Shown here: positions 1-64,000 of the stretch, one piece after another
Layout: each line of letters begins with the position of its first letter
Numbering within the stretch: position 1 is the first letter of the stretch
DNA from: Nitrospirota bacterium
GTDB lineage: Bacteria > Nitrospirota > Thermodesulfovibrionia > Thermodesulfovibrionales > Dissulfurispiraceae
NCBI GenBank assembly: GCA_016936655.1
Contig: JAFGXL010000025.1
Span: 1 to 64,000, forward strand
Reading direction: 5' to 3'
Length of the DNA stretch: 64,000 nt
Translations under genes and position numbers: made by a program
The notes under the pieces: model-generated
Databases searched by the model: none
What the model saw: the letters and a program-made list of their open reading frames with translations, nothing else
Told to the model about the DNA's origin: nothing

Positions 1-317
1 GGGATGGACTGACTTGAGATATTTCGGCTGTGTTTTGGAAACACTACTTTGCGAAGAGTAGCGAAATACAGCCCCAACTGTCTGAGTAGCCAGAGGCGGC
101 GAGTTTTGTGGCTGGAGCGTATAGAGTATTTAGTAGTGTCAAAACCAGGCGCATGAACGAGAGTAGTACATCCCTTCTTGAAAGACTGAATATTAAAGTT
201 AGGAAATTGAGACTATCTGCATTTATTTTTGTTTTTGACTTTGGTTTTTGCTGCCGCTCTGTCGTACTAACGCACTGTTGTGCTGTTTTTTGTGCAGCAG
301 TGATATAATTTATTACC
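1..317. other. Left-edge region without a convincing gene; nested hairpins
   Basis: No reading frame here has protein-like composition or a plausible start. Positions 26-35 pair with 64-73 (10 bp including one G-T pair), enclosing a 5-bp stem 44-48/57-61 with a small loop. A second inverted repeat links ACACTACT (41-48) with AGTAGTGT (132-139). The structure could be part of a small RNA or the remnant of an accessory element cut by the window edge. I recognise no family. The last bases (301-309) form the waaA -10 element. Confidence 0.4.
301..309 (+). promoter_or_regulatory. Extended -10 promoter element of waaA
   Basis: TGA followed by a perfect TATAAT (304-309) is an extended -10 element. 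No good -35 box lies 16-18 bp upstream. The waaA ATG starts only 8 bases after the element and has no Shine-Dalgarno sequence, so transcription would begin at or next to the start codon (leaderless mRNA). This is inference from spacing alone. Confidence 0.5.
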
Positions 318-1556
318 ATGTTTTGGTCATACACAATTCTCTACTCAACCGCGCTTCTGCTTATGCTGCCTTACGAGTTTTTCAGAAGGCCTTCAACGCT
401 TAGGCGAAGATGGATTTCTGAGCGTCTTGGTTTTATTCCTAAATTTAAAGCGCAAAAGCGCATTATGATCCATGCTGTATCAGTCGGCGAGGTTATAGCA
501 TCTGAACCCATTGTTAAAAGACTCAAGGCAGAATACCCGGAGCTTGAGATCGTCATCTCAACAGTTACGGATACAGGGCAGAAGGTGGCTGGTGAACGGA
601 TAGGCAGCATCGCAAAAATAATATATGTGCCTTTTGATCTGCCATGCGCTGTTAACAAGATGCTCGATGCGGTAAAACCGCAGCTCTTCATGATAATGGA
701 GACAGAGCTCTGGCCAAACCTCATCAAGGCGCTTTATGACCGCAAAATCCCAACTGCACTTATAAACGGCAGGATATCTGAAAAATCATTCACAGGATAC
801 TGTAAGCTCAGATTTTTCTTCAGTAGGCTGCTCAGGATGATCTCGCTCTTCTGTGTGCAGACTCAGGAATATGCAGAGAGGATCAAGGCGCTCGGCGCAT
901 TGCCTGAATCTGTGGTTGTGACAGGCAATCTGAAATTTGAGATGAAGCCCTCAGCTGCTGCTCCTGAATGGACAGGCAAGCTTAAAGGATTAACAATAAT
1001 CGGAGGCAGCACACACGCAACAGAGGAGCAGCTTCTGCTTGAGGTGTATGGTTTGCTTATAAAAAAATATTCTGACATCAATCTTATTCTTGCGCCACGC
1101 CATCCTGAGAGATTTGATGATGTGGCGCAGCTCGCAAAGGCATCAGGACTGAGATATGTCAGAAGATCAGATATAGACAGCGGGTATTCAGATACATCGG
1201 GAATGGTTGTGATACTTGATGTTATGGGCGAACTTTCGAGCGTATATTCGGCATGTGATATTGCAGTAATGGGAGGCAGCTTTATTGAACATGGCGGACA
1301 AAATCTGTTGGAGCCTGCATCTTATGCAAAGGCGATAGTCTGTGGTTCCCATATGGAGAACTTCCCGTTTGCTCAGGATTTTTATAAAGCAGGAGCTGCA
1401 TTGAGATCAGAAAGAGAAGATCTTGCCGTTGTACTGCAGGGTCTGCTGACTGATACAGAAAGCATTCGTTTAATGGGTATAAAGGCCAAGGAGCTATTTG
1501 ATAAAAATGCAGGCGCAGTAGAAAGATCTATTGAGGCGATCAAAAAATATTTATGA
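318..1556 (+). CDS. waaA: 3-deoxy-D-manno-octulosonic acid (Kdo) transferase
   Basis: Transfers Kdo from CMP-Kdo to the lipid A precursor at the inner face of the cytoplasmic membrane. The 412-residue length is normal for the GT30 family. A hydrophobic N-terminal anchor (about residues 3-18) precedes the family motif HAVSVGE, whose Glu58 corresponds to the catalytic base. The C-terminal donor-binding region around residues 314-345 contains GGSFIEHGGQN and LEP. The ATG at 318 gives the classical MFW-type start and has no ribosome-binding site. lpxK overlaps its end by 4 bp, so the two are co-translated. Whether one or more Kdo units are added cannot be told from sequence. Confidence 0.96.
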   Translation: MFWSYTILYSTALLLMLPYEFFRRPSTLRRRWISERLGFIPKFKAQKRIMIHAVSVGEVIASEPIVKRLKAEYPELEIVISTVTDTGQKVAGERIGSIAKIIYVPFDLPCAVNKMLDAVKPQLFMIMETELWPNLIKALYDRKIPTALINGRISEKSFTGYCKLRFFFSRLLRMISLFCVQTQEYAERIKALGALPESVVVTGNLKFEMKPSAAAPEWTGKLKGLTIIGGSTHATEEQLLLEVYGLLIKKYSDINLILAPRHPERFDDVAQLAKASGLRYVRRSDIDSGYSDTSGMVVILDVMGELSSVYSACDIAVMGGSFIEHGGQNLLEPASYAKAIVCGSHMENFPFAQDFYKAGAALRSEREDLAVVLQGLLTDTESIRLMGIKAKELFDKNAGAVERSIEAIKKYL

Positions 1557-2572
1557 ATATTCTTGAGTACATATACTATTGCGGTTACTCGCTTAAAAAG
1601 AAGAGGTTATTGGCAGCGCAAAAGAGGTTGCCTTATCCCGTTGTGAGTATAGGTAATCTTACCTTAGGCGGCACAGGTAAAACACCTGCTGCAATAGCTC
1701 TTGCTGCTGAGGCTCTTAAACGTGGGTATCAGCCGGTTGTTCTCACTCGTGGATACAGGGGTAGGGCTAAAGGACCATGCTTCGTTACAAGATGCAAAGA
1801 TGACCTGCTCGACATTAGTTGCTGCGATAGGGTTAAAGATTCTGGTGATGAACCGATGTTAATAGCATCTAAATTGCCTGATGTTTATGTAGTTAAGTCT
1901 GCTGACCGTTATAAAGGAGGGCTATTTTTTCTTGAGAACTACAGATCTGTGGCTATTAGTCACAAGCCACTTTTTATACTTGATGATGGATTTCAGCATT
2001 GGCGTCTTTACAGGGATATTGATATTGTCCTTGTTGATGGCAGAAGAGGGTTCGGCAACACTAGAATGCTGCCTCTGGGCCCTATGCGCGGACCTTTTTC
2101 GGAACTAGCAGAAGCTGACTTTTTTGTTCTGACCAAGACGCTTAATAATAAAATTGAAGATGAGCTGAAGAGTATAAATCCTGATGCTCCTGTTTTTGCT
2201 TCTGAGTATGCAATGGGAGCTGTAGAAAATAAAAACAGATATCAGCTGAGCCGTGATGATATGAAGAAGATGCAGGTTTTTGCATTTTGCGGTCTGGCTG
2301 ATCCTGAATCATTCAGAAGCTCAGTATCGTCTTTATGCCCGAATATAACATCATTTATACAGTTCAGAGACCACTATTTATATACGCAGAAAGATGTTGA
2401 ACGAATACTCAAACAGGCTTCTGCTTCAGGTGCAGATGCTGTTATAACTACTAATAAGGATATGGTTAAGCTATTGGAGTTGGATATACCCAACTATATC
2501 TTCAGCCTCGGCATCGATTTTTCAGTGAGTACGGATTTTTACGAAAAGATATTCAGCAGAATAAATATTTGA
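1553..2572 (+). CDS. lpxK: Tetraacyldisaccharide 4'-kinase
   Basis: Phosphorylates the 4' position of the lipid A disaccharide, the step before Kdo addition by WaaA. The Walker A motif GGTGKT is at residues 39-44 after a membrane-associated N-terminus. The family motif DDGFQH is near residues 143-148 and a threonine/asparagine-rich TTNKD motif lies near the C-terminus. The 339 residues match the usual length. The ATG overlaps the waaA stop by 4 bp (ATGA). The gene ends 17 bp before the convergent uvrA end, with no obvious terminator between them. Confidence 0.96.
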   Translation: MNILEYIYYCGYSLKKKRLLAAQKRLPYPVVSIGNLTLGGTGKTPAAIALAAEALKRGYQPVVLTRGYRGRAKGPCFVTRCKDDLLDISCCDRVKDSGDEPMLIASKLPDVYVVKSADRYKGGLFFLENYRSVAISHKPLFILDDGFQHWRLYRDIDIVLVDGRRGFGNTRMLPLGPMRGPFSELAEADFFVLTKTLNNKIEDELKSINPDAPVFASEYAMGAVENKNRYQLSRDDMKKMQVFAFCGLADPESFRSSVSSLCPNITSFIQFRDHYLYTQKDVERILKQASASGADAVITTNKDMVKLLELDIPNYIFSLGIDFSVSTDFYEKIFSRINI

Positions 2573-2589
2573 ACCCGCATATTTGGTTT

Positions 2590-5352
2590 CTATGTTAAAT
2601 GTTCTTTCAGATATCTGCCTGTGTATGAATCTTTCTTTTTTATAAGGTCAGCAGGACTGCCCTGAAATATTATTCTGCCGCCTGCATCTCCGCCTTCAGG
2701 CCCCAGATCTACAATCCAGTCTGATTGAGAAACTACATCAAGGTTATGTTCGATTATGACGGCTGTATTGCCGGCATCAACAAGTTTTTTAATTATTTTG
2801 AGCAGCATCATCACATCCCTGTGGTGGAGTCCTACAGTCGGTTCATCTAGTATGTACATTATCCCTCGCGACATCGATTTTGACCCCATACTCAGTTCCG
2901 AGCATATCTTTAGCCTCTGAGCCTCTCCACCTGATATTGTTGTCGCCGGCTGCCCGAGTTGCATATACCCAAGACCGATATCTCTCATAAGGCTCAGGCG
3001 CGTGCGCAGTTCTGTATTGTCGATAAAGAAATCAAAGGCTTCATCGACAGTCATCTGTAGAACTTCATTAATGTTTTTCCCTTTGTATTGTATGCGTAAC
3101 ACATCGTTACGGTATCTTCTGCCGTTGCAGTCTTCGCACTTTACATATATATCTTCAAAAAAGTACATTTCAAGTTTCTGATAGCCTTCGCCTTTGCATG
3201 TCTCGCATCTGCCGCCTGATATATTAAATGAGAAGTGGCCGGGCCCGAACCCATGGGCTTTAGACTCAGGAAGTCCGGCAAAGATTTTTCTTATCGGTTC
3301 GAACATTTTTAGATATGTGAGCGGGTTTGAACGGGGAGTTCTGCCGATGGGGCTCTGGTCAATAAGTTTGGCGCCGTTGAGTTTTTCAAGACCGACAAGT
3401 TTTTTAAATGGCAGAGGATGTTCAGTATCTGTCCTGAAGTGTCTAGCAGCAGCATGATATAGAGTCTCTACTATTAGAGTGCTCTTGCCCGAGCCGGAAA
3501 CTCCTGTCACTGCAGTCATGGCATTAACAGGGATTCGGAGATCAACATTCTTAAGATTGTTACCTGATGCTCCTTTGAGACTTATAATATTTTTGCTGTC
3601 TGGAGTGAAAATGCTTTTTCCGCCTGATCTTTTTTCAAAATTTATATCTTCGTAATTTTCGCCTTTAATATATTTTGCTGTAAGAGTTTCTGATTTCAAA
3701 AAGTCAGAGATCTGGCCGTTAAAGACTATGTTGCCTCCAAGGTGGCCGCCCTCTGGACCCAGTTCTACAATCCAGTCGCTTGATGAGATTATATCCTTGT
3801 CATGTTCAACAACTATTATTGTGTTGCCCAGGTCGCATAGCCGGCGCATTATGTCCCCTATCCTTCTTGTGTCTCTGGGGTGCAGCCCTATCGTCGGTTC
3901 ATCAAGCACATAAAGCGTTCCCGTCAACGCAGAAGCGAGCTGGTTTGAAAGGTTTACTCTCTGGTACTCTCCGCCTGAAAGCGTCTTTGACTGTCTGCTT
4001 AGTGTTAGGTACTCTAGACCAACCTTCTTCATGAATTCTAGCTTTGCTCTTATCTGGCGCAGCGGCTCATCCGCAATGCTCCTTTGCATAAGGCTAAGGT
4101 CTATATTATCTATCCATTCAGATAGTTGAGTTACAGGCAGGTCAGATGCCTCTGCAATATTAAGTCCGCTGATCTTGTAGGCGAGCGCCTCGTCACAGAG
4201 TCTGTTCCCCTTGCATTTTGGGCATACTACTGGGCTTCTGTATCTGCTCAGCATTACACGAACATGCAGTTTATAGCGCTTAGGCTCCATCTCCTCAAAA
4301 AATGCGTTGATTCCATAGAAGCCGGAGCCGCCCTTATATATGAGCTCAATAGATTCTTTATCCAGATTTTTGTATGGAGTTTCTATGTCTAGTGATGATT
4401 TTTTAAGACCCTTTATCAGCTGCGTCTTCCACCATTTAAAACCAGGTTTTTCGAACAGCTCAATTGCCCCTCCAGATATTGAGAGCTCCTTGTCCGGTGT
4501 TATCAGCTCTTCATCATATATGAGTACATTGCCGAAGCCCTTGCACTTATCGCACGCGCATACAGGGTGGTTAAATGAAAATAGTATGGGCGAAGGCTCT
4601 GGTATGGATATATCGCAGTATTCGCATAAGCTCTGTTCGGAAAATAGGAGCTCTTTTGTTTCTTTAGGTTCTCTGCTGAAAAGAACGACTTTAATTTTCC
4701 CTTTCCCTTCACGCCATGCAGATTCTATAGAGTCAGAGAGTCTTGACTCATCGTTAATAGTAAGTCTGTCCAGAACTACCTCATTTGTGCCGGCAGATGC
4801 ATCAGCTTCAGATATGTCGATGATCTCTCCGTTTTTCCAGATTCGCAGGAATCCTGATTGTATGAGCTGTGGCAGAGCTGACTGGGTGCTGAATATGATC
4901 GCAGCACGTTCTCCATTGAATTTTTCTATAAGTTCAGCCTTTATTGATGATGTGTCCCACCTCTTTATCGGTCTGCTGCACTTTGGGCAGAATGGTACGC
5001 TGACTCTGGAGTAGAGTACTCTTAGCAGGTCATATGTTTCTGTGATTGTGCCTACTGTTGATCTGGAGCTCTTTACAGGATTTTTCTGTTCCAGAGCTAT
5101 TGATGGCCTTATGTTGCGTATAGAGTCAGCATCAGGCCTGTCGAGCTTTTCTATAAAGAGCCTAGCATATGTTGAGAGTGATTCGATAAATCTCCATTGG
5201 CCTTCCGCAAATATTGTATCGAATGCAAGGGATGACTTGCCTGAACCAGATACTCCGGTTACCGCTATGATTTTATTATGCGGGAGCTTTAGGGATATGT
5301 CTTTGAGGTTGTTCTGCCTGGCTCCCTCGATTATCAATTCACTGTAGGGCAT
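2590..5352 (-). CDS. uvrA: Excinuclease ABC subunit A
   Basis: DNA damage recognition ATPase of nucleotide excision repair; works as a dimer with UvrB. The 920 residues hold two ABC modules, each with a Walker A (GVSGSGKSS near residue 34, GVSGSGKST near 636) and an LSGGE or ISGGE signature. Zinc-binding pairs are present: CPKC near 125, paired Cys around 250-275, and CETC with CEDC around 730-760. The length is slightly short of the 940 of E. coli. The start lies 6 bases after a TAAAAT element with no ribosome-binding site. It stands alone, convergent with lpxK. Confidence 0.97.
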   Translation of the reverse strand: MPYSELIIEGARQNNLKDISLKLPHNKIIAVTGVSGSGKSSLAFDTIFAEGQWRFIESLSTYARLFIEKLDRPDADSIRNIRPSIALEQKNPVKSSRSTVGTITETYDLLRVLYSRVSVPFCPKCSRPIKRWDTSSIKAELIEKFNGERAAIIFSTQSALPQLIQSGFLRIWKNGEIIDISEADASAGTNEVVLDRLTINDESRLSDSIESAWREGKGKIKVVLFSREPKETKELLFSEQSLCEYCDISIPEPSPILFSFNHPVCACDKCKGFGNVLIYDEELITPDKELSISGGAIELFEKPGFKWWKTQLIKGLKKSSLDIETPYKNLDKESIELIYKGGSGFYGINAFFEEMEPKRYKLHVRVMLSRYRSPVVCPKCKGNRLCDEALAYKISGLNIAEASDLPVTQLSEWIDNIDLSLMQRSIADEPLRQIRAKLEFMKKVGLEYLTLSRQSKTLSGGEYQRVNLSNQLASALTGTLYVLDEPTIGLHPRDTRRIGDIMRRLCDLGNTIIVVEHDKDIISSSDWIVELGPEGGHLGGNIVFNGQISDFLKSETLTAKYIKGENYEDINFEKRSGGKSIFTPDSKNIISLKGASGNNLKNVDLRIPVNAMTAVTGVSGSGKSTLIVETLYHAAARHFRTDTEHPLPFKKLVGLEKLNGAKLIDQSPIGRTPRSNPLTYLKMFEPIRKIFAGLPESKAHGFGPGHFSFNISGGRCETCKGEGYQKLEMYFFEDIYVKCEDCNGRRYRNDVLRIQYKGKNINEVLQMTVDEAFDFFIDNTELRTRLSLMRDIGLGYMQLGQPATTISGGEAQRLKICSELSMGSKSMSRGIMYILDEPTVGLHHRDVMMLLKIIKKLVDAGNTAVIIEHNLDVVSQSDWIVDLGPEGGDAGGRIIFQGSPADLIKKKDSYTGRYLKEHLT

Positions 5353-5358
5353 TTTGTT

Positions 5359-5367
5359 ATTTTAACA
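5359..5367 (-). promoter_or_regulatory. Extended -10 element of uvrA
   Basis: Read on the minus strand the sequence is TGT-TAAAAT, then AACAAA, then the uvrA ATG. The extended TGn supports a promoter. No -35 hexamer is visible at the right distance. With six bases between the -10 box and ATG, the transcript would start at the start codon. No LexA-like operator was recognised. Confidence 0.4.
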
Positions 5368-5421
5368 TTTCAGGAGCGGTCTGGCTTGCCGGATGAAAGT
5401 TGCTGCAAGGCGCTGAAATAT

Positions 5422-5459
5422 AAGAGAGCCAAAGACCTGTTGGTTCTTGCCCCTCTCTT
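5422..5459 (-). terminator. Imperfect hairpin downstream of the PEP-CTERM gene
   Basis: AAGAGAG (5422-5428) pairs with CTCTCTT (5453-5459). The inner parts pair imperfectly around a short loop. It lies 16 bp after the end of the minus-strand PEP-CTERM gene. The T-tract on that strand is weak, so termination is likely but not certain. Confidence 0.4.
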
Positions 5460-5475
5460 TGTAATTTATCTGATT

Positions 5476-6225
5476 TTATCTAAGCAACTTTTTTCTGGAG
5501 TATAAGCCGATAAAAAAGAGCCCTGCAGCCAACAGTATTAATGTGCTGGGTTCAGGTATATTTGTAGTTGTAGCATCATGAGAAAAAGGGGCATTAACAG
5601 TTGTAACTCCTGGGAGCAGATTGTAGGTTATATTGTCTGTGTAGTATAGTCCGCCATCAGCTTTAAAACCGTATGCGTCAAAGTGCACTTTTTCCCATCC
5701 AGATAAGCTGACAGAATAGACATTTATCTGGCCAGTGCTGTCGAAGCTGGATGGATATTCTGTCATGAAATCTCCGATAGGTGAATCTTTGAGTGTGAAG
5801 TCTCCAAGGAAAAAGTCTGCCCATACTGAGGTTGAATCGAATATTCCATGAGGAGGCAGTACAGGGTGAACCCCTGTATCATAATGTGGAAAGTTTATGC
5901 CGCTCACAACTGAGGGGTTATCAGGATCATTAGTCGGTATTGATGGATCTGTGATTTTTATCGTTGTTTTTGGAGTAAAGTTTATTGATCCGCTCGTTCC
6001 GTAGAATGTTGTTGTGAGCTTGACATCAAATATGTCCCCATTTTTCAGGTCGCCTATTATCCAGATGTCAAAGTTTGATGCGCTTATGCTCCATGATTCT
6101 GTTGTTTCATCATAGGATGCTCCATCAATATAGAGCTGGAGCGCCGGATATGCCTGCACCGAAACAGGTGCGGAAGCTACGATTATACAGACAGCCAGCA
6201 CTGTAATGATCTTCTTCGCTAACAT
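5476..6225 (-). CDS. PEP-CTERM sorting-domain protein
   Basis: Secreted surface protein of 249 residues, unknown function. A Sec signal peptide covers residues 1-25 (positive start, hydrophobic stretch, then VQA before the mature chain). The body is rich in Thr, Ser, Asp and Gly, as usual for exported beta-rich proteins. It ends with the sorting signal: the tripeptide PEP in IPEPSTLILL, a membrane segment and a basic tail (SRKKLLR). In this system the exosortase/EpsH pathway processes such proteins at the membrane; no exosortase gene is in the window. It has a clear ribosome-binding site (AGGAGA) and a sigma-54-like promoter upstream. The body resembles choice-of-anchor type PEP-CTERM proteins, but I would not name a subfamily firmly. 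Confidence 0.9.
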   Translation of the reverse strand: MLAKKIITVLAVCIIVASAPVSVQAYPALQLYIDGASYDETTESWSISASNFDIWIIGDLKNGDIFDVKLTTTFYGTSGSINFTPKTTIKITDPSIPTNDPDNPSVVSGINFPHYDTGVHPVLPPHGIFDSTSVWADFFLGDFTLKDSPIGDFMTEYPSSFDSTGQINVYSVSLSGWEKVHFDAYGFKADGGLYYTDNITYNLLPGVTTVNAPFSHDATTTNIPEPSTLILLAAGLFFIGLYSRKKLLR

Positions 6226-6274
6226 CTATTCTCCTTTCAAATCCAGCTTTTGTTTAAATGATCTTCAAATTATT

Positions 6275-6292
6275 AAGCAATATGAATACCAA
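6275..6292 (-). promoter_or_regulatory. Sigma-54 (RpoN) promoter of the PEP-CTERM gene
   Basis: On the minus strand 6292 to 6276 reads TTGGTATTCATATTGCT. The -24 GG and -12 GC are exactly 10 bases apart, and the -12 box TTGCT is perfect. The start codon is about 50 bases downstream, leaving a 40-base leader with AGGAGA. PEP-CTERM genes in other bacteria are often under sigma-54 control through the PrsK/PrsR pair; the matching regulator is not in this window. Confidence 0.6.
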
Positions 6293-6440
6293 AAACTAAT
6301 AAGCTGAATTAATTGACATCTTTGAGGTCAGTGTAAAAAGAAGGTGTAAGGATATCCGAAAAAATGTCGAATAATCTTACAAATTTCAGGTCAAAGCAAT
6401 AATCAGGCCTGCAAAAAAGAAAATATATAATGCTTTGTTT

Positions 6441-6446
6441 TATAAT
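6441..6446 (+). promoter_or_regulatory. -10 element of mqnE
   Basis: A perfect TATAAT ends six bases before the mqnE ATG at 6453. There is no Shine-Dalgarno sequence and no consensus -35 box. A second TATAAT is at 6426-6431. Transcription from the nearer box would start at the ATG. Confidence 0.4.
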
Positions 6447-6452
6447 TTCAGA

Positions 6453-7541
6453 ATGCTAAAAGCTATTGAAGAAAAGGTGTATTCAAATAAAAGGATTTCT
6501 GCTGATGATGCCCTCTATCTTTATCAGACTGAAGATATCTTCAGTCTGGCAAAAATGGCATCTCATTTGAGAAAGATTAAAAACAGCGGCAATGCCTATT
6601 TTGTTATCAACCGTCATGTGAACCCTACCAATATATGTGTGAACAGATGCAAGTTCTGCGCGTTCAGCAGATCAAAAGGTGAAGAGGGCGCTTATGAGCT
6701 GAGTATTGAACAGATTATAAAAAAGCTTAAACCTGCTGCTGGGAGCGGTCAGAATTTTTCTGAAGTGCATATTGTTGGAGGGCTTCATCCTGATTGGCCG
6801 TTTCGGTACTATCTTGATCTATTGAGTTCTATAAAAAGAGAATTCCCTTCTATAGCGATCAAGGCATTTACAGCTGTAGAGATAGACTACCTCTCGAAGA
6901 TCAGCGGTTTGAGCGTAGAAGATACGATCGCCCAGCTCAAAAAAAGCGGTCTCGATCTTATGCCAGGCGGAGGGGCAGAGATATTTGATCCTTCAGTAAG
7001 AAATGCTCTTTGCCCTGAGAAAATATCTGGAGAAAGCTGGCTCAGTATCATGGAGGCAGCTCATAAGCAAGGCATAAAGGCAAACTCTACAATGCTGTAT
7101 GGGCATATCGAGAGTATTGAACACAGGATAGATCACATGATGAAGCTTAGAGAGCTTCAGGACAGGACTGGCGGTTTTCAGGCATTTATACCTCTTAAAT
7201 ATCATCCGCAAAATACAGAGGCAGGAGGCTTTGAAAGCTCAGGGATAGACGACCTTAAGACTATAGCAATCAGCAGAATAGTTCTCGACAATTTTGATCA
7301 CATTAAAGCCTACTGGATAATGCTGGGTGAAAAGGTCTCCCAGATTGCGCTCATGTTTGGCGCAGATGATCTGGATGGCACAGTTATAGAAGAAAAGATC
7401 ACGCATTCAGCAGGAGCAACATCCAAAGAAGGGATGACAAGGCAGGAGCTTGTGAATATGATTACAAGGGCAGGCAGAGTGGCTGTTGAGCGAGATGCAT
7501 ATTATAATCACATAAAGGTTTATGACAGGCAGGGGATATGA
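6453..7541 (+). CDS. mqnE: Aminofutalosine synthase (radical SAM)
   Basis: Joins 3-[(1-carboxyvinyl)oxy]benzoate to the adenosyl radical to give aminofutalosine, the second step of futalosine menaquinone synthesis in the cytoplasm. The radical SAM cluster motif is Cys62-x3-Cys66-x2-Cys69 within NICVNRCKFCAF. Further family features are HIVGGLHPD and the glycine-rich LMPGGGAEIF. The 362 residues from this ATG fit the family; an upstream TTG at 6435 would add six residues and is less likely. mqnC overlaps by 4 bp. The sister enzyme MqnC has a similar fold, but the order and the longer HPD loop fit MqnE here. Confidence 0.93.
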   Translation: MLKAIEEKVYSNKRISADDALYLYQTEDIFSLAKMASHLRKIKNSGNAYFVINRHVNPTNICVNRCKFCAFSRSKGEEGAYELSIEQIIKKLKPAAGSGQNFSEVHIVGGLHPDWPFRYYLDLLSSIKREFPSIAIKAFTAVEIDYLSKISGLSVEDTIAQLKKSGLDLMPGGGAEIFDPSVRNALCPEKISGESWLSIMEAAHKQGIKANSTMLYGHIESIEHRIDHMMKLRELQDRTGGFQAFIPLKYHPQNTEAGGFESSGIDDLKTIAISRIVLDNFDHIKAYWIMLGEKVSQIALMFGADDLDGTVIEEKITHSAGATSKEGMTRQELVNMITRAGRVAVERDAYYNHIKVYDRQGI

Positions 7542-8650
7542 GAGAAAGAATGACAAATGAAGATGCCCTGTCTTTACTTAAATCATCAGACCTGCTCGAC
7601 CTTGGCAGCATTGCAGACAGTGTAAGAAAAGAGCTGCATCCGGACGGAACAGTTACTTTTGTTGTTGACCGCAATATTAACTACACAAATGTATGCATCA
7701 ACAAATGCAGATTCTGTGCGTTTTATAGAGATCCGGGCAGCTCTGACGCGTATGTGCTTTCGAGGGAAGAGCTCTTTAAAAAAATAGAAGAGACGATCGC
7801 CTTGGGAGGCACTCAGATACTCATTCAGGGTGGACTCAATCCTGACCTTGATCTTGACTACTACATTAATCTTCTCAGGTCGATAAAGGAACACTACTCA
7901 ATAAACATTCATGGCTTTTCCCCTCCGGAAATATGTTATCTTGCTGACAAGCATGCTATAGGCATTAAAGAGACTCTCAAAAAGCTCATGGACGCAGGGC
8001 TTGACTCTATGCCTGGTGGGGGTGCAGAGATACTTTCTGACAGGGTGCGAGATGCCTTGAGTCCGAGAAAGATAAAGTCTGGCCGATGGCTTAATGTGAT
8101 GGAAGAGGCGCATCATCTCGGCATGAGAACTACTGCCACAATGATGTTCGGAAGTGTTGAGACTCCAGAGGAGATAATCGAGCATCTCGATTCAATAAGA
8201 TCTCTCCAGGACAAGACCGGCGGGTTCACAGCGTTTATCCCCTGGACATTTCAGCCCGGCAATACGGAACTGGCTGATACAGAACAGAAACAGCTCAGCA
8301 GTACTACAGCTCAGCATAATGGATATTCAGCAGCAGACAAAAATAAACAAGAACGAATAAGGCAGGCAACTGCTGCGGATTATCTAAGGGTGCTTGCACT
8401 CTCAAGAGTTTATCTAGACAATATAAAAAATATTCAGGCCTCATGGGTTACACAGGGCATTAAGATGGCTCAGATAGCGCTCAGGTTTGGAGCAAATGAT
8501 TTCGGCTCCACAATGATAGAGGAAAATGTTGTGAAGGCTGCAGGCGTATCATACAGAATCAGCATGGAAGAGATAGTTCATGGCGTAAAGGCAGCAGGCT
8601 TTGCTCCTGCGCAGAGAGATACTTACTATAATCTGCTCAGGGAATTTTAA
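7538..8650 (+). CDS. mqnC: Cyclic dehypoxanthinyl futalosine synthase (radical SAM)
   Basis: Cyclises dehypoxanthine futalosine, the step after MqnB in the menaquinone pathway. Radical SAM cysteines are Cys53, Cys57 and Cys60 (NVCINKCRFCAF). SMPGGGAEIL and PWTFQPGNTEL are family features. Between PGNTEL and ATAADYLRVLALSR there is an extra Gln/Ser/Thr/Lys-rich stretch of about 25 residues (roughly 249-274) not usual in the family, probably a surface loop. The ATG overlaps the mqnE stop. MqnA and MqnD, which make the pathway precursors, are not in the window. Confidence 0.93.
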   Translation: MRERMTNEDALSLLKSSDLLDLGSIADSVRKELHPDGTVTFVVDRNINYTNVCINKCRFCAFYRDPGSSDAYVLSREELFKKIEETIALGGTQILIQGGLNPDLDLDYYINLLRSIKEHYSINIHGFSPPEICYLADKHAIGIKETLKKLMDAGLDSMPGGGAEILSDRVRDALSPRKIKSGRWLNVMEEAHHLGMRTTATMMFGSVETPEEIIEHLDSIRSLQDKTGGFTAFIPWTFQPGNTELADTEQKQLSSTTAQHNGYSAADKNKQERIRQATAADYLRVLALSRVYLDNIKNIQASWVTQGIKMAQIALRFGANDFGSTMIEENVVKAAGVSYRISMEEIVHGVKAAGFAPAQRDTYYNLLREF

Positions 8651-8685
8651 AATCCAAGAAAAATAATTACAACTCGGAGGTTTTG

Positions 8686-9630
8686 ATGGGCTCAGATAAT
8701 CTTTATGACATTATCATAATAGGCGGAGGGCCTGCGGGCCTTAGCGCAGCTCAGTATGCCTCGCGCTCAAAACTAAAAACTCTTGTGCTTGATAAATCCT
8801 CAACAGCCGGAGCAATGGCTTATGCGACTCTTCTTGAAAATTATCCAGGCCTCACAAAACCTGTCACAGGCAAAGAGCTGCTCGATACATTCAGGCAGCA
8901 GGCTCTAAAATTTGGCGCTGAATATAAAGAGGCGCAGGTCATAGGGATGTCTCTTGAAGGCGAGGCCAAAGAGGTGTTTACAATGGATGCGTCATTTAGC
9001 GCAAAGGCAGTGATAATCGCTACAGGTTCTATGGGAAGGAAAGCTGCCATAAAGGGAGAAGCAGAGTTTCTGGGTAGAGGTGTCAGCTATTGTGCAATAT
9101 GTGATGCAGCATTTTTCAAGGGCAGAGCAGTATGCGTGCTGGGCGACTCTGAAGAGGCTGTAAAAGAGGCTGGAGTGTTGGCCAGGTTTGCCAAGATTGT
9201 ATACCTGATATCTCCTTCCCAAAAGCTGAAGGTCGAGTCTGACTATCCTGCTTTATCTATTGAAAATCTGAAGGTGATTTTTGGAACTTCTGTTGTAAGT
9301 ATAGAGGGCTCTGATACTGTTGAACGGATATCTTTGAAAGACTCATCCGGAAGAGAGTCAGCAATGCAGATGGATGGAGTTTTTGTTTATATGCATGGCA
9401 CAAAGCCGGTAGTCGACTTTCTGCAGGGTGCGCTTGAGCGCGGAGAGAACGACTGTATTGTTACAGGAAGGATGACAGAGACTTCAATACCCGGGGTATT
9501 CGCTGCAGGCGATGTTACATGTACAGAGGTGAGGCAGGTTGTTATTGCAGCAGCACAGGGTTGTTTTGCAGCGCTCGCTGCGGAAAAACATATAACAGGC
9601 AGAAAAAAGACAAAGCTCGACTGGCACTGA
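8686..9630 (+). CDS. Thioredoxin-reductase-like flavoprotein
   Basis: FAD-dependent pyridine-nucleotide-disulfide family protein of 314 residues. The FAD-binding GGGPAG is at residues 13-18, the redox pair Cys136-Ala-Ile-Cys139 is followed by Asp, and the C-terminal FAD motif is GVFAAGDV. The second nucleotide-binding motif is changed: the usual GxGxxA reads GDSEEA (153-158), and the HRR basic motif for the NADPH phosphate is absent. It may therefore use another electron donor such as ferredoxin, or act on a different partner. GGAGG at 8676-8680 selects the ATG at 8686 rather than the TTG before it. Family membership is sure; substrate is not. Confidence 0.85.
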   Translation: MGSDNLYDIIIIGGGPAGLSAAQYASRSKLKTLVLDKSSTAGAMAYATLLENYPGLTKPVTGKELLDTFRQQALKFGAEYKEAQVIGMSLEGEAKEVFTMDASFSAKAVIIATGSMGRKAAIKGEAEFLGRGVSYCAICDAAFFKGRAVCVLGDSEEAVKEAGVLARFAKIVYLISPSQKLKVESDYPALSIENLKVIFGTSVVSIEGSDTVERISLKDSSGRESAMQMDGVFVYMHGTKPVVDFLQGALERGENDCIVTGRMTETSIPGVFAAGDVTCTEVRQVVIAAAQGCFAALAAEKHITGRKKTKLDWH

Positions 9631-9649
9631 CAAAAGGTTCCGCAGCTTA

Positions 9650-10330
9650 TTAAAGATTATTGATTGCAATCAGGAGTGACTCTGTATCCTCTAGTGTTTT
9701 GAAAACAGAGTCTGCTCCTGCATTTGCCAGCTCACTATATTCATAGGGTCCTGTAGCTACTCCTATACATTTTGCTCCATGCAGTTTTGCGCATTCAACA
9801 TCTCTGGGCGTGTCTCCGATAATTATGCAGTCCTTGTACTCTATTTTTATTCCAATAGTTTTTTTGAATCTCTCTACAGCGAAAGGAAGCAGGTTGTTTC
9901 TTTCTTCATGGTCGCTGCCATATGCTCCGGCTGCAAAGTATCTGTTCAGCCCGAATGCTCCAAGCTTGATGTGTGCGCCAGCCTCTATATTGCCTGTGAG
10001 AATCCCGGACAGAAAATTGTCCGGCCTGCTTGTTACTGCGTCGAGAGCCTCTGCAACTCCAGGCATAAGCTTTTTATCAGACTTTGTTATCTCTGATTTG
10101 AGGTTGGTTATGTATATTTGCAGCAGCTTTGGTATGAGTCCGTCATGCGGTATTCCATGTTTTGTGAGGCTCTCACGTATTATTTGGGGGTCTGTTTTGC
10201 CAGACATGCTGATGCCCTCAAATGCATTGTGCACTCCGAACATCTCAGCAAAAGATGTCTGCAGCGAACGGCTGCCAGCGCCGCCGCAGTCAAGAAGAGT
10301 GCCGTCTATGTCGAACAATAAAAGTTTCAT
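9650..10330 (-). CDS. HAD-superfamily hydrolase, phosphoglycolate-phosphatase-like
   Basis: Predicted cytoplasmic phosphatase, 226 residues. Motif I is DIDGTLLD with nucleophile Asp7 and acid/base Asp9; motif II is in GILTGN; motif IV is IIGDTPRDVECA. A helical cap lies between motifs I and II, as in the phosphoglycolate phosphatase branch. A longer frame starts at 10372, but the conserved MKLLLFDIDGT start is at 10330. It is convergent with the flavoprotein gene and divergent from the lipoprotein. The physiological substrate is unknown. Confidence 0.85.
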   Translation of the reverse strand: MKLLLFDIDGTLLDCGGAGSRSLQTSFAEMFGVHNAFEGISMSGKTDPQIIRESLTKHGIPHDGLIPKLLQIYITNLKSEITKSDKKLMPGVAEALDAVTSRPDNFLSGILTGNIEAGAHIKLGAFGLNRYFAAGAYGSDHEERNNLLPFAVERFKKTIGIKIEYKDCIIIGDTPRDVECAKLHGAKCIGVATGPYEYSELANAGADSVFKTLEDTESLLIAINNL

Positions 10331-10384
10331 ATCTATAGCATAATCTTCTGATTTAATGATGGTCAAATACATTTGATCTCATGT

Positions 10385-10414
10385 TTGAAAGAGCTTTGGC
10401 TAGGGTGTTAGAAT
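10385..10414 (+). promoter_or_regulatory. Sigma-70-type promoter of the lipoprotein-pyrE unit
   Basis: TTGAAA (10385-10390), an 18-bp spacer and TAGAAT (10409-10414) preceded by TGT as an extended -10. The transcript would start near 10421, leaving about 23 bases before the lipoprotein ATG with AAGGAGG at 10431-10437. Confidence 0.6.
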
Positions 10415-10443
10415 TATCCATGTCGGGTTTAAGGAGGCATGAT

Positions 10444-10734
10444 ATGAAAAAGATAAAAACAGCAGGAATCTTTTTGTTAGCATTCATATTATTAAGTGTT
10501 GCCGGATGCGCTACGCATCAGCACGAAGGATCAACAGCAGGAGGAATATTCGGCGGTATTGCAGGCGCCCTCCTGGACAGCAGAAACCCATGGCGAGGCG
10601 GAATGATCGGCGCTGGCCTTGGAGCTATTGCCGGAGCTACTATAGCAGATATCTCTGTAAGAGGATCACGCCAGACAGCAACAAGTGGCTATCCAAGCGT
10701 TTACAGAACAGAAGACGGACGAGCTATGTACTGA
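10444..10734 (+). CDS. Glycine-zipper lipoprotein, ended by an in-frame TGA
   Basis: Outer-membrane-type lipoprotein, function unknown. The first 22 residues are a lipoprotein signal with lipobox VAGC (Cys22). A glycine-zipper segment follows, rich in GxxxG spacing (residues about 32-70, for example GGIFGGIAGAL and GAGLGAIAGA). AAGGAGG six bases upstream fixes the ATG. The frame stops at TGA 10732-10734, but the same frame continues for 47 further codons of protein-like sequence to TAA at 10876-10878. A TGG to TGA nonsense change (Trp expected after AMY), a sequencing error or readthrough would explain it. The truncated form keeps the signal and zipper and loses a Cys-bearing C-terminal domain. 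Confidence 0.8.
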   Translation: MKKIKTAGIFLLAFILLSVAGCATHQHEGSTAGGIFGGIAGALLDSRNPWRGGMIGAGLGAIAGATIADISVRGSRQTATSGYPSVYRTEDGRAMY

Positions 10735-10878
10735 GCCGAGCCGGTGAGTGGTTTTTATTATCCTGATGAAAAGACAAAATGCAGAAAGGTGCAGGAGCGC
10801 GTTTATGAAAACGGTCAGCTCGTAAAAGATACAGTCAAGGAAGTCTGCGAAAGCACAAAAACAGAAAAGAGGTATTAA
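10735..10878 (+). pseudogene. In-frame C-terminal continuation of the glycine-zipper lipoprotein
   Basis: Translated in the frame of the upstream gene this gives 47 residues beginning AEPVSGFYYP and containing KCRKVQERVYENGQ, VKEVCESTKT and a final Tyr. Two cysteines and a polar, basic composition look like the C-terminal domain of this lipoprotein family. There is no start codon or ribosome-binding site of its own. It ends 3 bases before the pyrE TTG start. Confidence 0.65.
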
Positions 10879-10881
10879 ATT

Positions 10882-11457
10882 TTGGAAAATCACAGAGGAA
10901 GACTTATAAGCCTTATTTACGAAAAAGCATTCAGGTACAATCCAGAGCCGGTATTTAAGCTTGTATCCGGTAGAATGAGCAACTACTATTTTAACTGCAA
11001 GGCTGTTACTTTAGATCCAGAAGGAATGTACTGCATAGGCAATATAATATGCGACATGATTGACGGAAAAGATGTTAATGGCATAGGCGGCCTGACTCTT
11101 GGCGCTGACCCTATAGCGAATGCTGTTGCTTACACATCCTTTTTGAGAAAGAAGCCTGTCAATGCGTTCGTTGTGCGCAAAAACGCAAAGTCGCATGGAA
11201 CCATGCAGTGGATAGAGGGCAATGTAAAAGCTGGTGACAGAGTTGTGGTGCTCGATGATGTAATAACAACAGGCAAATCAACTATAGAGGCTATAAACAG
11301 GATACGAGAGGCTGGGTTGAATATATTCTGTGTAATCGCTCTTGTTGATAGGCAGGAGGGCGGCTACGAAGCTATAAGTGAGCACCTTGGCGACGATACG
11401 CCTGTTTTTTCTGTTGTTACACGTGATGATGTGATGAAGCTATACAAGAATGTCTAG
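10882..11457 (+). CDS. pyrE: Orotate phosphoribosyltransferase
   Basis: Makes orotidine 5'-phosphate from orotate and PRPP in pyrimidine synthesis. The PRPP-binding motif is VVVLDDVITTGKST, near residues 115-128, and the flexible-loop region with VRKNAKSHG is near residues 95-103. The 191 residues are typical. It starts with TTG three bases after the end of the lipoprotein reading frame, implying co-transcription. Its 3' end overlaps the convergent mqnB end by 18 bp. Confidence 0.93.
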   Translation: MENHRGRLISLIYEKAFRYNPEPVFKLVSGRMSNYYFNCKAVTLDPEGMYCIGNIICDMIDGKDVNGIGGLTLGADPIANAVAYTSFLRKKPVNAFVVRKNAKSHGTMQWIEGNVKAGDRVVVLDDVITTGKSTIEAINRIREAGLNIFCVIALVDRQEGGYEAISEHLGDDTPVFSVVTRDDVMKLYKNV

Positions 11458-12135
11458 AAAAAATTTCTGAACAGATGCAGCGCCTTTGAGTATATCAGCT
11501 TTATTCAGGGGCGCCATGTTTCTGTCTTCAACAATATTGCTTATCCCCCGAAGCTCTATCATCCTGGTATTGTCCAGCATGCATACATGAGCTGCAGCAG
11601 CTCCCTCCATGTTTTCACAGATTACCCCGAATTTCTTTTCTATCATTTTTGCAGCATCTGAAGCGCCTGTGCATGATGATACTGTGGCAAACGCTCCGGT
11701 TAAAATTCTTGAGCTGATATGCTCAGGAAGATGGAGCGGATAGCGATTATAGTAGACCGTGTTGTTCACAACTCCTGTAGGTAGGCTCAGCTCATCCATT
11801 GTTTTTATGCCGTCTTGGAGCATAAGTCCTTCATCAGCGTATATCTCTGAGGATGCAGCAGCCACATCTCCTGTTTTTAATCCCGATGAAGGGTAAGCGC
11901 CGGCCACACCGATCATGCATAGCAGATCAGGCTTGTATATATGCAGCATAAGAGCTGTTGAATGGGCAGAGTTTGCTTTTCCAGGTCCGCAGATATTTAT
12001 TATCCATGGAGATCCGTTTATAAGGCATTGTATAAAGACCTTGCCCTGGATAAGGGATGTTTTTTGTGATGATATTTTTGATAGCACAATTTCAGCTTCA
12101 GTTTTTGTAGGTATTATGAGTGCATGGAAAGACAC
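11440..12135 (-). CDS. mqnB: Futalosine hydrolase
   Basis: Nucleoside-phosphorylase-fold enzyme that removes the purine base from futalosine or aminofutalosine, between MqnE and MqnC. The 231 residues show the fold's MIGVAGAYPSSGL loop and the ENMEGAAAAHVC motif with the ribose-binding Met-Glu. RGISNIVEDRN near the C-terminus is typical of the futalosine branch. The family also includes MTA/SAH nucleosidases; the nearby mqnE-mqnC support MqnB. It follows the OsmC gene by 6 bp. Confidence 0.88.
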   Translation of the reverse strand: MSFHALIIPTKTEAEIVLSKISSQKTSLIQGKVFIQCLINGSPWIINICGPGKANSAHSTALMLHIYKPDLLCMIGVAGAYPSSGLKTGDVAAASSEIYADEGLMLQDGIKTMDELSLPTGVVNNTVYYNRYPLHLPEHISSRILTGAFATVSSCTGASDAAKMIEKKFGVICENMEGAAAAHVCMLDNTRMIELRGISNIVEDRNMAPLNKADILKGAASVQKFFLDILV

Positions 12136-12141
12136 GGGGTT

Positions 12142-12621
12142 CTATTCCTCTTTGGGTTCAGACAGTTTATAGTTGATTTCCATCTCCATGTCGCTGCGCA
12201 TGGTTTTGTATACTGAGCAGTATTTTTCTCGGGATAGCGAGATCGCCCTGTCAACCTTTTTATGGTCTAATCCGCTGCCAGTAATGTCCATGGATATCTC
12301 GACCTTTTTAAAATAGTTGGGCGGCTCCTGATTGCGGTCTGCCTTGAGCGACATTCTGAAATCTTTTATATCAGCGCGCATCTTTTTAAGAAAGCTGACC
12401 ATGTCTATGCCCATGCATCCTGCCAGACTAAGGAGGAGCGCATCAGTGGGTCTGCATCCCCACTGTACATTTGCATCAAATTCTATCTCGTATCCTTCTG
12501 ATGTTCTGCCTGTGAATATAAGTTCTTTATCCCACTGGAGCGTGGTCTTAAGTGGCGGCACAGACATGTTTTTGTAATCTCCGAGATCTTCTTCTCTATT
12601 CTCAATATTTTTTTCGGACAT
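12142..12621 (-). CDS. OsmC/Ohr family protein
   Basis: Small redox protein of 159 residues, likely a thiol peroxidase of the OsmC type. The two family cysteines are Cys69 (LAGCMGID) and Cys135 (KYCSVYKT). The first 20 residues are polar and variable. GGAGG lies upstream of the ATG. First gene of a two-gene minus-strand unit with mqnB. OsmC members reduce organic peroxides; the substrate here is unknown. Confidence 0.88.
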   Translation of the reverse strand: MSEKNIENREEDLGDYKNMSVPPLKTTLQWDKELIFTGRTSEGYEIEFDANVQWGCRPTDALLLSLAGCMGIDMVSFLKKMRADIKDFRMSLKADRNQEPPNYFKKVEISMDITGSGLDHKKVDRAISLSREKYCSVYKTMRSDMEMEINYKLSEPKEE

Positions 12622-12712
12622 GGCATTTCCTCCGGTCAGAACTGATTTTATTGAATAGGCTGCTTATCAGTCAACACAGATATTCTGATTATTACCGATG
12701 TTGATAATATAT

Positions 12713-12720
12713 GCTACAAT
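12713..12720 (+). promoter_or_regulatory. Extended -10 element upstream of nadB
   Basis: TGC is followed directly by TACAAT (12715-12720), 37 bases before the nadB ATG. The -35 position carries only a weak TTACCG. A leader of about 30 bases would include AGGA before the start. Confidence 0.4.
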
Positions 12721-12757
12721 CTGCTTAAAGTAATGCTGGCAAAACAGGACATCAAAA

Positions 12758-14329
12758 ATGCAGATGATTGATACAGATTTTATAGTCATTGGCAGCGGTG
12801 TGGCAGGACTCCGTGCAGCCATAGAACTGGCTAAAAAAGGAAATGTTCTTATAGCTACAAAAGATGCTCCGAAAGAGAGCAGCACTGAGTATGCGCAGGG
12901 CGGTGTTGCTGTTGCACTCAGCGATGAGGATGAAGTGGGTATCCACTTTGAAGATACCATAAAGGCCGGCGACGGCCTCTGCAGAGAGGCAGCTGTAAAA
13001 AAGCTTGTTGAAGAAGGTCCGGAGCGGATTCTCGAACTAATAGAGTGGGGTGCTGAGTTTGATAAAGAGGGTACAAAGCTTGATTTCACACTCGAAGGTG
13101 CACATTCAAGAAGAAGGGTGCTTCATGCTCACGGCGACTCTACAGGCAGGGAGCTTGAGCGCGTATTAACAGCAAAGGTTTCACACATAAAAAACATCAA
13201 GAGTCTTCCGTTCTGCCTGGCGCTTGACCTTATTGTTGAGGATAATGTCTGCAAAGGCGCATACCTGCTTAAGGGAAGAGAACTCTTAGTCGTAACCTCT
13301 GCTGCTACAGTTATAGCTACTGGAGGAGCAGGACAGGTTTTTTCTAGAACAACCAATCCTGCTGTAACAACCGGCGACGGCGTGGCTATAGCATACAGGG
13401 CCGGAGCCCTGCTTGAAGATATGGAGTTCATTCAGTTCCATCCAACAGCTCTCTATGCACCTTCTGCTCCTCAGTTTCTGCTGAGCGAGGCTATAAGGGG
13501 AGAAGGCGGACTTCTTAGGAATATACACAGGGATACTTTCATGCAGGATTATCATCCAGACAGGGAGCTCGCTTCCAGAGATATTGTATCCAGAGCGATA
13601 ATGTCCGAAATGGTTAAGACAGAATCAAATCATGTTTATCTCGACATGACACATTTGGATGCAGCTTATATCAAAAAGAGATTTCCCAGGATATACACAA
13701 CCTGCCTTAGATACGATATTGACATAACAAAAGAGATGGTGCCGGTGTCACCTGCTGCGCATTATATGATGGGCGGCATAAAGACTGATCTCGACGGCGC
13801 CGCATCGCTAAAAGGTCTGTTTGCCGCAGGAGAGGTATCATGCACAGGAGTTCATGGAGCCAACAGACTGGCGAGCAACAGTCTCCTTGAAGGGCTTGTT
13901 TATGGATACAGGGCAGGATCAGTGGCAGCGGGCACCTCAAACCAGCAGATAAAATCGATTCCTGACTATCGGCTTGATCATGTAACCTCTGCAGAGGCCG
14001 GAAAGATCGAGGAGATTAGAAGTCTTGTTCGGCGCGTGATGTGGGAGAAGACAGGAATAATAAGGTGCGAAAAATCTCTTAATGAAGCAATTGCGAAACT
14101 CTCAAATTATTTGCCTTATACGCGCAAGAGATTTGATGAAAGAAGCGCTGTGGAGCTCTCAAATATGCTTACAGCAGCAATGCTTATAACATGCGCTGCG
14201 CTAAAGAGGAAAGGCAGTGTCGGAGCTCATTACCGTTCTGACTTCAAGGCGCAGGGCGAAGGCTGGAACAGCCATATTTCTATACATAGAGATATGGATA
14301 TGATGCCTGATATGTATAGAAGGGAGTAA
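12758..14329 (+). CDS. nadB: L-aspartate oxidase
   Basis: Oxidises aspartate to iminoaspartate for quinolinate and NAD synthesis; cytoplasmic FAD enzyme that can use fumarate as acceptor. The 523 residues begin with the FAD motif VIGSGVAGLRAA (about 8-19). The succinate-dehydrogenase-type motifs EYAQGGVAVAL, EFIQFHPTAL and HYMMGGI follow, with GVHGANRLASNSLLEGLVYG typical of NadB. NadA and NadC are not here. pyk follows after 3 bp, so the two genes form one transcript. Confidence 0.95.
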   Translation: MQMIDTDFIVIGSGVAGLRAAIELAKKGNVLIATKDAPKESSTEYAQGGVAVALSDEDEVGIHFEDTIKAGDGLCREAAVKKLVEEGPERILELIEWGAEFDKEGTKLDFTLEGAHSRRRVLHAHGDSTGRELERVLTAKVSHIKNIKSLPFCLALDLIVEDNVCKGAYLLKGRELLVVTSAATVIATGGAGQVFSRTTNPAVTTGDGVAIAYRAGALLEDMEFIQFHPTALYAPSAPQFLLSEAIRGEGGLLRNIHRDTFMQDYHPDRELASRDIVSRAIMSEMVKTESNHVYLDMTHLDAAYIKKRFPRIYTTCLRYDIDITKEMVPVSPAAHYMMGGIKTDLDGAASLKGLFAAGEVSCTGVHGANRLASNSLLEGLVYGYRAGSVAAGTSNQQIKSIPDYRLDHVTSAEAGKIEEIRSLVRRVMWEKTGIIRCEKSLNEAIAKLSNYLPYTRKRFDERSAVELSNMLTAAMLITCAALKRKGSVGAHYRSDFKAQGEGWNSHISIHRDMDMMPDMYRRE

Positions 14330-14332
14330 GAT

Positions 14333-15769
14333 GTGAGAAGAGCAAAGATAGTCTGTACAATAGGACCTGCATCAAATAATTTAAGGACAATAAGGGCATT
14401 GCTGCTTAGCGGCATGGATGCTGCACGGCTCAATTTTTCTCACGGTACTCATCAAGATCATCAGCGTGCTGCCGGACTTATACGTTCAGCTGCCTCAGCG
14501 CTCAAAAAAAAGGTATCTGTTATTCAGGATCTTCAAGGTATAAAAATCAGGGTTACAGATTTTCCGGACGGCAATATTATTCTTAGAAATGGCCAGGAGC
14601 TGCTGGTCTGCCCGGGAAGATCTGCCAGCTCTGATAAATGCATATTCATAACTTATCCTCGTCTGCTCAGGGATATTAAAGCCGGTCACAGGATCCTGCT
14701 TGATGACGGATTTCTGAGGCTCGATGTGCTCGGCAGAAAGGGCAACGGATTAAGGGCTGTAGTAGCGGAAGGCGGAATGCTAAGGTCTCGCAAGGGCGTA
14801 AATTTTCCTGATTCGAAAATAACAGCAGGGTCTTTTACTTCAAAGGATAAGGCTGATCTGCTGTTTGGTGTGTTTGTTGGAGTTGATTATATGGCTGTCT
14901 CATTTGTAAGAAACGCCGGAGACATCCTCATAATACGCAGGTGGGCTGAAAAGAAAGAAATTGTTCTGCCGCCATTGATTGCCAAGATTGAAAAGCCGGA
15001 GGCGCTTGAGAACATTGATGAGATATTAGACAATGTTGAAGGCATAATGGTGGCAAGAGGAGACCTCGGAGTGGAGATGCCGGCCGAGCAGGTGCCTGTT
15101 ATACAAAAGAGGCTTATTGATTTGGCAAACAAGAGGGGCAAACTGGTAGTTACAGCTACCCAGATGCTAGAGTCGATGACCCATAGAAGCAGGCCAACAA
15201 GGGCTGAGGCTAATGATGTGGCAAATGCTGTGCTGGACGGAAGCGATGCGTTAATGCTATCTGCAGAGACAGCTATCGGTATGTATCCGGCAGAATCCAC
15301 AGCAATGATGGATAGGATAATCAGGCATACAGAGGCAGAATCACCGCGCAGTCCTGAGCCTGTATTTCGGGCATCAGGAAGATTCTCTGAGGCTGTTGCT
15401 GACGGAGCATGCAGGGCAGCTCATGAAGTGGGCGCAAAAGCTATTGTTGTATTTACGAGGACAGGTTTTACAGCGCAGCTTGTATCCAAGTTCAGGCCTG
15501 GTGTTCCGGTTTTTGCGCTTACTCCTCAGGATGAGGTTGTAAACAGGCTTCCGCTTTTGTGGGGAATCGAATCTATGCGGGGCAGATTTGTTTTTGCTTC
15601 ACAAAATGCTACAGCAGGCAGGGTTGAGACTCTGGATGCAAGATTTATAAAGTCTGTGCAGAAATGCGTGATAAAGAGCGGACTCGCAAAAAAAGGCGAT
15701 ACGATTATATTTGTATCCAGTTCTGCATTTCTTGGGGATCCAAACATAATCAGGATACAGAAGCTATGA
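14333..15769 (+). CDS. pyk: Pyruvate kinase
   Basis: Converts phosphoenolpyruvate and ADP to pyruvate and ATP, the last glycolytic step. It starts with GTG, giving a family-typical RRAKIVCTIGPAS N-terminus. MDAARLNFSHG, LIAKIEKPEALENIDEIL (catalytic Lys), VARGDLGVEMP and TATQMLESM are all present. The 478 residues include the C-terminal allosteric domain. The gene follows nadB by 3 bp; a new promoter lies after it, before pheA. Confidence 0.96.
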   Translation: MRRAKIVCTIGPASNNLRTIRALLLSGMDAARLNFSHGTHQDHQRAAGLIRSAASALKKKVSVIQDLQGIKIRVTDFPDGNIILRNGQELLVCPGRSASSDKCIFITYPRLLRDIKAGHRILLDDGFLRLDVLGRKGNGLRAVVAEGGMLRSRKGVNFPDSKITAGSFTSKDKADLLFGVFVGVDYMAVSFVRNAGDILIIRRWAEKKEIVLPPLIAKIEKPEALENIDEILDNVEGIMVARGDLGVEMPAEQVPVIQKRLIDLANKRGKLVVTATQMLESMTHRSRPTRAEANDVANAVLDGSDALMLSAETAIGMYPAESTAMMDRIIRHTEAESPRSPEPVFRASGRFSEAVADGACRAAHEVGAKAIVVFTRTGFTAQLVSKFRPGVPVFALTPQDEVVNRLPLLWGIESMRGRFVFASQNATAGRVETLDARFIKSVQKCVIKSGLAKKGDTIIFVSSSAFLGDPNIIRIQKL

Positions 15770-15801
15770 TTTTAACAGTATCCTGTTTTCCGCTGAATTA
15801 A

Positions 15802-15831
15802 TTGAAAAAGAGCGGTTTTCTGCTGTATGAT
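15802..15831 (+). promoter_or_regulatory. Sigma-70-type promoter of the aromatic operon
   Basis: TTGAAA (15802-15807), an 18-bp spacer and TATGAT (15826-15831). The pheA ATG begins 8 bases after the -10 box with no Shine-Dalgarno sequence, so the mRNA would be leaderless or nearly so. No leader peptide or attenuator fits in that space. Confidence 0.6.
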
Positions 15832-15839
15832 TAGTAACT

Positions 15840-16943
15840 ATGGCAGATATGAAAAAAGCCAATTCAAGCCTCGCTAAGATACGCGAACAGATCGATAAGG
15901 TTGATCAGGAGATTATAAAACTGCTCAACAAAAGGGCTGAACTTGCGATTGATGTCGCTGCGATAAAAAGAAAGGCAGATCTGAAGTTTCACTCTCCTGA
16001 GAGAGAGCGAGAAGTTATAGAAAAGGTATCCAGCACCAACAAGGGGCCTTTCCCTAATGATGCTCTAAAGTTTATTTTCCGTGAGATTATATCAGCATCA
16101 CTTTCACTAGAGGAGCCGCTCAGGGTTGCATATCTTGGTCCTGAGGGCACATTTACTCATCTGGCAGCTCTCAGGCATTTTGGTTCATCAGCTAAGTGCC
16201 TGCCTGTTCAGAGCATCCGCTCGGTTTTTGATGCAGTTGAGAGCTGCAAGGCAGACTACGGTCTTGTGCCTATAGAGAACTCTAACGAGGGTGTCGTAAG
16301 TTATACGCTTGATATGTTCATGGACAATGAACTGAAGATATCGGCAGAGGTGCTGCTTGAGGTGACTCATAACCTGTTGTCGCAGAGCGGAGAACTGAAA
16401 AAGGTTAAAAAAATATATTCGCATCCGCAGGCAGTTGCGCAGTGCAAAAGGTGGATCGAGACAAATCTGCCGGGTGTTCCTGTGCTCGAGGCAACAAGTA
16501 CTGCTCGTGCTGCTGAGCTTACAGCTAAACATGCTGATTCAGCAGCTATAGCTAGTGAATTGAGCGCCAGACTTTACGACCTTAAATTTGTGGAGAAGCG
16601 CATAGAGGACAACAAGCACAATATGACCCGATTCCTTGTTATATCTAAAGAGTTCCCTAAAAAGAGCAGAAAGGATAAGACCTCTATCATGTTTTCTCTC
16701 CAGCATAAGCCTGGATCTCTTTATGATGCCCTGAATCCTTTCGAGAAGTCTGGCATCAATCTTACAAAGATAGAGTCTAGGCCTTCGAGAAGAAAGGCTT
16801 GGGAGTATATATTTTTTGTTGACCTTGAGGGGCATATTGATGATGAGAAGGTGCGGAAGGCCATTGAGAAGGTTAAAAAGAGCTGCCTATTCCTGAAGCA
16901 TCTGGGTTCATATCCTTCGCACGAGAAACCTAAAAATGAATAG
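15840..16943 (+). CDS. pheA: Chorismate mutase / prephenate dehydratase (P-protein)
   Basis: Bifunctional enzyme of phenylalanine synthesis. Residues about 8-88 are an AroQ chorismate mutase (IREQIDKVDQEIIKLLNKRA). About 95-275 are prephenate dehydratase (AYLGPEGTFTHLAAL, VPIENSNEGVV and MTRFLVIS, which includes the catalytic Thr-Arg-Phe). About 283-360 form an ACT domain with the GALYDAL-like site reading PGSLYDALNPF and IESRPSRRKAWEY, the region for phenylalanine feedback. The 367 residues match the family. First gene of the aromatic supra-operon; an ATG nine bases further in is an alternative start. Confidence 0.96.
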   Translation: MADMKKANSSLAKIREQIDKVDQEIIKLLNKRAELAIDVAAIKRKADLKFHSPEREREVIEKVSSTNKGPFPNDALKFIFREIISASLSLEEPLRVAYLGPEGTFTHLAALRHFGSSAKCLPVQSIRSVFDAVESCKADYGLVPIENSNEGVVSYTLDMFMDNELKISAEVLLEVTHNLLSQSGELKKVKKIYSHPQAVAQCKRWIETNLPGVPVLEATSTARAAELTAKHADSAAIASELSARLYDLKFVEKRIEDNKHNMTRFLVISKEFPKKSRKDKTSIMFSLQHKPGSLYDALNPFEKSGINLTKIESRPSRRKAWEYIFFVDLEGHIDDEKVRKAIEKVKKSCLFLKHLGSYPSHEKPKNE

Positions 16944-16973
16944 ATTCTGATAAATGTAACAGGGAGTATTAAT

Positions 16974-18089
16974 ATGGTAAAACCTCTTTCGTATGTAGCT
17001 GGCATCAGCCCTTATGTGCCTGGTAAGCCTCTTAAAGAACTGGAAAGGGAGCTAGGGATATCCGGCTCTATAAAACTTGCATCAAATGAAAATCCACTCG
17101 GCCCTTCGCCAAAGGCTCTTGCAGCGATATCTGAATATCTTAAAGATCCCTCAGAGCTGGGGCGCTATCCTGATGCCAGCGGCTTTTACCTTAAAAATGC
17201 CCTATGCGACAGACTTAACGCTTATGGTGTAGCAGGAGGTGCAAAGCTGTTTCCTGAAAATATAATACTCGGCAACGGCTCAAATGAGCTGCTCACTATA
17301 GCGGTAAGAACATTTATGACCCATAAAGACGAGGCTGTTATGGGAGCGCCTTCTTTTGTGGTCTATTCCATATCTGTAAACTCTGTAGGCGGTCAGATGA
17401 TACAGGTGCCGCTTGTTGAATACAGGCATGATCTTGCAAAGATGGCAGAGTCTATTAATGAAAATACAAAAATAGTATTTATAGCCAATCCAAATAACCC
17501 AACAGGCGCTGCAAACGAGCGCAGAGATTTTGCGGAGTTCCTCGATAATATACCAGAGAGTGTACTGGTTGTTATGGACGAGGCATATTATGAATATGCT
17601 TTTGATCCCGAATACCCCCAGGTTGTAAGAGACTTCTGGGGCAAGAGAGAGTTCCTTGTGCTAAGGACATTCTCAAAAGCATACGGACTTGCTGGCCTAA
17701 GGATAGGCTACGGAATAGCAAGCGAAGGCGTGATAGCAGAGATGAACAAGATACGCGAACCCTTTAATACAAATGCACTTGCTCAGTATGCTGCACTGCA
17801 TGCCCTGGATGACAAAGACCATTTAGACAGATCAATCAGCGTAAATGCCGAAGGCAGGGACTATCTATACAAGGAGTTTGAATCAGCAGGCATAAATTAT
17901 GTGCCTACTCAGGCAAACTTTATATATCTGCCCCTAGGTGAAGATTCAAAAAAGGCATATGATGAGCTGCTAAAAAAAGGCGTTATAGTGAGGCCTGTAG
18001 GTCCTAAAGAGATAAGGGTTACCATAGGCCTGCCTGAAGAGAACAGGCGCTTTATGGATGCTTTCAGAGATGTATTTAAAAAAATATAA
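16974..18089 (+). CDS. hisC: Histidinol-phosphate / aromatic aminotransferase
   Basis: PLP-dependent class II aminotransferase of 371 residues. LASNENPLGPSPKA near the start, ANPNNPTG, DEAYYEYA and the PLP-lysine motif RTFSKAYGLAGLRIGYG (Lys near residue 233) are family hallmarks. The sequence is typical HisC, but no other his gene is nearby. Its place between pheA and aroF suggests it transaminates phenylpyruvate and hydroxyphenylpyruvate, alone or besides histidinol phosphate. GGGAG precedes the ATG. Confidence 0.92.
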   Translation: MVKPLSYVAGISPYVPGKPLKELERELGISGSIKLASNENPLGPSPKALAAISEYLKDPSELGRYPDASGFYLKNALCDRLNAYGVAGGAKLFPENIILGNGSNELLTIAVRTFMTHKDEAVMGAPSFVVYSISVNSVGGQMIQVPLVEYRHDLAKMAESINENTKIVFIANPNNPTGAANERRDFAEFLDNIPESVLVVMDEAYYEYAFDPEYPQVVRDFWGKREFLVLRTFSKAYGLAGLRIGYGIASEGVIAEMNKIREPFNTNALAQYAALHALDDKDHLDRSISVNAEGRDYLYKEFESAGINYVPTQANFIYLPLGEDSKKAYDELLKKGVIVRPVGPKEIRVTIGLPEENRRFMDAFRDVFKKI

Positions 18090-18118
18090 AATAACGAAAG
18101 CTGTACAGGAGGCTTCAT

Positions 18119-19144
18119 ATGGATATTATCGTACTTAAACCAGATACGCCGGAACAGAATATTGCCCTTATACTCGCCAAGCTCGATGCAAAAGGGCTAA
18201 AGGCTAATGTCTCTCACGGAACAGAAAGAACCATCATCGGCGTTATCGGCGACACCTCAAAGGTTACTGAGGAGGAAGAGGCAGCAATAAGCGCGATGAC
18301 CGGGGTAGAAAATGTGGTCCGCATACTTAAGCCCTACAAGCTTGCGAGCCGCGACTTCAGAAAAGAAAACTCGGTTATTGACATTAATGGAATTAAAATC
18401 GGAGGCAAAAAGATACAGGTTATGGCAGGGCCATGCGCTGTTGAGAACAGCAAAAACCTTTTTGATGTCGCTGAACAGGTCAAGAAGGCAGGAGCCATGT
18501 TTTTGCGCGGCGGAGCATACAAGCCAAGGACATCGCCATACTCATTCCAGGGCCTTGGGGAAGAGGGGCTTAAGATACTTGCCGAGGCGAGAGAGGCTAC
18601 AGGACTGCCTGTTGTTACAGAGATAATGGATCCGAGAGATATAGATGTGATAGTGGAGTTTGCGGATATCATACAAATAGGTGCAAGGAATATGCAGAAC
18701 TTCAGACTGCTACTTGAGGTCGGTTCAACAAATAAGCCTGTGCTTCTTAAACGCGGCCTTTCTGCAACCATCAAAGAGTGGCTCATGTCTGCAGAATATA
18801 TAATGTCCCGAGGCAATCAGCAGGTGCTCCTCTGCGAAAGAGGCATAAGGACATTTGAGACTGCAACGAGAAACACCCTCGATCTGAGCGCTGTGCCTGT
18901 TTTGAAGCAGTTGACGCATCTGCCTGTTGTTGTGGATCCCAGCCATGGTGTAGGCAAATGGGATCTCGTTGCTCCGATGGCAAAGGCAGCTGTTGCAGCA
19001 GGTGCAGATGCTCTTATGATAGAAGTACACATAAATCCTGAAGAGGCACTCTCTGACGGAGAACAGTCTCTCAAGCCGGATATGTTCGCACAGCTTATGA
19101 AAGAGCTTAAACCTGTTGCTGAAGCTGTAGGCAGGGAAATATAA
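18119..19144 (+). CDS. aroF: 3-deoxy-7-phosphoheptulonate (DAHP) synthase, type I-beta
   Basis: Condenses phosphoenolpyruvate and erythrose 4-phosphate, the first committed step of the shikimate pathway. An N-terminal ferredoxin-like regulatory domain (about residues 1-70) precedes the barrel, as in the Thermotoga/Bacillus-like class. [38 protein letters not shown] and VDPSHGVGK are the substrate and metal sites. The 341 residues fit this class. GGAGG upstream fixes the start; tyrA follows after 20 bp. Confidence 0.96.
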
Positions 19145-19164
19145 GGGAAGGCCTGCATAAGAGT

Positions 19165-20046
19165 ATGCCGCTATTTTTTAACAGAGTTGCTCTTCTGGGT
19201 GTGGGGCTCATTGGAGCTTCGATCGCAAAAGTGATGAAGGCAAAAGGCCTCTGCGGTTCCATAACAGGATACGGCAGGAGCACAGATAATCTTGAAAGAG
19301 CTGCAGCAGAAGGGATAATAGACAGCTTCAACATTTTGGCAGATGTGGCATGCAGAGATGCAGATCTCATTGTGCTTGCTGCTCCTCCAGCTGTTTTCAG
19401 CAGTCTTGTAAAAGATGCGAGACAATCTTTCAAAGAGGGAGCCATAGTTACTGATGTAGGCAGCATAAAGGGCAAGACTGTCTTTGAGATAGAGTCGCTT
19501 ATGCCTGCCAATGCTCATTATGTGGGAGCTCATCCGATAGCAGGCAGTGAAAAATCCGGCATAGCAGATTCATCAGCTCACCTTTTTCATGGAGCTAAAT
19601 GCCTTTTAACGCCGACCCAGACAACAGATAAAGCTGCTCTCGAAAAGGTGTCTGCATTATGGGCTGCTGCAGGAGCTGTTGTCGAAATCATGGATCCGTT
19701 CAGGCATGACGAGGTGTATGCTGCTGTGAGCCATCTTCCGCATATTCTGGCGTATGAGCTGGTAAATATAGTGGCTGATGCAGATCCAGACTTTCTCAGA
19801 TATGCTGGCAAGGGATTCAAGGATACAACACGAATAGCTATGAGTTCGCCTGAGTTATGGAGAGATATAAGCATACTTAATAGCGATGAGCTTGTAAGGC
19901 TGATACATCTCTTCAGAAAAAGGCTTGATGATATGGCTTATTATCTGAGGGATAAAAACAGCCAGCAGATAGAAGCTGAATTTTCTAAGGCAAGGACTTT
20001 AAGATCAGACCTTGGCAGCGATGCATGCCAGCAGGGGGAAGAGTAG
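19165..20046 (+). CDS. tyrA: Prephenate dehydrogenase
   Basis: Oxidative decarboxylation of prephenate to hydroxyphenylpyruvate for tyrosine. The NAD-binding VALLGVGLIGASIA motif is near residues 8-21. VTDVGSIKG and GAHPIAGSEKSG (His of the active site) follow, then the dimerisation domain with SHLPHILAY. The 293 residues and lack of an ACT or chorismate mutase domain mark the simple, single-domain form. Arogenate as substrate cannot be excluded. The gene sits 6 bp before aroA. Confidence 0.94.
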   Translation: MPLFFNRVALLGVGLIGASIAKVMKAKGLCGSITGYGRSTDNLERAAAEGIIDSFNILADVACRDADLIVLAAPPAVFSSLVKDARQSFKEGAIVTDVGSIKGKTVFEIESLMPANAHYVGAHPIAGSEKSGIADSSAHLFHGAKCLLTPTQTTDKAALEKVSALWAAAGAVVEIMDPFRHDEVYAAVSHLPHILAYELVNIVADADPDFLRYAGKGFKDTTRIAMSSPELWRDISILNSDELVRLIHLFRKRLDDMAYYLRDKNSQQIEAEFSKARTLRSDLGSDACQQGEE

Positions 20047-20052
20047 AATATA

Positions 20053-21348
20053 ATGGCGATAATAAATATCAGGTCATTTGCAGGACTAAGGGGAGAGGTT
20101 ACTCCTCCTTCTGATAAATCAATATCACACAGGGCTGTTATGCTTTCAGCAATTGCTGACGGCAAAAGCTCTATCAGAAACTTTCTTTACGCTCATGACC
20201 CTGTCAGCACTCTGAAGGCGATGAGGAGCCTCGGTATAACAATAGAAGAAGAGGGCGGAAGAGGTGGAATAGTAGTTTATGGAAGGGGGCTCAGGGGGCT
20301 GTCAGAGCCTTCTGATGTTATAGACTGCGGCAACTCAGGCACAACTATGAGGCTTATCTCCGGCATACTAAGCGGCAGCCAGTTTTTTTCTGTCCTTACT
20401 GGTGACAGTTCGCTAAGATCGAGGCCTATGGCCCGTGTAATAGAACCTCTCAGACAGATGGGTGCAAAGATATCAGCCAGACAGTCCGGCAAGTATGCTC
20501 CTATTGCTATCAACGGAGGCGGGCTAAAGGCGATTGATTTTAGCATGCCTGTGGCATCAGCGCAGGTTAAATCATGCATCATGCTCGCTGGCCTGTATGC
20601 CGAAGGCACAACAACAATAACTGAGCCTCTCAAGTCGCGTGATCATACAGAGACAATACTATGCTCAATGGGCAGTTCTGTAAAGGTGGACGGCCTTACT
20701 GCCAGTGTATGCGGATCAGGCGAGCTGTCTCCTATTGATATAACAGTGCCGTCGGATTTCTCATCAGCAGCTTTTTTTATGGCTGCAGCTCTTATGGTAA
20801 AGGGCTCTGAGCTTCTTATAAAAAATGTGGGCATAAATCCTACACGCACAGGACTTTTAGACGCCATATCAAAAATGGGAGCTGAGGTTGAGCTTATTGA
20901 CAAGCGGCATGTATCCGGAGAGCCTATTGCTGATATATTATGCAGGACATCAAGCGGACTTAAAGGCGCTTCAATAGACAGCGATCTTATGCCTTCGATG
21001 ATAGATGAGTTTCCTGTATTGTGTATACTTGCAGCAATGGCTGATGGAGTTACAGAGATAAGGGGTGCTGCTGAATTGAGGGTTAAAGAGTCTGACAGAA
21101 TAAAGGCTATGGCAGAAGGTCTTTCGGCTATGGGGGTTGAGTTTCTGGAGCATGAGGACGGGCTTTCTATACATGGCTGCAACGACATGAAGCCCGCCAG
21201 AATAAAGAGTTATGGAGATCATCGAATAGCTATGGCATTTGCTGTGGCAGCCCTTGCCTCAGGCTGCAGCGTTGATATTGATGATACAGAATGTGTTGAT
21301 ATATCTTTCCCCGGATTTTTCGGGATTTTAAAGGAGCTGGCATCATAA
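20053..21348 (+). CDS. aroA: 3-phosphoshikimate 1-carboxyvinyltransferase (EPSP synthase)
   Basis: Sixth shikimate step, joining PEP to shikimate 3-phosphate. PSDKSISHRAVML near residues 16-28 is the substrate loop, DCGNSGTTMRLISG is the conserved glycine-rich site, and LRVKESDRI with YGDHRIAMA are the C-terminal motifs. The 431 residues are standard. The last base overlaps the first of cmk (TAATG), so the two are translationally coupled, an arrangement common in many bacteria. Confidence 0.96.
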   Translation: MAIINIRSFAGLRGEVTPPSDKSISHRAVMLSAIADGKSSIRNFLYAHDPVSTLKAMRSLGITIEEEGGRGGIVVYGRGLRGLSEPSDVIDCGNSGTTMRLISGILSGSQFFSVLTGDSSLRSRPMARVIEPLRQMGAKISARQSGKYAPIAINGGGLKAIDFSMPVASAQVKSCIMLAGLYAEGTTTITEPLKSRDHTETILCSMGSSVKVDGLTASVCGSGELSPIDITVPSDFSSAAFFMAAALMVKGSELLIKNVGINPTRTGLLDAISKMGAEVELIDKRHVSGEPIADILCRTSSGLKGASIDSDLMPSMIDEFPVLCILAAMADGVTEIRGAAELRVKESDRIKAMAEGLSAMGVEFLEHEDGLSIHGCNDMKPARIKSYGDHRIAMAFAVAALASGCSVDIDDTECVDISFPGFFGILKELAS

Positions 21349-21998
21349 TGAAAAGGGTTGTTGCTATAGACGGGCCGTCCGGAGCAGGTAAGAGTACGAT
21401 CTCGAGAATGCTTGCAGATAGGCTCGGTTTTCAGTTTCTGGATACAGGGGCGCTCTACCGCGCTCTCGGTATGTATCTTGACAGAAAAGGGATAAGCCAT
21501 CTTGATAGTGATGAGGTTTTGAGCTCCGGTATAGGAGATGTGAAGATCGAGCTCTCCGGAGAAAAGATTTTTCTTGAGGGTCAGGATGTATCTGGCCTTA
21601 TAAGAACTCCTGCAGCAGGCCATCTGGCCTCTGTGTTTTCTGCCCGCAGGCCGGTGAGAGAGTATCTCTTTTCACTGCAGAGAAACGCAGCGATCAAGGA
21701 TGATATAGTAGCAGAAGGCCGAGACATGACAACTGTAGTATTCCCTGACGCATGGGCTAAGTTTTTCCTTGATGCCTCTGTCGAAGAAAGAGCCAGACGC
21801 AGATACCAGCAGCTTTTGGAAAAGGGCATGAACATAACAATGGATCAAGCCCTTTCAGATATCAGAGACAGGGATCAGCGCGACAGCAACCGGGACATCG
21901 CTCCACTTAAAAAAGCTGAGGACTCTATCCTTATAGATTCCACCGATATCAGCATATCTGAGGTGGTTGAGGAGATGCTCAAAAAACTTCCTGCCTGA
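21348..21998 (+). CDS. cmk: Cytidylate kinase
   Basis: Phosphorylates CMP and dCMP. The P-loop GPSGAGKST is at residues 8-16, followed by FLDTGALYRALG for nucleotide binding and VAEGRDMTTVVFPDA, the CMP site (the usual EGRDIGT reads EGRDMTT). RDQRDSNRDIAPL is the LID motif. The 216 residues fit the short bacterial form. The start overlaps the aroA stop. Confidence 0.95.
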   Translation: MKRVVAIDGPSGAGKSTISRMLADRLGFQFLDTGALYRALGMYLDRKGISHLDSDEVLSSGIGDVKIELSGEKIFLEGQDVSGLIRTPAAGHLASVFSARRPVREYLFSLQRNAAIKDDIVAEGRDMTTVVFPDAWAKFFLDASVEERARRRYQQLLEKGMNITMDQALSDIRDRDQRDSNRDIAPLKKAEDSILIDSTDISISEVVEEMLKKLPA

Positions 21999-22101
21999 AA
22001 GCCTGCGTAAGCTTGCGATATTGCATGAAAAATGTTATTATTATTGAATAGGATAGGTATATCCTGTATTTAATTAAATATAAAGGGTTACGGGTTATCA
22101 A

Positions 22102-22938
22102 GTGAAAGTAATTACCGCTAAACGAGCAGGCTTCTGTTTTGGTGTCAAAAGAGCAGTAGACATGGCTTTTGATGCCGCAGAACAGAGCGATTCTGTTTAT
22201 ACCTTAGGGCCTATAATACACAATCCTCAAGTTATAGAAAAGCTCGACTCTCAGGGAGTAAGGACTACAGACAATATTGACAATTCTGAGATTAAGACCC
22301 TGATAATAAGAACCCACGGGGTAACAAATAACGTGTCAGAAGTGCTTGCAGCAAAAGGATATAATGTGATCGATGCCACATGTCCTTTTGTAAAAAAGGC
22401 TCAGCAGTATGCAGCGCTTCTTAAGAATGAGGGCTACCAAGTGCTTATAATAGGAGACAGGGAGCATCCAGAGGTGCAGAGCCTGATGAGCTATGCAGGT
22501 GCTGATGCGATAGTTGTGAACAAGGATGATCTGCTGCCCAAGCTAAAGAGCAGGGTCGGTATTGTTGTACAGACAACACAGCCTGTAAATGTGCTCCAGA
22601 AGATTATAAAAGATGTGCTGGAGAAGGTTGCAGAGCTAAAGGTCTTTAATACCATATGCTCCTCTACAGCTCTGAGGCTTAAAGAAACAACAGACATGGC
22701 TGGACAGGTTGATGTTATGGTTGTGGTTGGAGGTAAAAACAGCGCCAATACAACCCAGCTTGCCAACCTTACAAAGTCTATGTCTGTGCCTACATATCAT
22801 ATTGAAACATCAGATGAATTAATGGAAGGATGGTTTACAGGCGCAGAAAATGTCGGCATAACAGCCGGCGCTTCTACACCCGACTGGATAATAAAGGAAG
22901 TCGAGGATAGAATCCGAACCATAGGAGGAAACCGGTAA
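22102..22938 (+). CDS. ispH: 4-hydroxy-3-methylbut-2-enyl diphosphate reductase
   Basis: Last step of the non-mevalonate isoprenoid pathway; a 4Fe-4S enzyme. The three cluster cysteines are in AGFCFGVKRA, DATCPFVKKA and NTICSSTALR. HGV (RTHGVTNN) and REHPEVQSL hold substrate-binding residues, and GITAGASTPDWII is the C-terminal signature. It starts with GTG. The 278 residues match IspH alone; in several clostridia it is fused to S1 domains, and here rpsA follows separately after 2 bp, the same gene pair unfused. Confidence 0.96.
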   Translation: MKVITAKRAGFCFGVKRAVDMAFDAAEQSDSVYTLGPIIHNPQVIEKLDSQGVRTTDNIDNSEIKTLIIRTHGVTNNVSEVLAAKGYNVIDATCPFVKKAQQYAALLKNEGYQVLIIGDREHPEVQSLMSYAGADAIVVNKDDLLPKLKSRVGIVVQTTQPVNVLQKIIKDVLEKVAELKVFNTICSSTALRLKETTDMAGQVDVMVVVGGKNSANTTQLANLTKSMSVPTYHIETSDELMEGWFTGAENVGITAGASTPDWIIKEVEDRIRTIGGNR

Positions 22939-22940
22939 AA

Positions 22941-24545
22941 ATGGATACCCAGGCAAGACAGGACAGCAGCGAATTCGAAAAGATGTATGCAGAGACGCTG
23001 ACCAACAGGCTTGAGAGGGGCTCCGTAGTCAAGGGCAAGATTGTAGCAATACGGGAAGACGGGATAGTCGTTGACGTTAAATATAAGTCTGAAGGAGTGA
23101 TTCCGTCATCTGAGTTTTCGATGGAGGACTTCAGCCACATCAGACAGGGTGATGACATTGAGGTTTTAGTAGAACGCGTCAGCGATTCCGGAGAGGGAGT
23201 TATTCTTTCCAGGGATAAGGTGCTGAGGATGCATGCGATGGAGAAGCTTGAGGAGGCTTTGAGCAAAAACCTAGCTCTGGAAGGCAAGATTACAGAGAAG
23301 ATAAAGGGAGGGCTGGTTGTAAATATATCAGGCGTAAACGCTTTTCTCCCTGCATCTCAGGTTGACATCAAGCCTGTGCGCGACCTGGATCATCTTATAG
23401 GCCAGAAGATCTCCGTAAGGATACTAAAGCTCACACAGCCGCGACAGGCTGGACAGGGGTATACCCCATCACTTGTTGTATCCAGAAGAGTGATCCTTGA
23501 AGAAGACAGAGACCGCAGAAAAGAGAATGTGATAGGCGTTCTGAAGGACGGCGCTCTTCTTAAGGGTATTGTTAAAAATATTACTGACTATGGCGTATTT
23601 GTAGACCTTGGCGGTATAGACGGCCTGCTTCACATATCAGATATATCATGGAGAAGGGTGAACCACCCGTCAGAGTTTTTTCAGGTGGGCGATGAACATG
23701 AGTTTCTTGTCCTTAAGCACGAAGAGGCATCCCACAAGGTCACTCTGGGATATAAGCAGAAGAAGGCTGACCCATGGCTGACTGTTGACCAGAAATACAG
23801 CAGCGGGATGCGGGTAAAAGGCAAAGTGGTAACAATAACAGACTACGGAATTTTTGTTGAAGTTGAAGAGGGGCTGGAAGGCCTTGTCCATGTGTCAGAG
23901 CTGGAATGGGTGCCGCGTTCAAAGCATCCTTCAAAGTATGCTGTGCTCGGGGATGAGATAGAGACTGTTGTAATAAATGTGAGCAAGGACGACCGCAGGA
24001 TGTCGCTGAGTCTGAGGCAGCTCTCACCAAAGCCGTGGTCTGTTGTGGCGGAGAAGTATAAGGTAGGAGACGAGATCAAGGGCAAGGTGAAGACAATAAC
24101 GGATTTTGGCGCATTTGTGAGGCTTTCTGAAGGAGTAGACGGACTTGTCCATATCTCAGATCTTTCATGGACAAAACATGTAAAGCATCCTTCTGATGTG
24201 CTTAAAAAGGGCCAGAGAGTTGATGCGGTGATATTGAGCATAGATCCTGAGAAGGAGCGTATGGCTCTGGGTATAAAGCAGCTAACTCCTGATCCATGGC
24301 TGAGTGAGATACCTGCGAAGTTCAAGCTGGGTGAAGAGTTCATCGGAAAGGTTATAAAGGTTGTGGATTTCGGAGTTTTTCTAGAACTCGAAGGCGGAGT
24401 CGAGGGTCTTATCTACTCTTCAGAGATCGATCCTTCAATAACTCTGGAAGAGGGATCAGAAATTTGGGTAAGAATAATAAAAATAAATACTGATGACCGC
24501 AAGATAGGTCTCAGCATGAAGAATGTGAAGACAAATGAGAATTAG
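22941..24545 (+). CDS. rpsA: 30S ribosomal protein S1
   Basis: mRNA-binding ribosomal protein with six S1 (OB-fold) repeats, beginning near residues 28, 113, 198, 285, 372 and 459. Typical repeats read GVFVDLGGIDGLLHISD and GAFVRLSEGVDGLVHISDL. The first two repeats are divergent, as expected for the ribosome-docking domains. The 534 residues are close to E. coli S1. AGGAGG upstream lies within the ispH end. The end overlaps sppA by 11 bp. Confidence 0.95.
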   Translation: MDTQARQDSSEFEKMYAETLTNRLERGSVVKGKIVAIREDGIVVDVKYKSEGVIPSSEFSMEDFSHIRQGDDIEVLVERVSDSGEGVILSRDKVLRMHAMEKLEEALSKNLALEGKITEKIKGGLVVNISGVNAFLPASQVDIKPVRDLDHLIGQKISVRILKLTQPRQAGQGYTPSLVVSRRVILEEDRDRRKENVIGVLKDGALLKGIVKNITDYGVFVDLGGIDGLLHISDISWRRVNHPSEFFQVGDEHEFLVLKHEEASHKVTLGYKQKKADPWLTVDQKYSSGMRVKGKVVTITDYGIFVEVEEGLEGLVHVSELEWVPRSKHPSKYAVLGDEIETVVINVSKDDRRMSLSLRQLSPKPWSVVAEKYKVGDEIKGKVKTITDFGAFVRLSEGVDGLVHISDLSWTKHVKHPSDVLKKGQRVDAVILSIDPEKERMALGIKQLTPDPWLSEIPAKFKLGEEFIGKVIKVVDFGVFLELEGGVEGLIYSSEIDPSITLEEGSEIWVRIIKINTDDRKIGLSMKNVKTNEN

Positions 24546-25392
24546 GAAGCTTTTTTTCTGGACAATAGTTTTTTTTGGAGCACTGCTGATTTTGAGCGCC
24601 TTAATAACATTCTCTTCCAAGGATGTAGTGATAGGAGACAAGATCGCTCTTGTTCGTGTTGAGGGTCCGATACTCCAATCAAAGGATGTTGTTGAGGAGC
24701 TGAAAAGCTATACAAAAGACAGCTCTATAAAGGCAGTTGTTGTAAGAGTAGACAGCCCCGGCGGCGGAGTTGTGCCTTCACAGGAAATATACGAACAGAT
24801 GAAGAAGACAGCAGCCAAAAAGAGCGTAGTGGTATCTATGGGCTCTGTCGCGGCTTCAGGCGGCTACTATATATCAGCTCCGGCAACAAAGATAGTGGCA
24901 AATCCCGGCACCCTGACAGGATCTATAGGAGTGATTATGGAGCTTCCCAATATCAAGGGGCTGATGGAGAAGATAGGGGTTAAGACTGAGGTGGTAAAAA
25001 GCGGAAGACATAAAGACATAGCATCAGTATTTAGAGGCATAGGCGCTGAAGAGCGCAAAATACTGCAGGGTGTTATGGATGATGTGCATGAACAGTTCAT
25101 ATCTGCTGTTGCCGAGAGCAGAAATATTCCTGCTACTGAGGCACGCAGGCTTGCTGACGGCAGCATATATACAGGCAGGCAGGCAAAGGAGTTAAAGCTT
25201 GTTGACGACATAGGAGATCTTCAGTATGCTATTAAGCTTGCCGGAGAACTGGCAGGCATAAAGGGTGAGCCTGAAGTTGTGATGAAAAAAGAGCGCCATC
25301 CGATATATGATATTCTTAGCGGCAGGGTGCCTGAAGGCATTATCAGGCTGATGCCCAAAATGGAGCTTAAATATCTGCTCCCATCTGCATAA
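24535..25392 (+). CDS. sppA: Signal peptide peptidase SppA, short form
   Basis: Membrane-anchored serine protease that degrades cleaved signal peptides. One N-terminal membrane segment (about residues 6-25) is followed by the S49 domain. VDSPGGGVVPSQEIY is the oxyanion region, the catalytic Ser is in SVAASGGYYIS and the catalytic Lys in KSGRHKD. The 285 residues are the half-length form with both residues in one domain. The start lies inside the rpsA 3' end, so its translation depends on that of rpsA. Confidence 0.94.
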   Translation: MRIRKLFFWTIVFFGALLILSALITFSSKDVVIGDKIALVRVEGPILQSKDVVEELKSYTKDSSIKAVVVRVDSPGGGVVPSQEIYEQMKKTAAKKSVVVSMGSVAASGGYYISAPATKIVANPGTLTGSIGVIMELPNIKGLMEKIGVKTEVVKSGRHKDIASVFRGIGAEERKILQGVMDDVHEQFISAVAESRNIPATEARRLADGSIYTGRQAKELKLVDDIGDLQYAIKLAGELAGIKGEPEVVMKKERHPIYDILSGRVPEGIIRLMPKMELKYLLPSA

Positions 25393-25428
25393 CACAAATT
25401 CACTATTATCTATAAACAGGAGGTATAC

Positions 25429-25716
25429 ATGACAAAGTCGGTCATGATCGAAAAAATAACTGAAAAGGTTGAAGGACTCACCAGAAAACAGGTAGAGACG
25501 ATAGTCAATACAATATTCGACAGCATGAAGGATGCACTGGCTCGAGGAGAAAAGATCGAGATCAGGGGATTTGGAAACTTCAGGCTTAAAGAGAGGGCTG
25601 CAAAGACAGCTCGCAATCCAAGGACAGGCGAGAAGGTGCAGGTTCCTAGCAAAAGGGTGCTGCATTTCAGAGTTGGCAAGCCATTTCATAATGCACTAAA
25701 CGGCATAGCTGAATAA
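25429..25716 (+). CDS. ihfA: Integration host factor / HU family DNA-binding protein
   Basis: Small DNA-bending protein of 95 residues. IEIRGFGNFRLKERAAKTARNP includes the family signature and the beta-arm that enters the minor groove, with RNPRTGEKV and its intercalating Pro. IHF-alpha is the better fit than HU because of the TGEKVQVP arm and the place after rpsA/sppA, where ihf genes are common; HU cannot be excluded. AGGAGG precedes the ATG. Confidence 0.88.
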   Translation: MTKSVMIEKITEKVEGLTRKQVETIVNTIFDSMKDALARGEKIEIRGFGNFRLKERAAKTARNPRTGEKVQVPSKRVLHFRVGKPFHNALNGIAE

Positions 25717-25763
25717 TAAATTTTATTGGCTAATGCTGGTTAAGGCTGCTGAAATCGCATGAA

Positions 25764-26207
25764 ATGAAAAGACGCGAATTCCTGAAGCGGACTATAAATT
25801 TTTTTGTCGCTGCTGCAGCGCTCTTTTCATCAGCGCTCTTTTTCCGTTTTGTATCTCCAAAGTTCAGGCTCAGCTCAACAGAATATTTTCTTCTGATGCC
25901 TGAGGACGAGCTGCCCAGACGCGGAGTAAAAAAAGTGGAGTTCCCTCTCCAGATCAACGGCAAAAAAAAGAGAGAAAGGGTATTCATATCGATAGTGGGC
26001 AGCGAAATACTGGCCCTCTCTCCTGTTTGCACTCACCTGGGCTGCATAGTGACATGGGACAACAATGCTTCAGAGTTTGTATGCCCCTGTCATGCCGGCA
26101 GATATAACAGCGCTGGAGTTGTGCTTTCCGGCCCGCCTCCCAAGCCTCTTGCAAGGCTTCCGCTAAAGATAGAGTCAGGCAATGTAATGATAGGGTGGAA
26201 GGTGTAG
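25764..26207 (+). CDS. qcrA: Rieske iron-sulfur subunit of a cytochrome bc/b6f complex
   Basis: Quinol-oxidising 2Fe-2S subunit, anchored by an N-terminal segment (residues 11-30) that follows RREFLKR, a Tat-like start. Cluster ligands are Cys89 and His91 in CTHLGC and Cys107 and His110 in CPCH; Cys94 and Cys109 form the usual disulfide. SGPPPKPLARLPL is the proline loop. The 147 residues make a compact, b6f-type Rieske protein. First gene of a three-gene unit with the two cytochrome b parts. Confidence 0.95.
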   Translation: MKRREFLKRTINFFVAAAALFSSALFFRFVSPKFRLSSTEYFLLMPEDELPRRGVKKVEFPLQINGKKKRERVFISIVGSEILALSPVCTHLGCIVTWDNNASEFVCPCHAGRYNSAGVVLSGPPPKPLARLPLKIESGNVMIGWKV

Positions 26208-26217
26208 TTTGGGGATA

Positions 26218-26853
26218 ATGAGCGCAATAGACAAGAGGTTCAAGCTGTCAGCCTTGCACAGGAGAATTCTGAAGAAGCCTATACCTGATAATATCGGATA
26301 TGGGTACTGTCTTGGCGGCATGGCGTTCACCTTTTTCCTAATACTTGCTGCAACCGGCTTGATGCTAACCTTGTACTATGTGCCTTCAGAAGCAGAAGCC
26401 TACAAGAGTGTTCAGAAAATAACAGAAGATGTTCCTCTGGGCTGGCTTGTCAGAAGCATGCATAAATGGTCTGCAAGCCTTTTTATAATTTTTATACTGC
26501 TTCATACATTGAGGGTATTTGCGGCAAAGGCCTACCGAGCTCCGCGCGAGCTCAACTGGATTATAGGTGTTAAGTTGCTGGCGCTCTCTATGGGTTCAGG
26601 CTTTACAGGATATCTGCTGCCTTGGGATCAGAAAGCATACTGGGCAACAGAGGTTGGCACATCAATGGCAGGTACTGTCCCATTTATTGGCGAATATCTT
26701 GTACAGTTTATCAGAGGCGGAAGAGAGGTTGGAGGCGAGACTCTTATAAGATTTTATAGCGCTCATGCTTTTATTATTCCATTATGCATAGTCGCTCTGC
26801 TATGGATGCATTTTCATATAGTGAGACGACAGGGCATATCAAAGAGGCTTTAG
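26218..26853 (+). CDS. petB: Cytochrome b6-type subunit
   Basis: N-terminal four-helix part of a split cytochrome b. Haem ligands are His82, His96, His183 and His198; the last pair is 15 apart, as in cytochrome b6 rather than mitochondrial cytochrome b. Cys31 in YGYCLGGMAF matches the b6 cysteine that binds the extra haem c(n). GYLLPWDQKAYWA is the conserved Qo-side motif. ATG at 26218 is preferred; a TTG nine bases earlier is the only alternative. It lies 10 bp after qcrA and 1 bp before the subunit IV gene. Confidence 0.94.
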   Translation: MSAIDKRFKLSALHRRILKKPIPDNIGYGYCLGGMAFTFFLILAATGLMLTLYYVPSEAEAYKSVQKITEDVPLGWLVRSMHKWSASLFIIFILLHTLRVFAAKAYRAPRELNWIIGVKLLALSMGSGFTGYLLPWDQKAYWATEVGTSMAGTVPFIGEYLVQFIRGGREVGGETLIRFYSAHAFIIPLCIVALLWMHFHIVRRQGISKRL

Positions 26854-26854
26854 C

Positions 26855-27241
26855 ATGAAAGAGAGAATAGAAGAGATAGAAAAGACTTTTTATCCGCATT
26901 TCGTTGCTGAGGTAGTTGTTGTAATCTTTTTTTGCCTGCAGATTCTGATTGTCATTTCCATGCTTTTTGTGCCGGAGATGGGCAGACCGATAGATCTGTC
27001 CAGACAGTACCAGCCCAGACCGGAGTGGTATTTCTTGTGGCTCTTTGAGCTGGTGAAGTTTTTTCCGGGTTGGAGCGTAGTGGTAGGCACAGTAGTAGTG
27101 CCTCTGGCGTCTGTTTTGCTGCTTATGATGATGCCGTTTATTGATAGAGGTGGAAGCAGCTCAAAGATGGCATCTATAATCTTTTATCTCTTGCTTGTTA
27201 TGCCTGTGCTGCTCACGATATCTTATATTCTTAGCCACTGA
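26855..27241 (+). CDS. petD: Cytochrome b6f subunit IV-like protein
   Basis: C-terminal part of the split cytochrome b, 128 residues with three membrane helices. The Qo-site motif PEWY is in QPRPEWYFLWLFELVKFFPG near residue 50. Together with QcrA and PetB it forms the quinol-oxidising core, in this organism most likely for menaquinol. No cytochrome c1, cytochrome f or other electron-accepting subunit is encoded next to it. SD-like sequence is poor, and the gene starts 1 bp after petB, so coupled translation is likely. Confidence 0.92.
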   Translation: MKERIEEIEKTFYPHFVAEVVVVIFFCLQILIVISMLFVPEMGRPIDLSRQYQPRPEWYFLWLFELVKFFPGWSVVVGTVVVPLASVLLLMMMPFIDRGGSSSKMASIIFYLLLVMPVLLTISYILSH

Positions 27242-27289
27242 TCTGCAGGTTGTTGACATCCCAAACCTTAACCTCTTATTATCAACACA

Positions 27290-28288
27290 ATGTTCAAACT
27301 TCTCCTCGAGATAAAAGATCTGTCAGTGTATATTGATGACGGTAATCTGCGCTCAAAATTAGCTGCCTCAGGGCCAGCAGCTGTGTCAGGCATATCCTTC
27401 GGAATCAGAAAATCAGAGGTGTTCGGGCTTGTTGGAGAGAGCGGCTGCGGCAAGAGCCTCACAGCGCTTTCGATACTACGTATTTTGCCGCCAAACATAT
27501 CAGCATCAGGAAGCATACTTTTTAATTCTTCAGACCTGATGCAGCTGGATGAAGAGAGTATGCGTTTAAAAAGAGGCAAAGATATATCAATGATTTTTCA
27601 GGAGCCCATGACATCACTCAACCCTGTCCTTACCATAGGCAGACAGATACAAGAGATTTTGATCGAACATTCAGGCCTGTCAAAATCAGAAGCGATTGTA
27701 AAGGCTGAAGAGCTGCTTTCATTAGTGCTTATTCCTAATCCTGCCCAGAGATTGAGAGAATATCCCCATCAGCTCTCTGGAGGCATGAGACAACGGGTCA
27801 TGATAGCAATGGCTATAGCATGCAATCCTTCCCTGCTTATAGCAGATGAGCCTACAACAGCCCTTGATGTTACTATACAGTCACAGATACTTCGTCTGTT
27901 GCAGGAACTAAGGACTAGGATGAATATGGCTGTGCTGCTGATTACGCATGATCTTGGCATAATCGCTGAAAATGCAGACAGGGTTGCGATAATGTATGCA
28001 GGCAGAATAATGGAGCTTGCTGACGTAAAGAGGATTTTTGAAAACCCTCTAAACCCATATACGATAGGGCTGCTCAATTCTCTGCCTGTATCCAGAGGTA
28101 GCGAACTTAAGCCTATCCCCGGTTTTGTGCCTCCTCCTGAAAAGCAGAGTGCAGGATGCAGATTTTTTGACAGATGTTATGCAGCAACAGATGAGTGCAG
28201 TAAGATTGAGCCTCTTCTTTATGAAGCTGAAAAAGACCACTATGTGAGATGCCTGAGATGGAAAGAGATAACAAAAGCTGTCTGCTGA
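27290..28288 (+). CDS. Oligopeptide/dipeptide ABC transporter ATPase, DppD/OppD type
   Basis: ATPase of 332 residues for a peptide or nickel-type ABC importer. Walker A GESGCGKS, Walker B SLLIADEPTTALD and signature LSGGMRQRVMIAMA are intact. The C-terminal oligopeptide-binding extension has the GCRFFDRC cysteine motif. Overlaps the partner ATPase by about 30-40 bp. No permease or binding protein gene is adjacent, so the ligand is unknown. Confidence 0.92.
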   Translation: MFKLLLEIKDLSVYIDDGNLRSKLAASGPAAVSGISFGIRKSEVFGLVGESGCGKSLTALSILRILPPNISASGSILFNSSDLMQLDEESMRLKRGKDISMIFQEPMTSLNPVLTIGRQIQEILIEHSGLSKSEAIVKAEELLSLVLIPNPAQRLREYPHQLSGGMRQRVMIAMAIACNPSLLIADEPTTALDVTIQSQILRLLQELRTRMNMAVLLITHDLGIIAENADRVAIMYAGRIMELADVKRIFENPLNPYTIGLLNSLPVSRGSELKPIPGFVPPPEKQSAGCRFFDRCYAATDECSKIEPLLYEAEKDHYVRCLRWKEITKAVC

Positions 28289-29235
28289 AAACAGACAACC
28301 TTAAGAAGACCTTTGTCAGAAGCTCCGGATTTTCATCATCCGGCAGCGCAGTGAAAGCTCTTGATGGTGTGAGCTTCAGCATGGAAGCTGGTTCTGTATT
28401 TTCTCTTGTAGGGGAAAGCGGATGTGGCAAGTCCACTGTAGCACGGATTGTGCTGAGGCTGCTGCAACAGGATGAAGGAACTGTATATTTTAGGGGCAAG
28501 GATACCTCAGGCCTCAAAGGTGAGGCTCTCAAACAGTTCAGGCGTTCTGTACAGATGATTTTTCAGGATCCTTTTGCATCTCTTAATCCTAGAATGACTA
28601 TTGGATCAGCGCTTACAGAACCTTACAGAATTCATTGTATAAATAGAGCTTCAGATAATATTGTTGCTGCGGCAGAACTGTTACGCAAGGTTGGCCTTGG
28701 ATCTGATGCAATGAAGAAGTATCCGCACGAATTCAGCGGAGGCCAGAGGCAGCGTATATGTATAGCAAGGGCACTGACTGTATCTCCAGAGCTTATAGTA
28801 GCGGATGAGCCGCTCTCTGCGCTGGATGTATCTATACAGGCCCAGATAATTAATCTGCTTAAAGGCCTTATGTCTGAATCAGGATTTTCGCTTATGCTGA
28901 TAAGCCACGATCTTAATGTGGTGAGATATCTGAGTGACAGGGCTGCTGTTATGTATATGGGAAGGATAGTTGAGATGTCTGATGCTGGATCTCTCTTTGA
29001 CTCTCCTAAACATCCATACACAAGGCTGCTTCTTGAGTCAGCGCCCAAAATAGGATCAGAGTCTAGAACTAAAAAGGCAGCTATTGATGCTCGTAGCATT
29101 TATGCTGCACCCGCACAGATTGGCGGCTGCGCATTTTATCCCAGATGCAGCCAGAAGATGCAGCAATGCAAAAGCATTGAACCTTCACTAACCAATCATG
29201 GGGCAGGGCTGGTGGCCTGCCACCTCTACAACTGA
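28249..29235 (+). CDS. Oligopeptide/dipeptide ABC transporter ATPase, DppF/OppF type
   Basis: Second ATPase, 328 residues, forms a heterodimer with the one before it. Walker A GESGCGKST, Walker B LIVADEPLSALD and signature FSGGQRQRICIARAL are intact, and the C-terminus ends with the GGCAFYPRC-x-C extension. The start may be ATG 28249 or 28258; both lie inside the preceding gene. The pair stands without permeases, so these must be supplied from elsewhere. Confidence 0.92.
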   Translation: MPEMERDNKSCLLKTDNLKKTFVRSSGFSSSGSAVKALDGVSFSMEAGSVFSLVGESGCGKSTVARIVLRLLQQDEGTVYFRGKDTSGLKGEALKQFRRSVQMIFQDPFASLNPRMTIGSALTEPYRIHCINRASDNIVAAAELLRKVGLGSDAMKKYPHEFSGGQRQRICIARALTVSPELIVADEPLSALDVSIQAQIINLLKGLMSESGFSLMLISHDLNVVRYLSDRAAVMYMGRIVEMSDAGSLFDSPKHPYTRLLLESAPKIGSESRTKKAAIDARSIYAAPAQIGGCAFYPRCSQKMQQCKSIEPSLTNHGAGLVACHLYN

Positions 29236-29237
29236 TT

Positions 29238-30050
29238 ATGCTAGATTCAGCCAATGTAATACCGGCGTTTCTGCTTACAATAGGCGCAGGCCTGTCAACA
29301 GGAATAGGCAGCGCGATAGCCTTTTTTACGAACAAGACGAACACAAAGTTTCTATCTGTATCTCTCGGATTTTCTGCTGGTGTTATGCTCTATGTCGCTT
29401 TTGTGGAAATACTTGCCAAGTCCAGATCAGCTTTTGTTTCTGATCTTGGAGAGTCGACAGGAGCATGGGCGACTGCAGCAGCTTTTTTTGGAGGTATGCT
29501 CGTAATAGCCCTTATAGACAAGCTGGTGCCCGAGGCTGATAATCCTCATGAAGTGAGGAGGGTAGAGGAGATGAGCTGTCCATTGCCTGCTAAAGTGTGC
29601 GGACTTTTCAGGATGGGTATATTGTCTGCGCTCGCAATAGCCGTACATAATTTCCCTGAGGGATTAGCTACATTTATGTCAGCGATGGAGAGTCCTGTTC
29701 TAGGAAGTACTATTGCAGTTGCAGTGGCAATACATAATATACCTGAGGGCATAGCTGTATCTGTGCCTATATATTTTGCTACTGGCAGCAGGAAAAAAGC
29801 CTTTACCTACTCTTTTATTTCAGGATTGACAGAGCCAATTGGAGCGTTGATCGGTTATATCATACTCCTTCCATATTTCAATCAGATTGTGTTCGGTGCG
29901 CTTTTTGCCGCTGTGGCCGGAATTATGGTTTTTATTTCACTTGATGAGCTTTTGCCTTCTGCCAGAGAATATGGCGAGCACCATCTTTCTATTTACGGGC
30001 TTGTGGCGGGGATGATCGTAATATCAGTAAGTCTTATGCTTTTTATTTAG
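29238..30050 (+). CDS. zupT: ZIP-family zinc transporter, ZupT-like
   Basis: Divalent metal importer of the inner membrane, 270 residues with about eight helices. The paired metal-site helices carry HNFPEGLATF and HNIPEGIAVS, the ZupT hallmark. Starts 2 bp after the ABC ATPase, so likely in the same transcript. Ends overlapping the convergent tlpA-like gene by 8 bp. Zinc is the usual substrate; iron and manganese are also carried by some members. Confidence 0.93.
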   Translation: MLDSANVIPAFLLTIGAGLSTGIGSAIAFFTNKTNTKFLSVSLGFSAGVMLYVAFVEILAKSRSAFVSDLGESTGAWATAAAFFGGMLVIALIDKLVPEADNPHEVRRVEEMSCPLPAKVCGLFRMGILSALAIAVHNFPEGLATFMSAMESPVLGSTIAVAVAIHNIPEGIAVSVPIYFATGSRKKAFTYSFISGLTEPIGALIGYIILLPYFNQIVFGALFAAVAGIMVFISLDELLPSAREYGEHHLSIYGLVAGMIVISVSLMLFI

Positions 30051-30591
30051 CCAGCTTAATCAAATCTTCAATTTCCTGAACTCTTTTGCTGTCTGTCCAG
30101 TTCTGCTGACCCCTGAATATTTTTATCACCATGTCGTTTTTGTCCACCAGAATCGCTGCTGGCAGTGATGTAACATTGAATTTGCCCAGGGTTATCTCAA
30201 GGCTGCTGTCATAAATCATGACCAACCCTTCAGGAGCAGAAGCCTTGCTGTGCTGCGATCCAGGCTTTCCGGCATGAATGGATATGATCTTGAGTATGGA
30301 TTGATCAGTGATGATCCGGAGATGTTTAAGCGACTCTCTGTCAGGCATGCAGGCCGGGCATCTGTCTGACCAGAATACGATCAGCAAAACACTTCCCCTG
30401 AATGCAGACAAAGATGTTTTGTCAGATAGTGAAAAATCCGGCACTGCAGTGTTCAGCAGCTTCTCTGTTGTGAAAGGTGAGATTCTTTCGAATTCAGCGC
30501 TGCTGCTGGCGCATGGAAGCATCAGCAGGATGACAAATAAAAACGGGACAGTCTTTAAACTGCCCCGTAATCTGTATTTTGAATTGCACAT
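30043..30591 (-). CDS. TlpA-like thioredoxin-fold protein
   Basis: Exported thiol-disulfide protein, 182 residues. The first 32 residues are a signal peptide or anchor (hydrophobic 15-27). The redoxin domain has the site Cys78-Pro-Ala-Cys81 in FWSDRCPAC and the cis-Pro region in VTSLPAAILVD. ResA/TlpA proteins keep haem-binding or envelope cysteines reduced; this could serve the cytochromes. The start directly follows the dapA stop (TAG then ATG). Confidence 0.85.
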   Translation of the reverse strand: MCNSKYRLRGSLKTVPFLFVILLMLPCASSSAEFERISPFTTEKLLNTAVPDFSLSDKTSLSAFRGSVLLIVFWSDRCPACMPDRESLKHLRIITDQSILKIISIHAGKPGSQHSKASAPEGLVMIYDSSLEITLGKFNVTSLPAAILVDKNDMVIKIFRGQQNWTDSKRVQEIEDLIKLAK

Positions 30592-31467
30592 CTACTTTAT
30601 CAGACCGGTTGCCCTGAGCGTAGCGGTAAGCTTTGTCTTGTTAGCCTCGGCCATTTCACAGAGAGGAAGTCTGAACTCTTCCTCAACCTTTCCCATAAGC
30701 GCCAGAGCAGTTTTGACAGGTATAGGGTTTGTCTCTATAAACATTGCAGCATTAAGAGGCTCAAGTTTGAAATGTATCTTTCTTGCAGCATCAATATCGC
30801 CCTTAGCGAGAGCATTGCACATATCCGCCATCTGCCCGGGTACAATGTTGGCAGTAACAGATATGCTTCCGCATCCTCCCAAAGCGTAAAGAGGCAGTGT
30901 TGTGAAGTCATCTCCGGAGAGTACGAGAAATGAGTCGCCGCATAGCCTTATCAGTTCGCTCGCCTGTTTCATGTCTCCTGTTGCTTCCTTTACTCCCACG
31001 ATATTTTTTATTTCAGCAAGCCTTGCGACTGTGGAGGGCAGCATGTTAAGCGCTGTCCTGCCCGGCACATTGTAGAGCAGAATAGGAATATCAACAGATT
31101 CGGCTATCACCTTGTAGTGCCTGTATAGACCTTCCTGAGTGGGTTTGTTGTAATACGGAGCAACAATAAGCGCTCCGTCAGCGCCCAGCTCTTTTGCCTT
31201 CTTTGTTATTAGTATCGCCTCATCGGTTGAGTTCGCTCCTGTTCCTGCCACAACAGGCATCCGGCCGTTTGCAACTTTGACAGCAACTTCAATCACCCTG
31301 TAGTGTTCATCAAAGTCCAGTGTTGCGGATTCGCCTGTAGTGCCGCATGGCACAATGCCGTGTGTTCCCTGTGATATATGCCATTCGATGAGCTCAGAAA
31401 AAGAGTTTTCATCGAATTTGCCGTTCTTAAAAGGTGTTACCAGTGCTACATATGAACCTCTGAACAT
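30592..31467 (-). CDS. dapA: 4-hydroxy-tetrahydrodipicolinate synthase
   Basis: Condenses pyruvate and aspartate semialdehyde, the first step of the diaminopimelate branch. The Schiff-base Lys160 is in VGVKEATGD; the conserved GTTGESATL and YNVPGRT (Tyr of the catalytic triad) are present. The 291 residues are standard. AAGGAGGGAG precedes the ATG. Part of the minus-strand lysine unit lysA-dapF-PilZ-like-dapA. Confidence 0.96.
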   Translation of the reverse strand: MFRGSYVALVTPFKNGKFDENSFSELIEWHISQGTHGIVPCGTTGESATLDFDEHYRVIEVAVKVANGRMPVVAGTGANSTDEAILITKKAKELGADGALIVAPYYNKPTQEGLYRHYKVIAESVDIPILLYNVPGRTALNMLPSTVARLAEIKNIVGVKEATGDMKQASELIRLCGDSFLVLSGDDFTTLPLYALGGCGSISVTANIVPGQMADMCNALAKGDIDAARKIHFKLEPLNAAMFIETNPIPVKTALALMGKVEEEFRLPLCEMAEANKTKLTATLRATGLIK

Positions 31468-31480
31468 GCTGCTCCCTCCT

Positions 31481-31759
31481 TCAGTTTATAACGCAGAGTC
31501 CTGCCTTGTACCTTCCGTCAGCCTGTTTGCACCACTGTACAACTGCTGATTTTACAGAAGCCGGCTCTTCGCTCTTTATTATGACAATCTGCCCCTGTTT
31601 GAGACAGCAGTCACAGATTATTCCGAAGCCGTCTGATGATGAGTCTCTAACAACACAATCGCATACTCCATGTTTGCGGTCGCAATAGATGAAATACTTG
31701 CTTGAACCAGCTTCTGTTCTGCGTTTTGTTTTGCGCTTATCCATGCATGGCTCTGTCAT
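31481..31759 (-). CDS. Small PilZ-like protein
   Basis: 92 residues, probably a PilZ-type domain. Basic residues KRKTKRR near the N-terminus stand where PilZ has RxxxR, and VRDSSSDGFGI stands where it has D/NxSxxG; a final VVQWCKQADGRYKAGLCV fits the last strands. PilZ domains bind cyclic di-GMP. Seven cysteines in 92 residues are odd. Its ATG overlaps the dapF stop (ATGA), and dapA follows after 13 bp. The identification rests on a motif pattern in a short protein. Confidence 0.55.
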   Translation of the reverse strand: MTEPCMDKRKTKRRTEAGSSKYFIYCDRKHGVCDCVVRDSSSDGFGIICDCCLKQGQIVIIKSEEPASVKSAVVQWCKQADGRYKAGLCVIN

Positions 31760-32595
31760 AATTTTATTACCCCCTCGAACACTTCAGCAGCAGGACCTGT
31801 CATATAGACATGGTTGTCAGCAGCCCACTCGATGAGCAGGTTGCCCCCTGTAAGATGTATTGTAACTTTTCTCTCAACAAGATTTTTTGCCATGGCAGCA
31901 ACACCCGATGCTGATGCGCCTGTACCGCAGGCGAGCGTCTCGCCTGAACCCCTCTCCCAGACGCGCATGCTGAGCTCTTTGCTGTCGAGTTTTCTGATAA
32001 ACTCCACATTTGTCCGCTTTGGAAAGAGGCGGTGGTTCTCTATAATGGAGCCGTAGCGCTGCACATTAAATGCGCTGATATCCTCATCAATAAATATAAC
32101 TGCATGAGGATTTCCCATAGATACGAATGTGAGTCTGAACTCCCTGTCGTCTATTGTGAGAGGATAGTCCATTACAGGCATGCTTATGTCAGCAGGCGCC
32201 GGTATCTTTACAGGTATGAGTGCAGGATCAAATATCGGCTCGCCCATGTCCACCCTCACCATGTTTCCATTCTTTTTTGGCCTGATTATGCCTGCGAGTG
32301 TCTCCACATCCAGAGTCTCCTTGTCTGAAAGCTTCCTGTCCCAGATATATTTTGCGAAGCAGCGTATACCGTTGCCGCACATCTCCACCTCGCTGCCGTC
32401 AGCATTGAGTATCTTCATCATGAAGTCTGCCTTGTCTGAATTATATAGCAGCAGTATCTGATCTGCTCCTATGCCAAATCTGCGGTCAGCCAGTTTTTTT
32501 GCGAGAGAAGGCAGATCAGGAAGATTGATTGACCTGCAATCTATCATGATAAAGTCATTGCCGAGTCCATGCATTTTTGTGAAGTTCAGAATCAT
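31756..32595 (-). CDS. dapF: Diaminopimelate epimerase
   Basis: Converts LL- to meso-diaminopimelate for lysine and cell wall. Active-site cysteines are in EMCGNGIRCFAKY and LACGTGASASG. The conserved start MILNFTKMHGLGNDF is at 32595, one base after lysA; the frame extends 18 residues upstream into lysA, but that part is not conserved. The 279 residues match the family. Confidence 0.95.
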   Translation of the reverse strand: MILNFTKMHGLGNDFIMIDCRSINLPDLPSLAKKLADRRFGIGADQILLLYNSDKADFMMKILNADGSEVEMCGNGIRCFAKYIWDRKLSDKETLDVETLAGIIRPKKNGNMVRVDMGEPIFDPALIPVKIPAPADISMPVMDYPLTIDDREFRLTFVSMGNPHAVIFIDEDISAFNVQRYGSIIENHRLFPKRTNVEFIRKLDSKELSMRVWERGSGETLACGTGASASGVAAMAKNLVERKVTIHLTGGNLLIEWAADNHVYMTGPAAEVFEGVIKL

Positions 32596-32596
32596 T

Positions 32597-33850
32597 TTAT
32601 ATGAGCTCCGGAATGATCTCGCCATTAACCAGATCATTGAGAGTTTCACGTTTTCTGATCAGGGCATATTTTTTGCCTTTAACCATTACCTCTGCGGGCC
32701 TTGGTCTGCTGTTGTAGTTTGATGACATGGAAAACCCGTAAGCTCCGGCGCTCATAACAGCGAGAAGTTCTCCCTGTTTAATCTTTTGGAGCTTTCTGCC
32801 GCGGGCAAGGAAGTCGCCTGATTCGCATATCGGGCCTACCACATCAGCTATGACAAAATCTCTTCTGTTTTTAACAACAGGTTGTATGTGGTGATATGCA
32901 TCATAAAGCGACGGTCTCATGAGGTCATTCATGCCTGCATCGACGATGAAAAACTCCTTGCCCTCGCCTTTTTTCAGGTATAGCACTTTTGTAACGAGGA
33001 TGCCGGCGTTGCCCACGATTGATCTGCCAGGTTCAAGTACAACAGTAAGATCCCTGCGTTTTAGAAATGGAAGCAGCTTTTTTGCGAGATCAGACGGCTC
33101 AGGAGGCGTCTCTTTGCTGTATGTTATGCCGAGTCCTCCGCCCAAGTCGAGATACTTTATGTTTATGCCGTTGTCCTTAAGTGTGTCAACAAGAACAAGT
33201 ATTTTTTTGAGCGCATCAACAAAAGGCGATGCCTTTGTGAGCTGAGAGCCGATATGTTTGTGTATGCCTACGACCTCGATATTTTTGAGTCTGCTGGCTA
33301 GCTTGTAGTGCTCAAGTCCGTTTTCTATAGGGATGCCGAACTTATGCTTTTTCATTCCTGTTGATATGTAGGCATGAGTTTTTGCGTCAACATCTGGATT
33401 TATCCTGAGCGCAATCGGAGCCTTTGTCTTCATCAATCCTGCTATTCTATCCATCTCTCGCAGCTCATTTTCAGACTCAACATTGAACATCATAATTTTG
33501 GTTTTTAGTGCATACCTGATCTCTTCTTCTGTCTTACCCACTCCTGCATATACGATCTTTTTAGCAGGAACTCCGGCTTTCAGTGCTCTGAAAAGCTCTC
33601 CGCCAGAGACGACATCAGCGCCGCCGCCGTTCTTTGCAAAGAGATTGAGCACAGCTGAGTTTGAGTTCGACTTTGCTGCAAAACATACTACATGTTTTAC
33701 AGAGCTGAATGCATCTTTATAAGCATTTAAATGCTTGAGCAGAGTTTTATGGCTATAAATATAAAGCGGGCTGCCGAACTCTTCCACCAGTTTTTTAACA
33801 GGCACATCTTCTGCGTAGAGTTCATTTTTTTTGTACTGAAAAAAATTCAT
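32597..33850 (-). CDS. lysA: Diaminopimelate decarboxylase
   Basis: PLP enzyme making lysine from meso-diaminopimelate, 417 residues. PLP Lys60 is in CFAAKSNSN; HKHIGSQ, LGGGLGI, EPGRSIVGNAG, and the C-terminal GPICESGDFLA (active-site Cys) and GAYGFSMSSNYNSRPRP complete the pattern. CGGAG precedes the ATG. First gene of the minus-strand lysine unit. Confidence 0.96.
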   Translation of the reverse strand: MNFFQYKKNELYAEDVPVKKLVEEFGSPLYIYSHKTLLKHLNAYKDAFSSVKHVVCFAAKSNSNSAVLNLFAKNGGGADVVSGGELFRALKAGVPAKKIVYAGVGKTEEEIRYALKTKIMMFNVESENELREMDRIAGLMKTKAPIALRINPDVDAKTHAYISTGMKKHKFGIPIENGLEHYKLASRLKNIEVVGIHKHIGSQLTKASPFVDALKKILVLVDTLKDNGINIKYLDLGGGLGITYSKETPPEPSDLAKKLLPFLKRRDLTVVLEPGRSIVGNAGILVTKVLYLKKGEGKEFFIVDAGMNDLMRPSLYDAYHHIQPVVKNRRDFVIADVVGPICESGDFLARGRKLQKIKQGELLAVMSAGAYGFSMSSNYNSRPRPAEVMVKGKKYALIRKRETLNDLVNGEIIPELI

Positions 33851-33885
33851 TATTACTCCGTTTATTGTTTGATTTTTTTAATTGT

Positions 33886-33914
33886 TTTTTAACATAATAA
33901 GCCGAAAAAGTCAA
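33886..33914 (-). promoter_or_regulatory. Probable promoter of the lysine operon
   Basis: On the minus strand: TTGACT (33914-33909), 17-bp spacer, TAAAAA (33891-33886). The transcript would start near 33879, giving a leader of about 30 bases with CGGAG. The intergenic space to acn (33851-34064) is AT-rich and presumably holds both divergent promoters; the acn promoter was not identified. Confidence 0.45.
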
Positions 33915-34064
33915 AAGAATCAGCTTGTCTTCAGGCTGTTTTTCCTGTTCCGGACCGGCAAAAAAAAAGATTGAGAGGCTGCGGGAGCCGTGATGGCGCA
34001 TAATATAAATACAGATCGGATGGTTCGATTTTTTTGATATCCAGATTTTCAAGGAGTCATATTA

Positions 34065-36002
34065 ATGGCAAAAAATATTGTTCAGAAGATTTTTGAAGCT
34101 CACAAGGTTAGCGGAGATATTGAGGCAGGCAAGACAATAGCTCTCAAGGTGGATCATGTCTATACCCAGGATGCGACAGGCACAATGGCATGGCTCGAGT
34201 TCGAATCAATAGGCATAGACCGCGTGAAGGTGCCGCTTGCTGTCTCTTATGTTGATCACAACACTCTCCAGTCTAATTTCATGAATGCTGATGATCATCT
34301 CTTTTTACAGACAGCAGCCCAGAAGTTTGGCGCGTATTTTTCGCGTCCAGGCAACGGCATTTCTCACCAGATACATCTCGAGAGATTCGGCGCTCCCGGC
34401 AAGATAGCGCTCGGCACAGACAGCCATACACCAACCGGCGGCGGCATAGGCATGATCGCAATCGGCGTCGGAGGGCTTGAGGCTGCGACAGTCATGGCAG
34501 GCGCTGCGTTCGAGATGGCCATGCCAAAAATCGTCCAGATAAAACTCACAGGAAAGTTGAACAGACCATATGTGACAGCCATGGATGTGATACTCACAAT
34601 TCTTAAAAAACTCACCGTCAAGGGCGGAGTCGGAAAGATATTCGAATATGGTGGCCCAGGTGTTGCTGATCTGAATGTGACAGAGAGAGCGACCATAACA
34701 AACATGGGCGCAGAGCTCGGCGCTACAACATCCATATTCCCGAGTGATGAGAGGACTCTTGCGCATCTGAGGGTGCAGAAAAGGGCAGAAGGCTGGACAG
34801 AGCTGAAGGCTGATGCGGATGCGCAGTACGATGAGGTGATAGAGCTTGATCTGTGCAGTGTAGAGCCGATGATAGCACAGCCGCACATGCCTGACAAGGT
34901 TGTTGCCATTGGCGAGCTTGCAGGCAAAAAGGTTAATCAGGTTTGCATTGGCAGCTGCACAAACTCATCATTTCAGGCGATGAAGACGGTTGCGCTTATT
35001 CTCAAAGGCAGGAGTGTTGCAGACTCTGTGAACCTGCTGATAAATCCGGGATCAAAACAGGTGTACGAGAAATTATCAAGAGAGGGGCTTGCTGCTGACA
35101 TGATAGCAGCAGGAGCGCGCATGATGGAGGCATCATGCGGTCCATGTATCGGCATGGGCGGAGCGCCTGGCAGCGGACAGGTCTCTGTAAGGTCATACAA
35201 CAGAAACTTTGAGGGCAGGTCAGGCACAAAGGACGCACAGGTCTATCTTGCAGGCCCTGTTGCCTGTGCCATAATAGCGCTAAAGGGCGAGATGATCGAC
35301 CCCAGAGATGCTGGCATAGCAGTTGAAGAGGTTGCTGAGCCGCAGGATGCATTGATAAACGACAACATGCTGATCAAGCCTCTTGCTGATACAAGCAGCA
35401 TAAAGATAGTAAAAGGCCCGAACATAAAGGATGTGCCTGTGAAGGAGCCGCTCTCAAAAGAGATAGAGGCAGAGGTGCTGCTGAAGCTCGGCAGCAACAT
35501 CACAACTGATGACATAATGCCTGCGGGCTCAAAGGTTCTGCCGTTCAGGTCGAACATTCCTGCAATATCTGAGTTTGTATTTGAGAACATAGACAAGACA
35601 TTCAGCAGTCGTGCGCAGGAAGCAAAGGCAAAGGGCGGCAGCATTATTGTAGGAGCGGAGAATTACGGTCAGGGCTCATCAAGAGAGCATGCTGCCATAG
35701 CGCCTATGTATCTGGGAGTGCAGGCTGTAATAGCTCACACATTTGCCAGAATACATAGAGCGAATCTGATAAACTTCGGCATACTTCCTTTGCAGTTTAA
35801 ATCTGAGGAGGATTACGAAAAGGTATCTCAGGGCGACAGACTGGCTATAAGAAATACAATTGATGCTGTAAACGGAGATCAGATTTTCAAAATAGAGAAT
35901 CTTACAAATAAGATGTTTTTTGATGTTGTCGCTAACCTGAATGAGAGAGAGAAGATGTTGATACTTAGCGGCGGACTGCTGCCTTACACAAGGCAGTGCT
36001 AA
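34065..36002 (+). CDS. acn: Aconitate hydratase
   Basis: 4Fe-4S enzyme of the citric acid cycle interconverting citrate and isocitrate. Cluster cysteines are in CIGSCTNSS and SCGPCIGMGG. GTDSHTPTGGGIGMIAIGVGG and the swivelling C-terminal domain with AENYGQGSSREHAA are intact. The 645 residues match the shorter mitochondrial-like bacterial form. Homoaconitase or isopropylmalate isomerase are less likely because of this length and single-chain form. AGGAGT upstream of ATG. Confidence 0.93.
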   Translation: MAKNIVQKIFEAHKVSGDIEAGKTIALKVDHVYTQDATGTMAWLEFESIGIDRVKVPLAVSYVDHNTLQSNFMNADDHLFLQTAAQKFGAYFSRPGNGISHQIHLERFGAPGKIALGTDSHTPTGGGIGMIAIGVGGLEAATVMAGAAFEMAMPKIVQIKLTGKLNRPYVTAMDVILTILKKLTVKGGVGKIFEYGGPGVADLNVTERATITNMGAELGATTSIFPSDERTLAHLRVQKRAEGWTELKADADAQYDEVIELDLCSVEPMIAQPHMPDKVVAIGELAGKKVNQVCIGSCTNSSFQAMKTVALILKGRSVADSVNLLINPGSKQVYEKLSREGLAADMIAAGARMMEASCGPCIGMGGAPGSGQVSVRSYNRNFEGRSGTKDAQVYLAGPVACAIIALKGEMIDPRDAGIAVEEVAEPQDALINDNMLIKPLADTSSIKIVKGPNIKDVPVKEPLSKEIEAEVLLKLGSNITTDDIMPAGSKVLPFRSNIPAISEFVFENIDKTFSSRAQEAKAKGGSIIVGAENYGQGSSREHAAIAPMYLGVQAVIAHTFARIHRANLINFGILPLQFKSEEDYEKVSQGDRLAIRNTIDAVNGDQIFKIENLTNKMFFDVVANLNEREKMLILSGGLLPYTRQC

Positions 36003-36041
36003 CATATTTGCAGCCAACAGAATCTGTGGAGGTCTTTTGAT

Positions 36042-37178
36042 ATGACTTCTCAGCAGCGCGGCACAGTTATGGTTGTTGACGATGAACCGCTCACTCTTGA
36101 AGCAACAGCCCTTATACTAGAAGCTTTTGGCTTTAGCGTGCTTCAGTGCGGCAAGCCTCAGGATGTGCTCCCAAAGCTGAAGCAGGAGTTGGTTGACGCC
36201 GTGATTTCTGATATTAGGATGCCGGATATTTCAGGGCTTGATCTGCTGGATCAGATCAGGCAGTTTGACAGCGATATCCCTGTTATTTTGATGACCGGAT
36301 ATGCTGATATGAATGTAGCTATAGAGGCGCTTAAAAAGGGTGCCTTTGACTTTATTATCAAACCATATAACCACGAACTTCTTGCAACAGCAGTATATAA
36401 AGCCCTCAATTACCGCAGGCTCTTAAAGATGGAGCAGGATTATACACAGATGCTCGAGGCATTTAACAAAGATGTGGAGACTCTTATATCCGAGAGGACT
36501 ATGGGGCTTATGTCGCTGGCCATAGCTGATAGGCTGAGAAATCCTGCATCTGTTATAGGCATGAAGTGCAGGCGATTAATTGAAAAGGCTGATATTTCCA
36601 CGGAGGTTCTCCAAGAGATAAAGGATATACTTGCTGAATCAGGAAAGCTCGACAGAATAGTAAAAGATTTCGAATCAATGCTGAAATCCAGATGTTCAAT
36701 GTTCAGATATGAGGACATAAATCCAATCATGATGAGTGTAATTCCTGTAGTGCAAAAAGAGGCTGGCATAAAGGGCGTGGATCTTGATGTCTCTTTATCC
36801 AAAGAGCCTCTAAGAATAAATGCACAGTCAGGGCTTCTCAGGGTCGCATTTTTTCAGCTTTTAAGAAATGCTGTAGAGGCTTCTCCAACAGGAGGATCTG
36901 TGACTTTAAACACATTATCCAGAGGAGATAGTGTTGAGGTCTCTGTATCAGATTCTGGCAGGGGCATACCAGCTGATGATTTAGATCTTATCTTTGATCC
37001 CTTTTATACTACAAAGAAGGAGCATTTTGGCATGGGCCTTTCTCTTGTAAAACAGATAGTAAAGGAGCATATGGGAAGTTTAAGTGTTGAGAGCATGCCA
37101 GGCACTGGAACTGTATTTGTTATGAAATTTCCTGTAAGGTGGTTAGCTTCTGATCCTTGCAGCCTTAATTATGATTGA
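36042..37178 (+). CDS. Receiver-histidine-kinase-like protein with Asp at the phospho-acceptor site
   Basis: 378 residues. An N-terminal receiver (residues 8-120) has acidic pair DDE, phospho-acceptor Asp57 and Lys107. A dimerisation helix follows, then a HATPase domain with N-box LLRNAVEAS, DSGRGIP and FGMGLSLVK. In the dimerisation helix the H-box reads ADRLRNP, so Asp163 stands where His should be. The ATPase site appears intact. Either another residue is phosphorylated or the protein only signals allosterically. No DNA-binding domain. Partner genes are not adjacent. Confidence 0.85.
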   Translation: MTSQQRGTVMVVDDEPLTLEATALILEAFGFSVLQCGKPQDVLPKLKQELVDAVISDIRMPDISGLDLLDQIRQFDSDIPVILMTGYADMNVAIEALKKGAFDFIIKPYNHELLATAVYKALNYRRLLKMEQDYTQMLEAFNKDVETLISERTMGLMSLAIADRLRNPASVIGMKCRRLIEKADISTEVLQEIKDILAESGKLDRIVKDFESMLKSRCSMFRYEDINPIMMSVIPVVQKEAGIKGVDLDVSLSKEPLRINAQSGLLRVAFFQLLRNAVEASPTGGSVTLNTLSRGDSVEVSVSDSGRGIPADDLDLIFDPFYTTKKEHFGMGLSLVKQIVKEHMGSLSVESMPGTGTVFVMKFPVRWLASDPCSLNYD

Positions 37179-37204
37179 CAAACAGTAGTATCAGAGTGTA
37201 AATT
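37175..37204 (+). promoter_or_regulatory. Promoter of the tRNA-Lys/tRNA-Glu cluster
   Basis: Perfect TTGACA (37175-37180), overlapping the stop of the preceding gene, an 18-bp spacer and TAAATT (37199-37204). Transcription would start about 15 bases before tRNA-Lys. Confidence 0.55.
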
Positions 37205-37225
37205 ATTAGTCTTGATTTTCTGGCC

Positions 37226-37298
37226 GGGCCGCTAGCTCAGTTGGTAGAGCAACGCCCTTTTAAGGCGTGGGTCGTTGGTTCGAATCCAACGCGGCTCA
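37226..37298 (+). tRNA. tRNA-Lys (anticodon TTT)
   Basis: Full cloverleaf: the acceptor stem GGGCCGC pairs with GCGGCTC (one G-T pair), anticodon stem ACGCC/GGCGT with loop CTTTTAA, and T-arm GTTGG-TTCGAAT-CCAAC. The discriminator base is A, and CCA is not encoded. The tRNA-Glu gene follows after 6 bases in the same transcript. Confidence 0.97.
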
Positions 37299-37304
37299 TA
37301 TTAT

Positions 37305-37381
37305 GTCCCTATCGTCTAGACGGCCTAGGACACCGCCCTTTCAAGGCGGTAACACGGGTTCGAATCCCGTTGGGGACGCCA
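37305..37381 (+). tRNA. tRNA-Glu (anticodon TTC)
   Basis: The acceptor stem GTCCCTA pairs with TGGGGAC (one T-G pair), the anticodon stem CCGCC/GGCGG surrounds CTTTCAA, and the T-arm is ACGGG-TTCGAAT-CCCGT. CCA (37379-37381) is encoded, unlike in the neighbouring tRNA-Lys. A strong terminator follows 15 bases later. Confidence 0.97.
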
Positions 37382-37395
37382 AATGCCTTTTGGAT

Positions 37396-37430
37396 GAGGG
37401 GCTGCCTGCCGTGGTAGGCAGCCCCTCTTT
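37396..37430 (+). terminator. Rho-independent terminator of the tRNA cluster
   Basis: A perfect 12-bp stem (GAGGGGCTGCCT with AGGCAGCCCCTC) closes an 8-base loop and is followed by TTT. It separates the tRNAs from ychF, whose own promoter would have to lie in the 27 bases after it, so partial readthrough into ychF is possible. Confidence 0.85.
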
Positions 37431-37457
37431 ACAAAGAACTCGCAACAGGAGAAAACA

Positions 37458-38558
37458 ATGGCTTTAAGCATAGGTATAGTCGGCCTGCCTAATGTGGGCA
37501 AATCCACACTCTTTAACGCGCTCACAAAGGCGCAGCATGCTGCTGCGGCAAACTACCCCTTCTGCACAATAGAGCCAAACAAAGCGATAGTATCTGTGCC
37601 TGACAAGAGGCTAGATATGCTCTCAGAGATAGTTCATCCCCAAAGAGTGCAGAACGCTATAGTAGAGTTTACGGATATTGCAGGCCTTGTGAAGGGCGCA
37701 TCAAAAGGCGAGGGTCTCGGCAACCAGTTTCTATCGCATATAAGAGAGACATCAGCCATTGTGCATGTTGTGAGATGTTTTGAGGATGAAAACATAATAC
37801 ATGTTGACGGAAGTGTAGATCCTCTGCGCGATATTGATGTGATAAATACTGAGCTCATTCTTGCAGATATGCAGACAGTCGAAACCAGGATCTCTCGTCT
37901 GGAGAAACAGGCAAAATCAGACAAGAAGATGCAGCCTATGCTGAGCATCGCAAAGGGTCTGCTCGATCATCTTGGAACAGGCAAGCCTGCTGCTGCATTT
38001 GATGAAAGGGAATCAGACATATTCAAGGAGTTCACAAAAGAGACACGGCTCATAACTCTAAAACCTGTGATCTGCGCTGCCAATGTGGATGAGGCTGGAC
38101 TTACACAGGACAATGAGCATGTGAAAAAGGTTTTCCAGTTTGCACAGGAGCAGAACGCAGAGGTCATAAAAATATGCGCGAAAATAGAGGAAGAGATGGC
38201 AGGCATGAGTGATGAGGAGAGAACAGAGTTTCTCGAATCACTCGGAGTTTCAGAGAGCGGCCTTGACCAGATAATCAGCCACGGCTACCACGCACTCGGT
38301 CTGATAAGCTACTTTACAGCAGGAGTAAAAGAGGTTCGCGCTTGGACAATCCAGAGTGGATGGAAGGCTCCAAAGGCAGCAGCTGTAATACATGATGATT
38401 TTGAGCGCGGCTTTATACGCGCAGAAGTTATAAGCTTTGAAGATTTCATCGCTTGCAAAGGCGAAGCAGGCGCGCGCAGCACCGGGAAGCTCCGTACAGA
38501 AGGCAAGGACTATGTTGTCAACAACGGCGATGTGATGCACTTTCTGTTTAACGTGTAG
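37458..38558 (+). CDS. ychF: Redox-regulated ATPase YchF (Obg family)
   Basis: Translation-associated P-loop ATPase of 366 residues. G1 is GLPNVGKST, the NYPFCTIEPN segment is switch I, and DIAGLVKGASKGEGLGN is the YchF hallmark; the G4 motif reads NVDE rather than NKxD, as in ATP-preferring YchF. The coiled-coil and C-terminal TGS domain (TAGVKEVRAWTI) are present. AGGAG precedes the ATG. It ends 6 bp before the convergent sensor gene. Confidence 0.96.
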   Translation: MALSIGIVGLPNVGKSTLFNALTKAQHAAAANYPFCTIEPNKAIVSVPDKRLDMLSEIVHPQRVQNAIVEFTDIAGLVKGASKGEGLGNQFLSHIRETSAIVHVVRCFEDENIIHVDGSVDPLRDIDVINTELILADMQTVETRISRLEKQAKSDKKMQPMLSIAKGLLDHLGTGKPAAAFDERESDIFKEFTKETRLITLKPVICAANVDEAGLTQDNEHVKKVFQFAQEQNAEVIKICAKIEEEMAGMSDEERTEFLESLGVSESGLDQIISHGYHALGLISYFTAGVKEVRAWTIQSGWKAPKAAAVIHDDFERGFIRAEVISFEDFIACKGEAGARSTGKLRTEGKDYVVNNGDVMHFLFNV

Positions 38559-38564
38559 AATAGA

Positions 38565-39836
38565 TTATTTTTCTTGCTCGCCGTCTTCAGTTTTTATGTC
38601 TGGTTTTTTGAGCTTTTTCATGTCTTTGTATGCTTTTTTCAGACAATCTGGGCATATGCCGTGTGTAAAAGATGCATCTGAATGCTTGCTTATATAAGAA
38701 GCGACCTCTTCCCAGTAGCCTTTATCATCCCTTATCTTTTTACAGGAAGCGCATATTGGGAGCATCCCCTTGAGAGCTTTAACACTAAACAGGGCTGTTG
38801 AAAGCTCTTGGATCAGATCCTGACGCTCTTTTTCTATAATATTGCGTTCAGCTATCTCTTTATTAAGTGACTTGTTAAGCTCTGTAAGCTCTGATGTCCT
38901 CTCTCTTACCCTGGTTTCGAGTTCATCCAGAGTGCGTTTGAGTCTGTGTGACATTGTGTTGAATGCTTCTGCCATCTTGCCAAGTTCAACACCTGAAGGT
39001 ACCGGGATTTCTTCACCCAGACGGTGAGGCGTGCTGATAATCTCGAGCGCTTTTTTTCTCATGGCAGATAGCGGCGAGAAAAAATATCTGTTTGCGAGCC
39101 ATAGCTGTAAAGACATAAGTATAACTAGCATTCCTACCATAAGCGCTGAGAGTCCAAGAGCATATTTGTCAGCATGTTCATAGGCTGCTGCTATGGGTAT
39201 ACGAATGGATATTGCGGATATTATATCGCCCTCGCTTCTTTTAAAGCTTCTGGTATCTCCATACTTTAGCACCAGTCCGCCAGGCGCTTTTGAGGGTTCT
39301 GAGTGGCAGCGCATACAGGTTTTCTCGAGGGTTTCACCCTTTATTAATACATAAAAAAATGGCTTGCCGTTTATAGTTCTGACTCCGGATATCTCCTGTG
39401 CAGCATGATCGCTGTTAAGTTTCTGAATAAATGCCTTTTCAAAATCATCAGCTTCATTTTCAGGAGTCCGAGCATTTACTGCGCACTCTTTGTAGTAGTA
39501 GCCATCGCCGCTTTTGGACTGGTATATCTTATCTATCTCTCTGATAGCATAGGTTGACGACATCCATACAGGGTCAAAATAGTCTGGCTTTCTATATTTT
39601 TCTGTAAGGTTAAAGAGGTTCGGCTTCAGGCTGTTGCTGAAGTATTCATGTGTTGCCAAGTTCCTGTGCAGTATTATCAGCGCCTTTGAGCGGGCATCAT
39701 CAAGTGCATCTTGCCTGTGGTGAGTATAAAAGAAGAAGACTATAAGGATTGAGAGGATTATAAAGGTGACTATTGTGATGAGTGTGAATCTTGTGCTGCT
39801 GTATGACAAAGATATTTGTTTTGAAATGCCTTTCAT
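38565..39836 (-). CDS. Haem-binding DUF3365-HAMP sensor without kinase domain
   Basis: Membrane sensor of 423 residues. Helix 1 (residues 18-37) and helix 2 (about 226-250) enclose a periplasmic DUF3365-type domain with a c-type haem site Cys174-Met-Arg-Cys177-His178. A HAMP domain and a long coiled coil (about 300-365) follow. The C-terminus has a Cys-rich module, CASCKKIRDDKGYW and later CPDC, often seen at the end of signalling proteins in related bacteria. There is no HATPase, GGDEF or methyl-accepting output, so the signal must leave through the coiled coil or the Cys module. Confidence 0.82.
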   Translation of the reverse strand: MKGISKQISLSYSSTRFTLITIVTFIILSILIVFFFYTHHRQDALDDARSKALIILHRNLATHEYFSNSLKPNLFNLTEKYRKPDYFDPVWMSSTYAIREIDKIYQSKSGDGYYYKECAVNARTPENEADDFEKAFIQKLNSDHAAQEISGVRTINGKPFFYVLIKGETLEKTCMRCHSEPSKAPGGLVLKYGDTRSFKRSEGDIISAISIRIPIAAAYEHADKYALGLSALMVGMLVILMSLQLWLANRYFFSPLSAMRKKALEIISTPHRLGEEIPVPSGVELGKMAEAFNTMSHRLKRTLDELETRVRERTSELTELNKSLNKEIAERNIIEKERQDLIQELSTALFSVKALKGMLPICASCKKIRDDKGYWEEVASYISKHSDASFTHGICPDCLKKAYKDMKKLKKPDIKTEDGEQEK

Positions 39837-40064
39837 ATAGCAGCCAGCCCCGTTTCAAATTAAATTGCTATTAAGTTTTTTGAGCTGCTCAGATCAGTTG
39901 TCATAGACTTAGATTCAGTGTCCTGACTGCTCCTTAAAATAAATTTTACTCCTTTGTGAGGGTGTTAATCAAGATCGTTTTTTTTGATAATAAGTTCAAA
40001 AATTGTTTTTGAGTTTAATAATTTGATAATATTGCGGTAATATCTGTTTTAAAAAGGAGCCTCA

Positions 40065-41495
40065 ATGACTGAACCTGTTCTTATAGCTAAAAGCAATACA
40101 GAAATATCTATACTTCCAAAAATGGCAAACAGGCATGGACTTATTACAGGAGCAACAGGCACGGGCAAAACTGTTACATTGCAGGTTATTGCTGAGGGGC
40201 TCAGCAGCATAGGCGTGCCGGTTTTCATGTCCGATGTTAAGGGCGACCTTTCGGGCGTTAGCCAGGCTGGAAAAGATAATCCTAAAATTGCTGAACGCAT
40301 AAAAAATATGGGTCTTGATGGCTTCATATTCTCAGGCAGTCCTGTTGTTTTTTGGGATGTTTTCGGAGAGCTTGGCCATCCTGTGCGCACCACTGTGTCT
40401 GAGATGGGGCCTCTGCTTTTGAGCAGGCTGCTCAATCTGAATGAGACTCAGAGCGGAGTGCTGTCTCTCATATTCAAGGTGGCTGATGACAATGGCATGC
40501 TTCTGCTGGATCTAAAAGACCTGCGCTCAATGGTTCAGTATGTGGGAGAAAATGCAAAGACACTTACAACAGGATATGGCAATGTATCTGCTGCCAGCAT
40601 AGGCGCTATACAGCGCAGCCTGCTTGTGCTTGAGGAGCAGGGAGGAGAAAAGCTTTTTGGAGAGCCAGCCCTCAATCTTGAAGACCTAATACAGACAGAT
40701 TCAAACGGCAAGGGAGTGATAAATATACTCGCATCTGACAGGCTGATGAGTTCTCCAAAGACTTATGCTACCTTTTTGCTCTGGATACTTTCTGAACTCT
40801 TTGAAGAGATGCCCGAGGTAGGAGATCTTGAAAAACCCAAGCTTGTATTCTTTTTTGACGAGGCGCACCTGCTTTTTAATGATGCACCAGAGGCGCTGCT
40901 CGAAAAGATTGAGCAGGTCGTAAGGCTGATTCGTTCAAAGGGTGTAGGCGTATTTTTTGTTACGCAGAATCCGCTTGATGTGCCTGACAAGGTGCTTGGC
41001 CAGCTGGGCAACAGGGTGCAGCATGCATTGAGGGCGTTTACTCCGAGAGACCAGAAAAATGTTAAGGCAGCAGCAGATACATTCAGGGATAATCCAAGCC
41101 TTGATGTCGAAAAGACGATTACCGAGTTGGGAGTTGGAGAGGCGCTTGTATCAATGCTGGATGAAAAGGGCAGGCCGTCAGTTGTAGAGCGCGCCTTTAT
41201 CTGTCCTCCGCACAGCCAGATAGGGCCAATAACACCGCAGCAGCGGCAGCAGATAATATCCTCTTCACTTTTATACGGACACTACGAAAAAATGGTGGAC
41301 AGAGAGTCTGCCCACGAGATACTTAAGGCAAGAGCTGAGCAGAGACCTGAGCCTGAAGATGTTAAAAAGTCGGGTCGTTCAAGAGAAGGTGTTGTTGAGG
41401 CTATGGCAAAAAGCGCTGCGAGGTCTATAGGCACGCAGATCGCCAGAGAAATATTCCGCGGAGTACTCGGCACAATATTTGGAAAGAAAAAGTAG
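40065..41495 (+). CDS. HerA-like ATPase of the DUF853/YjgR family
   Basis: 476-residue P-loop ATPase related to HerA helicases. Walker A GATGTGKT is near residue 31, [10 protein letters not shown] is typical of the YjgR family, and Walker B is [13 protein letters not shown]. The arginine-finger region and C-terminal [14 protein letters not shown] are conserved. Role in the cell is unknown; no NurA-like nuclease is adjacent. AAAAAGGAG precedes the ATG. The 228 bp upstream (39837-40064) hold AT-rich sequence in which I see no clear promoter. Confidence 0.9.
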
Positions 41496-41544
41496 TCATT
41501 TGTATATGAATTGCTAATCTAAAATAGCTGCTGCTGGATATTTA

Positions 41545-42267
41545 TTATTCTGGAAGATTGTCAGGCGCGTTAATCTGGAATCGCCTTTTTATGCCTTTTA
41601 GTACAGCTTTTTTGCCGCCGAATCCGGGACGCTGCTCAACCATGAATCCAGCATCTGCGAGGCTTCGTCTTACTGCTCCGGCAACGGTGTATGTTGCGCA
41701 TAAGCCATCAGTCATACATTTTTCTCCAATGGCCATGAGCAGCTCATGCCGCCAGATGTCCGGGTTCTTCTTTGGGCCATGGCCATCCAAAAACCATATA
41801 TCGCATGGCGAGCTTAATGAATTAACCATATCAAGCGCCTCTCCTATCCAGAGGTTTATCTTGATTTTTCCAAAAGGTCTCTGTATCTCCATTTGCTGCC
41901 AGCCGTATTTTGTTGTGTCAATGCAGTCGTATGCATTTAGAAGCTTGTCTATAAGATGTCCAGCCGGTTTTCTGAAGTCTTCAAGAATTGACCTGATCCG
42001 TGCAGTTGTTAACGGGTGCAGTTCTACCGTATTGTATGTTATGGATATGTCTTTGATGTTATGTTTTTCTAGATAATCAATCAGGGCTATCACAATTCTG
42101 CCTGCACCGAAGCCTGTCTCTCCGATAGCCAGATCACTGCGTTTGGACAGCCTATTTAGGATTTCAGTGCCTTCAAAAAAAATATGTTTTGCCTCTTCGA
42201 TAGCATTTACAACATCAAAGTAGCGGTCATCATAATGTCTATTCATCAGGTAGTCGGGTATCTGCAT
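41545..42267 (-). CDS. MnmC-like tRNA 5-(aminomethyl)-2-thiouridine methyltransferase
   Basis: 240 residues matching the methyltransferase (DUF752, MnmD) half of MnmC, without the FAD-dependent oxidase half. GETGFGAGRIVIALI is the SAM-binding loop (usual order GFGTG reads GFGAG), and DIWFLDGHGPKKNPDIW is the catalytic-region signature. Predicted to methylate the wobble-uridine side chain in tRNA. It stands alone, convergent with the HerA-like gene. Specificity (tRNA versus another substrate) is inference. Confidence 0.85.
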   Translation of the reverse strand: MQIPDYLMNRHYDDRYFDVVNAIEEAKHIFFEGTEILNRLSKRSDLAIGETGFGAGRIVIALIDYLEKHNIKDISITYNTVELHPLTTARIRSILEDFRKPAGHLIDKLLNAYDCIDTTKYGWQQMEIQRPFGKIKINLWIGEALDMVNSLSSPCDIWFLDGHGPKKNPDIWRHELLMAIGEKCMTDGLCATYTVAGAVRRSLADAGFMVEQRPGFGGKKAVLKGIKRRFQINAPDNLPE

Positions 42268-42442
42268 AGCTATTTTGAATGTATTGAGTTCTTTTTATTG
42301 GGTTCAGTGATCATTATTTTAAATTCTAACATTACATGTCCAGATCCTGCGCATAAGTATCTGCATCTTGCATCATCTAAAATGTTAATGGGATAATTAA
42401 AAAAGCTGAATATCTTTTTGAATTGTTAAGAGCGGAGATGAA

Positions 42443-42790
42443 ATGCCAGTCAATTTTCTTGATAATCAGAAGCGTCTGTATTGGATAATGGCGATAGTCC
42501 TTCTGGCTGGGCTAGGCATCTCAGCAGTAGTTTATTTTAATGCAGAGAGTCCGGATGCTGATTCATATGAATTCAGACCGGAAGATTCTAGAATGTTCAG
42601 GCATAATCTTGAGGTGTACGGCGGCAAGATAAGTCTGGCAGTCAGTGATTTTACAGTATGGTTTTCTGAGCTATGGCACGGCAGGCAGCTTGCCTATACA
42701 ATCGCTTTTATAACATTAGCTGTATGTCTGCTCATCTTTCTTGCTGCACGCTATCTGGTGATAGAACATGATTTAGACAGGACGGAATAA
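42443..42790 (+). CDS. Unknown two-helix membrane protein
   Basis: 115 residues, no family recognised. A helix at 12-32 and one at 84-105 flank an outside domain of about 50 residues with many charged residues (EDSRMFRHNLEVYGG). GGAG precedes the ATG. A possible weak promoter lies upstream (TTGCAT at 42368, GATAAT at 42392). Followed after 37 bp by another small membrane protein, so both may form an operon with the HIT gene. Confidence 0.7.
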   Translation: MPVNFLDNQKRLYWIMAIVLLAGLGISAVVYFNAESPDADSYEFRPEDSRMFRHNLEVYGGKISLAVSDFTVWFSELWHGRQLAYTIAFITLAVCLLIFLAARYLVIEHDLDRTE

Positions 42791-42827
42791 CTTTTTTTGT
42801 CTGTTAATTTATAGTAGGAGGCTGTTT

Positions 42828-43043
42828 ATGGTTCTGTTAACTTTTGTCGGTTTTCTGGTGGTCTGTTTTTTGATGCTGCTTATATTTAGAAAGGCCGGCT
42901 ATTCTGGTATACAGCTGGCTCTTATATTTATACCTCTTGTGAATGTGCTTGTTCTTATATGGTTTGCGCTTGCAGAGTGGCCTGTTCAGAGAGAGCTGCG
43001 TATGCTGAAGGTTAAAGACCTCAGCGGAGCAAGAGAGGTCTGA
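42828..43043 (+). CDS. Unknown small two-helix membrane protein
   Basis: 71 residues, two hydrophobic segments (about 1-19 and 27-48) with a short loop RKAGYSG, followed by a charged cytoplasmic tail (VQRELRMLKVKDLSG). AGGAGG upstream of ATG makes it a real gene. No family recognised. It ends 7 bp before the HIT gene. Confidence 0.7.
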   Translation: MVLLTFVGFLVVCFLMLLIFRKAGYSGIQLALIFIPLVNVLVLIWFALAEWPVQRELRMLKVKDLSGAREV

Positions 43044-43050
43044 TCAATAG

Positions 43051-43458
43051 ATGATATTCGAGCTTAATCAAAGATTGAGGGCAGATACATTTGAGGTTGC
43101 TGTTCTGGATCTCTCGCTGCTGCTTTTGATGAATGATAAAACAGCGCCATGGCTTATACTTGTGCCTCAGAGGCAGGAGATAAAAGAGATGCATCATCTG
43201 GATAAGAATGATCTGGCGATGCTTGCAGAGGAGATTACTCTAGTTTCTTGTCTGGTAGAAAAAGTGTTTGTTCCTGACAAGATCAATGTCGCAAGCCTCG
43301 GCAATATTGTGCCGCAGTTGCATATACATATTGTCGGAAGATTTAAAAATGACAGGGCATGGCCAGGTCCTGTATGGGGAGCATCAGGTGCAGAGCCTTA
43401 TGATGCAACAGAAGCAGCGCGTCTTATTGAGAGACTGAAAAGTGAGTTGAAGATTTGA
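43051..43458 (+). CDS. HIT-family nucleotide hydrolase or transferase
   Basis: 135 residues. The HIT signature reads QLHIHIVGRF: the first His of HxHxH is Gln, while the catalytic second and the third His remain, a known variant. LVPQRQEIKEMHHL and NVASLGNIVPQLH are typical of the family. HIT proteins split nucleotide phosphoramidates or dinucleotides; the substrate is unknown. Ends directly at the convergent coiled-coil gene with no spacer. Confidence 0.88.
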   Translation: MIFELNQRLRADTFEVAVLDLSLLLLMNDKTAPWLILVPQRQEIKEMHHLDKNDLAMLAEEITLVSCLVEKVFVPDKINVASLGNIVPQLHIHIVGRFKNDRAWPGPVWGASGAEPYDATEAARLIERLKSELKI

Positions 43459-44097
43459 TCATTCTTTTGCTTTTATCAGTTCAAGTTCTTCTGTCAGTTT
43501 TTGGGATATATTTCTTAGCAGCTCCAGCTCATTCTGCAGTTCCAGATTTTCTGCCTCAAGATCTTCAATCTCCTGATTAAGCAGTTCTATAGTCTCTCTA
43601 TCTGCCGGCAGCTTCTCTTCTTTAATTATCTCACCCACCTCGCACTCTTTTTCCTTTTCTCTCAGCTCTTTTCTGAGCCGCGAGATCTCGTTGCTCTTTT
43701 CCGCGCTGACAAGCGTCTGGACCTTAAGATCCTCCTCTGCCTTGTTGAGCCGCATCATTAGATTTATAATGCGTGGGTGGTTCTCATTAATCCCTTCATC
43801 TGCCTGCTTCAGAAGCTGCTGCTTCTCTTCAGGCTTGCTTGAGGAAAAGTCGAGAGCTGCCTGCAGCATGCTCACCATTTTCTGAAGCTCTGTATTTTCA
43901 AGATAGCTGCGTTTTTTGAGTGCGGATAGTTCGGATTTGAGCTTTTCTATCTCGTTTTTCTGCTTCTGGATAATATCTATATATTCTTTTGCAACTGCAG
44001 CACAGTCTGCTTGCTCGGCATGCACAGGGCTTACGCATAGAGCGATTGCAGAACAAGCTGAAATCATAATGGTTTTTAAAGAAATTATGCTTTTCAT
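43459..44097 (-). CDS. Exported coiled-coil protein
   Basis: 212 residues. A Sec signal peptide (1-27, ending VSPVHA) precedes a mature chain that is almost entirely coiled coil with heptad-type Leu, Ile, Glu and Lys repeats (for example EEDLKVQTL, EINDLEAE-like segments). The frame extends 19 residues further upstream, but the signal peptide starts at 44097. No enzyme motif. Perhaps a periplasmic structural or adaptor protein; no family recognised. Confidence 0.72.
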   Translation of the reverse strand: MKSIISLKTIMISACSAIALCVSPVHAEQADCAAVAKEYIDIIQKQKNEIEKLKSELSALKKRSYLENTELQKMVSMLQAALDFSSSKPEEKQQLLKQADEGINENHPRIINLMMRLNKAEEDLKVQTLVSAEKSNEISRLRKELREKEKECEVGEIIKEEKLPADRETIELLNQEIEDLEAENLELQNELELLRNISQKLTEELELIKAKE

Positions 44098-44223
44098 GGC
44101 AGCGGTTAGATCCTCCATAAGCGTATAAGAAAACTTTACATTCTGCTGAGCCAAAAAACAAGGTTATCATGTTGCGGCCGATAGTATTTAGAGCTATGCT
44201 AAACATATAGGAGGAGGTGCAGT

Positions 44224-44466
44224 ATGGATATGCGTAGGGAAATAGCGATGAAAGCTTATGAGATTTATGAGAGAAATGGCAGATCTGAAGGTCATGATGT
44301 CGACAACTGGCTGGAGGCTGAGCGGATAGTCATCTCTATGATGAAGCGGGATCTGGATGCAGATGCTCCTGAACAGAGGGGGTCTGACCATGCAGCTATG
44401 CTGAAGCATGCCGGTATGAAGAAGGGTATTAAATCAAAAAAAAGAATAAAAGGAATGGAGGTTTAA
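44224..44466 (+). CDS. DUF2934 domain protein
   Basis: 80 residues with the DUF2934 pattern: RREIAMKAYEIYERNGRSEG, then NWLEAERI. The function of this family is not known to me. The C-terminal third is basic (KKGIKSKKRIKG). GGAGGAGG precedes the ATG. The radical SAM gene follows after 6 bp, so they are probably co-transcribed. Confidence 0.85.
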   Translation: MDMRREIAMKAYEIYERNGRSEGHDVDNWLEAERIVISMMKRDLDADAPEQRGSDHAAMLKHAGMKKGIKSKKRIKGMEV

Positions 44467-44472
44467 TTCGGA

Positions 44473-45483
44473 ATGAAGGAGGCTCTGCTTTACGAAAAAG
44501 CAGAGGGCTTCAAGGTTAGGTGCCTGTTATGTCCTCATAAATGTACAATTGCCGATACAAAAAGGGGCTTGTGCGGAGCCAGACATAATAGGGGAGGAAC
44601 CCTCTACTCTGATGTTTATGGAAAGGTTGCAGCGAGGAATGTTGATCCTGTTGAGAAGAAACCGCTTTTCCATTTTTATCCTGCATCAAGGTCGTATTCC
44701 ATAGCTACGGTAGGTTGCAATTTTAGGTGTCTGCATTGCCAGAATTCTGAAATATCCCAATATCCTAAACATAACGAAGCTGTGCCCGGCATTGATATGA
44801 GCCCTCAGGATGTGGTGTCAGAGGCAGCAGCGAGCGGATGCCAGAGCATATCCTACACCTACACAGAGCCTACGGTATTTTTCGAGTTTGCTCTTGACTG
44901 CGCAAAACTGGCGAAAAAGAGAGGGCTCCTTAATATATTTGTGACTAATGGATTTACTTCAAGAGATGCTATAGAGATGATAGCTCCTTATCTTGATGCA
45001 GTGAATGTAGATCTTAAAGGCGATGAAGAGTTTTATAAAAATGTCGAGGGCGGCAGGCTGAAACCTGTGCTGGATTCAATCCGGCTTTATAAATTGCTTG
45101 GTATATGGGTGGAGATTACAACGATGATTATTCCCGGCTTCAATGATTCAGACCGGTTTTTAGAATGGGCTGCAGAATTTATCAAATCGGTTGATCCGGC
45201 TGTGCCATGGCATGTGAGCAGATTTTACCCGACCTACAAAATGAATGACATCTCTTCTACTCCTGCATCTACTCTGGAGCGGGCACGCAGCATAGGGCTT
45301 AATGCAGGACTCAAATATATTTATGAGGGCAACCTGCCTGAAAGACCGGCAGAGAATACAAACTGCTCTTCCTGCGGAGAGCTTCTTATCGAGAGAAACG
45401 GTTTCTTTGTTAAAAAAGTAAATCTTCAATCATCCGTATGTCCTAGATGCGGATACAAGCTTGAAGGGGTCGGCTTGCCATAA
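44473..45483 (+). CDS. amrS: AmmeMemoRadiSam-system radical SAM enzyme, PflA-like
   Basis: 336-residue radical SAM protein. Cluster cysteines are in GCNFRCLHCQN (CxxxCxxC). An N-terminal CLLCPHKC with CGARHN and a C-terminal pair of Cys-x2-Cys motifs (CSSCG, CPRCG) are typical of the AmrS branch, which accompanies Memo and AMMECR1 proteins. Those partners are not in the window. Substrate unknown. GGAGG precedes the start. Confidence 0.88.
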   Translation: MKEALLYEKAEGFKVRCLLCPHKCTIADTKRGLCGARHNRGGTLYSDVYGKVAARNVDPVEKKPLFHFYPASRSYSIATVGCNFRCLHCQNSEISQYPKHNEAVPGIDMSPQDVVSEAAASGCQSISYTYTEPTVFFEFALDCAKLAKKRGLLNIFVTNGFTSRDAIEMIAPYLDAVNVDLKGDEEFYKNVEGGRLKPVLDSIRLYKLLGIWVEITTMIIPGFNDSDRFLEWAAEFIKSVDPAVPWHVSRFYPTYKMNDISSTPASTLERARSIGLNAGLKYIYEGNLPERPAENTNCSSCGELLIERNGFFVKKVNLQSSVCPRCGYKLEGVGLP

Positions 45484-45664
45484 CTGTTATCAAAATTTAG
45501 TTCATCCCCCCCGTTTATATATTCATAGCCATTGCTTCTGCCGTAATTCTGACCGTGTCAAGTCTGTTTTTTTGTTTGAAAAAATCTGACTGCATAATAT
45601 AAGCTAATTGCCAATTATGCTTTAAAACTAAAGATCTTTGTATTAGGAACGATATATAAAGCCT

Positions 45665-47932
45665 ATGTTCAAGCTGATAAACAGCCCAGAGTTTAGCCAT
45701 ACAAAGAGATTTCTTCTCTACTCGGTCTCTCTGCTAAGTGTTATCTTTATTGTTTCTGCTGCATGGAATATAGCAATGACTAAAGAAGGCACTATCGAAA
45801 AGGCAAAATTCGAAGCTCGCACCATATATGATCACAATGTTGCCTATAAAAAATGGAATGCTACACTGGGCGGTGTTTATGCAGTTGTCAGCCAGAAAAA
45901 TCAGCCTAATCATTTTATAAATCCGGAAATCAGGGAGCTAAATTATGCTGATAAACAGCTAGCCCTGATAAACCACTACCAGATGACAAAGAGCGCATAT
46001 GAATTAATGAGCGAGGACAAAGGCGCAAACATCTTTAACAGGGTAATAAGCCTCAATCCGATGAATCCGGCAAACAAGCCTGATGAATGGGAGAAGTCAG
46101 CTCTGATCTCTTTCGAAAAGGGGCTTGAAGAGTTTAGCGAGGTTGCTCAGATTGGAGGCTCGCCTTATCTAAGAGTGCTCAGACCATACAGGATGGAGAA
46201 GGAGTGTCTTAAATGCCATGAGTATCAGGGGTACAAGATCGGAGATATAAGAGGCGGCATAAGCATAGGTGTGCCAATGGCTCCTTATCTAAAAAGCGAA
46301 GAAAATACCATTTATACAATCATAGGCACTCATATGGCTATGTGGATTATAGGATTTGTAGGCATCGCTTTTTTCTCTATTAGGCTTATGAAAAATGAGA
46401 AAGACCGGCGTTACACAGAATGGAAGTTTAAGACTCTTTCGGATTTTGCAGTTAACTGGGAGTATTGGGTAAATGTTGATGGAGACATTGTTTATATGTC
46501 TCCATCAGCGCTTAATATTACAGGATATTCTGTTACAGAGTTCATGAAAAGCAGGGAACTCGTGCGGGCTGTTGTGCACCCTGAAGATCAAGAGACCTAT
46601 GATTCTCATATAGAAAACTTTGCACTTATGGATAGCGGAGAGACAGAGTTCCGGATAATAACCAAAGATGGTCAGGTAAAATGGATATCTCACATATGCG
46701 AACCTATATATATTGACGATCAGTTTCTGGGAAGGCGTATAACTAACAGGGATGTTACTGACAGGAAAAAACTGAAGGCACAGCTCATGCAGTCTCAGAA
46801 GATGGAGTCACTGGGTCTGATGGCAGGTAATGTTGCTCATGATTTCAACAATATACTTACAACGATAATGGGCTTCAGCGCGTTGCTTAAAGAGACACTT
46901 TCTCCTCATGATACAGCAGCATCCAGATACATACAGAATATTCTTTCTGCCTCTGATAGAGCTCACGCATTGACAAACAGCCTGCTCACATTTAGCAGAA
47001 AACAGATTGTAAGACCTGAGGAGATGAGCATAAAGTCTGTTATTAATGAGATTGAACCTATGCTTAAGAGGCTCATTGGAGACGAGTACGAACTCCAGAT
47101 CAATTTAAGCGAAGATGACTACTGCGTATGCGTGGACAAAAACCAGATTGAGCAGGTGATAATGAATATCGTCACAAATGCCCGCGACTCTATGGCAGAT
47201 GGTGGTCTTATATCTATAGAAACATCAACCGCAAAGGTAGATGCGGAACAGTTCGGAAAGAACCATATACCCCCAGGATTTTATATGATACTTTCTATAG
47301 CTGATACTGGAACAGGAATAGACAAAAAGGACATACCGCACATATTCGACCCGTTTTTTACAACCAAGGAAAAGGGCAAGGGCACAGGACTTGGACTTTC
47401 GATAGTATATGGAATAATAAAACAGCACAGCGGTTTTATTAATGTATACAGCGAGCCCGGCTCTGGCACAACATTCAAAATATATCTGCCTGTTTCAGAC
47501 AAAACATCAGGCACAACAGTCTGCTCAGTTTCTGACGAGCTTTTTGAGGATGACCTTACAGGCAGCGGAACCATACTTGTTGCAGAGGATGAGGCAGGAG
47601 TAAGAGAGCTGATTACAGAGGTGCTCCAGAGGTCAGGCTATAATGTGATCGCTACCATTGATGGAGAGGATGCTGTGCATGAGTACAAAAAGAATGCTGA
47701 CAAAATAAACCTCTGCATACTCGATGTAATGATGCCGAGAAAAAACGGCAAAGAGGTCTACAGGATGCTAAAGACAATCAATCCGGGAGTCAAGGTTATA
47801 TTTATTAGCGGATATACGCAGAACATACTCAGCTCAAAGGGAATATACGAAGAGGGCCTGATATTTATTCCCAAGCCTCTCAATATCAATAAACTGCTCA
47901 GCCATGTAAAGGCTGTCTTTTCTGAAGTTTAA
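45665..47932 (+). CDS. Haem-sensing hybrid histidine kinase
   Basis: 755 residues. Helices at 17-37 and 217-240 enclose a DUF3365-type sensor with haem motif Cys181-Leu-Lys-Cys184-His185. Then PAS (about 255-368), dimerisation helix with phospho-His392 (GNVAHDFNNILTT), HATPase (VTNARDSMADGG, DTGTGID, GKGTGLGLSIV) and a C-terminal receiver with Asp in CILDVMMPRKNG. Haem redox state or a bound gas may be the signal. The sensor domain is shared with the kinase-less protein at 38565. No ribosome-binding site; TATATA lies six bases upstream of the ATG. Confidence 0.9.
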   Translation: MFKLINSPEFSHTKRFLLYSVSLLSVIFIVSAAWNIAMTKEGTIEKAKFEARTIYDHNVAYKKWNATLGGVYAVVSQKNQPNHFINPEIRELNYADKQLALINHYQMTKSAYELMSEDKGANIFNRVISLNPMNPANKPDEWEKSALISFEKGLEEFSEVAQIGGSPYLRVLRPYRMEKECLKCHEYQGYKIGDIRGGISIGVPMAPYLKSEENTIYTIIGTHMAMWIIGFVGIAFFSIRLMKNEKDRRYTEWKFKTLSDFAVNWEYWVNVDGDIVYMSPSALNITGYSVTEFMKSRELVRAVVHPEDQETYDSHIENFALMDSGETEFRIITKDGQVKWISHICEPIYIDDQFLGRRITNRDVTDRKKLKAQLMQSQKMESLGLMAGNVAHDFNNILTTIMGFSALLKETLSPHDTAASRYIQNILSASDRAHALTNSLLTFSRKQIVRPEEMSIKSVINEIEPMLKRLIGDEYELQINLSEDDYCVCVDKNQIEQVIMNIVTNARDSMADGGLISIETSTAKVDAEQFGKNHIPPGFYMILSIADTGTGIDKKDIPHIFDPFFTTKEKGKGTGLGLSIVYGIIKQHSGFINVYSEPGSGTTFKIYLPVSDKTSGTTVCSVSDELFEDDLTGSGTILVAEDEAGVRELITEVLQRSGYNVIATIDGEDAVHEYKKNADKINLCILDVMMPRKNGKEVYRMLKTINPGVKVIFISGYTQNILSSKGIYEEGLIFIPKPLNINKLLSHVKAVFSEV

Positions 47933-47977
47933 TTCTGCCAGAATCCGGAAATTCTCCTAAAATAAAAGCCATCATAG

Positions 47978-47983
47978 TATAAT
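47978..47983 (+). promoter_or_regulatory. -10 element of the ZraS-like kinase gene
   Basis: Perfect TATAAT, six bases before the ATG at 47990. There is no Shine-Dalgarno sequence in between and no consensus -35 box. Fits a leaderless transcript. Confidence 0.4.
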
Positions 47984-47989
47984 TTGTTG

Positions 47990-49288
47990 ATGCATACCTA
48001 CAGGTCGGGTAAAACATACAGATATCTTGCAGCCATTTTGCTGATGTTCTCGCTGCTGACAGCTGCTAGCGCGTATATGACTTACAGCAATTCGGTTGTT
48101 TCTGCCCAGGAAGGGCTGAGACTTCAGGCTATGGCAGTTGCATCAGGGCTTGAGGCGGCTATTCATAAGGGTTCTGCAGGCAGGACAGATATGTTTGCCG
48201 AGATAGCTGCGCGCGGCGCATGGGAGGCTATAGCTTTTGTCAGTCTGTATGGAGCAGACGGCACTATTGTTGCTCATTCTAACAGAAACCTTGTGAATAC
48301 AAAATCAGATGCAAGCAGCTTTGATGAGAAGATAAAAAAAGGAGACCCATCATTCGGCATATTAAAACTTGGCACAGATGAAAAGGTATTTGTTCTGGAT
48401 CTTCCAGTTCAGGATAGTCGTGAGCTTTTGAGGGTAGCGCTTCATACATTTTCTGCTGATATGACTATACAGCAGGCGCGCAGGCAGGTTATAACAATAG
48501 CCGGTCTGATCATTCTGCTCTGGATCACCGGTTTCTTCTTTGTCAGATACGCAAAGAGGGCAGAGGGGCTGGCTGAGCAGATGCATGAAAAGGAGCGCTT
48601 CGCTATGCTGGGTGAGATGGCTTCAGTGCTTGCGCACGAGATACGAAATCCACTCGGCAGTATAAAGGGGTTTGCGCAATATCTGCTCGAATCAAAAGAT
48701 TGCGCATCAGGCAGTTCTCAGGCTATGCATGAAAATCTGGGCATAATAGTATCTGAGTCAGAAAGGCTTGAAGCTCTTACAGAGGATCTTCTGCTTTATG
48801 CGAGGCCTGCTGCTGTAGAGATAAAAAAGTTTTATCTGAAGGAGCTTGTGTCTGAGGTGTTGATGTCAGCTATGGGCAGACAGCCGGCTGACCTTAAGGA
48901 CAGGGTGCATGTTGAAATAGCGGATAGCATCATGGTAAATAGTGACAGATACAAACTCTTTCGCATACTGCTTAATCTGGTGAGAAATGCGGATGAGGCA
49001 TCAGGCGGCATCGGCAGGATATGGATAAAAGCACTGAGCCCTGAAGATCCTGAAGGCAAGGTGGTTCTTACAGTAAAGGATGACGGCCCAGGGATGGACA
49101 TCAGCACAAAAGCTAAGGCTTTCGACCCGTTTTTCACAACCAAGGCAAAAGGCACCGGGCTGGGTCTGGCTGTTGTGGGCAAACTTATGCATGAGCTAGG
49201 CGGAGAAATATCTCTCAATACAGAAAAAGGTAAGGGAACAGAGTTTGCTTTAACTCTATCAAATTCAAAAAGGGTGAAAGATGAATAG
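47990..49288 (+). CDS. Sensor histidine kinase, ZraS/AtoS-like
   Basis: 432 residues from ATG 47990 (two TTG codons just upstream are less likely). Helices at 12-30 and 166-186 enclose a periplasmic sensor of about 135 residues with GADGTIVAHS, a Cache/PAS-like pattern. The cytoplasmic part has H-box LAHEIRNPLGSIKGF (His216), N-box LVRNADEAS and DDGPGMD and GTGLGLAVV. The next gene overlaps by 8 bp and encodes an NtrC-type regulator, so they are a pair. The nearby ZraP-like gene points to metal or envelope-stress sensing. Confidence 0.88.
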   Translation: MHTYRSGKTYRYLAAILLMFSLLTAASAYMTYSNSVVSAQEGLRLQAMAVASGLEAAIHKGSAGRTDMFAEIAARGAWEAIAFVSLYGADGTIVAHSNRNLVNTKSDASSFDEKIKKGDPSFGILKLGTDEKVFVLDLPVQDSRELLRVALHTFSADMTIQQARRQVITIAGLIILLWITGFFFVRYAKRAEGLAEQMHEKERFAMLGEMASVLAHEIRNPLGSIKGFAQYLLESKDCASGSSQAMHENLGIIVSESERLEALTEDLLLYARPAAVEIKKFYLKELVSEVLMSAMGRQPADLKDRVHVEIADSIMVNSDRYKLFRILLNLVRNADEASGGIGRIWIKALSPEDPEGKVVLTVKDDGPGMDISTKAKAFDPFFTTKAKGTGLGLAVVGKLMHELGGEISLNTEKGKGTEFALTLSNSKRVKDE

Positions 49289-50609
49289 ACAGGACTTCAG
49301 AATAATGGTTGTTGATGATGACAGGTCATTCCTGGCGCTTATCACAAAGATACTCTCTGACGAAGGATATACAGTGAAAGCTCTTGGCGACCCTGCTGAG
49401 GCTATAGATGTTATGATGCAGTTCTACCCTCACCTTGTTATAACAGATCTTAAGATGCCGCAGATGGACGGTGTTGAGCTTATGCAGAGGCTGCGTGAAG
49501 ACGCGCCATTCTGCTCGTTTGTACTGATAACAGCCTATGCTACTGTAGATACCGCTGTTGCTGCCATGAAGAGCGGCGCTTCAGACTACATAACAAAACC
49601 GCTGAAGAGCCCGGATGAACTGCGCACTCTCGCGCAGAAGTTTTTTGACATAGAGAAGATGAATTCCGAAAAAGAGGTGTTGCCAGAAGATATGCCGCCT
49701 ATGGATGTGCTTTTTGCAGGCATGGAGGGCATAATGCAGACAGCAAGAGAAGTTGCCCCACTTGATACGACTGTTATGCTCTATGGTGAAACTGGAGCAG
49801 GCAAGAGTCTTATAGCAAACGCCATGCATATAATGAGCGGAAGGCCGGGGCTCTTTGTAGATATTAATTGCGCTGTTATACCTGAAAATTTATTGGAGTC
49901 TGAACTTTTTGGCTACGAAAAGGGAGCATTCACAGGAGCTGTTTCAGCTAAAAAAGGCAAGTTTGAGCTCGCTGGAGACGGTACTATTTTTCTTGATGAG
50001 GTTTCAGAGATGTCACCTACTCTGCAGGCCAAGTTCCTTAAAGTGCTTCAGGACAAGAAGTTCGAAAGGCTGGGATCATTAAATACAATAAAGACAGATG
50101 CTAGAATCATAGCTGCCACTAACAGGGATCTCAAAGCTCTTGTGGATGAGAAAAAGTTTAGGGAAGATCTTTATTATAGGCTTAATGTATTCCCTATGAC
50201 TATATCTCCATTAAGAAGCCGCAGAGACGCAATCGAGCATATAGCAAAATATCTTCTGAAAAGAATATCAGCAAGACTGGGCAAGCTGGTGACCGGCATA
50301 TCTGATGAACTTATGCAGAAGATGAAGACATACAGCTGGCCCGGCAATATAAGAGAACTCCAGAATGTCATAGAGCGCGGTATTATAGTTTCTAAATCAT
50401 CCAGTCTGGTGCTGAGCGATTCCATATCAGGGGTTGGTTCTTCTTCATCATCAGCTCCAGAAATGGGTCTGGATATTAAATCAGCTGAAAAGGCTGCTAT
50501 AGAAAATGCACTTGTGCGTACAGCAGGCAACCGCAAAGAGGCATCAGCAATACTCGGTATATCATTGCGTGCGCTCCAGTACAAGATAAAGGAGTATGGG
50601 ATTAAATGA
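49281..50609 (+). CDS. Sigma-54-dependent response regulator, ZraR/NtrC-like
   Basis: 442 residues. Receiver 6-120 with Asp56 in VITDLKMP; AAA+ domain with Walker A GETGAGKS (169-176), GAFTGA (215-220) for sigma-54 contact and Walker B GTIFLDEVSEM; then a Fis-type helix-turn-helix at the end (GNRKEASAILGISLRALQYKI). Overlaps the kinase gene by 8 bp. Its probable target is the sigma-54 promoter 80 bp downstream of its own stop. Confidence 0.93.
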   Translation: MNRQDFRIMVVDDDRSFLALITKILSDEGYTVKALGDPAEAIDVMMQFYPHLVITDLKMPQMDGVELMQRLREDAPFCSFVLITAYATVDTAVAAMKSGASDYITKPLKSPDELRTLAQKFFDIEKMNSEKEVLPEDMPPMDVLFAGMEGIMQTAREVAPLDTTVMLYGETGAGKSLIANAMHIMSGRPGLFVDINCAVIPENLLESELFGYEKGAFTGAVSAKKGKFELAGDGTIFLDEVSEMSPTLQAKFLKVLQDKKFERLGSLNTIKTDARIIAATNRDLKALVDEKKFREDLYYRLNVFPMTISPLRSRRDAIEHIAKYLLKRISARLGKLVTGISDELMQKMKTYSWPGNIRELQNVIERGIIVSKSSSLVLSDSISGVGSSSSSAPEMGLDIKSAEKAAIENALVRTAGNRKEASAILGISLRALQYKIKEYGIK

Positions 50610-50613
50610 GAGC

Positions 50614-50653
50614 GCATTTTTTGCGTGTAAAAGTGCAATAAATGCTTTTTTTT
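50614..50653 (+). terminator. AT-rich hairpin with T-run after the two-component genes
   Basis: GCATTTTTTGC (50614-50624) pairs with GCAATAAATGC (50635-50645) with one mismatch around a 10-base loop, followed by eight T residues. It fits an intrinsic terminator. As an imperfect dyad centred about 60 bp upstream of the sigma-54 -24 box, it could also be the binding site of the regulator. Confidence 0.55.
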
Positions 50654-50687
50654 ATAGCATGATTGTTGAATTAAAACCTTTTTTTAT

Positions 50688-50704
50688 CTGGCATGGCAGT
50701 TGCA
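50688..50704 (+). promoter_or_regulatory. Sigma-54 promoter of the ZraP-like gene
   Basis: CTGGCATGGCAGTTGCA matches the sigma-54 consensus: -24 TGGCATG, 4 bases, then TTGCA, with GG and GC ten bases apart. The start codon is 55 bases downstream with a good ribosome-binding site (AAGGAGG at 50744-50750). It lies directly after the gene for a sigma-54 activator. Confidence 0.75.
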
Positions 50705-50758
50705 TTGTCATATGCGAGGTCAGTAGACATCAAAGATAAAAAAAAGGAGGAGTTAATC

Positions 50759-51163
50759 ATGAAAAAGGTATTTGCAACAGTTGTGGTAGTAATCTTCACA
50801 TTGGGTCTTGCTGTGTCAGCGTATGCATTTGGTCCTGGGGCTGGCCCTCGTGGCGGCTTCTATGCCCAGACTACACAGTCTCCAGCATTTACACCAGAGC
50901 AGGTTCAGAAGTTTGCACAGTTCCAGAAGGACATTCTTCCGCTTAAACAGAAGATGCTTCAGCTCAGAACAGATCTTTTCGGGCTCAGGACTCAGCAGAA
51001 CCCTGACTGGAAAGCTATAGCTGACAAGCAGAAGGAGATGGTCGATTTAAGAGTAGAAATCCAGAAGAAGAGGACAGACGCTGGCCTTTTATATTACGGG
51101 TACGGCTTTAAGGCTGGCAATAAAGGATCTAAGGGCTCCAGGATGGGAGCATGCAGATTCTAG
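50759..51163 (+). CDS. ZraP/Spy-like periplasmic protein
   Basis: 134 residues. A signal peptide covers 1-22 (ending VSAYA). The mature part has LTPEQ-type FTPEQVQKFAQFQKD, then long helices with KQKEMVDLRVEIQKKR, as in the heavy-metal-sensor/ZraP/CpxP group. A glycine- and lysine-rich tail ends in MGACRF. A frame beginning at 50693 would run over the promoter, so the ATG at 50759 with AAGGAGG is preferred. Likely an envelope chaperone or zinc-binding repressor of the paired kinase. Confidence 0.82.
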   Translation: MKKVFATVVVVIFTLGLAVSAYAFGPGAGPRGGFYAQTTQSPAFTPEQVQKFAQFQKDILPLKQKMLQLRTDLFGLRTQQNPDWKAIADKQKEMVDLRVEIQKKRTDAGLLYYGYGFKAGNKGSKGSRMGACRF

Positions 51164-51187
51164 TAATCTGTAATAAAAAATGGAGAT

Positions 51188-51212
51188 ATCCGGGCAGTAT
51201 ATCTGCCCGGAT
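51188..51212. other. 10-bp perfect hairpin between two secreted-protein genes
   Basis: ATCCGGGCAG (51188-51197) and CTGCCCGGAT (51203-51212) enclose TATAT. The plus strand has no T-run after it (TAACAAA), so it is not a normal terminator in that direction. It may be a stabilising hairpin at the 3' end of the ZraP-like mRNA or reduce the level of the next gene. Confidence 0.6.
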
Positions 51213-51223
51213 TAACAAATGAG

Positions 51224-51682
51224 ATGAGAGTTAGATTTTGCATAAGTGCTTTGATGGCTGCGTCCCTGATGGTTCTAACGTCTGTTTTTTTTGCTTATGC
51301 ACAAACAGAACAGGACGCAGGATATGACCAGAATATAGAGGTCTCATTTTCAGGAACAGTATCTGCTGTTTCTGAGGAGGCTCCTCTTATGCAGGGTAGA
51401 AGCGGATTTATGAGAAAGCGGCCACCCAGGCAGCAGATTCTTCTTACAGTTAAAAGCTCCGGCAGGGTATATCAGGTGATTACAGGACCTGCATGGTTTA
51501 TGCGGAAAAAGAACATCGCTTTTGCAGCAGGAGATGAGGTGAATGTTACAGGAGCCAAGGTCTTTGGCAGGGACGGAAATCTCTACATCATTACCAGACA
51601 TATCAGCATACCTTCCACAGGCTCGAGCATAGCGCTTAGAGACAGCATGGGCAGACCTGCCTGGCGCAGGCATTCACAATAA
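51224..51682 (+). CDS. Unknown secreted small beta-rich protein
   Basis: 152 residues; signal peptide about 1-26 ending FFAYA. The mature part has a pattern EVSFSGTVSAVSEE, then QQILLTVKSSGRVYQVITGP and AGDEVNVTGAKVFGR, which looks like an OB-fold of exported nucleic-acid or metal-binding type. A basic, Arg- and Pro-rich stretch (MRKRPPRQ) interrupts it. No family recognised. It may share the sigma-54 transcript with the ZraP-like gene. The ribosome-binding site is weak. Confidence 0.75.
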   Translation: MRVRFCISALMAASLMVLTSVFFAYAQTEQDAGYDQNIEVSFSGTVSAVSEEAPLMQGRSGFMRKRPPRQQILLTVKSSGRVYQVITGPAWFMRKKNIAFAAGDEVNVTGAKVFGRDGNLYIITRHISIPSTGSSIALRDSMGRPAWRRHSQ

Positions 51683-51701
51683 GATAATTACATGATATAA
51701 T
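51673..51701 (+). promoter_or_regulatory. Sigma-70-type promoter of the pilus operon
   Basis: TTCACA (51673-51678), 17-bp spacer and TATAAT (51696-51701) with TGA before it. This is close to consensus and lies about 42 bases upstream of the first pilus gene. Confidence 0.7.
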
Positions 51702-51742
51702 TACGATTAATATTTTATCCTGGCCATAATGGGGGGCACTAT

Positions 51743-53104
51743 TTGGCAGCGCGCATAGCGGTGAGCCTGGAAGAAAAGGGTGTCAGAATAGTTTATGCAG
51801 CAACAGGACCTAAAAGCATAAAAATACAGAAGACTCTTCTTATAAACGAAGAGGAGCTGGAGAGTTTTCTGAAAAAAGAGCATTCGCGCAGTTTCATTGT
51901 TTCTGCAGACTTTAAAAATATTTTTCATGATCTTATCCAGATCCCTCCGGTTGCAGACAAGTTTATAAAAAAGATTGTATCAAACGAGATCAGAAAGCGT
52001 GCCCCTGAACTGGGCAGGTTTCTATTTAGCTACGAGGTCATTGGAGAGAGGTTTATAGAGGGACGAAAAGTTAAAGATGTTTTTGCTGTTGCTGTTTCAG
52101 AAGAAGAGACAGACAGGATCATAGCCCGGTTTGCTTCCTGCGGCAAGACTGTTGACGCAATATATCCCAACATATCGTGTATAGCAGCATTTGCTTCTGC
52201 GTCGAGCTTCGGCTCTGAGGATCCTGCGCTATTTGTATCTGAATCAGGATTCGCAAAAACTCTCTTTCTTATTAACAAGGGCAAGCTTGTATTTGTGAGG
52301 ACAGCCTCATCAACAGGAAGCGGTATGCGTGATTTTGATGTTCAGAATGTGAATATGACAATAAGCTACTGCAGGCAGACTCTCAAGCTTAATCCTTCTG
52401 TAGTAATGCTTGCGGGCGCTTCATGCCATGAGTATGAGGCCTCAGGAGAAACTATTATTCCTTCAGTATGCATGATGCTTCCTACGGGAGTTTACGGAAG
52501 ACAGGATGTGATTTTGGATAATATCTTTCCTGTCTCAGCTCTGCTCTATCGTAAAAAACTGAAACAGTCAAACATGCTGCCATGCAGCTATAAGACAGAA
52601 CAGATGGTCAACACATTTTTCAAAGTTGGGGCAGCCTGTTTTGTTCTGCTGAGCGCTGCAGGCATAGTTAGCCTCAGGATCAGCTCAGACAGAGTTAGGT
52701 TACATGAGCATAAGATAAAGACTCTGTCAGCACAGGTTGCAGCGGCTGCTCCGGCAGCTGTTGAAATCAGGGATATGCAGTCCAGGCTGAAGCCCTTTAT
52801 GTCGGCTATAGATGCGCTGAACCTATCAAGTTCTGAGCCTTCCATAAAGAAAGCTCTCTCGTCAGTCGGATCATTTGGGTCAAAAGGCATTTCTCTGGAA
52901 TCGTTGTCATTTAGGGTAGAGTCAGGATCTGTATTTATAGCATCCAAGGGCTATATAAAATCAGGCAGCTATTTGCAGGCACAGCAGATGTTTGCTGAAC
53001 TCATTGATTCGCTACAGAGGAGCGGTTTTAAGATGCGTTCAAAAAAACTGGATCTAAAAGACAATGTGTTTAATATCGAAGCTATTCAGAAGGGCTTGAA
53101 ATGA
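51743..53104 (+). CDS. PilM/PilN-like (MshI-type) pilus assembly protein
   Basis: 453 residues joining an actin-like cytoplasmic PilM part (about 1-285) and a PilN part with one membrane helix (about 290-312) and a periplasmic coiled and ferredoxin-like domain. In MSHA and GspL systems the same fusion is found. Starts with TTG after GGGGGG. Forms the inner-membrane alignment complex with the next two proteins. Overlaps the next gene by 4 bp. Confidence 0.78.
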   Translation: MAARIAVSLEEKGVRIVYAATGPKSIKIQKTLLINEEELESFLKKEHSRSFIVSADFKNIFHDLIQIPPVADKFIKKIVSNEIRKRAPELGRFLFSYEVIGERFIEGRKVKDVFAVAVSEEETDRIIARFASCGKTVDAIYPNISCIAAFASASSFGSEDPALFVSESGFAKTLFLINKGKLVFVRTASSTGSGMRDFDVQNVNMTISYCRQTLKLNPSVVMLAGASCHEYEASGETIIPSVCMMLPTGVYGRQDVILDNIFPVSALLYRKKLKQSNMLPCSYKTEQMVNTFFKVGAACFVLLSAAGIVSLRISSDRVRLHEHKIKTLSAQVAAAAPAAVEIRDMQSRLKPFMSAIDALNLSSSEPSIKKALSSVGSFGSKGISLESLSFRVESGSVFIASKGYIKSGSYLQAQQMFAELIDSLQRSGFKMRSKKLDLKDNVFNIEAIQKGLK

Positions 53105-53649
53105 ATATGCTCAGAAAGTATTCTGCCCCAGTGCTTTTCTGCATATTAGGGATAATCTTTGCTGTCATACTTGCAGCCCTTCTTATTCAGGACAAAAAGG
53201 CCAAGGCTCTGGAAAAGAGAGCCTCTGAGTTGCAGAGGAGTGCAATCTCTGCAATGAGGCTCAGTCCTGCAGCTGATGACCTGCGTAAGATGATGGCAAA
53301 AGCTGAATCAGCTCTTCCTTCAGGATATGACAAAATGAATCCAGAGACAGAGATATTCAGATCTCTCGACAGAATCAAAGGCATATTTAAGAACTCTGAG
53401 ATGAAGGTTTCTGATTTTGATTACACGAATAATATGGTTGCAATGACTGTATCTATCAAAGTTTACATTACAAACTATCCAGTTTTTGCAGATAGTATGT
53501 TCAGGCTTCAGTCATCCGAGTTCCCGTTTTTCAGCATCTTAGGAGTCAATATGCTCAGTTCTAAGGATGACGGCGCAGTAACTGCAGACATAAGCGGCAG
53601 GCTCTGGTTTCCGTCAAAAGTAAGCAGCCCTGAAGGCGGCGCCAAATGA
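53101..53649 (+). CDS. PilO/GspM-like (MshJ-type) inner-membrane protein
   Basis: 182 residues with one N-terminal helix (about 8-29) and a periplasmic domain with coiled-coil start and ferredoxin-like fold (MTVSIKVYITNYPVFADSM). Motifs are weak; assignment comes from size, topology and place between the PilMN fusion and the PilP-like protein. Overlaps both neighbours by 4 bp. Confidence 0.72.
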   Translation: MNMLRKYSAPVLFCILGIIFAVILAALLIQDKKAKALEKRASELQRSAISAMRLSPAADDLRKMMAKAESALPSGYDKMNPETEIFRSLDRIKGIFKNSEMKVSDFDYTNNMVAMTVSIKVYITNYPVFADSMFRLQSSEFPFFSILGVNMLSSKDDGAVTADISGRLWFPSKVSSPEGGAK

Positions 53650-54098
53650 AGATCGACAAGATTACAATAGGGCTAGGAGCATCAGCTTTTGCAGCGATAA
53701 TTATTGCTCTGGTTATTGCATCATATACAAAGTTTGAGTACAAACCTGCTCCTGTTGAGTCTGAGATAAATTCGATTGTTGTTGGTGATCTGAAGATAAA
53801 TGAGAGAGAGTCTTTTTACGCAAAAAACATAGTAAGCCCTATGAAGATCAGCAAGACAGCGAAAAAGGGATTTCCTGGAACTCCTCTGGATGCTCTTGCT
53901 CCATTGCCGAAACCCGAAGAGTCTGAACCAAAAATATCGATGATAATTATAAATAATTTAAAGAAAATGGCGATTATTAATGGTATAGTATTAAGCGAAG
54001 GAGACATGATCGGAAGGAACAAAGTTCTAAAGATCGAAAAAGACAGGGTATCCATTCGCAGCTCCAAGGGGGAAAGGTGGATAAAGTTAAATCAATAG
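53646..54098 (+). CDS. PilP/GspC-like (MshK-type) periplasmic linker
   Basis: 150 residues, one N-terminal helix (about 8-28), a linker with prolines and a C-terminal beta domain of the homology-region type (MAIINGIVLSEGDMIG, VLKIEKDRVSIRSSKGERWI). It should link the inner-membrane complex to the secretin. Overlaps the secretin start by 22 bp. Confidence 0.75.
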   Translation: MKIDKITIGLGASAFAAIIIALVIASYTKFEYKPAPVESEINSIVVGDLKINERESFYAKNIVSPMKISKTAKKGFPGTPLDALAPLPKPEESEPKISMIIINNLKKMAIINGIVLSEGDMIGRNKVLKIEKDRVSIRSSKGERWIKLNQ

Positions 54099-55714
54099 CA
54101 TTCTCAGTATGCCTGGCATTGGCATGCCTGATGCTCTCTTCGTGCGCATCTTGGGATCTTAAGAGAGAGGTTCAAATCCCAAAAGAGACTAGAGAGGTAA
54201 AGGTTGAAAAGCCGGCTCCTCCTGAACTGAAGGTTCCAGAATTCATTCCTGCAGCAGAAGATATCTCTCCTATCAAGACCAGGATTGTTGATATAGTCGC
54301 AAGACAGACTCCGCTAAGGGATGTGCTGCATGTGATAGCAGAGGCCACTAGTCTGAATGTTGTTGCAGAGCGCGATGTTAATTTGGAGATGCCTGTAACA
54401 CTTACACTTAAGAATGTTACTGCTGAAAATGCCATGAATACAATCTTCGCTTCTGTCGATTATTTTTATAGTGTACAAGATAACATGCTTGTCATAAAAG
54501 CTGTTGATTCCCGCATGTTCGAACTGGGACATCCGTCAGTAATACAGAATTATAATGTTGAGCTTGGAGGAGATATACTTGGCGGAGCAACTACCAACCT
54601 TGCTAGCTCATCGAGCGGATCAAGCAGTTCGTCATCATCTTCTTCATCTAGCAATGTTAAAGGCAGCATTACACAGAATCTTAAAAGCGACACAGCAGCA
54701 TACGGATTTTGGGACTCTCTTGAAAGGGCGCTCGCAGGCATTTTAAGGGTTCAGGCTCCTCAGCAGACAGCTGCATCAGCAGCTCCTCAGCCAGGAGTGC
54801 TGCAGCCGCAGCTTCAGCAGATGATGCCTGGCGCTGCAATATCAAATGAGTCTTTTGTCATAAACAGGCTTACAGGAACTATATTTGTTACTGCTTCAAA
54901 GCGCAACCTTGAAAAGGTAGAGAGGTATCTTAACGCTGTAAAAAGGGTAATAGGCAGACAGGTGCTTATAGAGGCAAAGATAATAGAGGTGCAGCTTAAT
55001 GACGGACTTAAATTCGGAATTGACTGGGGATTTATAAAAAATCTGAACTGGAGCGGAGTGGGTACTATAAATTCATCCACTACAACGTTTTCATCTGTTG
55101 TGGAATCCACATCTCCATCATTTAACTTCTCTCTTGCAGGTTCAAATTTCGATGCCCTTATGAAGGCTCTTGAGACGCAGGGAGAGGTCAGAACCTTATC
55201 GAATCCTAGAGTAAACATAATGAATGGACAGACCGCCCTGCTGAATGTAGGAAGGAATGTCAGTTTTGTTTCTAAGGTAGAGACAACCACTACAGCAGGA
55301 GTATCGACACCTACTACAACATACACAGTAGAAACGAACAGCGTGCTTTCAGGAATAATAGTAGGACTTGTTCCTTATATTAATGAAAACGGTGATATAT
55401 CTTTAACCATTACGCCAATAGTGTCTGATCTTGTCAGCCTGCTGGATAAGACAATAGGGGCATCTGGGCAGAACCAGATACAGATAAGCCTGCCTACAGT
55501 TGACCTTAGGCAGATGAGCACAACCGTCAGGATGAAGGACAACCAGCTTGTTGTCATAGGCGGCCTTATAAGCAAGAAAGAGCGGCTTGAAGACAGCAAA
55601 GTTCCTGTACTCGGCAATCTGCCTGTGCTGGGCGGTCTGTTTACAAGACGTGAAAAGCTCGAGACAAGATCAGAGCTTGTTATTGTGCTTCAGCCTGTTT
55701 TAGTTTCGAGATGA
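54077..55714 (+). CDS. mshL: Secretin, MshL-type lipoprotein
   Basis: 545 residues, the outer-membrane ring of the pilus. Starts with GTG; a lipobox LSSC (Cys23) marks a lipoprotein. An STN/N0 domain (about 70-135) is followed by a Ser-rich linker (about 175-195) and N1 (KVERYLNAVKRVIGRQVLIEAKIIEV-type, near 275-310). The secretin core contains LVPYINENGDISLTITPIVS and ends with VPVLGNLPVLGGLF. Best match is the MshL branch because of domain order and neighbours. Confidence 0.9.
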   Translation: MDKVKSIAFSVCLALACLMLSSCASWDLKREVQIPKETREVKVEKPAPPELKVPEFIPAAEDISPIKTRIVDIVARQTPLRDVLHVIAEATSLNVVAERDVNLEMPVTLTLKNVTAENAMNTIFASVDYFYSVQDNMLVIKAVDSRMFELGHPSVIQNYNVELGGDILGGATTNLASSSSGSSSSSSSSSSSNVKGSITQNLKSDTAAYGFWDSLERALAGILRVQAPQQTAASAAPQPGVLQPQLQQMMPGAAISNESFVINRLTGTIFVTASKRNLEKVERYLNAVKRVIGRQVLIEAKIIEVQLNDGLKFGIDWGFIKNLNWSGVGTINSSTTTFSSVVESTSPSFNFSLAGSNFDALMKALETQGEVRTLSNPRVNIMNGQTALLNVGRNVSFVSKVETTTTAGVSTPTTTYTVETNSVLSGIIVGLVPYINENGDISLTITPIVSDLVSLLDKTIGASGQNQIQISLPTVDLRQMSTTVRMKDNQLVVIGGLISKKERLEDSKVPVLGNLPVLGGLFTRREKLETRSELVIVLQPVLVSR

Positions 55715-55783
55715 TCAGGCAATTTTGGCCTGTGTTCTGATGGCTATACAGCATAAAATAATTCTTTTTACAGGTGCGGTTAA

Positions 55784-57430
55784 ATGGCAAGCATAAGATT
55801 AGGCGACCTGCTATTATCCAAAGGTCTTATCAACGATGTTCAGCTCAAGATAGCTCTTGTCCAGCAGAAGGTGACAGGTGACCTGCTGGGAGATACGCTC
55901 AGCAAGCTCGGTTTTGTCACATCAAAAGAGCTCGGACAGATACTTGCCCAGCAGGCAGGCCTCGATTTCATAGATCTTGGGGGGTATTCAATAGCAGATG
56001 AAGCCCTGCGGATCGTTCCAAAAGATATTGCTGAGAAGATGGAATTTATTCCTCTGGACATTCATGACGGCCAGCTCTCTATAGGGGTTACAAACCCTAG
56101 CAATATTATGGCTATTGACACAGTCACGCGTCTTACAAAAAAACAGCCGAGAGTCTTCATGGTAGATGTGGACAGTTTCAGAGATACGGTAGAGAGCGCG
56201 TACTTCTTTTTTGAAAACCCTATACAAGAGCGTGTTGACGCAATAATAAAAGAGATCAAGGCAACAGAGAGCACAACCGGCACGTCGGTTTCTTCTCTTG
56301 CGGATCTTGTTGTAATGGATGGCATAAGGCGAAAGGCAACAGATATACATGTAAACCCCACCTCAAACAGCGTACATGTTTTTTACAGGATAGATGGTGT
56401 GCTACAGCATGGACATTGTCTGCCTAAAATATCGCACGCCGGCATGGTCTCGAGAATAAAGATAATGTCTCAGCTCGATATAGCTGAGCAGAGGCTGCCT
56501 CAGGACGGATCATTTACATACAGCTTCCTGAAGAAAGGTTTTGATATAAGAGTATCTTCTGTCCCTACGATATACGGAGAAAACCTTGTAATGAGGATAT
56601 TGGCAGGAAGCGGTCCGCTTCTTAGAATAGAGAACCTCGGGTTTGATCCAAAAGAGGCTGCAGGCATAAGAAACCTTTTCAGAAAACCACACGGCATAAT
56701 TCTCATAACAGGTCCTACAGGGAGCGGAAAAACCACAACTCTTTATGCTGCGCTTCGCGAGATAAATCTCATAGAGAGAAATGTGCTGACAGTCGAGGAT
56801 CCGGTTGAGTATAAGCTCAGTCTTATAAAGCAGACACAGGTAAATGAAAAGGTTGGGTATGACTTTGCTCTTGCAGGCAGAAATTTTATGCGTCAGGATC
56901 CTGATGTTATGCTGCTCGGCGAGATAAGGGATGAGAATACAGCAAAGATAGCTATAAGGGCATCAATAACCGGACATCTTGTGCTTTCCACTCTGCATAC
57001 TAATGACGCTGTCACATCTATCCCGAGGTTGATAGACCTTAATGCTGACCGATTTCTGCTCTCATCTTCATTGCTCGCTATAATGGCGCAGAGGCTTGTA
57101 AGGAGAATATGCCAGCACTGCAAAGAAGAGTATGAGCTTAATGATGAAGAGATAGCTGTATTTAAAGAGCAGGGCATTGATATATCGAAAGCATACAGAG
57201 GCAAGGGCTGCCCGAAATGCGGAGGCAGCGGCTATGCAGGCAGGACTGTCATAGGAGAGATTTTGAGGATTGATGATGAGATCAGGGAGCTGATCTATTC
57301 AGGAGCATCTGTGATAGCTATTCAGGAAAATGCTGTTAAAAAAGGTATGAGGCCTTTAAAGGCTGACGGAATGATAAAGGCTTCAAAAGGCCTTACTACA
57401 CTTGATGAAGTCCTCAGGGTGGCGGGTTAG
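55784..57430 (+). CDS. mshE: Type IV pilus extension ATPase, MshE-like
   Basis: 548 residues. The N-terminal MshEN domain has both c-di-GMP-binding repeats: RLGDLLLSKGLINDVQLKIA and LGFVTSKELGQILAQQ. The ATPase core has Walker A GPTGSGKTT, Asp box, His box and Walker B LLGEIRDENTA, and the zinc site CxxC (CQHC and CPKC) typical of GspE/PilB. AGGTG upstream. Activity is predicted to respond to cyclic di-GMP. Confidence 0.92.
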   Translation: MASIRLGDLLLSKGLINDVQLKIALVQQKVTGDLLGDTLSKLGFVTSKELGQILAQQAGLDFIDLGGYSIADEALRIVPKDIAEKMEFIPLDIHDGQLSIGVTNPSNIMAIDTVTRLTKKQPRVFMVDVDSFRDTVESAYFFFENPIQERVDAIIKEIKATESTTGTSVSSLADLVVMDGIRRKATDIHVNPTSNSVHVFYRIDGVLQHGHCLPKISHAGMVSRIKIMSQLDIAEQRLPQDGSFTYSFLKKGFDIRVSSVPTIYGENLVMRILAGSGPLLRIENLGFDPKEAAGIRNLFRKPHGIILITGPTGSGKTTTLYAALREINLIERNVLTVEDPVEYKLSLIKQTQVNEKVGYDFALAGRNFMRQDPDVMLLGEIRDENTAKIAIRASITGHLVLSTLHTNDAVTSIPRLIDLNADRFLLSSSLLAIMAQRLVRRICQHCKEEYELNDEEIAVFKEQGIDISKAYRGKGCPKCGGSGYAGRTVIGEILRIDDEIRELIYSGASVIAIQENAVKKGMRPLKADGMIKASKGLTTLDEVLRVAG

Positions 57431-57457
57431 CCCTGCTGCAGAGGCTGATATTGCGCC

Positions 57458-58669
57458 ATGGAATACTTTTCATATAAAGCTGTAGATTCAGAAGGCAAAG
57501 TTGTCAGCGGTATTGTTCGCGGAGATGGCTTTGCAGAGGCAGAGTCAGCTGTTGCCGCAAAAAATTTCCATCTGCTGAATATAACCAAAACTCCGCAGCT
57601 TTTGGCAGGCATACGCAGCTTTTTTACATCCTATTCAGTTAAGCGCAGGGACATCATTGAGCTGGCTAATAACCTGTCTGTAATGATCAGAGCCGGCGTC
57701 CCCCTTCTGAGCGCCCTTGGCGATATATCACTGACAACAGAAAACGAGCATCTGAAGCTCGCTCTTGATGATGTCCGCAACCAGACAGAGATGGGCATGC
57801 GCTTCTCAGATGCGGTGGCAATGCATGGCGAAATCTTCCCTGATGTGTTTGTGCGTCTGATAAAGGTTGGAGAAGAGACAGGACAGCTTGAGCAGAGCCT
57901 CTCTGATGTCTCTCTTCATCTTCAGAAGATGGAAGACCTTGCAGCAGCAATCAAAAGATCTCTCATATATCCTGCTTTTGCTATTGTTACAACAATGGGA
58001 GCTCTTATATTTTGGCTCGCTTATGTACTGCCAAAAATAATGACTCTTATAAAAGAGATGGGCGTGCCGCTTCCGTTTATTACAAAGGTGATGATGCATG
58101 TGAGCGACTTTACTCAGACATTCTGGTTCTTAATTCCGCTTACCCCTGTTATATTGTTTATTGCCGTGAAGCTGATGCAGAGAAAGGAAGAGACAAGGTA
58201 CATTGTGCATAAGGCGAAGTTAAAGCTGCCTATAATCAAACTTGTGGTATACAACAAGCTGCTCGCACTTTTTGCTGAACAGATGAGGATACTGATAGTT
58301 GCGGGTCTTACAATAGACAGGGCTCTTGAGATTGTATCAGAGGTTATAGGCAATGATGTATTCAAAAAGGCGATAAATGCAGCTAAAGACAAGATATCCA
58401 CAGGCAGCAGAATAGCTGACTCTCTCCGCGAACACGAGGTCTTCTCTCCCCTTGTTGTGAGGATGATAGATATAGGAGAGACGAGCGGCAGTCTGGATGA
58501 ACAGTTCAATTTTTTGTCTGAGTACTACCTTAAAAAGCTGGATGATATTTCTGACAAGATGGGCAAGATGATTGAGCCTATAGTTATAGGCTTTATCGGC
58601 ATTGTATTCGCTATGATTATAGTCGGACTTATGCTTCCTATTTATGATATTGTAACGAGGTTTAGATAG
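57458..58669 (+). CDS. mshG: Inner-membrane platform protein, MshG/PilC-like
   Basis: 403 residues, two GspF/T2SSF domains of about 120 residues each, with three membrane helices (near 172-192, 220-240 and 376-398). MIRAGVPLLSALGDI, RLIKVGEETGQLEQSL and VRMIDIGETSGSLDEQF are typical. It anchors the assembly ATPase. The stop overlaps the GTG start of the next gene by one base. Confidence 0.92.
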   Translation: MEYFSYKAVDSEGKVVSGIVRGDGFAEAESAVAAKNFHLLNITKTPQLLAGIRSFFTSYSVKRRDIIELANNLSVMIRAGVPLLSALGDISLTTENEHLKLALDDVRNQTEMGMRFSDAVAMHGEIFPDVFVRLIKVGEETGQLEQSLSDVSLHLQKMEDLAAAIKRSLIYPAFAIVTTMGALIFWLAYVLPKIMTLIKEMGVPLPFITKVMMHVSDFTQTFWFLIPLTPVILFIAVKLMQRKEETRYIVHKAKLKLPIIKLVVYNKLLALFAEQMRILIVAGLTIDRALEIVSEVIGNDVFKKAINAAKDKISTGSRIADSLREHEVFSPLVVRMIDIGETSGSLDEQFNFLSEYYLKKLDDISDKMGKMIEPIVIGFIGIVFAMIIVGLMLPIYDIVTRFR

Positions 58670-59931
58670 TGGCTGCCATCCAGTACCTCACATTTTTCAA
58701 TCTTAAAGAAGATCCGTTCAGGCTGACTCCTGATCCAGCCTTCTACTATCCTTCACAGGAGCATGACGAGATACTCCAGTCGTTAAATTATGCTATAGAG
58801 CAGAAGGAGGGCTTCTTCCTTGCCATGGGAGAGCCTGGCACAGGCAAGACCACTACGCTGAAGGTGTTTATAGAGTCATGGAAGGATAAAGCTGACATAG
58901 CTCTTATAATGACGCCTAGGCTTTCACCTGAGGAGTTTCTGCTTGCTGTGCTTGAAGACCTCGGCATACAGCACTCAGCATCAGGCAAGAACGAGATGCT
59001 CAAGGAGTTCAGGGACTTTCTGGTCAGGAGCTCACAGCTGGGCCGTAGGGTTGTTATTATTGTGGATGAGGCACAGAACCTGCCTTCAGAGACGATAGAG
59101 GAGCTGAGGCTGCTCTCGAACCTCGAGACCGAAAAGGAGAAGCTGCTCCAGATAGTGCTTGTGGGTCAGCCTGAGCTTGGCCCCAGAATAATGTCTGAAG
59201 ATATGAGGCAGCTTCGCCAGAGAATAACAGTAAGGACGAATTTAATGCCTCTCACTTTTGGTGAGACTGTTGATTATATAAACTACAGACTTATAAAGGC
59301 AGGCAGAGGCAATGCTGTATTTGAGGATGCTGCTAAAAAGAGGATTCATAAGATTACGGCAGGTGTGCCTCGTCTGATAAACATGTATGCATCAAGATCC
59401 ATGATGGCAGCATATCTTGAGGGTAGCAGGAACATAACAAAAAAGCATGTAAAGCTCACAGAAAAGCACTTTGGCATCAGCCAGTCTGCTGTCAGATTCA
59501 AATTTGCATGGGTGGTGGTTCCGGCTTTTGCAGCAGCTGTAGTTGCTGCTGGGTCGTACAAATTTTATTTGTCATATAACGAAGCAAAGAGCACTGTAAC
59601 AGAGGCTGTGTATGCTGAGACTCCTATTCAGCAGATTGATGACCCTGCAGATAACAGATTAGAGGAGAATAGTCTGGACAACAGCTCATCAGCTCAGTCT
59701 GAGCAGCCAAAACAGCAGGAGATACCAAAGCTGCTTGTGAATGTGAAATCAGCTACTCTCAGGTCAGCTCCTTCCATCGACTCCAAAGCGGTTGCCTGGG
59801 CTTCTGAGGGCGTATTTTTTGAGCAGCTCGATACTGCTGAGGATTCAAAATCCAGAAAGTGGTTTAAGGTTAGGCTTGCTGATGGGGAGACAGCCTGGAT
59901 AGCAGCATCGATTGTAAAACAGGCCGAATAA
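58669..59931 (+). CDS. GspA/ExeA-like ATPase fused to an SH3 domain (MshM-like)
   Basis: 420 residues. AAA+ domain (about 15-260) with Walker A GEPGTGKTT and Walker B VVIIVDEAQNLP, a helix at about 281-301, a Gln/Ser/Asp-rich linker and a bacterial SH3 domain (about 350-418: LLVNVKSATLRSAPSIDSKA, WFKVRLADGETAWIAAS). GspA/MshM proteins remodel peptidoglycan for secretin assembly; the SH3 domain fits cell-wall binding. Starts with GTG. Confidence 0.88.
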   Translation: MAAIQYLTFFNLKEDPFRLTPDPAFYYPSQEHDEILQSLNYAIEQKEGFFLAMGEPGTGKTTTLKVFIESWKDKADIALIMTPRLSPEEFLLAVLEDLGIQHSASGKNEMLKEFRDFLVRSSQLGRRVVIIVDEAQNLPSETIEELRLLSNLETEKEKLLQIVLVGQPELGPRIMSEDMRQLRQRITVRTNLMPLTFGETVDYINYRLIKAGRGNAVFEDAAKKRIHKITAGVPRLINMYASRSMMAAYLEGSRNITKKHVKLTEKHFGISQSAVRFKFAWVVVPAFAAAVVAAGSYKFYLSYNEAKSTVTEAVYAETPIQQIDDPADNRLEENSLDNSSSAQSEQPKQQEIPKLLVNVKSATLRSAPSIDSKAVAWASEGVFFEQLDTAEDSKSRKWFKVRLADGETAWIAASIVKQAE

Positions 59932-59939
59932 GGGGGATA

Positions 59940-61136
59940 TCATTCCAGCAGCTTGAGCCGCTCATTAGCTATCTTCTTTTCTTCACTCCCCATTTTGTCC
60001 ATACTAAGGATCTCTCTGTAGATTGCAGCAGCCTCTTTTAGTCTTCCCTGTTTTTCGAGTATGCGCGCCATGCCTGTCCATCCCTGCGCATTTCCTAATG
60101 AAGCCAGTCTGTAGAATGTGCCGTAAGACTTGTCATACTCTTTTCTCTTTTCTTGTAGTATAGCCAGATTAAAGAGTGCGTAGCTGTTGCTTGGATCTAT
60201 TGATGCAGCTTTTGTGATGTATCCTTCTCCTTCAGACTCATTTCCGGATTTTATATTCGCCAGCCCAAGGTTTATAAGGGAAGGGATGTAATCTTTTTTG
60301 ATGCACAGAGAGTCTTTGGCGTATTTTACTGATTCAGCGTAAGCGCCGGTCTGCAGGAGTACGCCAGAAATATTGTTCATGATTATGTAATTATTTGGTG
60401 AAAGCTCGAGTGCTTTTATATAATTTTCAAAAGCCTGTTTATATTCTCTTCGAGCCTCGTGATTTTTTGCTGTATATAGATATATATCGCTGTTTGTGTT
60501 GTATGACGATGATGCCTGTAGTTGAGGCCTCGGGCTAGGAGCAGTATTTATCGCTGAGGAGCTTTTTTGTGCTGGGGAGGATGCTGTCAATTTTTCTTCA
60601 GAATAAGAAGCCTGTTTTTTGGAAGGCAGTGCTGGTTTTTCCAGAGAAGTTTGTGCAGTTTCTGCTGTGACTGGCTGAGTGGTCGGCTGCTCTTTTTTTG
60701 TTGTTGCCTTTGCAGGTTCTGCTCTCTGTATATTTTTTGGCGAATGTCCGGAAGTCTCCTCTTTAGCGGATGCCGGCTTATTGTTAAGCTCAGGAGTATT
60801 TTTTTCTTTCAGCGGCTCAGGTTCTTTTGGATTATTTAGGGTATCTGTCTGGATCTGTGCAGGCTGCTGCTGTATCTGCTCTGCTGCTGGTGCAGGCGCT
60901 GGTCTATGGATTACGATCTGCTGGGGCTGCTTAAAAAGATACCTCTCCAGAAACAGAACAGAGAAGAAACCAGCAGCAATAGCTATAACTACAAACATTG
61001 ATAGCAGCAGCATTCTCTTTGTTGTGCGCTCTCTTCCTGCAGCGCTGTAGACGACCTTCTTAAGGTCGGGCGGCACTTCTCTGCTGCCTTTGTTGTCAGC
61101 CTTTACTTTGGATAATAGATCAGCTAGCAGGCTCAT
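59940..61136 (-). CDS. TPR protein, MshN-like
   Basis: 398 residues. One membrane helix (about 42-65), a long Pro-, Gln- and Lys-rich linker (about 75-210) and five or so TPR repeats (about 220-390), for example YKQAFENYIKALELSPNN and AGAYAESVKYAKDSL. Convergent with the ExeA-like gene (8-bp gap) and overlapping the transglycosylase by 4 bp. Size and topology match MshN of MSHA clusters; the sequence link itself is weak. Confidence 0.75.
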   Translation of the reverse strand: MSLLADLLSKVKADNKGSREVPPDLKKVVYSAAGRERTTKRMLLLSMFVVIAIAAGFFSVLFLERYLFKQPQQIVIHRPAPAPAAEQIQQQPAQIQTDTLNNPKEPEPLKEKNTPELNNKPASAKEETSGHSPKNIQRAEPAKATTKKEQPTTQPVTAETAQTSLEKPALPSKKQASYSEEKLTASSPAQKSSSAINTAPSPRPQLQASSSYNTNSDIYLYTAKNHEARREYKQAFENYIKALELSPNNYIIMNNISGVLLQTGAYAESVKYAKDSLCIKKDYIPSLINLGLANIKSGNESEGEGYITKAASIDPSNSYALFNLAILQEKRKEYDKSYGTFYRLASLGNAQGWTGMARILEKQGRLKEAAAIYREILSMDKMGSEEKKIANERLKLLE

Positions 61137-61678
61137 TTATGCTCCATTGCATCTGAATTGTCATGTAAAAGCAGTTCTTCAGCAACTCTGTCTCTTGAAG
61201 AAAATGTAAGAGTTCCGCTCTTTTTTTTAGCTGTCCGGTCTACGTTTTCTGTCTCTTTATTTTCAGTTTTTTTCCGCTCATTCATAAGTGCTTTGTATAT
61301 CTTCCATGAGTATGCCTGCTGCTTGGGTTCGCTCACAGCGTTATAGCATCCTACAGCCTTCCATGTATAACCGTGGCGGTTAATGCATTTTTTTAGAATC
61401 GAAGCGCCTGTCATGGTGTTGTAGCATGCATCAGTAATAAGCCTCTGTCTGTCAAGACTGAGAGGCTTTATCCAGAATGTGTTGATCTGCATAAGGCCGA
61501 GGTCTTGCGAACCATTGCGGTTTATGTTTACAGCCTTCTGGTTCATGCCTGACTCTACCTGCGCAATGCCTTTGAGCAGCTCAGGGCTGAGATTATTTGT
61601 TTTTGCAGCATCCTCAAAGCAGAATGCCGAGCATACGGTTGGCAGCATGACTAATAAGGCAACAATAAGGCAATTCAT
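61133..61678 (-). CDS. Lytic transglycosylase, SLT/IagB type
   Basis: 181 residues. A signal peptide (1-18) and an SLT domain: AQVESGMNQKAVNINRNGSQD with catalytic Glu42, then LGLMQINTFW and AVGCYNAVSE. The C-terminal 45 residues are basic and variable. These enzymes open the wall for pilus or secretion machines. Divergent from the pilin gene and upstream of the TPR gene. Confidence 0.9.
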   Translation of the reverse strand: MNCLIVALLVMLPTVCSAFCFEDAAKTNNLSPELLKGIAQVESGMNQKAVNINRNGSQDLGLMQINTFWIKPLSLDRQRLITDACYNTMTGASILKKCINRHGYTWKAVGCYNAVSEPKQQAYSWKIYKALMNERKKTENKETENVDRTAKKKSGTLTFSSRDRVAEELLLHDNSDAMEHK

Positions 61679-61706
61679 TAACAGAGTTTATCATAAAGAA
61701 TCTTTA

Positions 61707-61735
61707 TTGACAAATCAGTTATATGAAGGTACTAT
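61707..61735 (+). promoter_or_regulatory. Sigma-70-type promoter of the pilin gene
   Basis: Perfect TTGACA (61707-61712), 17-bp spacer and TACTAT (61730-61735). The leader to the pilin ATG is about 75 bases and carries AAGGAGGAG just before the start. No sigma-54 pattern was found here, unlike pilin genes in some other bacteria. Confidence 0.65.
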
Positions 61736-61816
61736 TATGCAATCATGTGCTGTTAAAGAAATGTAGCACAAATTCGATAACCAATAAGATAGTTTGATAC
61801 ACAAGGAGGAGAGTTC

Positions 61817-62362
61817 ATGAAGACGCTTTCGAATGTCATAAGGAGTCAGAGAGGTTTTACGCTGGTTGAGCTCGCTATAGTGCTTGTTATAATCGGAATA
61901 ATACTCGGCGCAGTTCTCAAAGGGCAGGACCTTATCGAGAATGCAAACGCAAAGAAGATAGCAAACATACCGAGCCAGTGGGAAGTGCCTATATGGGCAT
62001 ACTATGACAGAAACGGCGGATTCCCTGGCGACAGCGCTAAGGATGGTGCGATAGACAGCCATGCATTACTCGAGACAGCGCTTGACAACGCAGGCCTTGG
62101 TCGTCCGCAGGCTACTGTAAATGGCGTTACTGTTGCCATCTCAAATATCAATGCATGCGCAGCAGCAAATCGCAATGTGATGCTACTTACAAATGTGCCT
62201 CTCATGGCTGCGAAACAGCTTGACAGCAATGTTGACGGAGCTGAAGATGCTACAAAGGGCAGGGTAAGGAACTGCGGAGCAGCAGGCACCACAGCGGCAG
62301 CTGCTTGGGGAACAACAGACCCTACGAATATAACCTACTTATTTGACAAGACTATTCCATAG
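61817..62362 (+). CDS. Type IV pilin, MSHA-like
   Basis: 181 residues. Prepilin leader of 13 residues ending QRG, cleaved before Phe14 (FTLVELAIVLVIIGI), with Glu5 of the mature protein. A long hydrophobic helix, then a soluble domain with Ala, Asn and Thr-rich, low-complexity parts and two cysteines (NACAAAN and RNCGAAG) that may form a disulfide. A single pilin gene without minor pilins is seen. AAGGAGG precedes the ATG. Followed by a strong terminator. Confidence 0.93.
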   Translation: MKTLSNVIRSQRGFTLVELAIVLVIIGIILGAVLKGQDLIENANAKKIANIPSQWEVPIWAYYDRNGGFPGDSAKDGAIDSHALLETALDNAGLGRPQATVNGVTVAISNINACAAANRNVMLLTNVPLMAAKQLDSNVDGAEDATKGRVRNCGAAGTTAAAAWGTTDPTNITYLFDKTIP

Positions 62363-62385
62363 GTTGATACAGTCTGAAGATATGC

Positions 62386-62417
62386 AGAGGGGGATGATGA
62401 ATCCCCCTCTTTTTTTT
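62386..62417 (+). terminator. Rho-independent terminator of the pilin gene
   Basis: Perfect 10-bp stem AGAGGGGGAT / ATCCCCCTCT around GATGA, then TTTTTTT. It includes the start codons and the purine-rich ribosome-binding region of the next gene. Confidence 0.85.
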
Positions 62418-64000
62418 AAGCATTCTTTGTTATGGCTGCTCGGCCTTATGTTCTGCGTAGCAGCATCATTCAGCAGCCAGTATCTGAGTGCTGATCTTTT
62501 AACTCCGTATGAATTTTTCTTTCTTGGTCTGCTTGTGATCTTCATCTCTGTTGCGCTTTTCAGGCAGGCGAGTGCAGGGCATTTATGCATTCCTTTGCTG
62601 CTGCTCCCGATCATTGTTTTCATCATTTTAAGGATTGCGCCTGTTTTTTTCAGTCCTGTGCTCAATCTTCACTCAGCACTCTCAAAAACAGCAGGATTGT
62701 TGATTGGCGCGTTCTTTTTTCTGAGTCTTCATCAGGCAGGATTCAGCGCAGCTGACAGGCGCAGGATCATGGTGATGATTTTTCTGTCCGGAGTTGTCCA
62801 GTCATTTATAGGGGCTGGCCAGTTTTTCTTGCCTGGACTTGATCTTTCTCCTTTACTAATGAAATTCAAGGGCACAGCTTATGGCAGCTTTCAGCAGCCC
62901 AATCTTATGGCTTCATGGCTCGCCACATGTATAGTTATATCGCTCTATCTGACACTGAATGACTGGATTGATTCATTCAGTAGAATGCGTAGAATGATTT
63001 TTATAGCCCTTACAGCAGCACCATGTTTTGTGCTGCCGCTCACAGGTTCTCGCACAGGCCTTCTGGGGTTGGTTGTCGGCATGTCTCTGATATGGTTATC
63101 AAGAAAAGAGCTGGTCAGACAAAAGGCGAGGCATCTGCAGATATGGCTATGCATACTCATAATCTCGTTCTCGTTAGGGGTGGTTTCCTCGTATATTGTA
63201 AAAGGCGAATCCAGCCTGATATACAAAACAGCCAAAACCAGACTGAATGACATGGCAGGCAGGTCTGTGCTCTATAGTGTAGGTATAGATATGTTTCTGG
63301 ACTCTCCTGCTGCCGGGCATGGCATAGGAGACTTCAGCAGCCTCTATCCATTGTATGAAACACGCAAATTCAAGGACAATCTGGATGACAGCAAGAGGAT
63401 GTACGGCTCGCTTCATCCTCATAATGAGTTGATATATCAGCTGGCAGAATCTGGAATTATTGGCACTGTGGGCCTTTTTTTTGTTTCAGGCTGTTTTGTC
63501 TTTTATCTGCTCAGGCTCGGCATCAAAACAGCTGCAATGTTTATCGGCCTGCTCTCTCCACTTATAATTCATTTAATGCTGGAATACCCTTTTTACCAGT
63601 CTCTTCCTCATTATGCTCTTTTTATTGTACTGCTCTATCTGCTGTCATCACAATTCCGAAATCGCATATGTTCAGTAAACAGCAAATTTACACAGAGTAT
63701 GCTTCGAATCATCATAATCACAGCAGCTATTCTGTCTGTTGTATTTGTATCATCAACGCTATACAGTTACATGAAGATGGCAGAGCATGTAAGGCTGAAA
63801 GCGCGGGCCGGTGTTGTGCAGATAAAGCTGCTTGATGGCGGTCTGAAAAATCCGTATCTTGCAAAATACGCGTTGAGGTTAAAAATGGCAGTTTTGCTCG
63901 ATTATGCACTCACAAAATATGATAAAAAGATGCTCTTAGCAGTTTCGCAGTGGGCGCTTGATGAGACCCGTAAGGAGCCGCTTTCTGTCTATTATGAAAT
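62394..64000 (+). CDS. O-antigen ligase / PglL-like membrane glycosyltransferase (3' end outside window)
   Basis: At least 535 residues with about ten to eleven membrane helices; the reading frame is open to the window edge. A large periplasmic loop includes LHPHNELIYQLAESGIIG, the Wzy/WaaL/PglL signature, after an Arg-containing segment LTGSRTGLLGL. Its place after the pilin gene favours a pilin glycosylation (PglL/PilO) role, but LPS O-antigen ligase is possible. Start is ATG 62394 or 62397; both lie in the pilin terminator. A later TTG (62427) is a third candidate. Confidence 0.85.
   Translation, partial: MMNPPLFFKHSLLWLLGLMFCVAASFSSQYLSADLLTPYEFFFLGLLVIFISVALFRQASAGHLCIPLLLLPIIVFIILRIAPVFFSPVLNLHSALSKTAGLLIGAFFFLSLHQAGFSAADRRRIMVMIFLSGVVQSFIGAGQFFLPGLDLSPLLMKFKGTAYGSFQQPNLMASWLATCIVISLYLTLNDWIDSFSRMRRMIFIALTAAPCFVLPLTGSRTGLLGLVVGMSLIWLSRKELVRQKARHLQIWLCILIISFSLGVVSSYIVKGESSLIYKTAKTRLNDMAGRSVLYSVGIDMFLDSPAAGHGIGDFSSLYPLYETRKFKDNLDDSKRMYGSLHPHNELIYQLAESGIIGTVGLFFVSGCFVFYLLRLGIKTAAMFIGLLSPLIIHLMLEYPFYQSLPHYALFIVLLYLLSSQFRNRICSVNSKFTQSMLRIIIITAAILSVVFVSSTLYSYMKMAEHVRLKARAGVVQIKLLDGGLKNPYLAKYALRLKMAVLLDYALTKYDKKMLLAVSQWALDETRKEPLSVYYE

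Follow-up and report, generated by a model that had tools for sequence, protein, structure and literature searches.

In Pseudomonas aeruginosa, the pilA gene is followed by a terminator and then by one of the helper genes tfpO, tfpY or tfpZ, and the terminator in these cassettes has been proposed to set the level of the helper by read-through (PMC11841053). For tfpY, changes to the U-stretch raised the amount of helper protein, and partial termination was tested (PMC11841053). The literature on this species already contains the general idea of a helper gene held in check by the terminator of the pilin gene to which it is coupled (PMC11841053). A second precedent is provided by riboswitches with dual expression platforms, in which one hairpin ends transcription or else sequesters the downstream ribosome-binding site (Barrick and Breaker 2007, PMC2258182). 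In these platforms the ribosome-binding site lies on the 3' side of a terminator in the 5'-UTR, and control is exerted by a ligand.

The locus described here lies at the end of the window (the whole 64,000-nt stretch of DNA that was analysed). A type IV pilin gene (PF07963), a terminator and a codirectional Wzy_C ligase gene follow one another, which is the layout of a pilin-accessory cassette. The features are as follows.

61707..61735, + strand: predicted pilin promoter, TTGACA-17-TACTAT, agreeing with the consensus at 10 of 12 positions (the sister species has TTGACA-17-TAGTAT at the corresponding alignment position)
61817..62362, + strand: type IV pilin-like gene, 181 aa, with Shine-Dalgarno (SD) sequence AAGGAGG and stop codon TAG at 62360-62362; PF07963 at 34.3 bits, TIGR02532
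62386..62410, + strand: terminator hairpin AGAGGGGGAT-GATGA-ATCCCCCTCT, 10 pairs (6 G-C, 4 A-T) and a 5-nt loop, GATGA
62386..62393, + strand: AGAGGGGG, the 5' arm of the stem and putative SD of the ligase
62397..62399, + strand: preferred ligase start ATG, 6 nt past GAGG (alternative, ATG 62394)
62410..62417, + strand: T8 tract, beginning at the last stem base; end of Leu5 plus Phe6-Phe7 in the ligase
62397..64000, + strand: Wzy_C/PglL-like ligase gene, 576 aa, continuing beyond the end of the window

The ligase exceeds the cut-offs for both Wzy_C and Wzy_C_2 (PF04932, 61.2 bits against 31.7; PF11846, 59.1 bits against 28.5). In these domains, and in having a type IV pilin neighbour, it resembles the PglL/TfpO-type O-oligosaccharyltransferases and the Wzy_C O-antigen ligases; unlike the PglL/TfpO-type enzymes, it matches the PglL_A motif (PF15864) at 22.9 bits, under the curated cut-off of 25. 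As in the P. aeruginosa cassettes, a pilin gene and an intrinsic terminator precede a same-strand helper, and the tfpO helper is also a pilin glycosyltransferase (PMC11841053). In P. aeruginosa, however, the terminator is described as lying between the genes, whereas here it contains the SD, the AUG and the opening codons of the helper. The locus differs from the riboswitch platforms in having the SD on the 5' side, the AUG in the loop, a coding U-tract and an intergenic position, and no aptamer was found; matches to Rfam at the junction were all sub-threshold, with none above the gathering score. What is new, as read from the sequence, is that the SD, the AUG and the U-tract each serve as part of both the predicted terminator and the 5' end of the ligase gene. 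No description of this exact layout was found in a literature search with thin coverage of subscription journals.

The stem begins 23 nt after the pilin stop codon. A G+C-rich stem with an immediate U-tract, as expected of an intrinsic (Rho-independent) terminator, is present at 62386-62417, and this hairpin was ranked first among terminators between 61000 and 64000 in a scan for promoters and terminators. In isolation, the hairpin has a folding energy of -18.6 kcal/mol, and the region 62363-62460 folds with z = -3.5 relative to shuffled sequences. When the junction was shuffled 5000 times with dinucleotides preserved, a terminator of this strength never appeared, and a terminator of any kind appeared in only 23 shuffles. 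The initial annotation, made from the sequence, had proposed that a hairpin and T-run hold both ATG 62394 and ATG 62397 together with the region of the ribosome-binding site, and that the T-run encodes the first Phe residues of the ligase. Sequence, folding and shuffles bear out the former, and the latter is confirmed by the reading of CTT TTT TTT (62409-62417) as Leu-Phe-Phe. Since the T8 tract is coding, slippage of RNA polymerase could shift the frame in part of any read-through RNAs.

The ligase reading frame is open from within the pilin gene and continuous through the hairpin, and offers six candidate starts: TTG 62364, ATG 62382, ATG 62394, ATG 62397, TTG 62427 and ATG 62448. The last four had been listed in the initial annotation and are indeed in frame; it had missed TTG 62364, 1 nt past the pilin stop, and ATG 62382, 4 nt before the stem. 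Pairing with an anti-SD sequence that was assumed (CACCUCCUUU), not taken from the 16S gene of the genome, is -10.4 and -11.0 kcal/mol for ATG 62394 and ATG 62397, close to the -11.2 kcal/mol of the pilin's own SD. For ATG 62382 and TTG 62364 it is very weak (-1.4 and -1.8 kcal/mol), and TTG 62427 and ATG 62448 give +0.4 and -1.7 kcal/mol. The SD is in the 5' arm and the ATG in the stem-loop, placing the ribosome-binding site of the downstream gene within the terminator stem. ATG 62397 is preferred over ATG 62394 because of its spacing from GAGG, and in a protein alignment Met62397 lines up with the first residues of the ligases of relatives. Both the pairing and the placement of SD and ATG support the earlier proposal that the ligase start lies inside the hairpin; of the six candidate starts, those in the hairpin alone have a strong ribosome-binding site. 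Opening the start region would be costly, at about 21.5 kcal/mol for ATG 62397 versus 9.6 kcal/mol for the pilin start.

Relatives had been suggested as a check on the junction, and the layout proves to be shared by a sister species (G001, the sole other species of the genus compared) and by a second lineage. In G001, the 25 nt of the hairpin and the seven T's that follow are identical (32/32), while identity is 80.2% in the pilin coding sequence (85% in the protein), 68% in the 5' intergenic region and 80.7% over the first 83 ligase bases past the T-run. Differences between the two ligase genes fall at codon positions 1, 2 and 3 in the numbers 1, 5 and 10, a small count that nevertheless fits coding DNA.

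The second lineage comprises G051 and G133, which belong to one genus in another family of the same order and share the layout, although their hairpins differ in sequence from the present one. The pilin stop of G051 is followed by AAACTT and then AGGGGAGGCGTATGCCTCCCTTTCTT, with the hairpin AGGGGAGGC-GTAT-GCCTCCCTT. The G133 junction reads GGGAGGCTTATGCCTCCCTTTTTT, and its stem, GGGAGGC-TTAT-GCCTCCC followed by TTTTTT, carries the ATG in the loop; a further ATG past the T-run lacks an SD. The spacing from SD to ATG is short in both (3 nt). In all four genomes (the present one, G001, G051 and G133), strong SDs are found at the hairpin ATGs only. A tree in which the present ligase forms one clade with those of G051 and G133 was rejected (log-likelihood lower by 65.9, p-AU 1.5e-6). 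This suggests that the embedded start arose more than once, although an independent origin is likely rather than certain, since the present ligase is on a long branch and its position in the tree is unsure.

Translation could instead begin at TTG 62364 or ATG 62382 by reinitiation after the pilin stop, in which case the start would not be hidden; the translating ribosome would unwind the hairpin, so that the stem would limit transcription only. Consistent with such a start, the ligase frame of both species in the genus is already open within the pilin gene, TTG-ATG comes immediately behind the pilin stop in G001, and conservation between the two species is 87% over the 23 nt that separate stop and stem. 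Against this, SD pairing of the upstream codons is just -1.8 to +0.1 kcal/mol, and two of the six codons from TTG 62364 to ATG 62382 carry amino-acid changes between the two species. In G051, a TAG directly before the stem shuts the ligase frame, so an upstream start is impossible there; the earliest start codon available is the one in the hairpin, and the next is at +98, inside TM1, so that on this sequence the hairpin ATG is the sole usable start codon of the G051 ligase. Initiation upstream of the hairpin is accordingly regarded as improbable, and a start within the hairpin is preferred.

A scan for promoters, restricted to sigma-70-like sites, found none on the + strand between 61894 and 62751, and none at the pilin-ligase junctions of the present genome, G001, G051 and G133. 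Just past the window there is a second pilin-like gene, directly 3' of the ligase (contig C11 of genome G000, ~64214-64810; 7214-7811 in L061), with TTGACA-17-TACGAT right after the ligase stop and a 14-bp terminator. The ligase thus sits between two pilin genes, and it alone lacks a promoter-like site.

These observations bear on the possibility that the ligase gene is transcribed from a promoter of its own and translated from a codon past the T-run, TTG 62427 or ATG 62448, the open frame through the hairpin being accidental. This was the outcome that the initial annotation had named as contradicting its proposal, and it finds no support in either the promoter scan or the weak SDs, which at the G001 counterparts are -3.0 and -2.3 kcal/mol. 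Starting at either codon would also drop residues preceding TM1 that are present in relatives, and G051 lacks any such start. TTG 62427 is, however, conserved in G001, and 11 of the 90 gene-trailing terminators in the genome survey described below are crossed by some open frame that continues for 120 codons or more. Moreover, other relatives do start their ligases past a terminator. Pilin and ligase genes are adjacent in G001, G005, G018, G023, G027, G051 and G133, and in G018, G023, G027 and G005 the ligase start lies beyond the stem that follows the pilin gene, +85 to +137 relative to the stop codon of the pilin. In G023 and G027 (L044 and L045), the ligase ATG comes 8 nt after the end of a TATAAT, which suggests that in these relatives the ligase has an independent promoter and a leaderless message. 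For the present locus, an independent promoter with a start past the T-run is judged very improbable.

Junctions differ further among relatives. In G014 an extra gene lies between pilin and ligase, and the same gene precedes the ligase in G030, where no pilin is visible on the contig. The ligases of G208-G210 (L105-L111; another family of the same class) stand next to pilin-like genes in tandem groups of two or three, and no hairpin was found before them. Given this variety, the embedded start would be one of several arrangements. A scan of genome contigs yielded two distant ligases, both without such a junction. In L048 (G005), a perfect 16-bp stem (ATTTAAAAGGGGAGGC...) after the ligase-linked pilin runs up to an ATG that does not share the ligase frame. 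The literal hairpin sequence was found, across 176 genomes of the order, just in the two species of the genus. The form GGGAGGC...ATGCCTCCCTTTT occurs in three genomes and holds a ligase start only in G133; the ATG in the G023 match is out of the ligase frame, and the G027 match is the terminator of a different pilin.

Terminator stems stabilize the 3' ends of RNAs in general. The hairpin might mainly protect the 3' end of the pilin mRNA in this way, with the overlap with the ligase start being compact packing of no regulatory value. Stems of the form GGGAGGC...GCCTCCC are common at the ends of pilin genes in the order, with or without a ligase close behind, which is in keeping with such a role. 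That arms, loop and T-run are conserved without a single change, and that the layout recurs in a second lineage, fits an additional function at the ligase start, but pairing combined with coding constraint could produce the same conservation, and two sequences cannot separate these constraints. Protection of the pilin mRNA as the main role is considered rather unlikely, and the hairpin is preferentially read as acting on both genes.

The background of terminators was surveyed over 1.15 Mb of the 1.99-Mb genome, in which 132 were found, 90 of them trailing genes. An SD-like stretch and a start codon were present in 23 of the 132, and just two of these 23 lead into long frames, the present one and another that has a credible, better start shortly past its hairpin. 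Such stretches are frequent because the G-rich 5' arm of a terminator resembles an SD. The combination of SD and start within a terminator is not rare as a string; it is rare as the start of a real gene. The SD of the ligase may itself be a by-product of the G-rich arm. A candidate for a second embedded start in this genome, the GTG of L124, was rejected, as an ATG 19 nt past the hairpin opens a protein with an apparent signal peptide.

Taken together, the hairpin is likely to do double duty: it would end pilin transcripts as an intrinsic terminator and also be the site where translation of the ligase begins, giving a low level of ligase that tracks pilin transcription. Most transcripts from the pilin promoter would end at the T-tract, and a minority would read through into the ligase gene, which could probably be expressed only when the pilin terminator fails. 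In the read-through RNA, the SD in the 5' arm and the AUG in the loop would again be locked in the stem, and inefficient initiation is expected from the cost of opening it. The outcome would be a scarce membrane ligase whose level follows pilin transcription. In its transcriptional part this scheme agrees with the tfpY result from P. aeruginosa (PMC11841053), and in its translational part with the dual platforms of riboswitches (PMC2258182), in inverted geometry. The ligase probably decorates the neighbouring pilin, as its adjacency and domain content suggest. The sequence thus lends partial support to the initial annotation's idea of a pilin-modifying enzyme made only by read-through and kept at a low, pilin-coupled level. 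From the sequence, then, we infer the efficiency of termination, read-through as the sole source of the ligase, its low level and its action on pilin. It is possible, though rather doubtful, that the element is a dual gate on transcription and translation that evolved on two or more occasions where pilin and ligase genes adjoin in the order, perhaps sensing the distance between ribosome and polymerase in the pilin gene.

If the favoured reading is correct, a single 32-nt element would set the 3' end of the pilin mRNA, the transcription of the ligase and its translation together, and would be a compact means of keeping a membrane enzyme much scarcer than the abundant substrate on which it acts. 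It would also illustrate how the G-rich, SD-like arm of a terminator can be put to use in starting translation, and would be a warning that automated gene prediction may set start codons wrongly where genes adjoin in this way.
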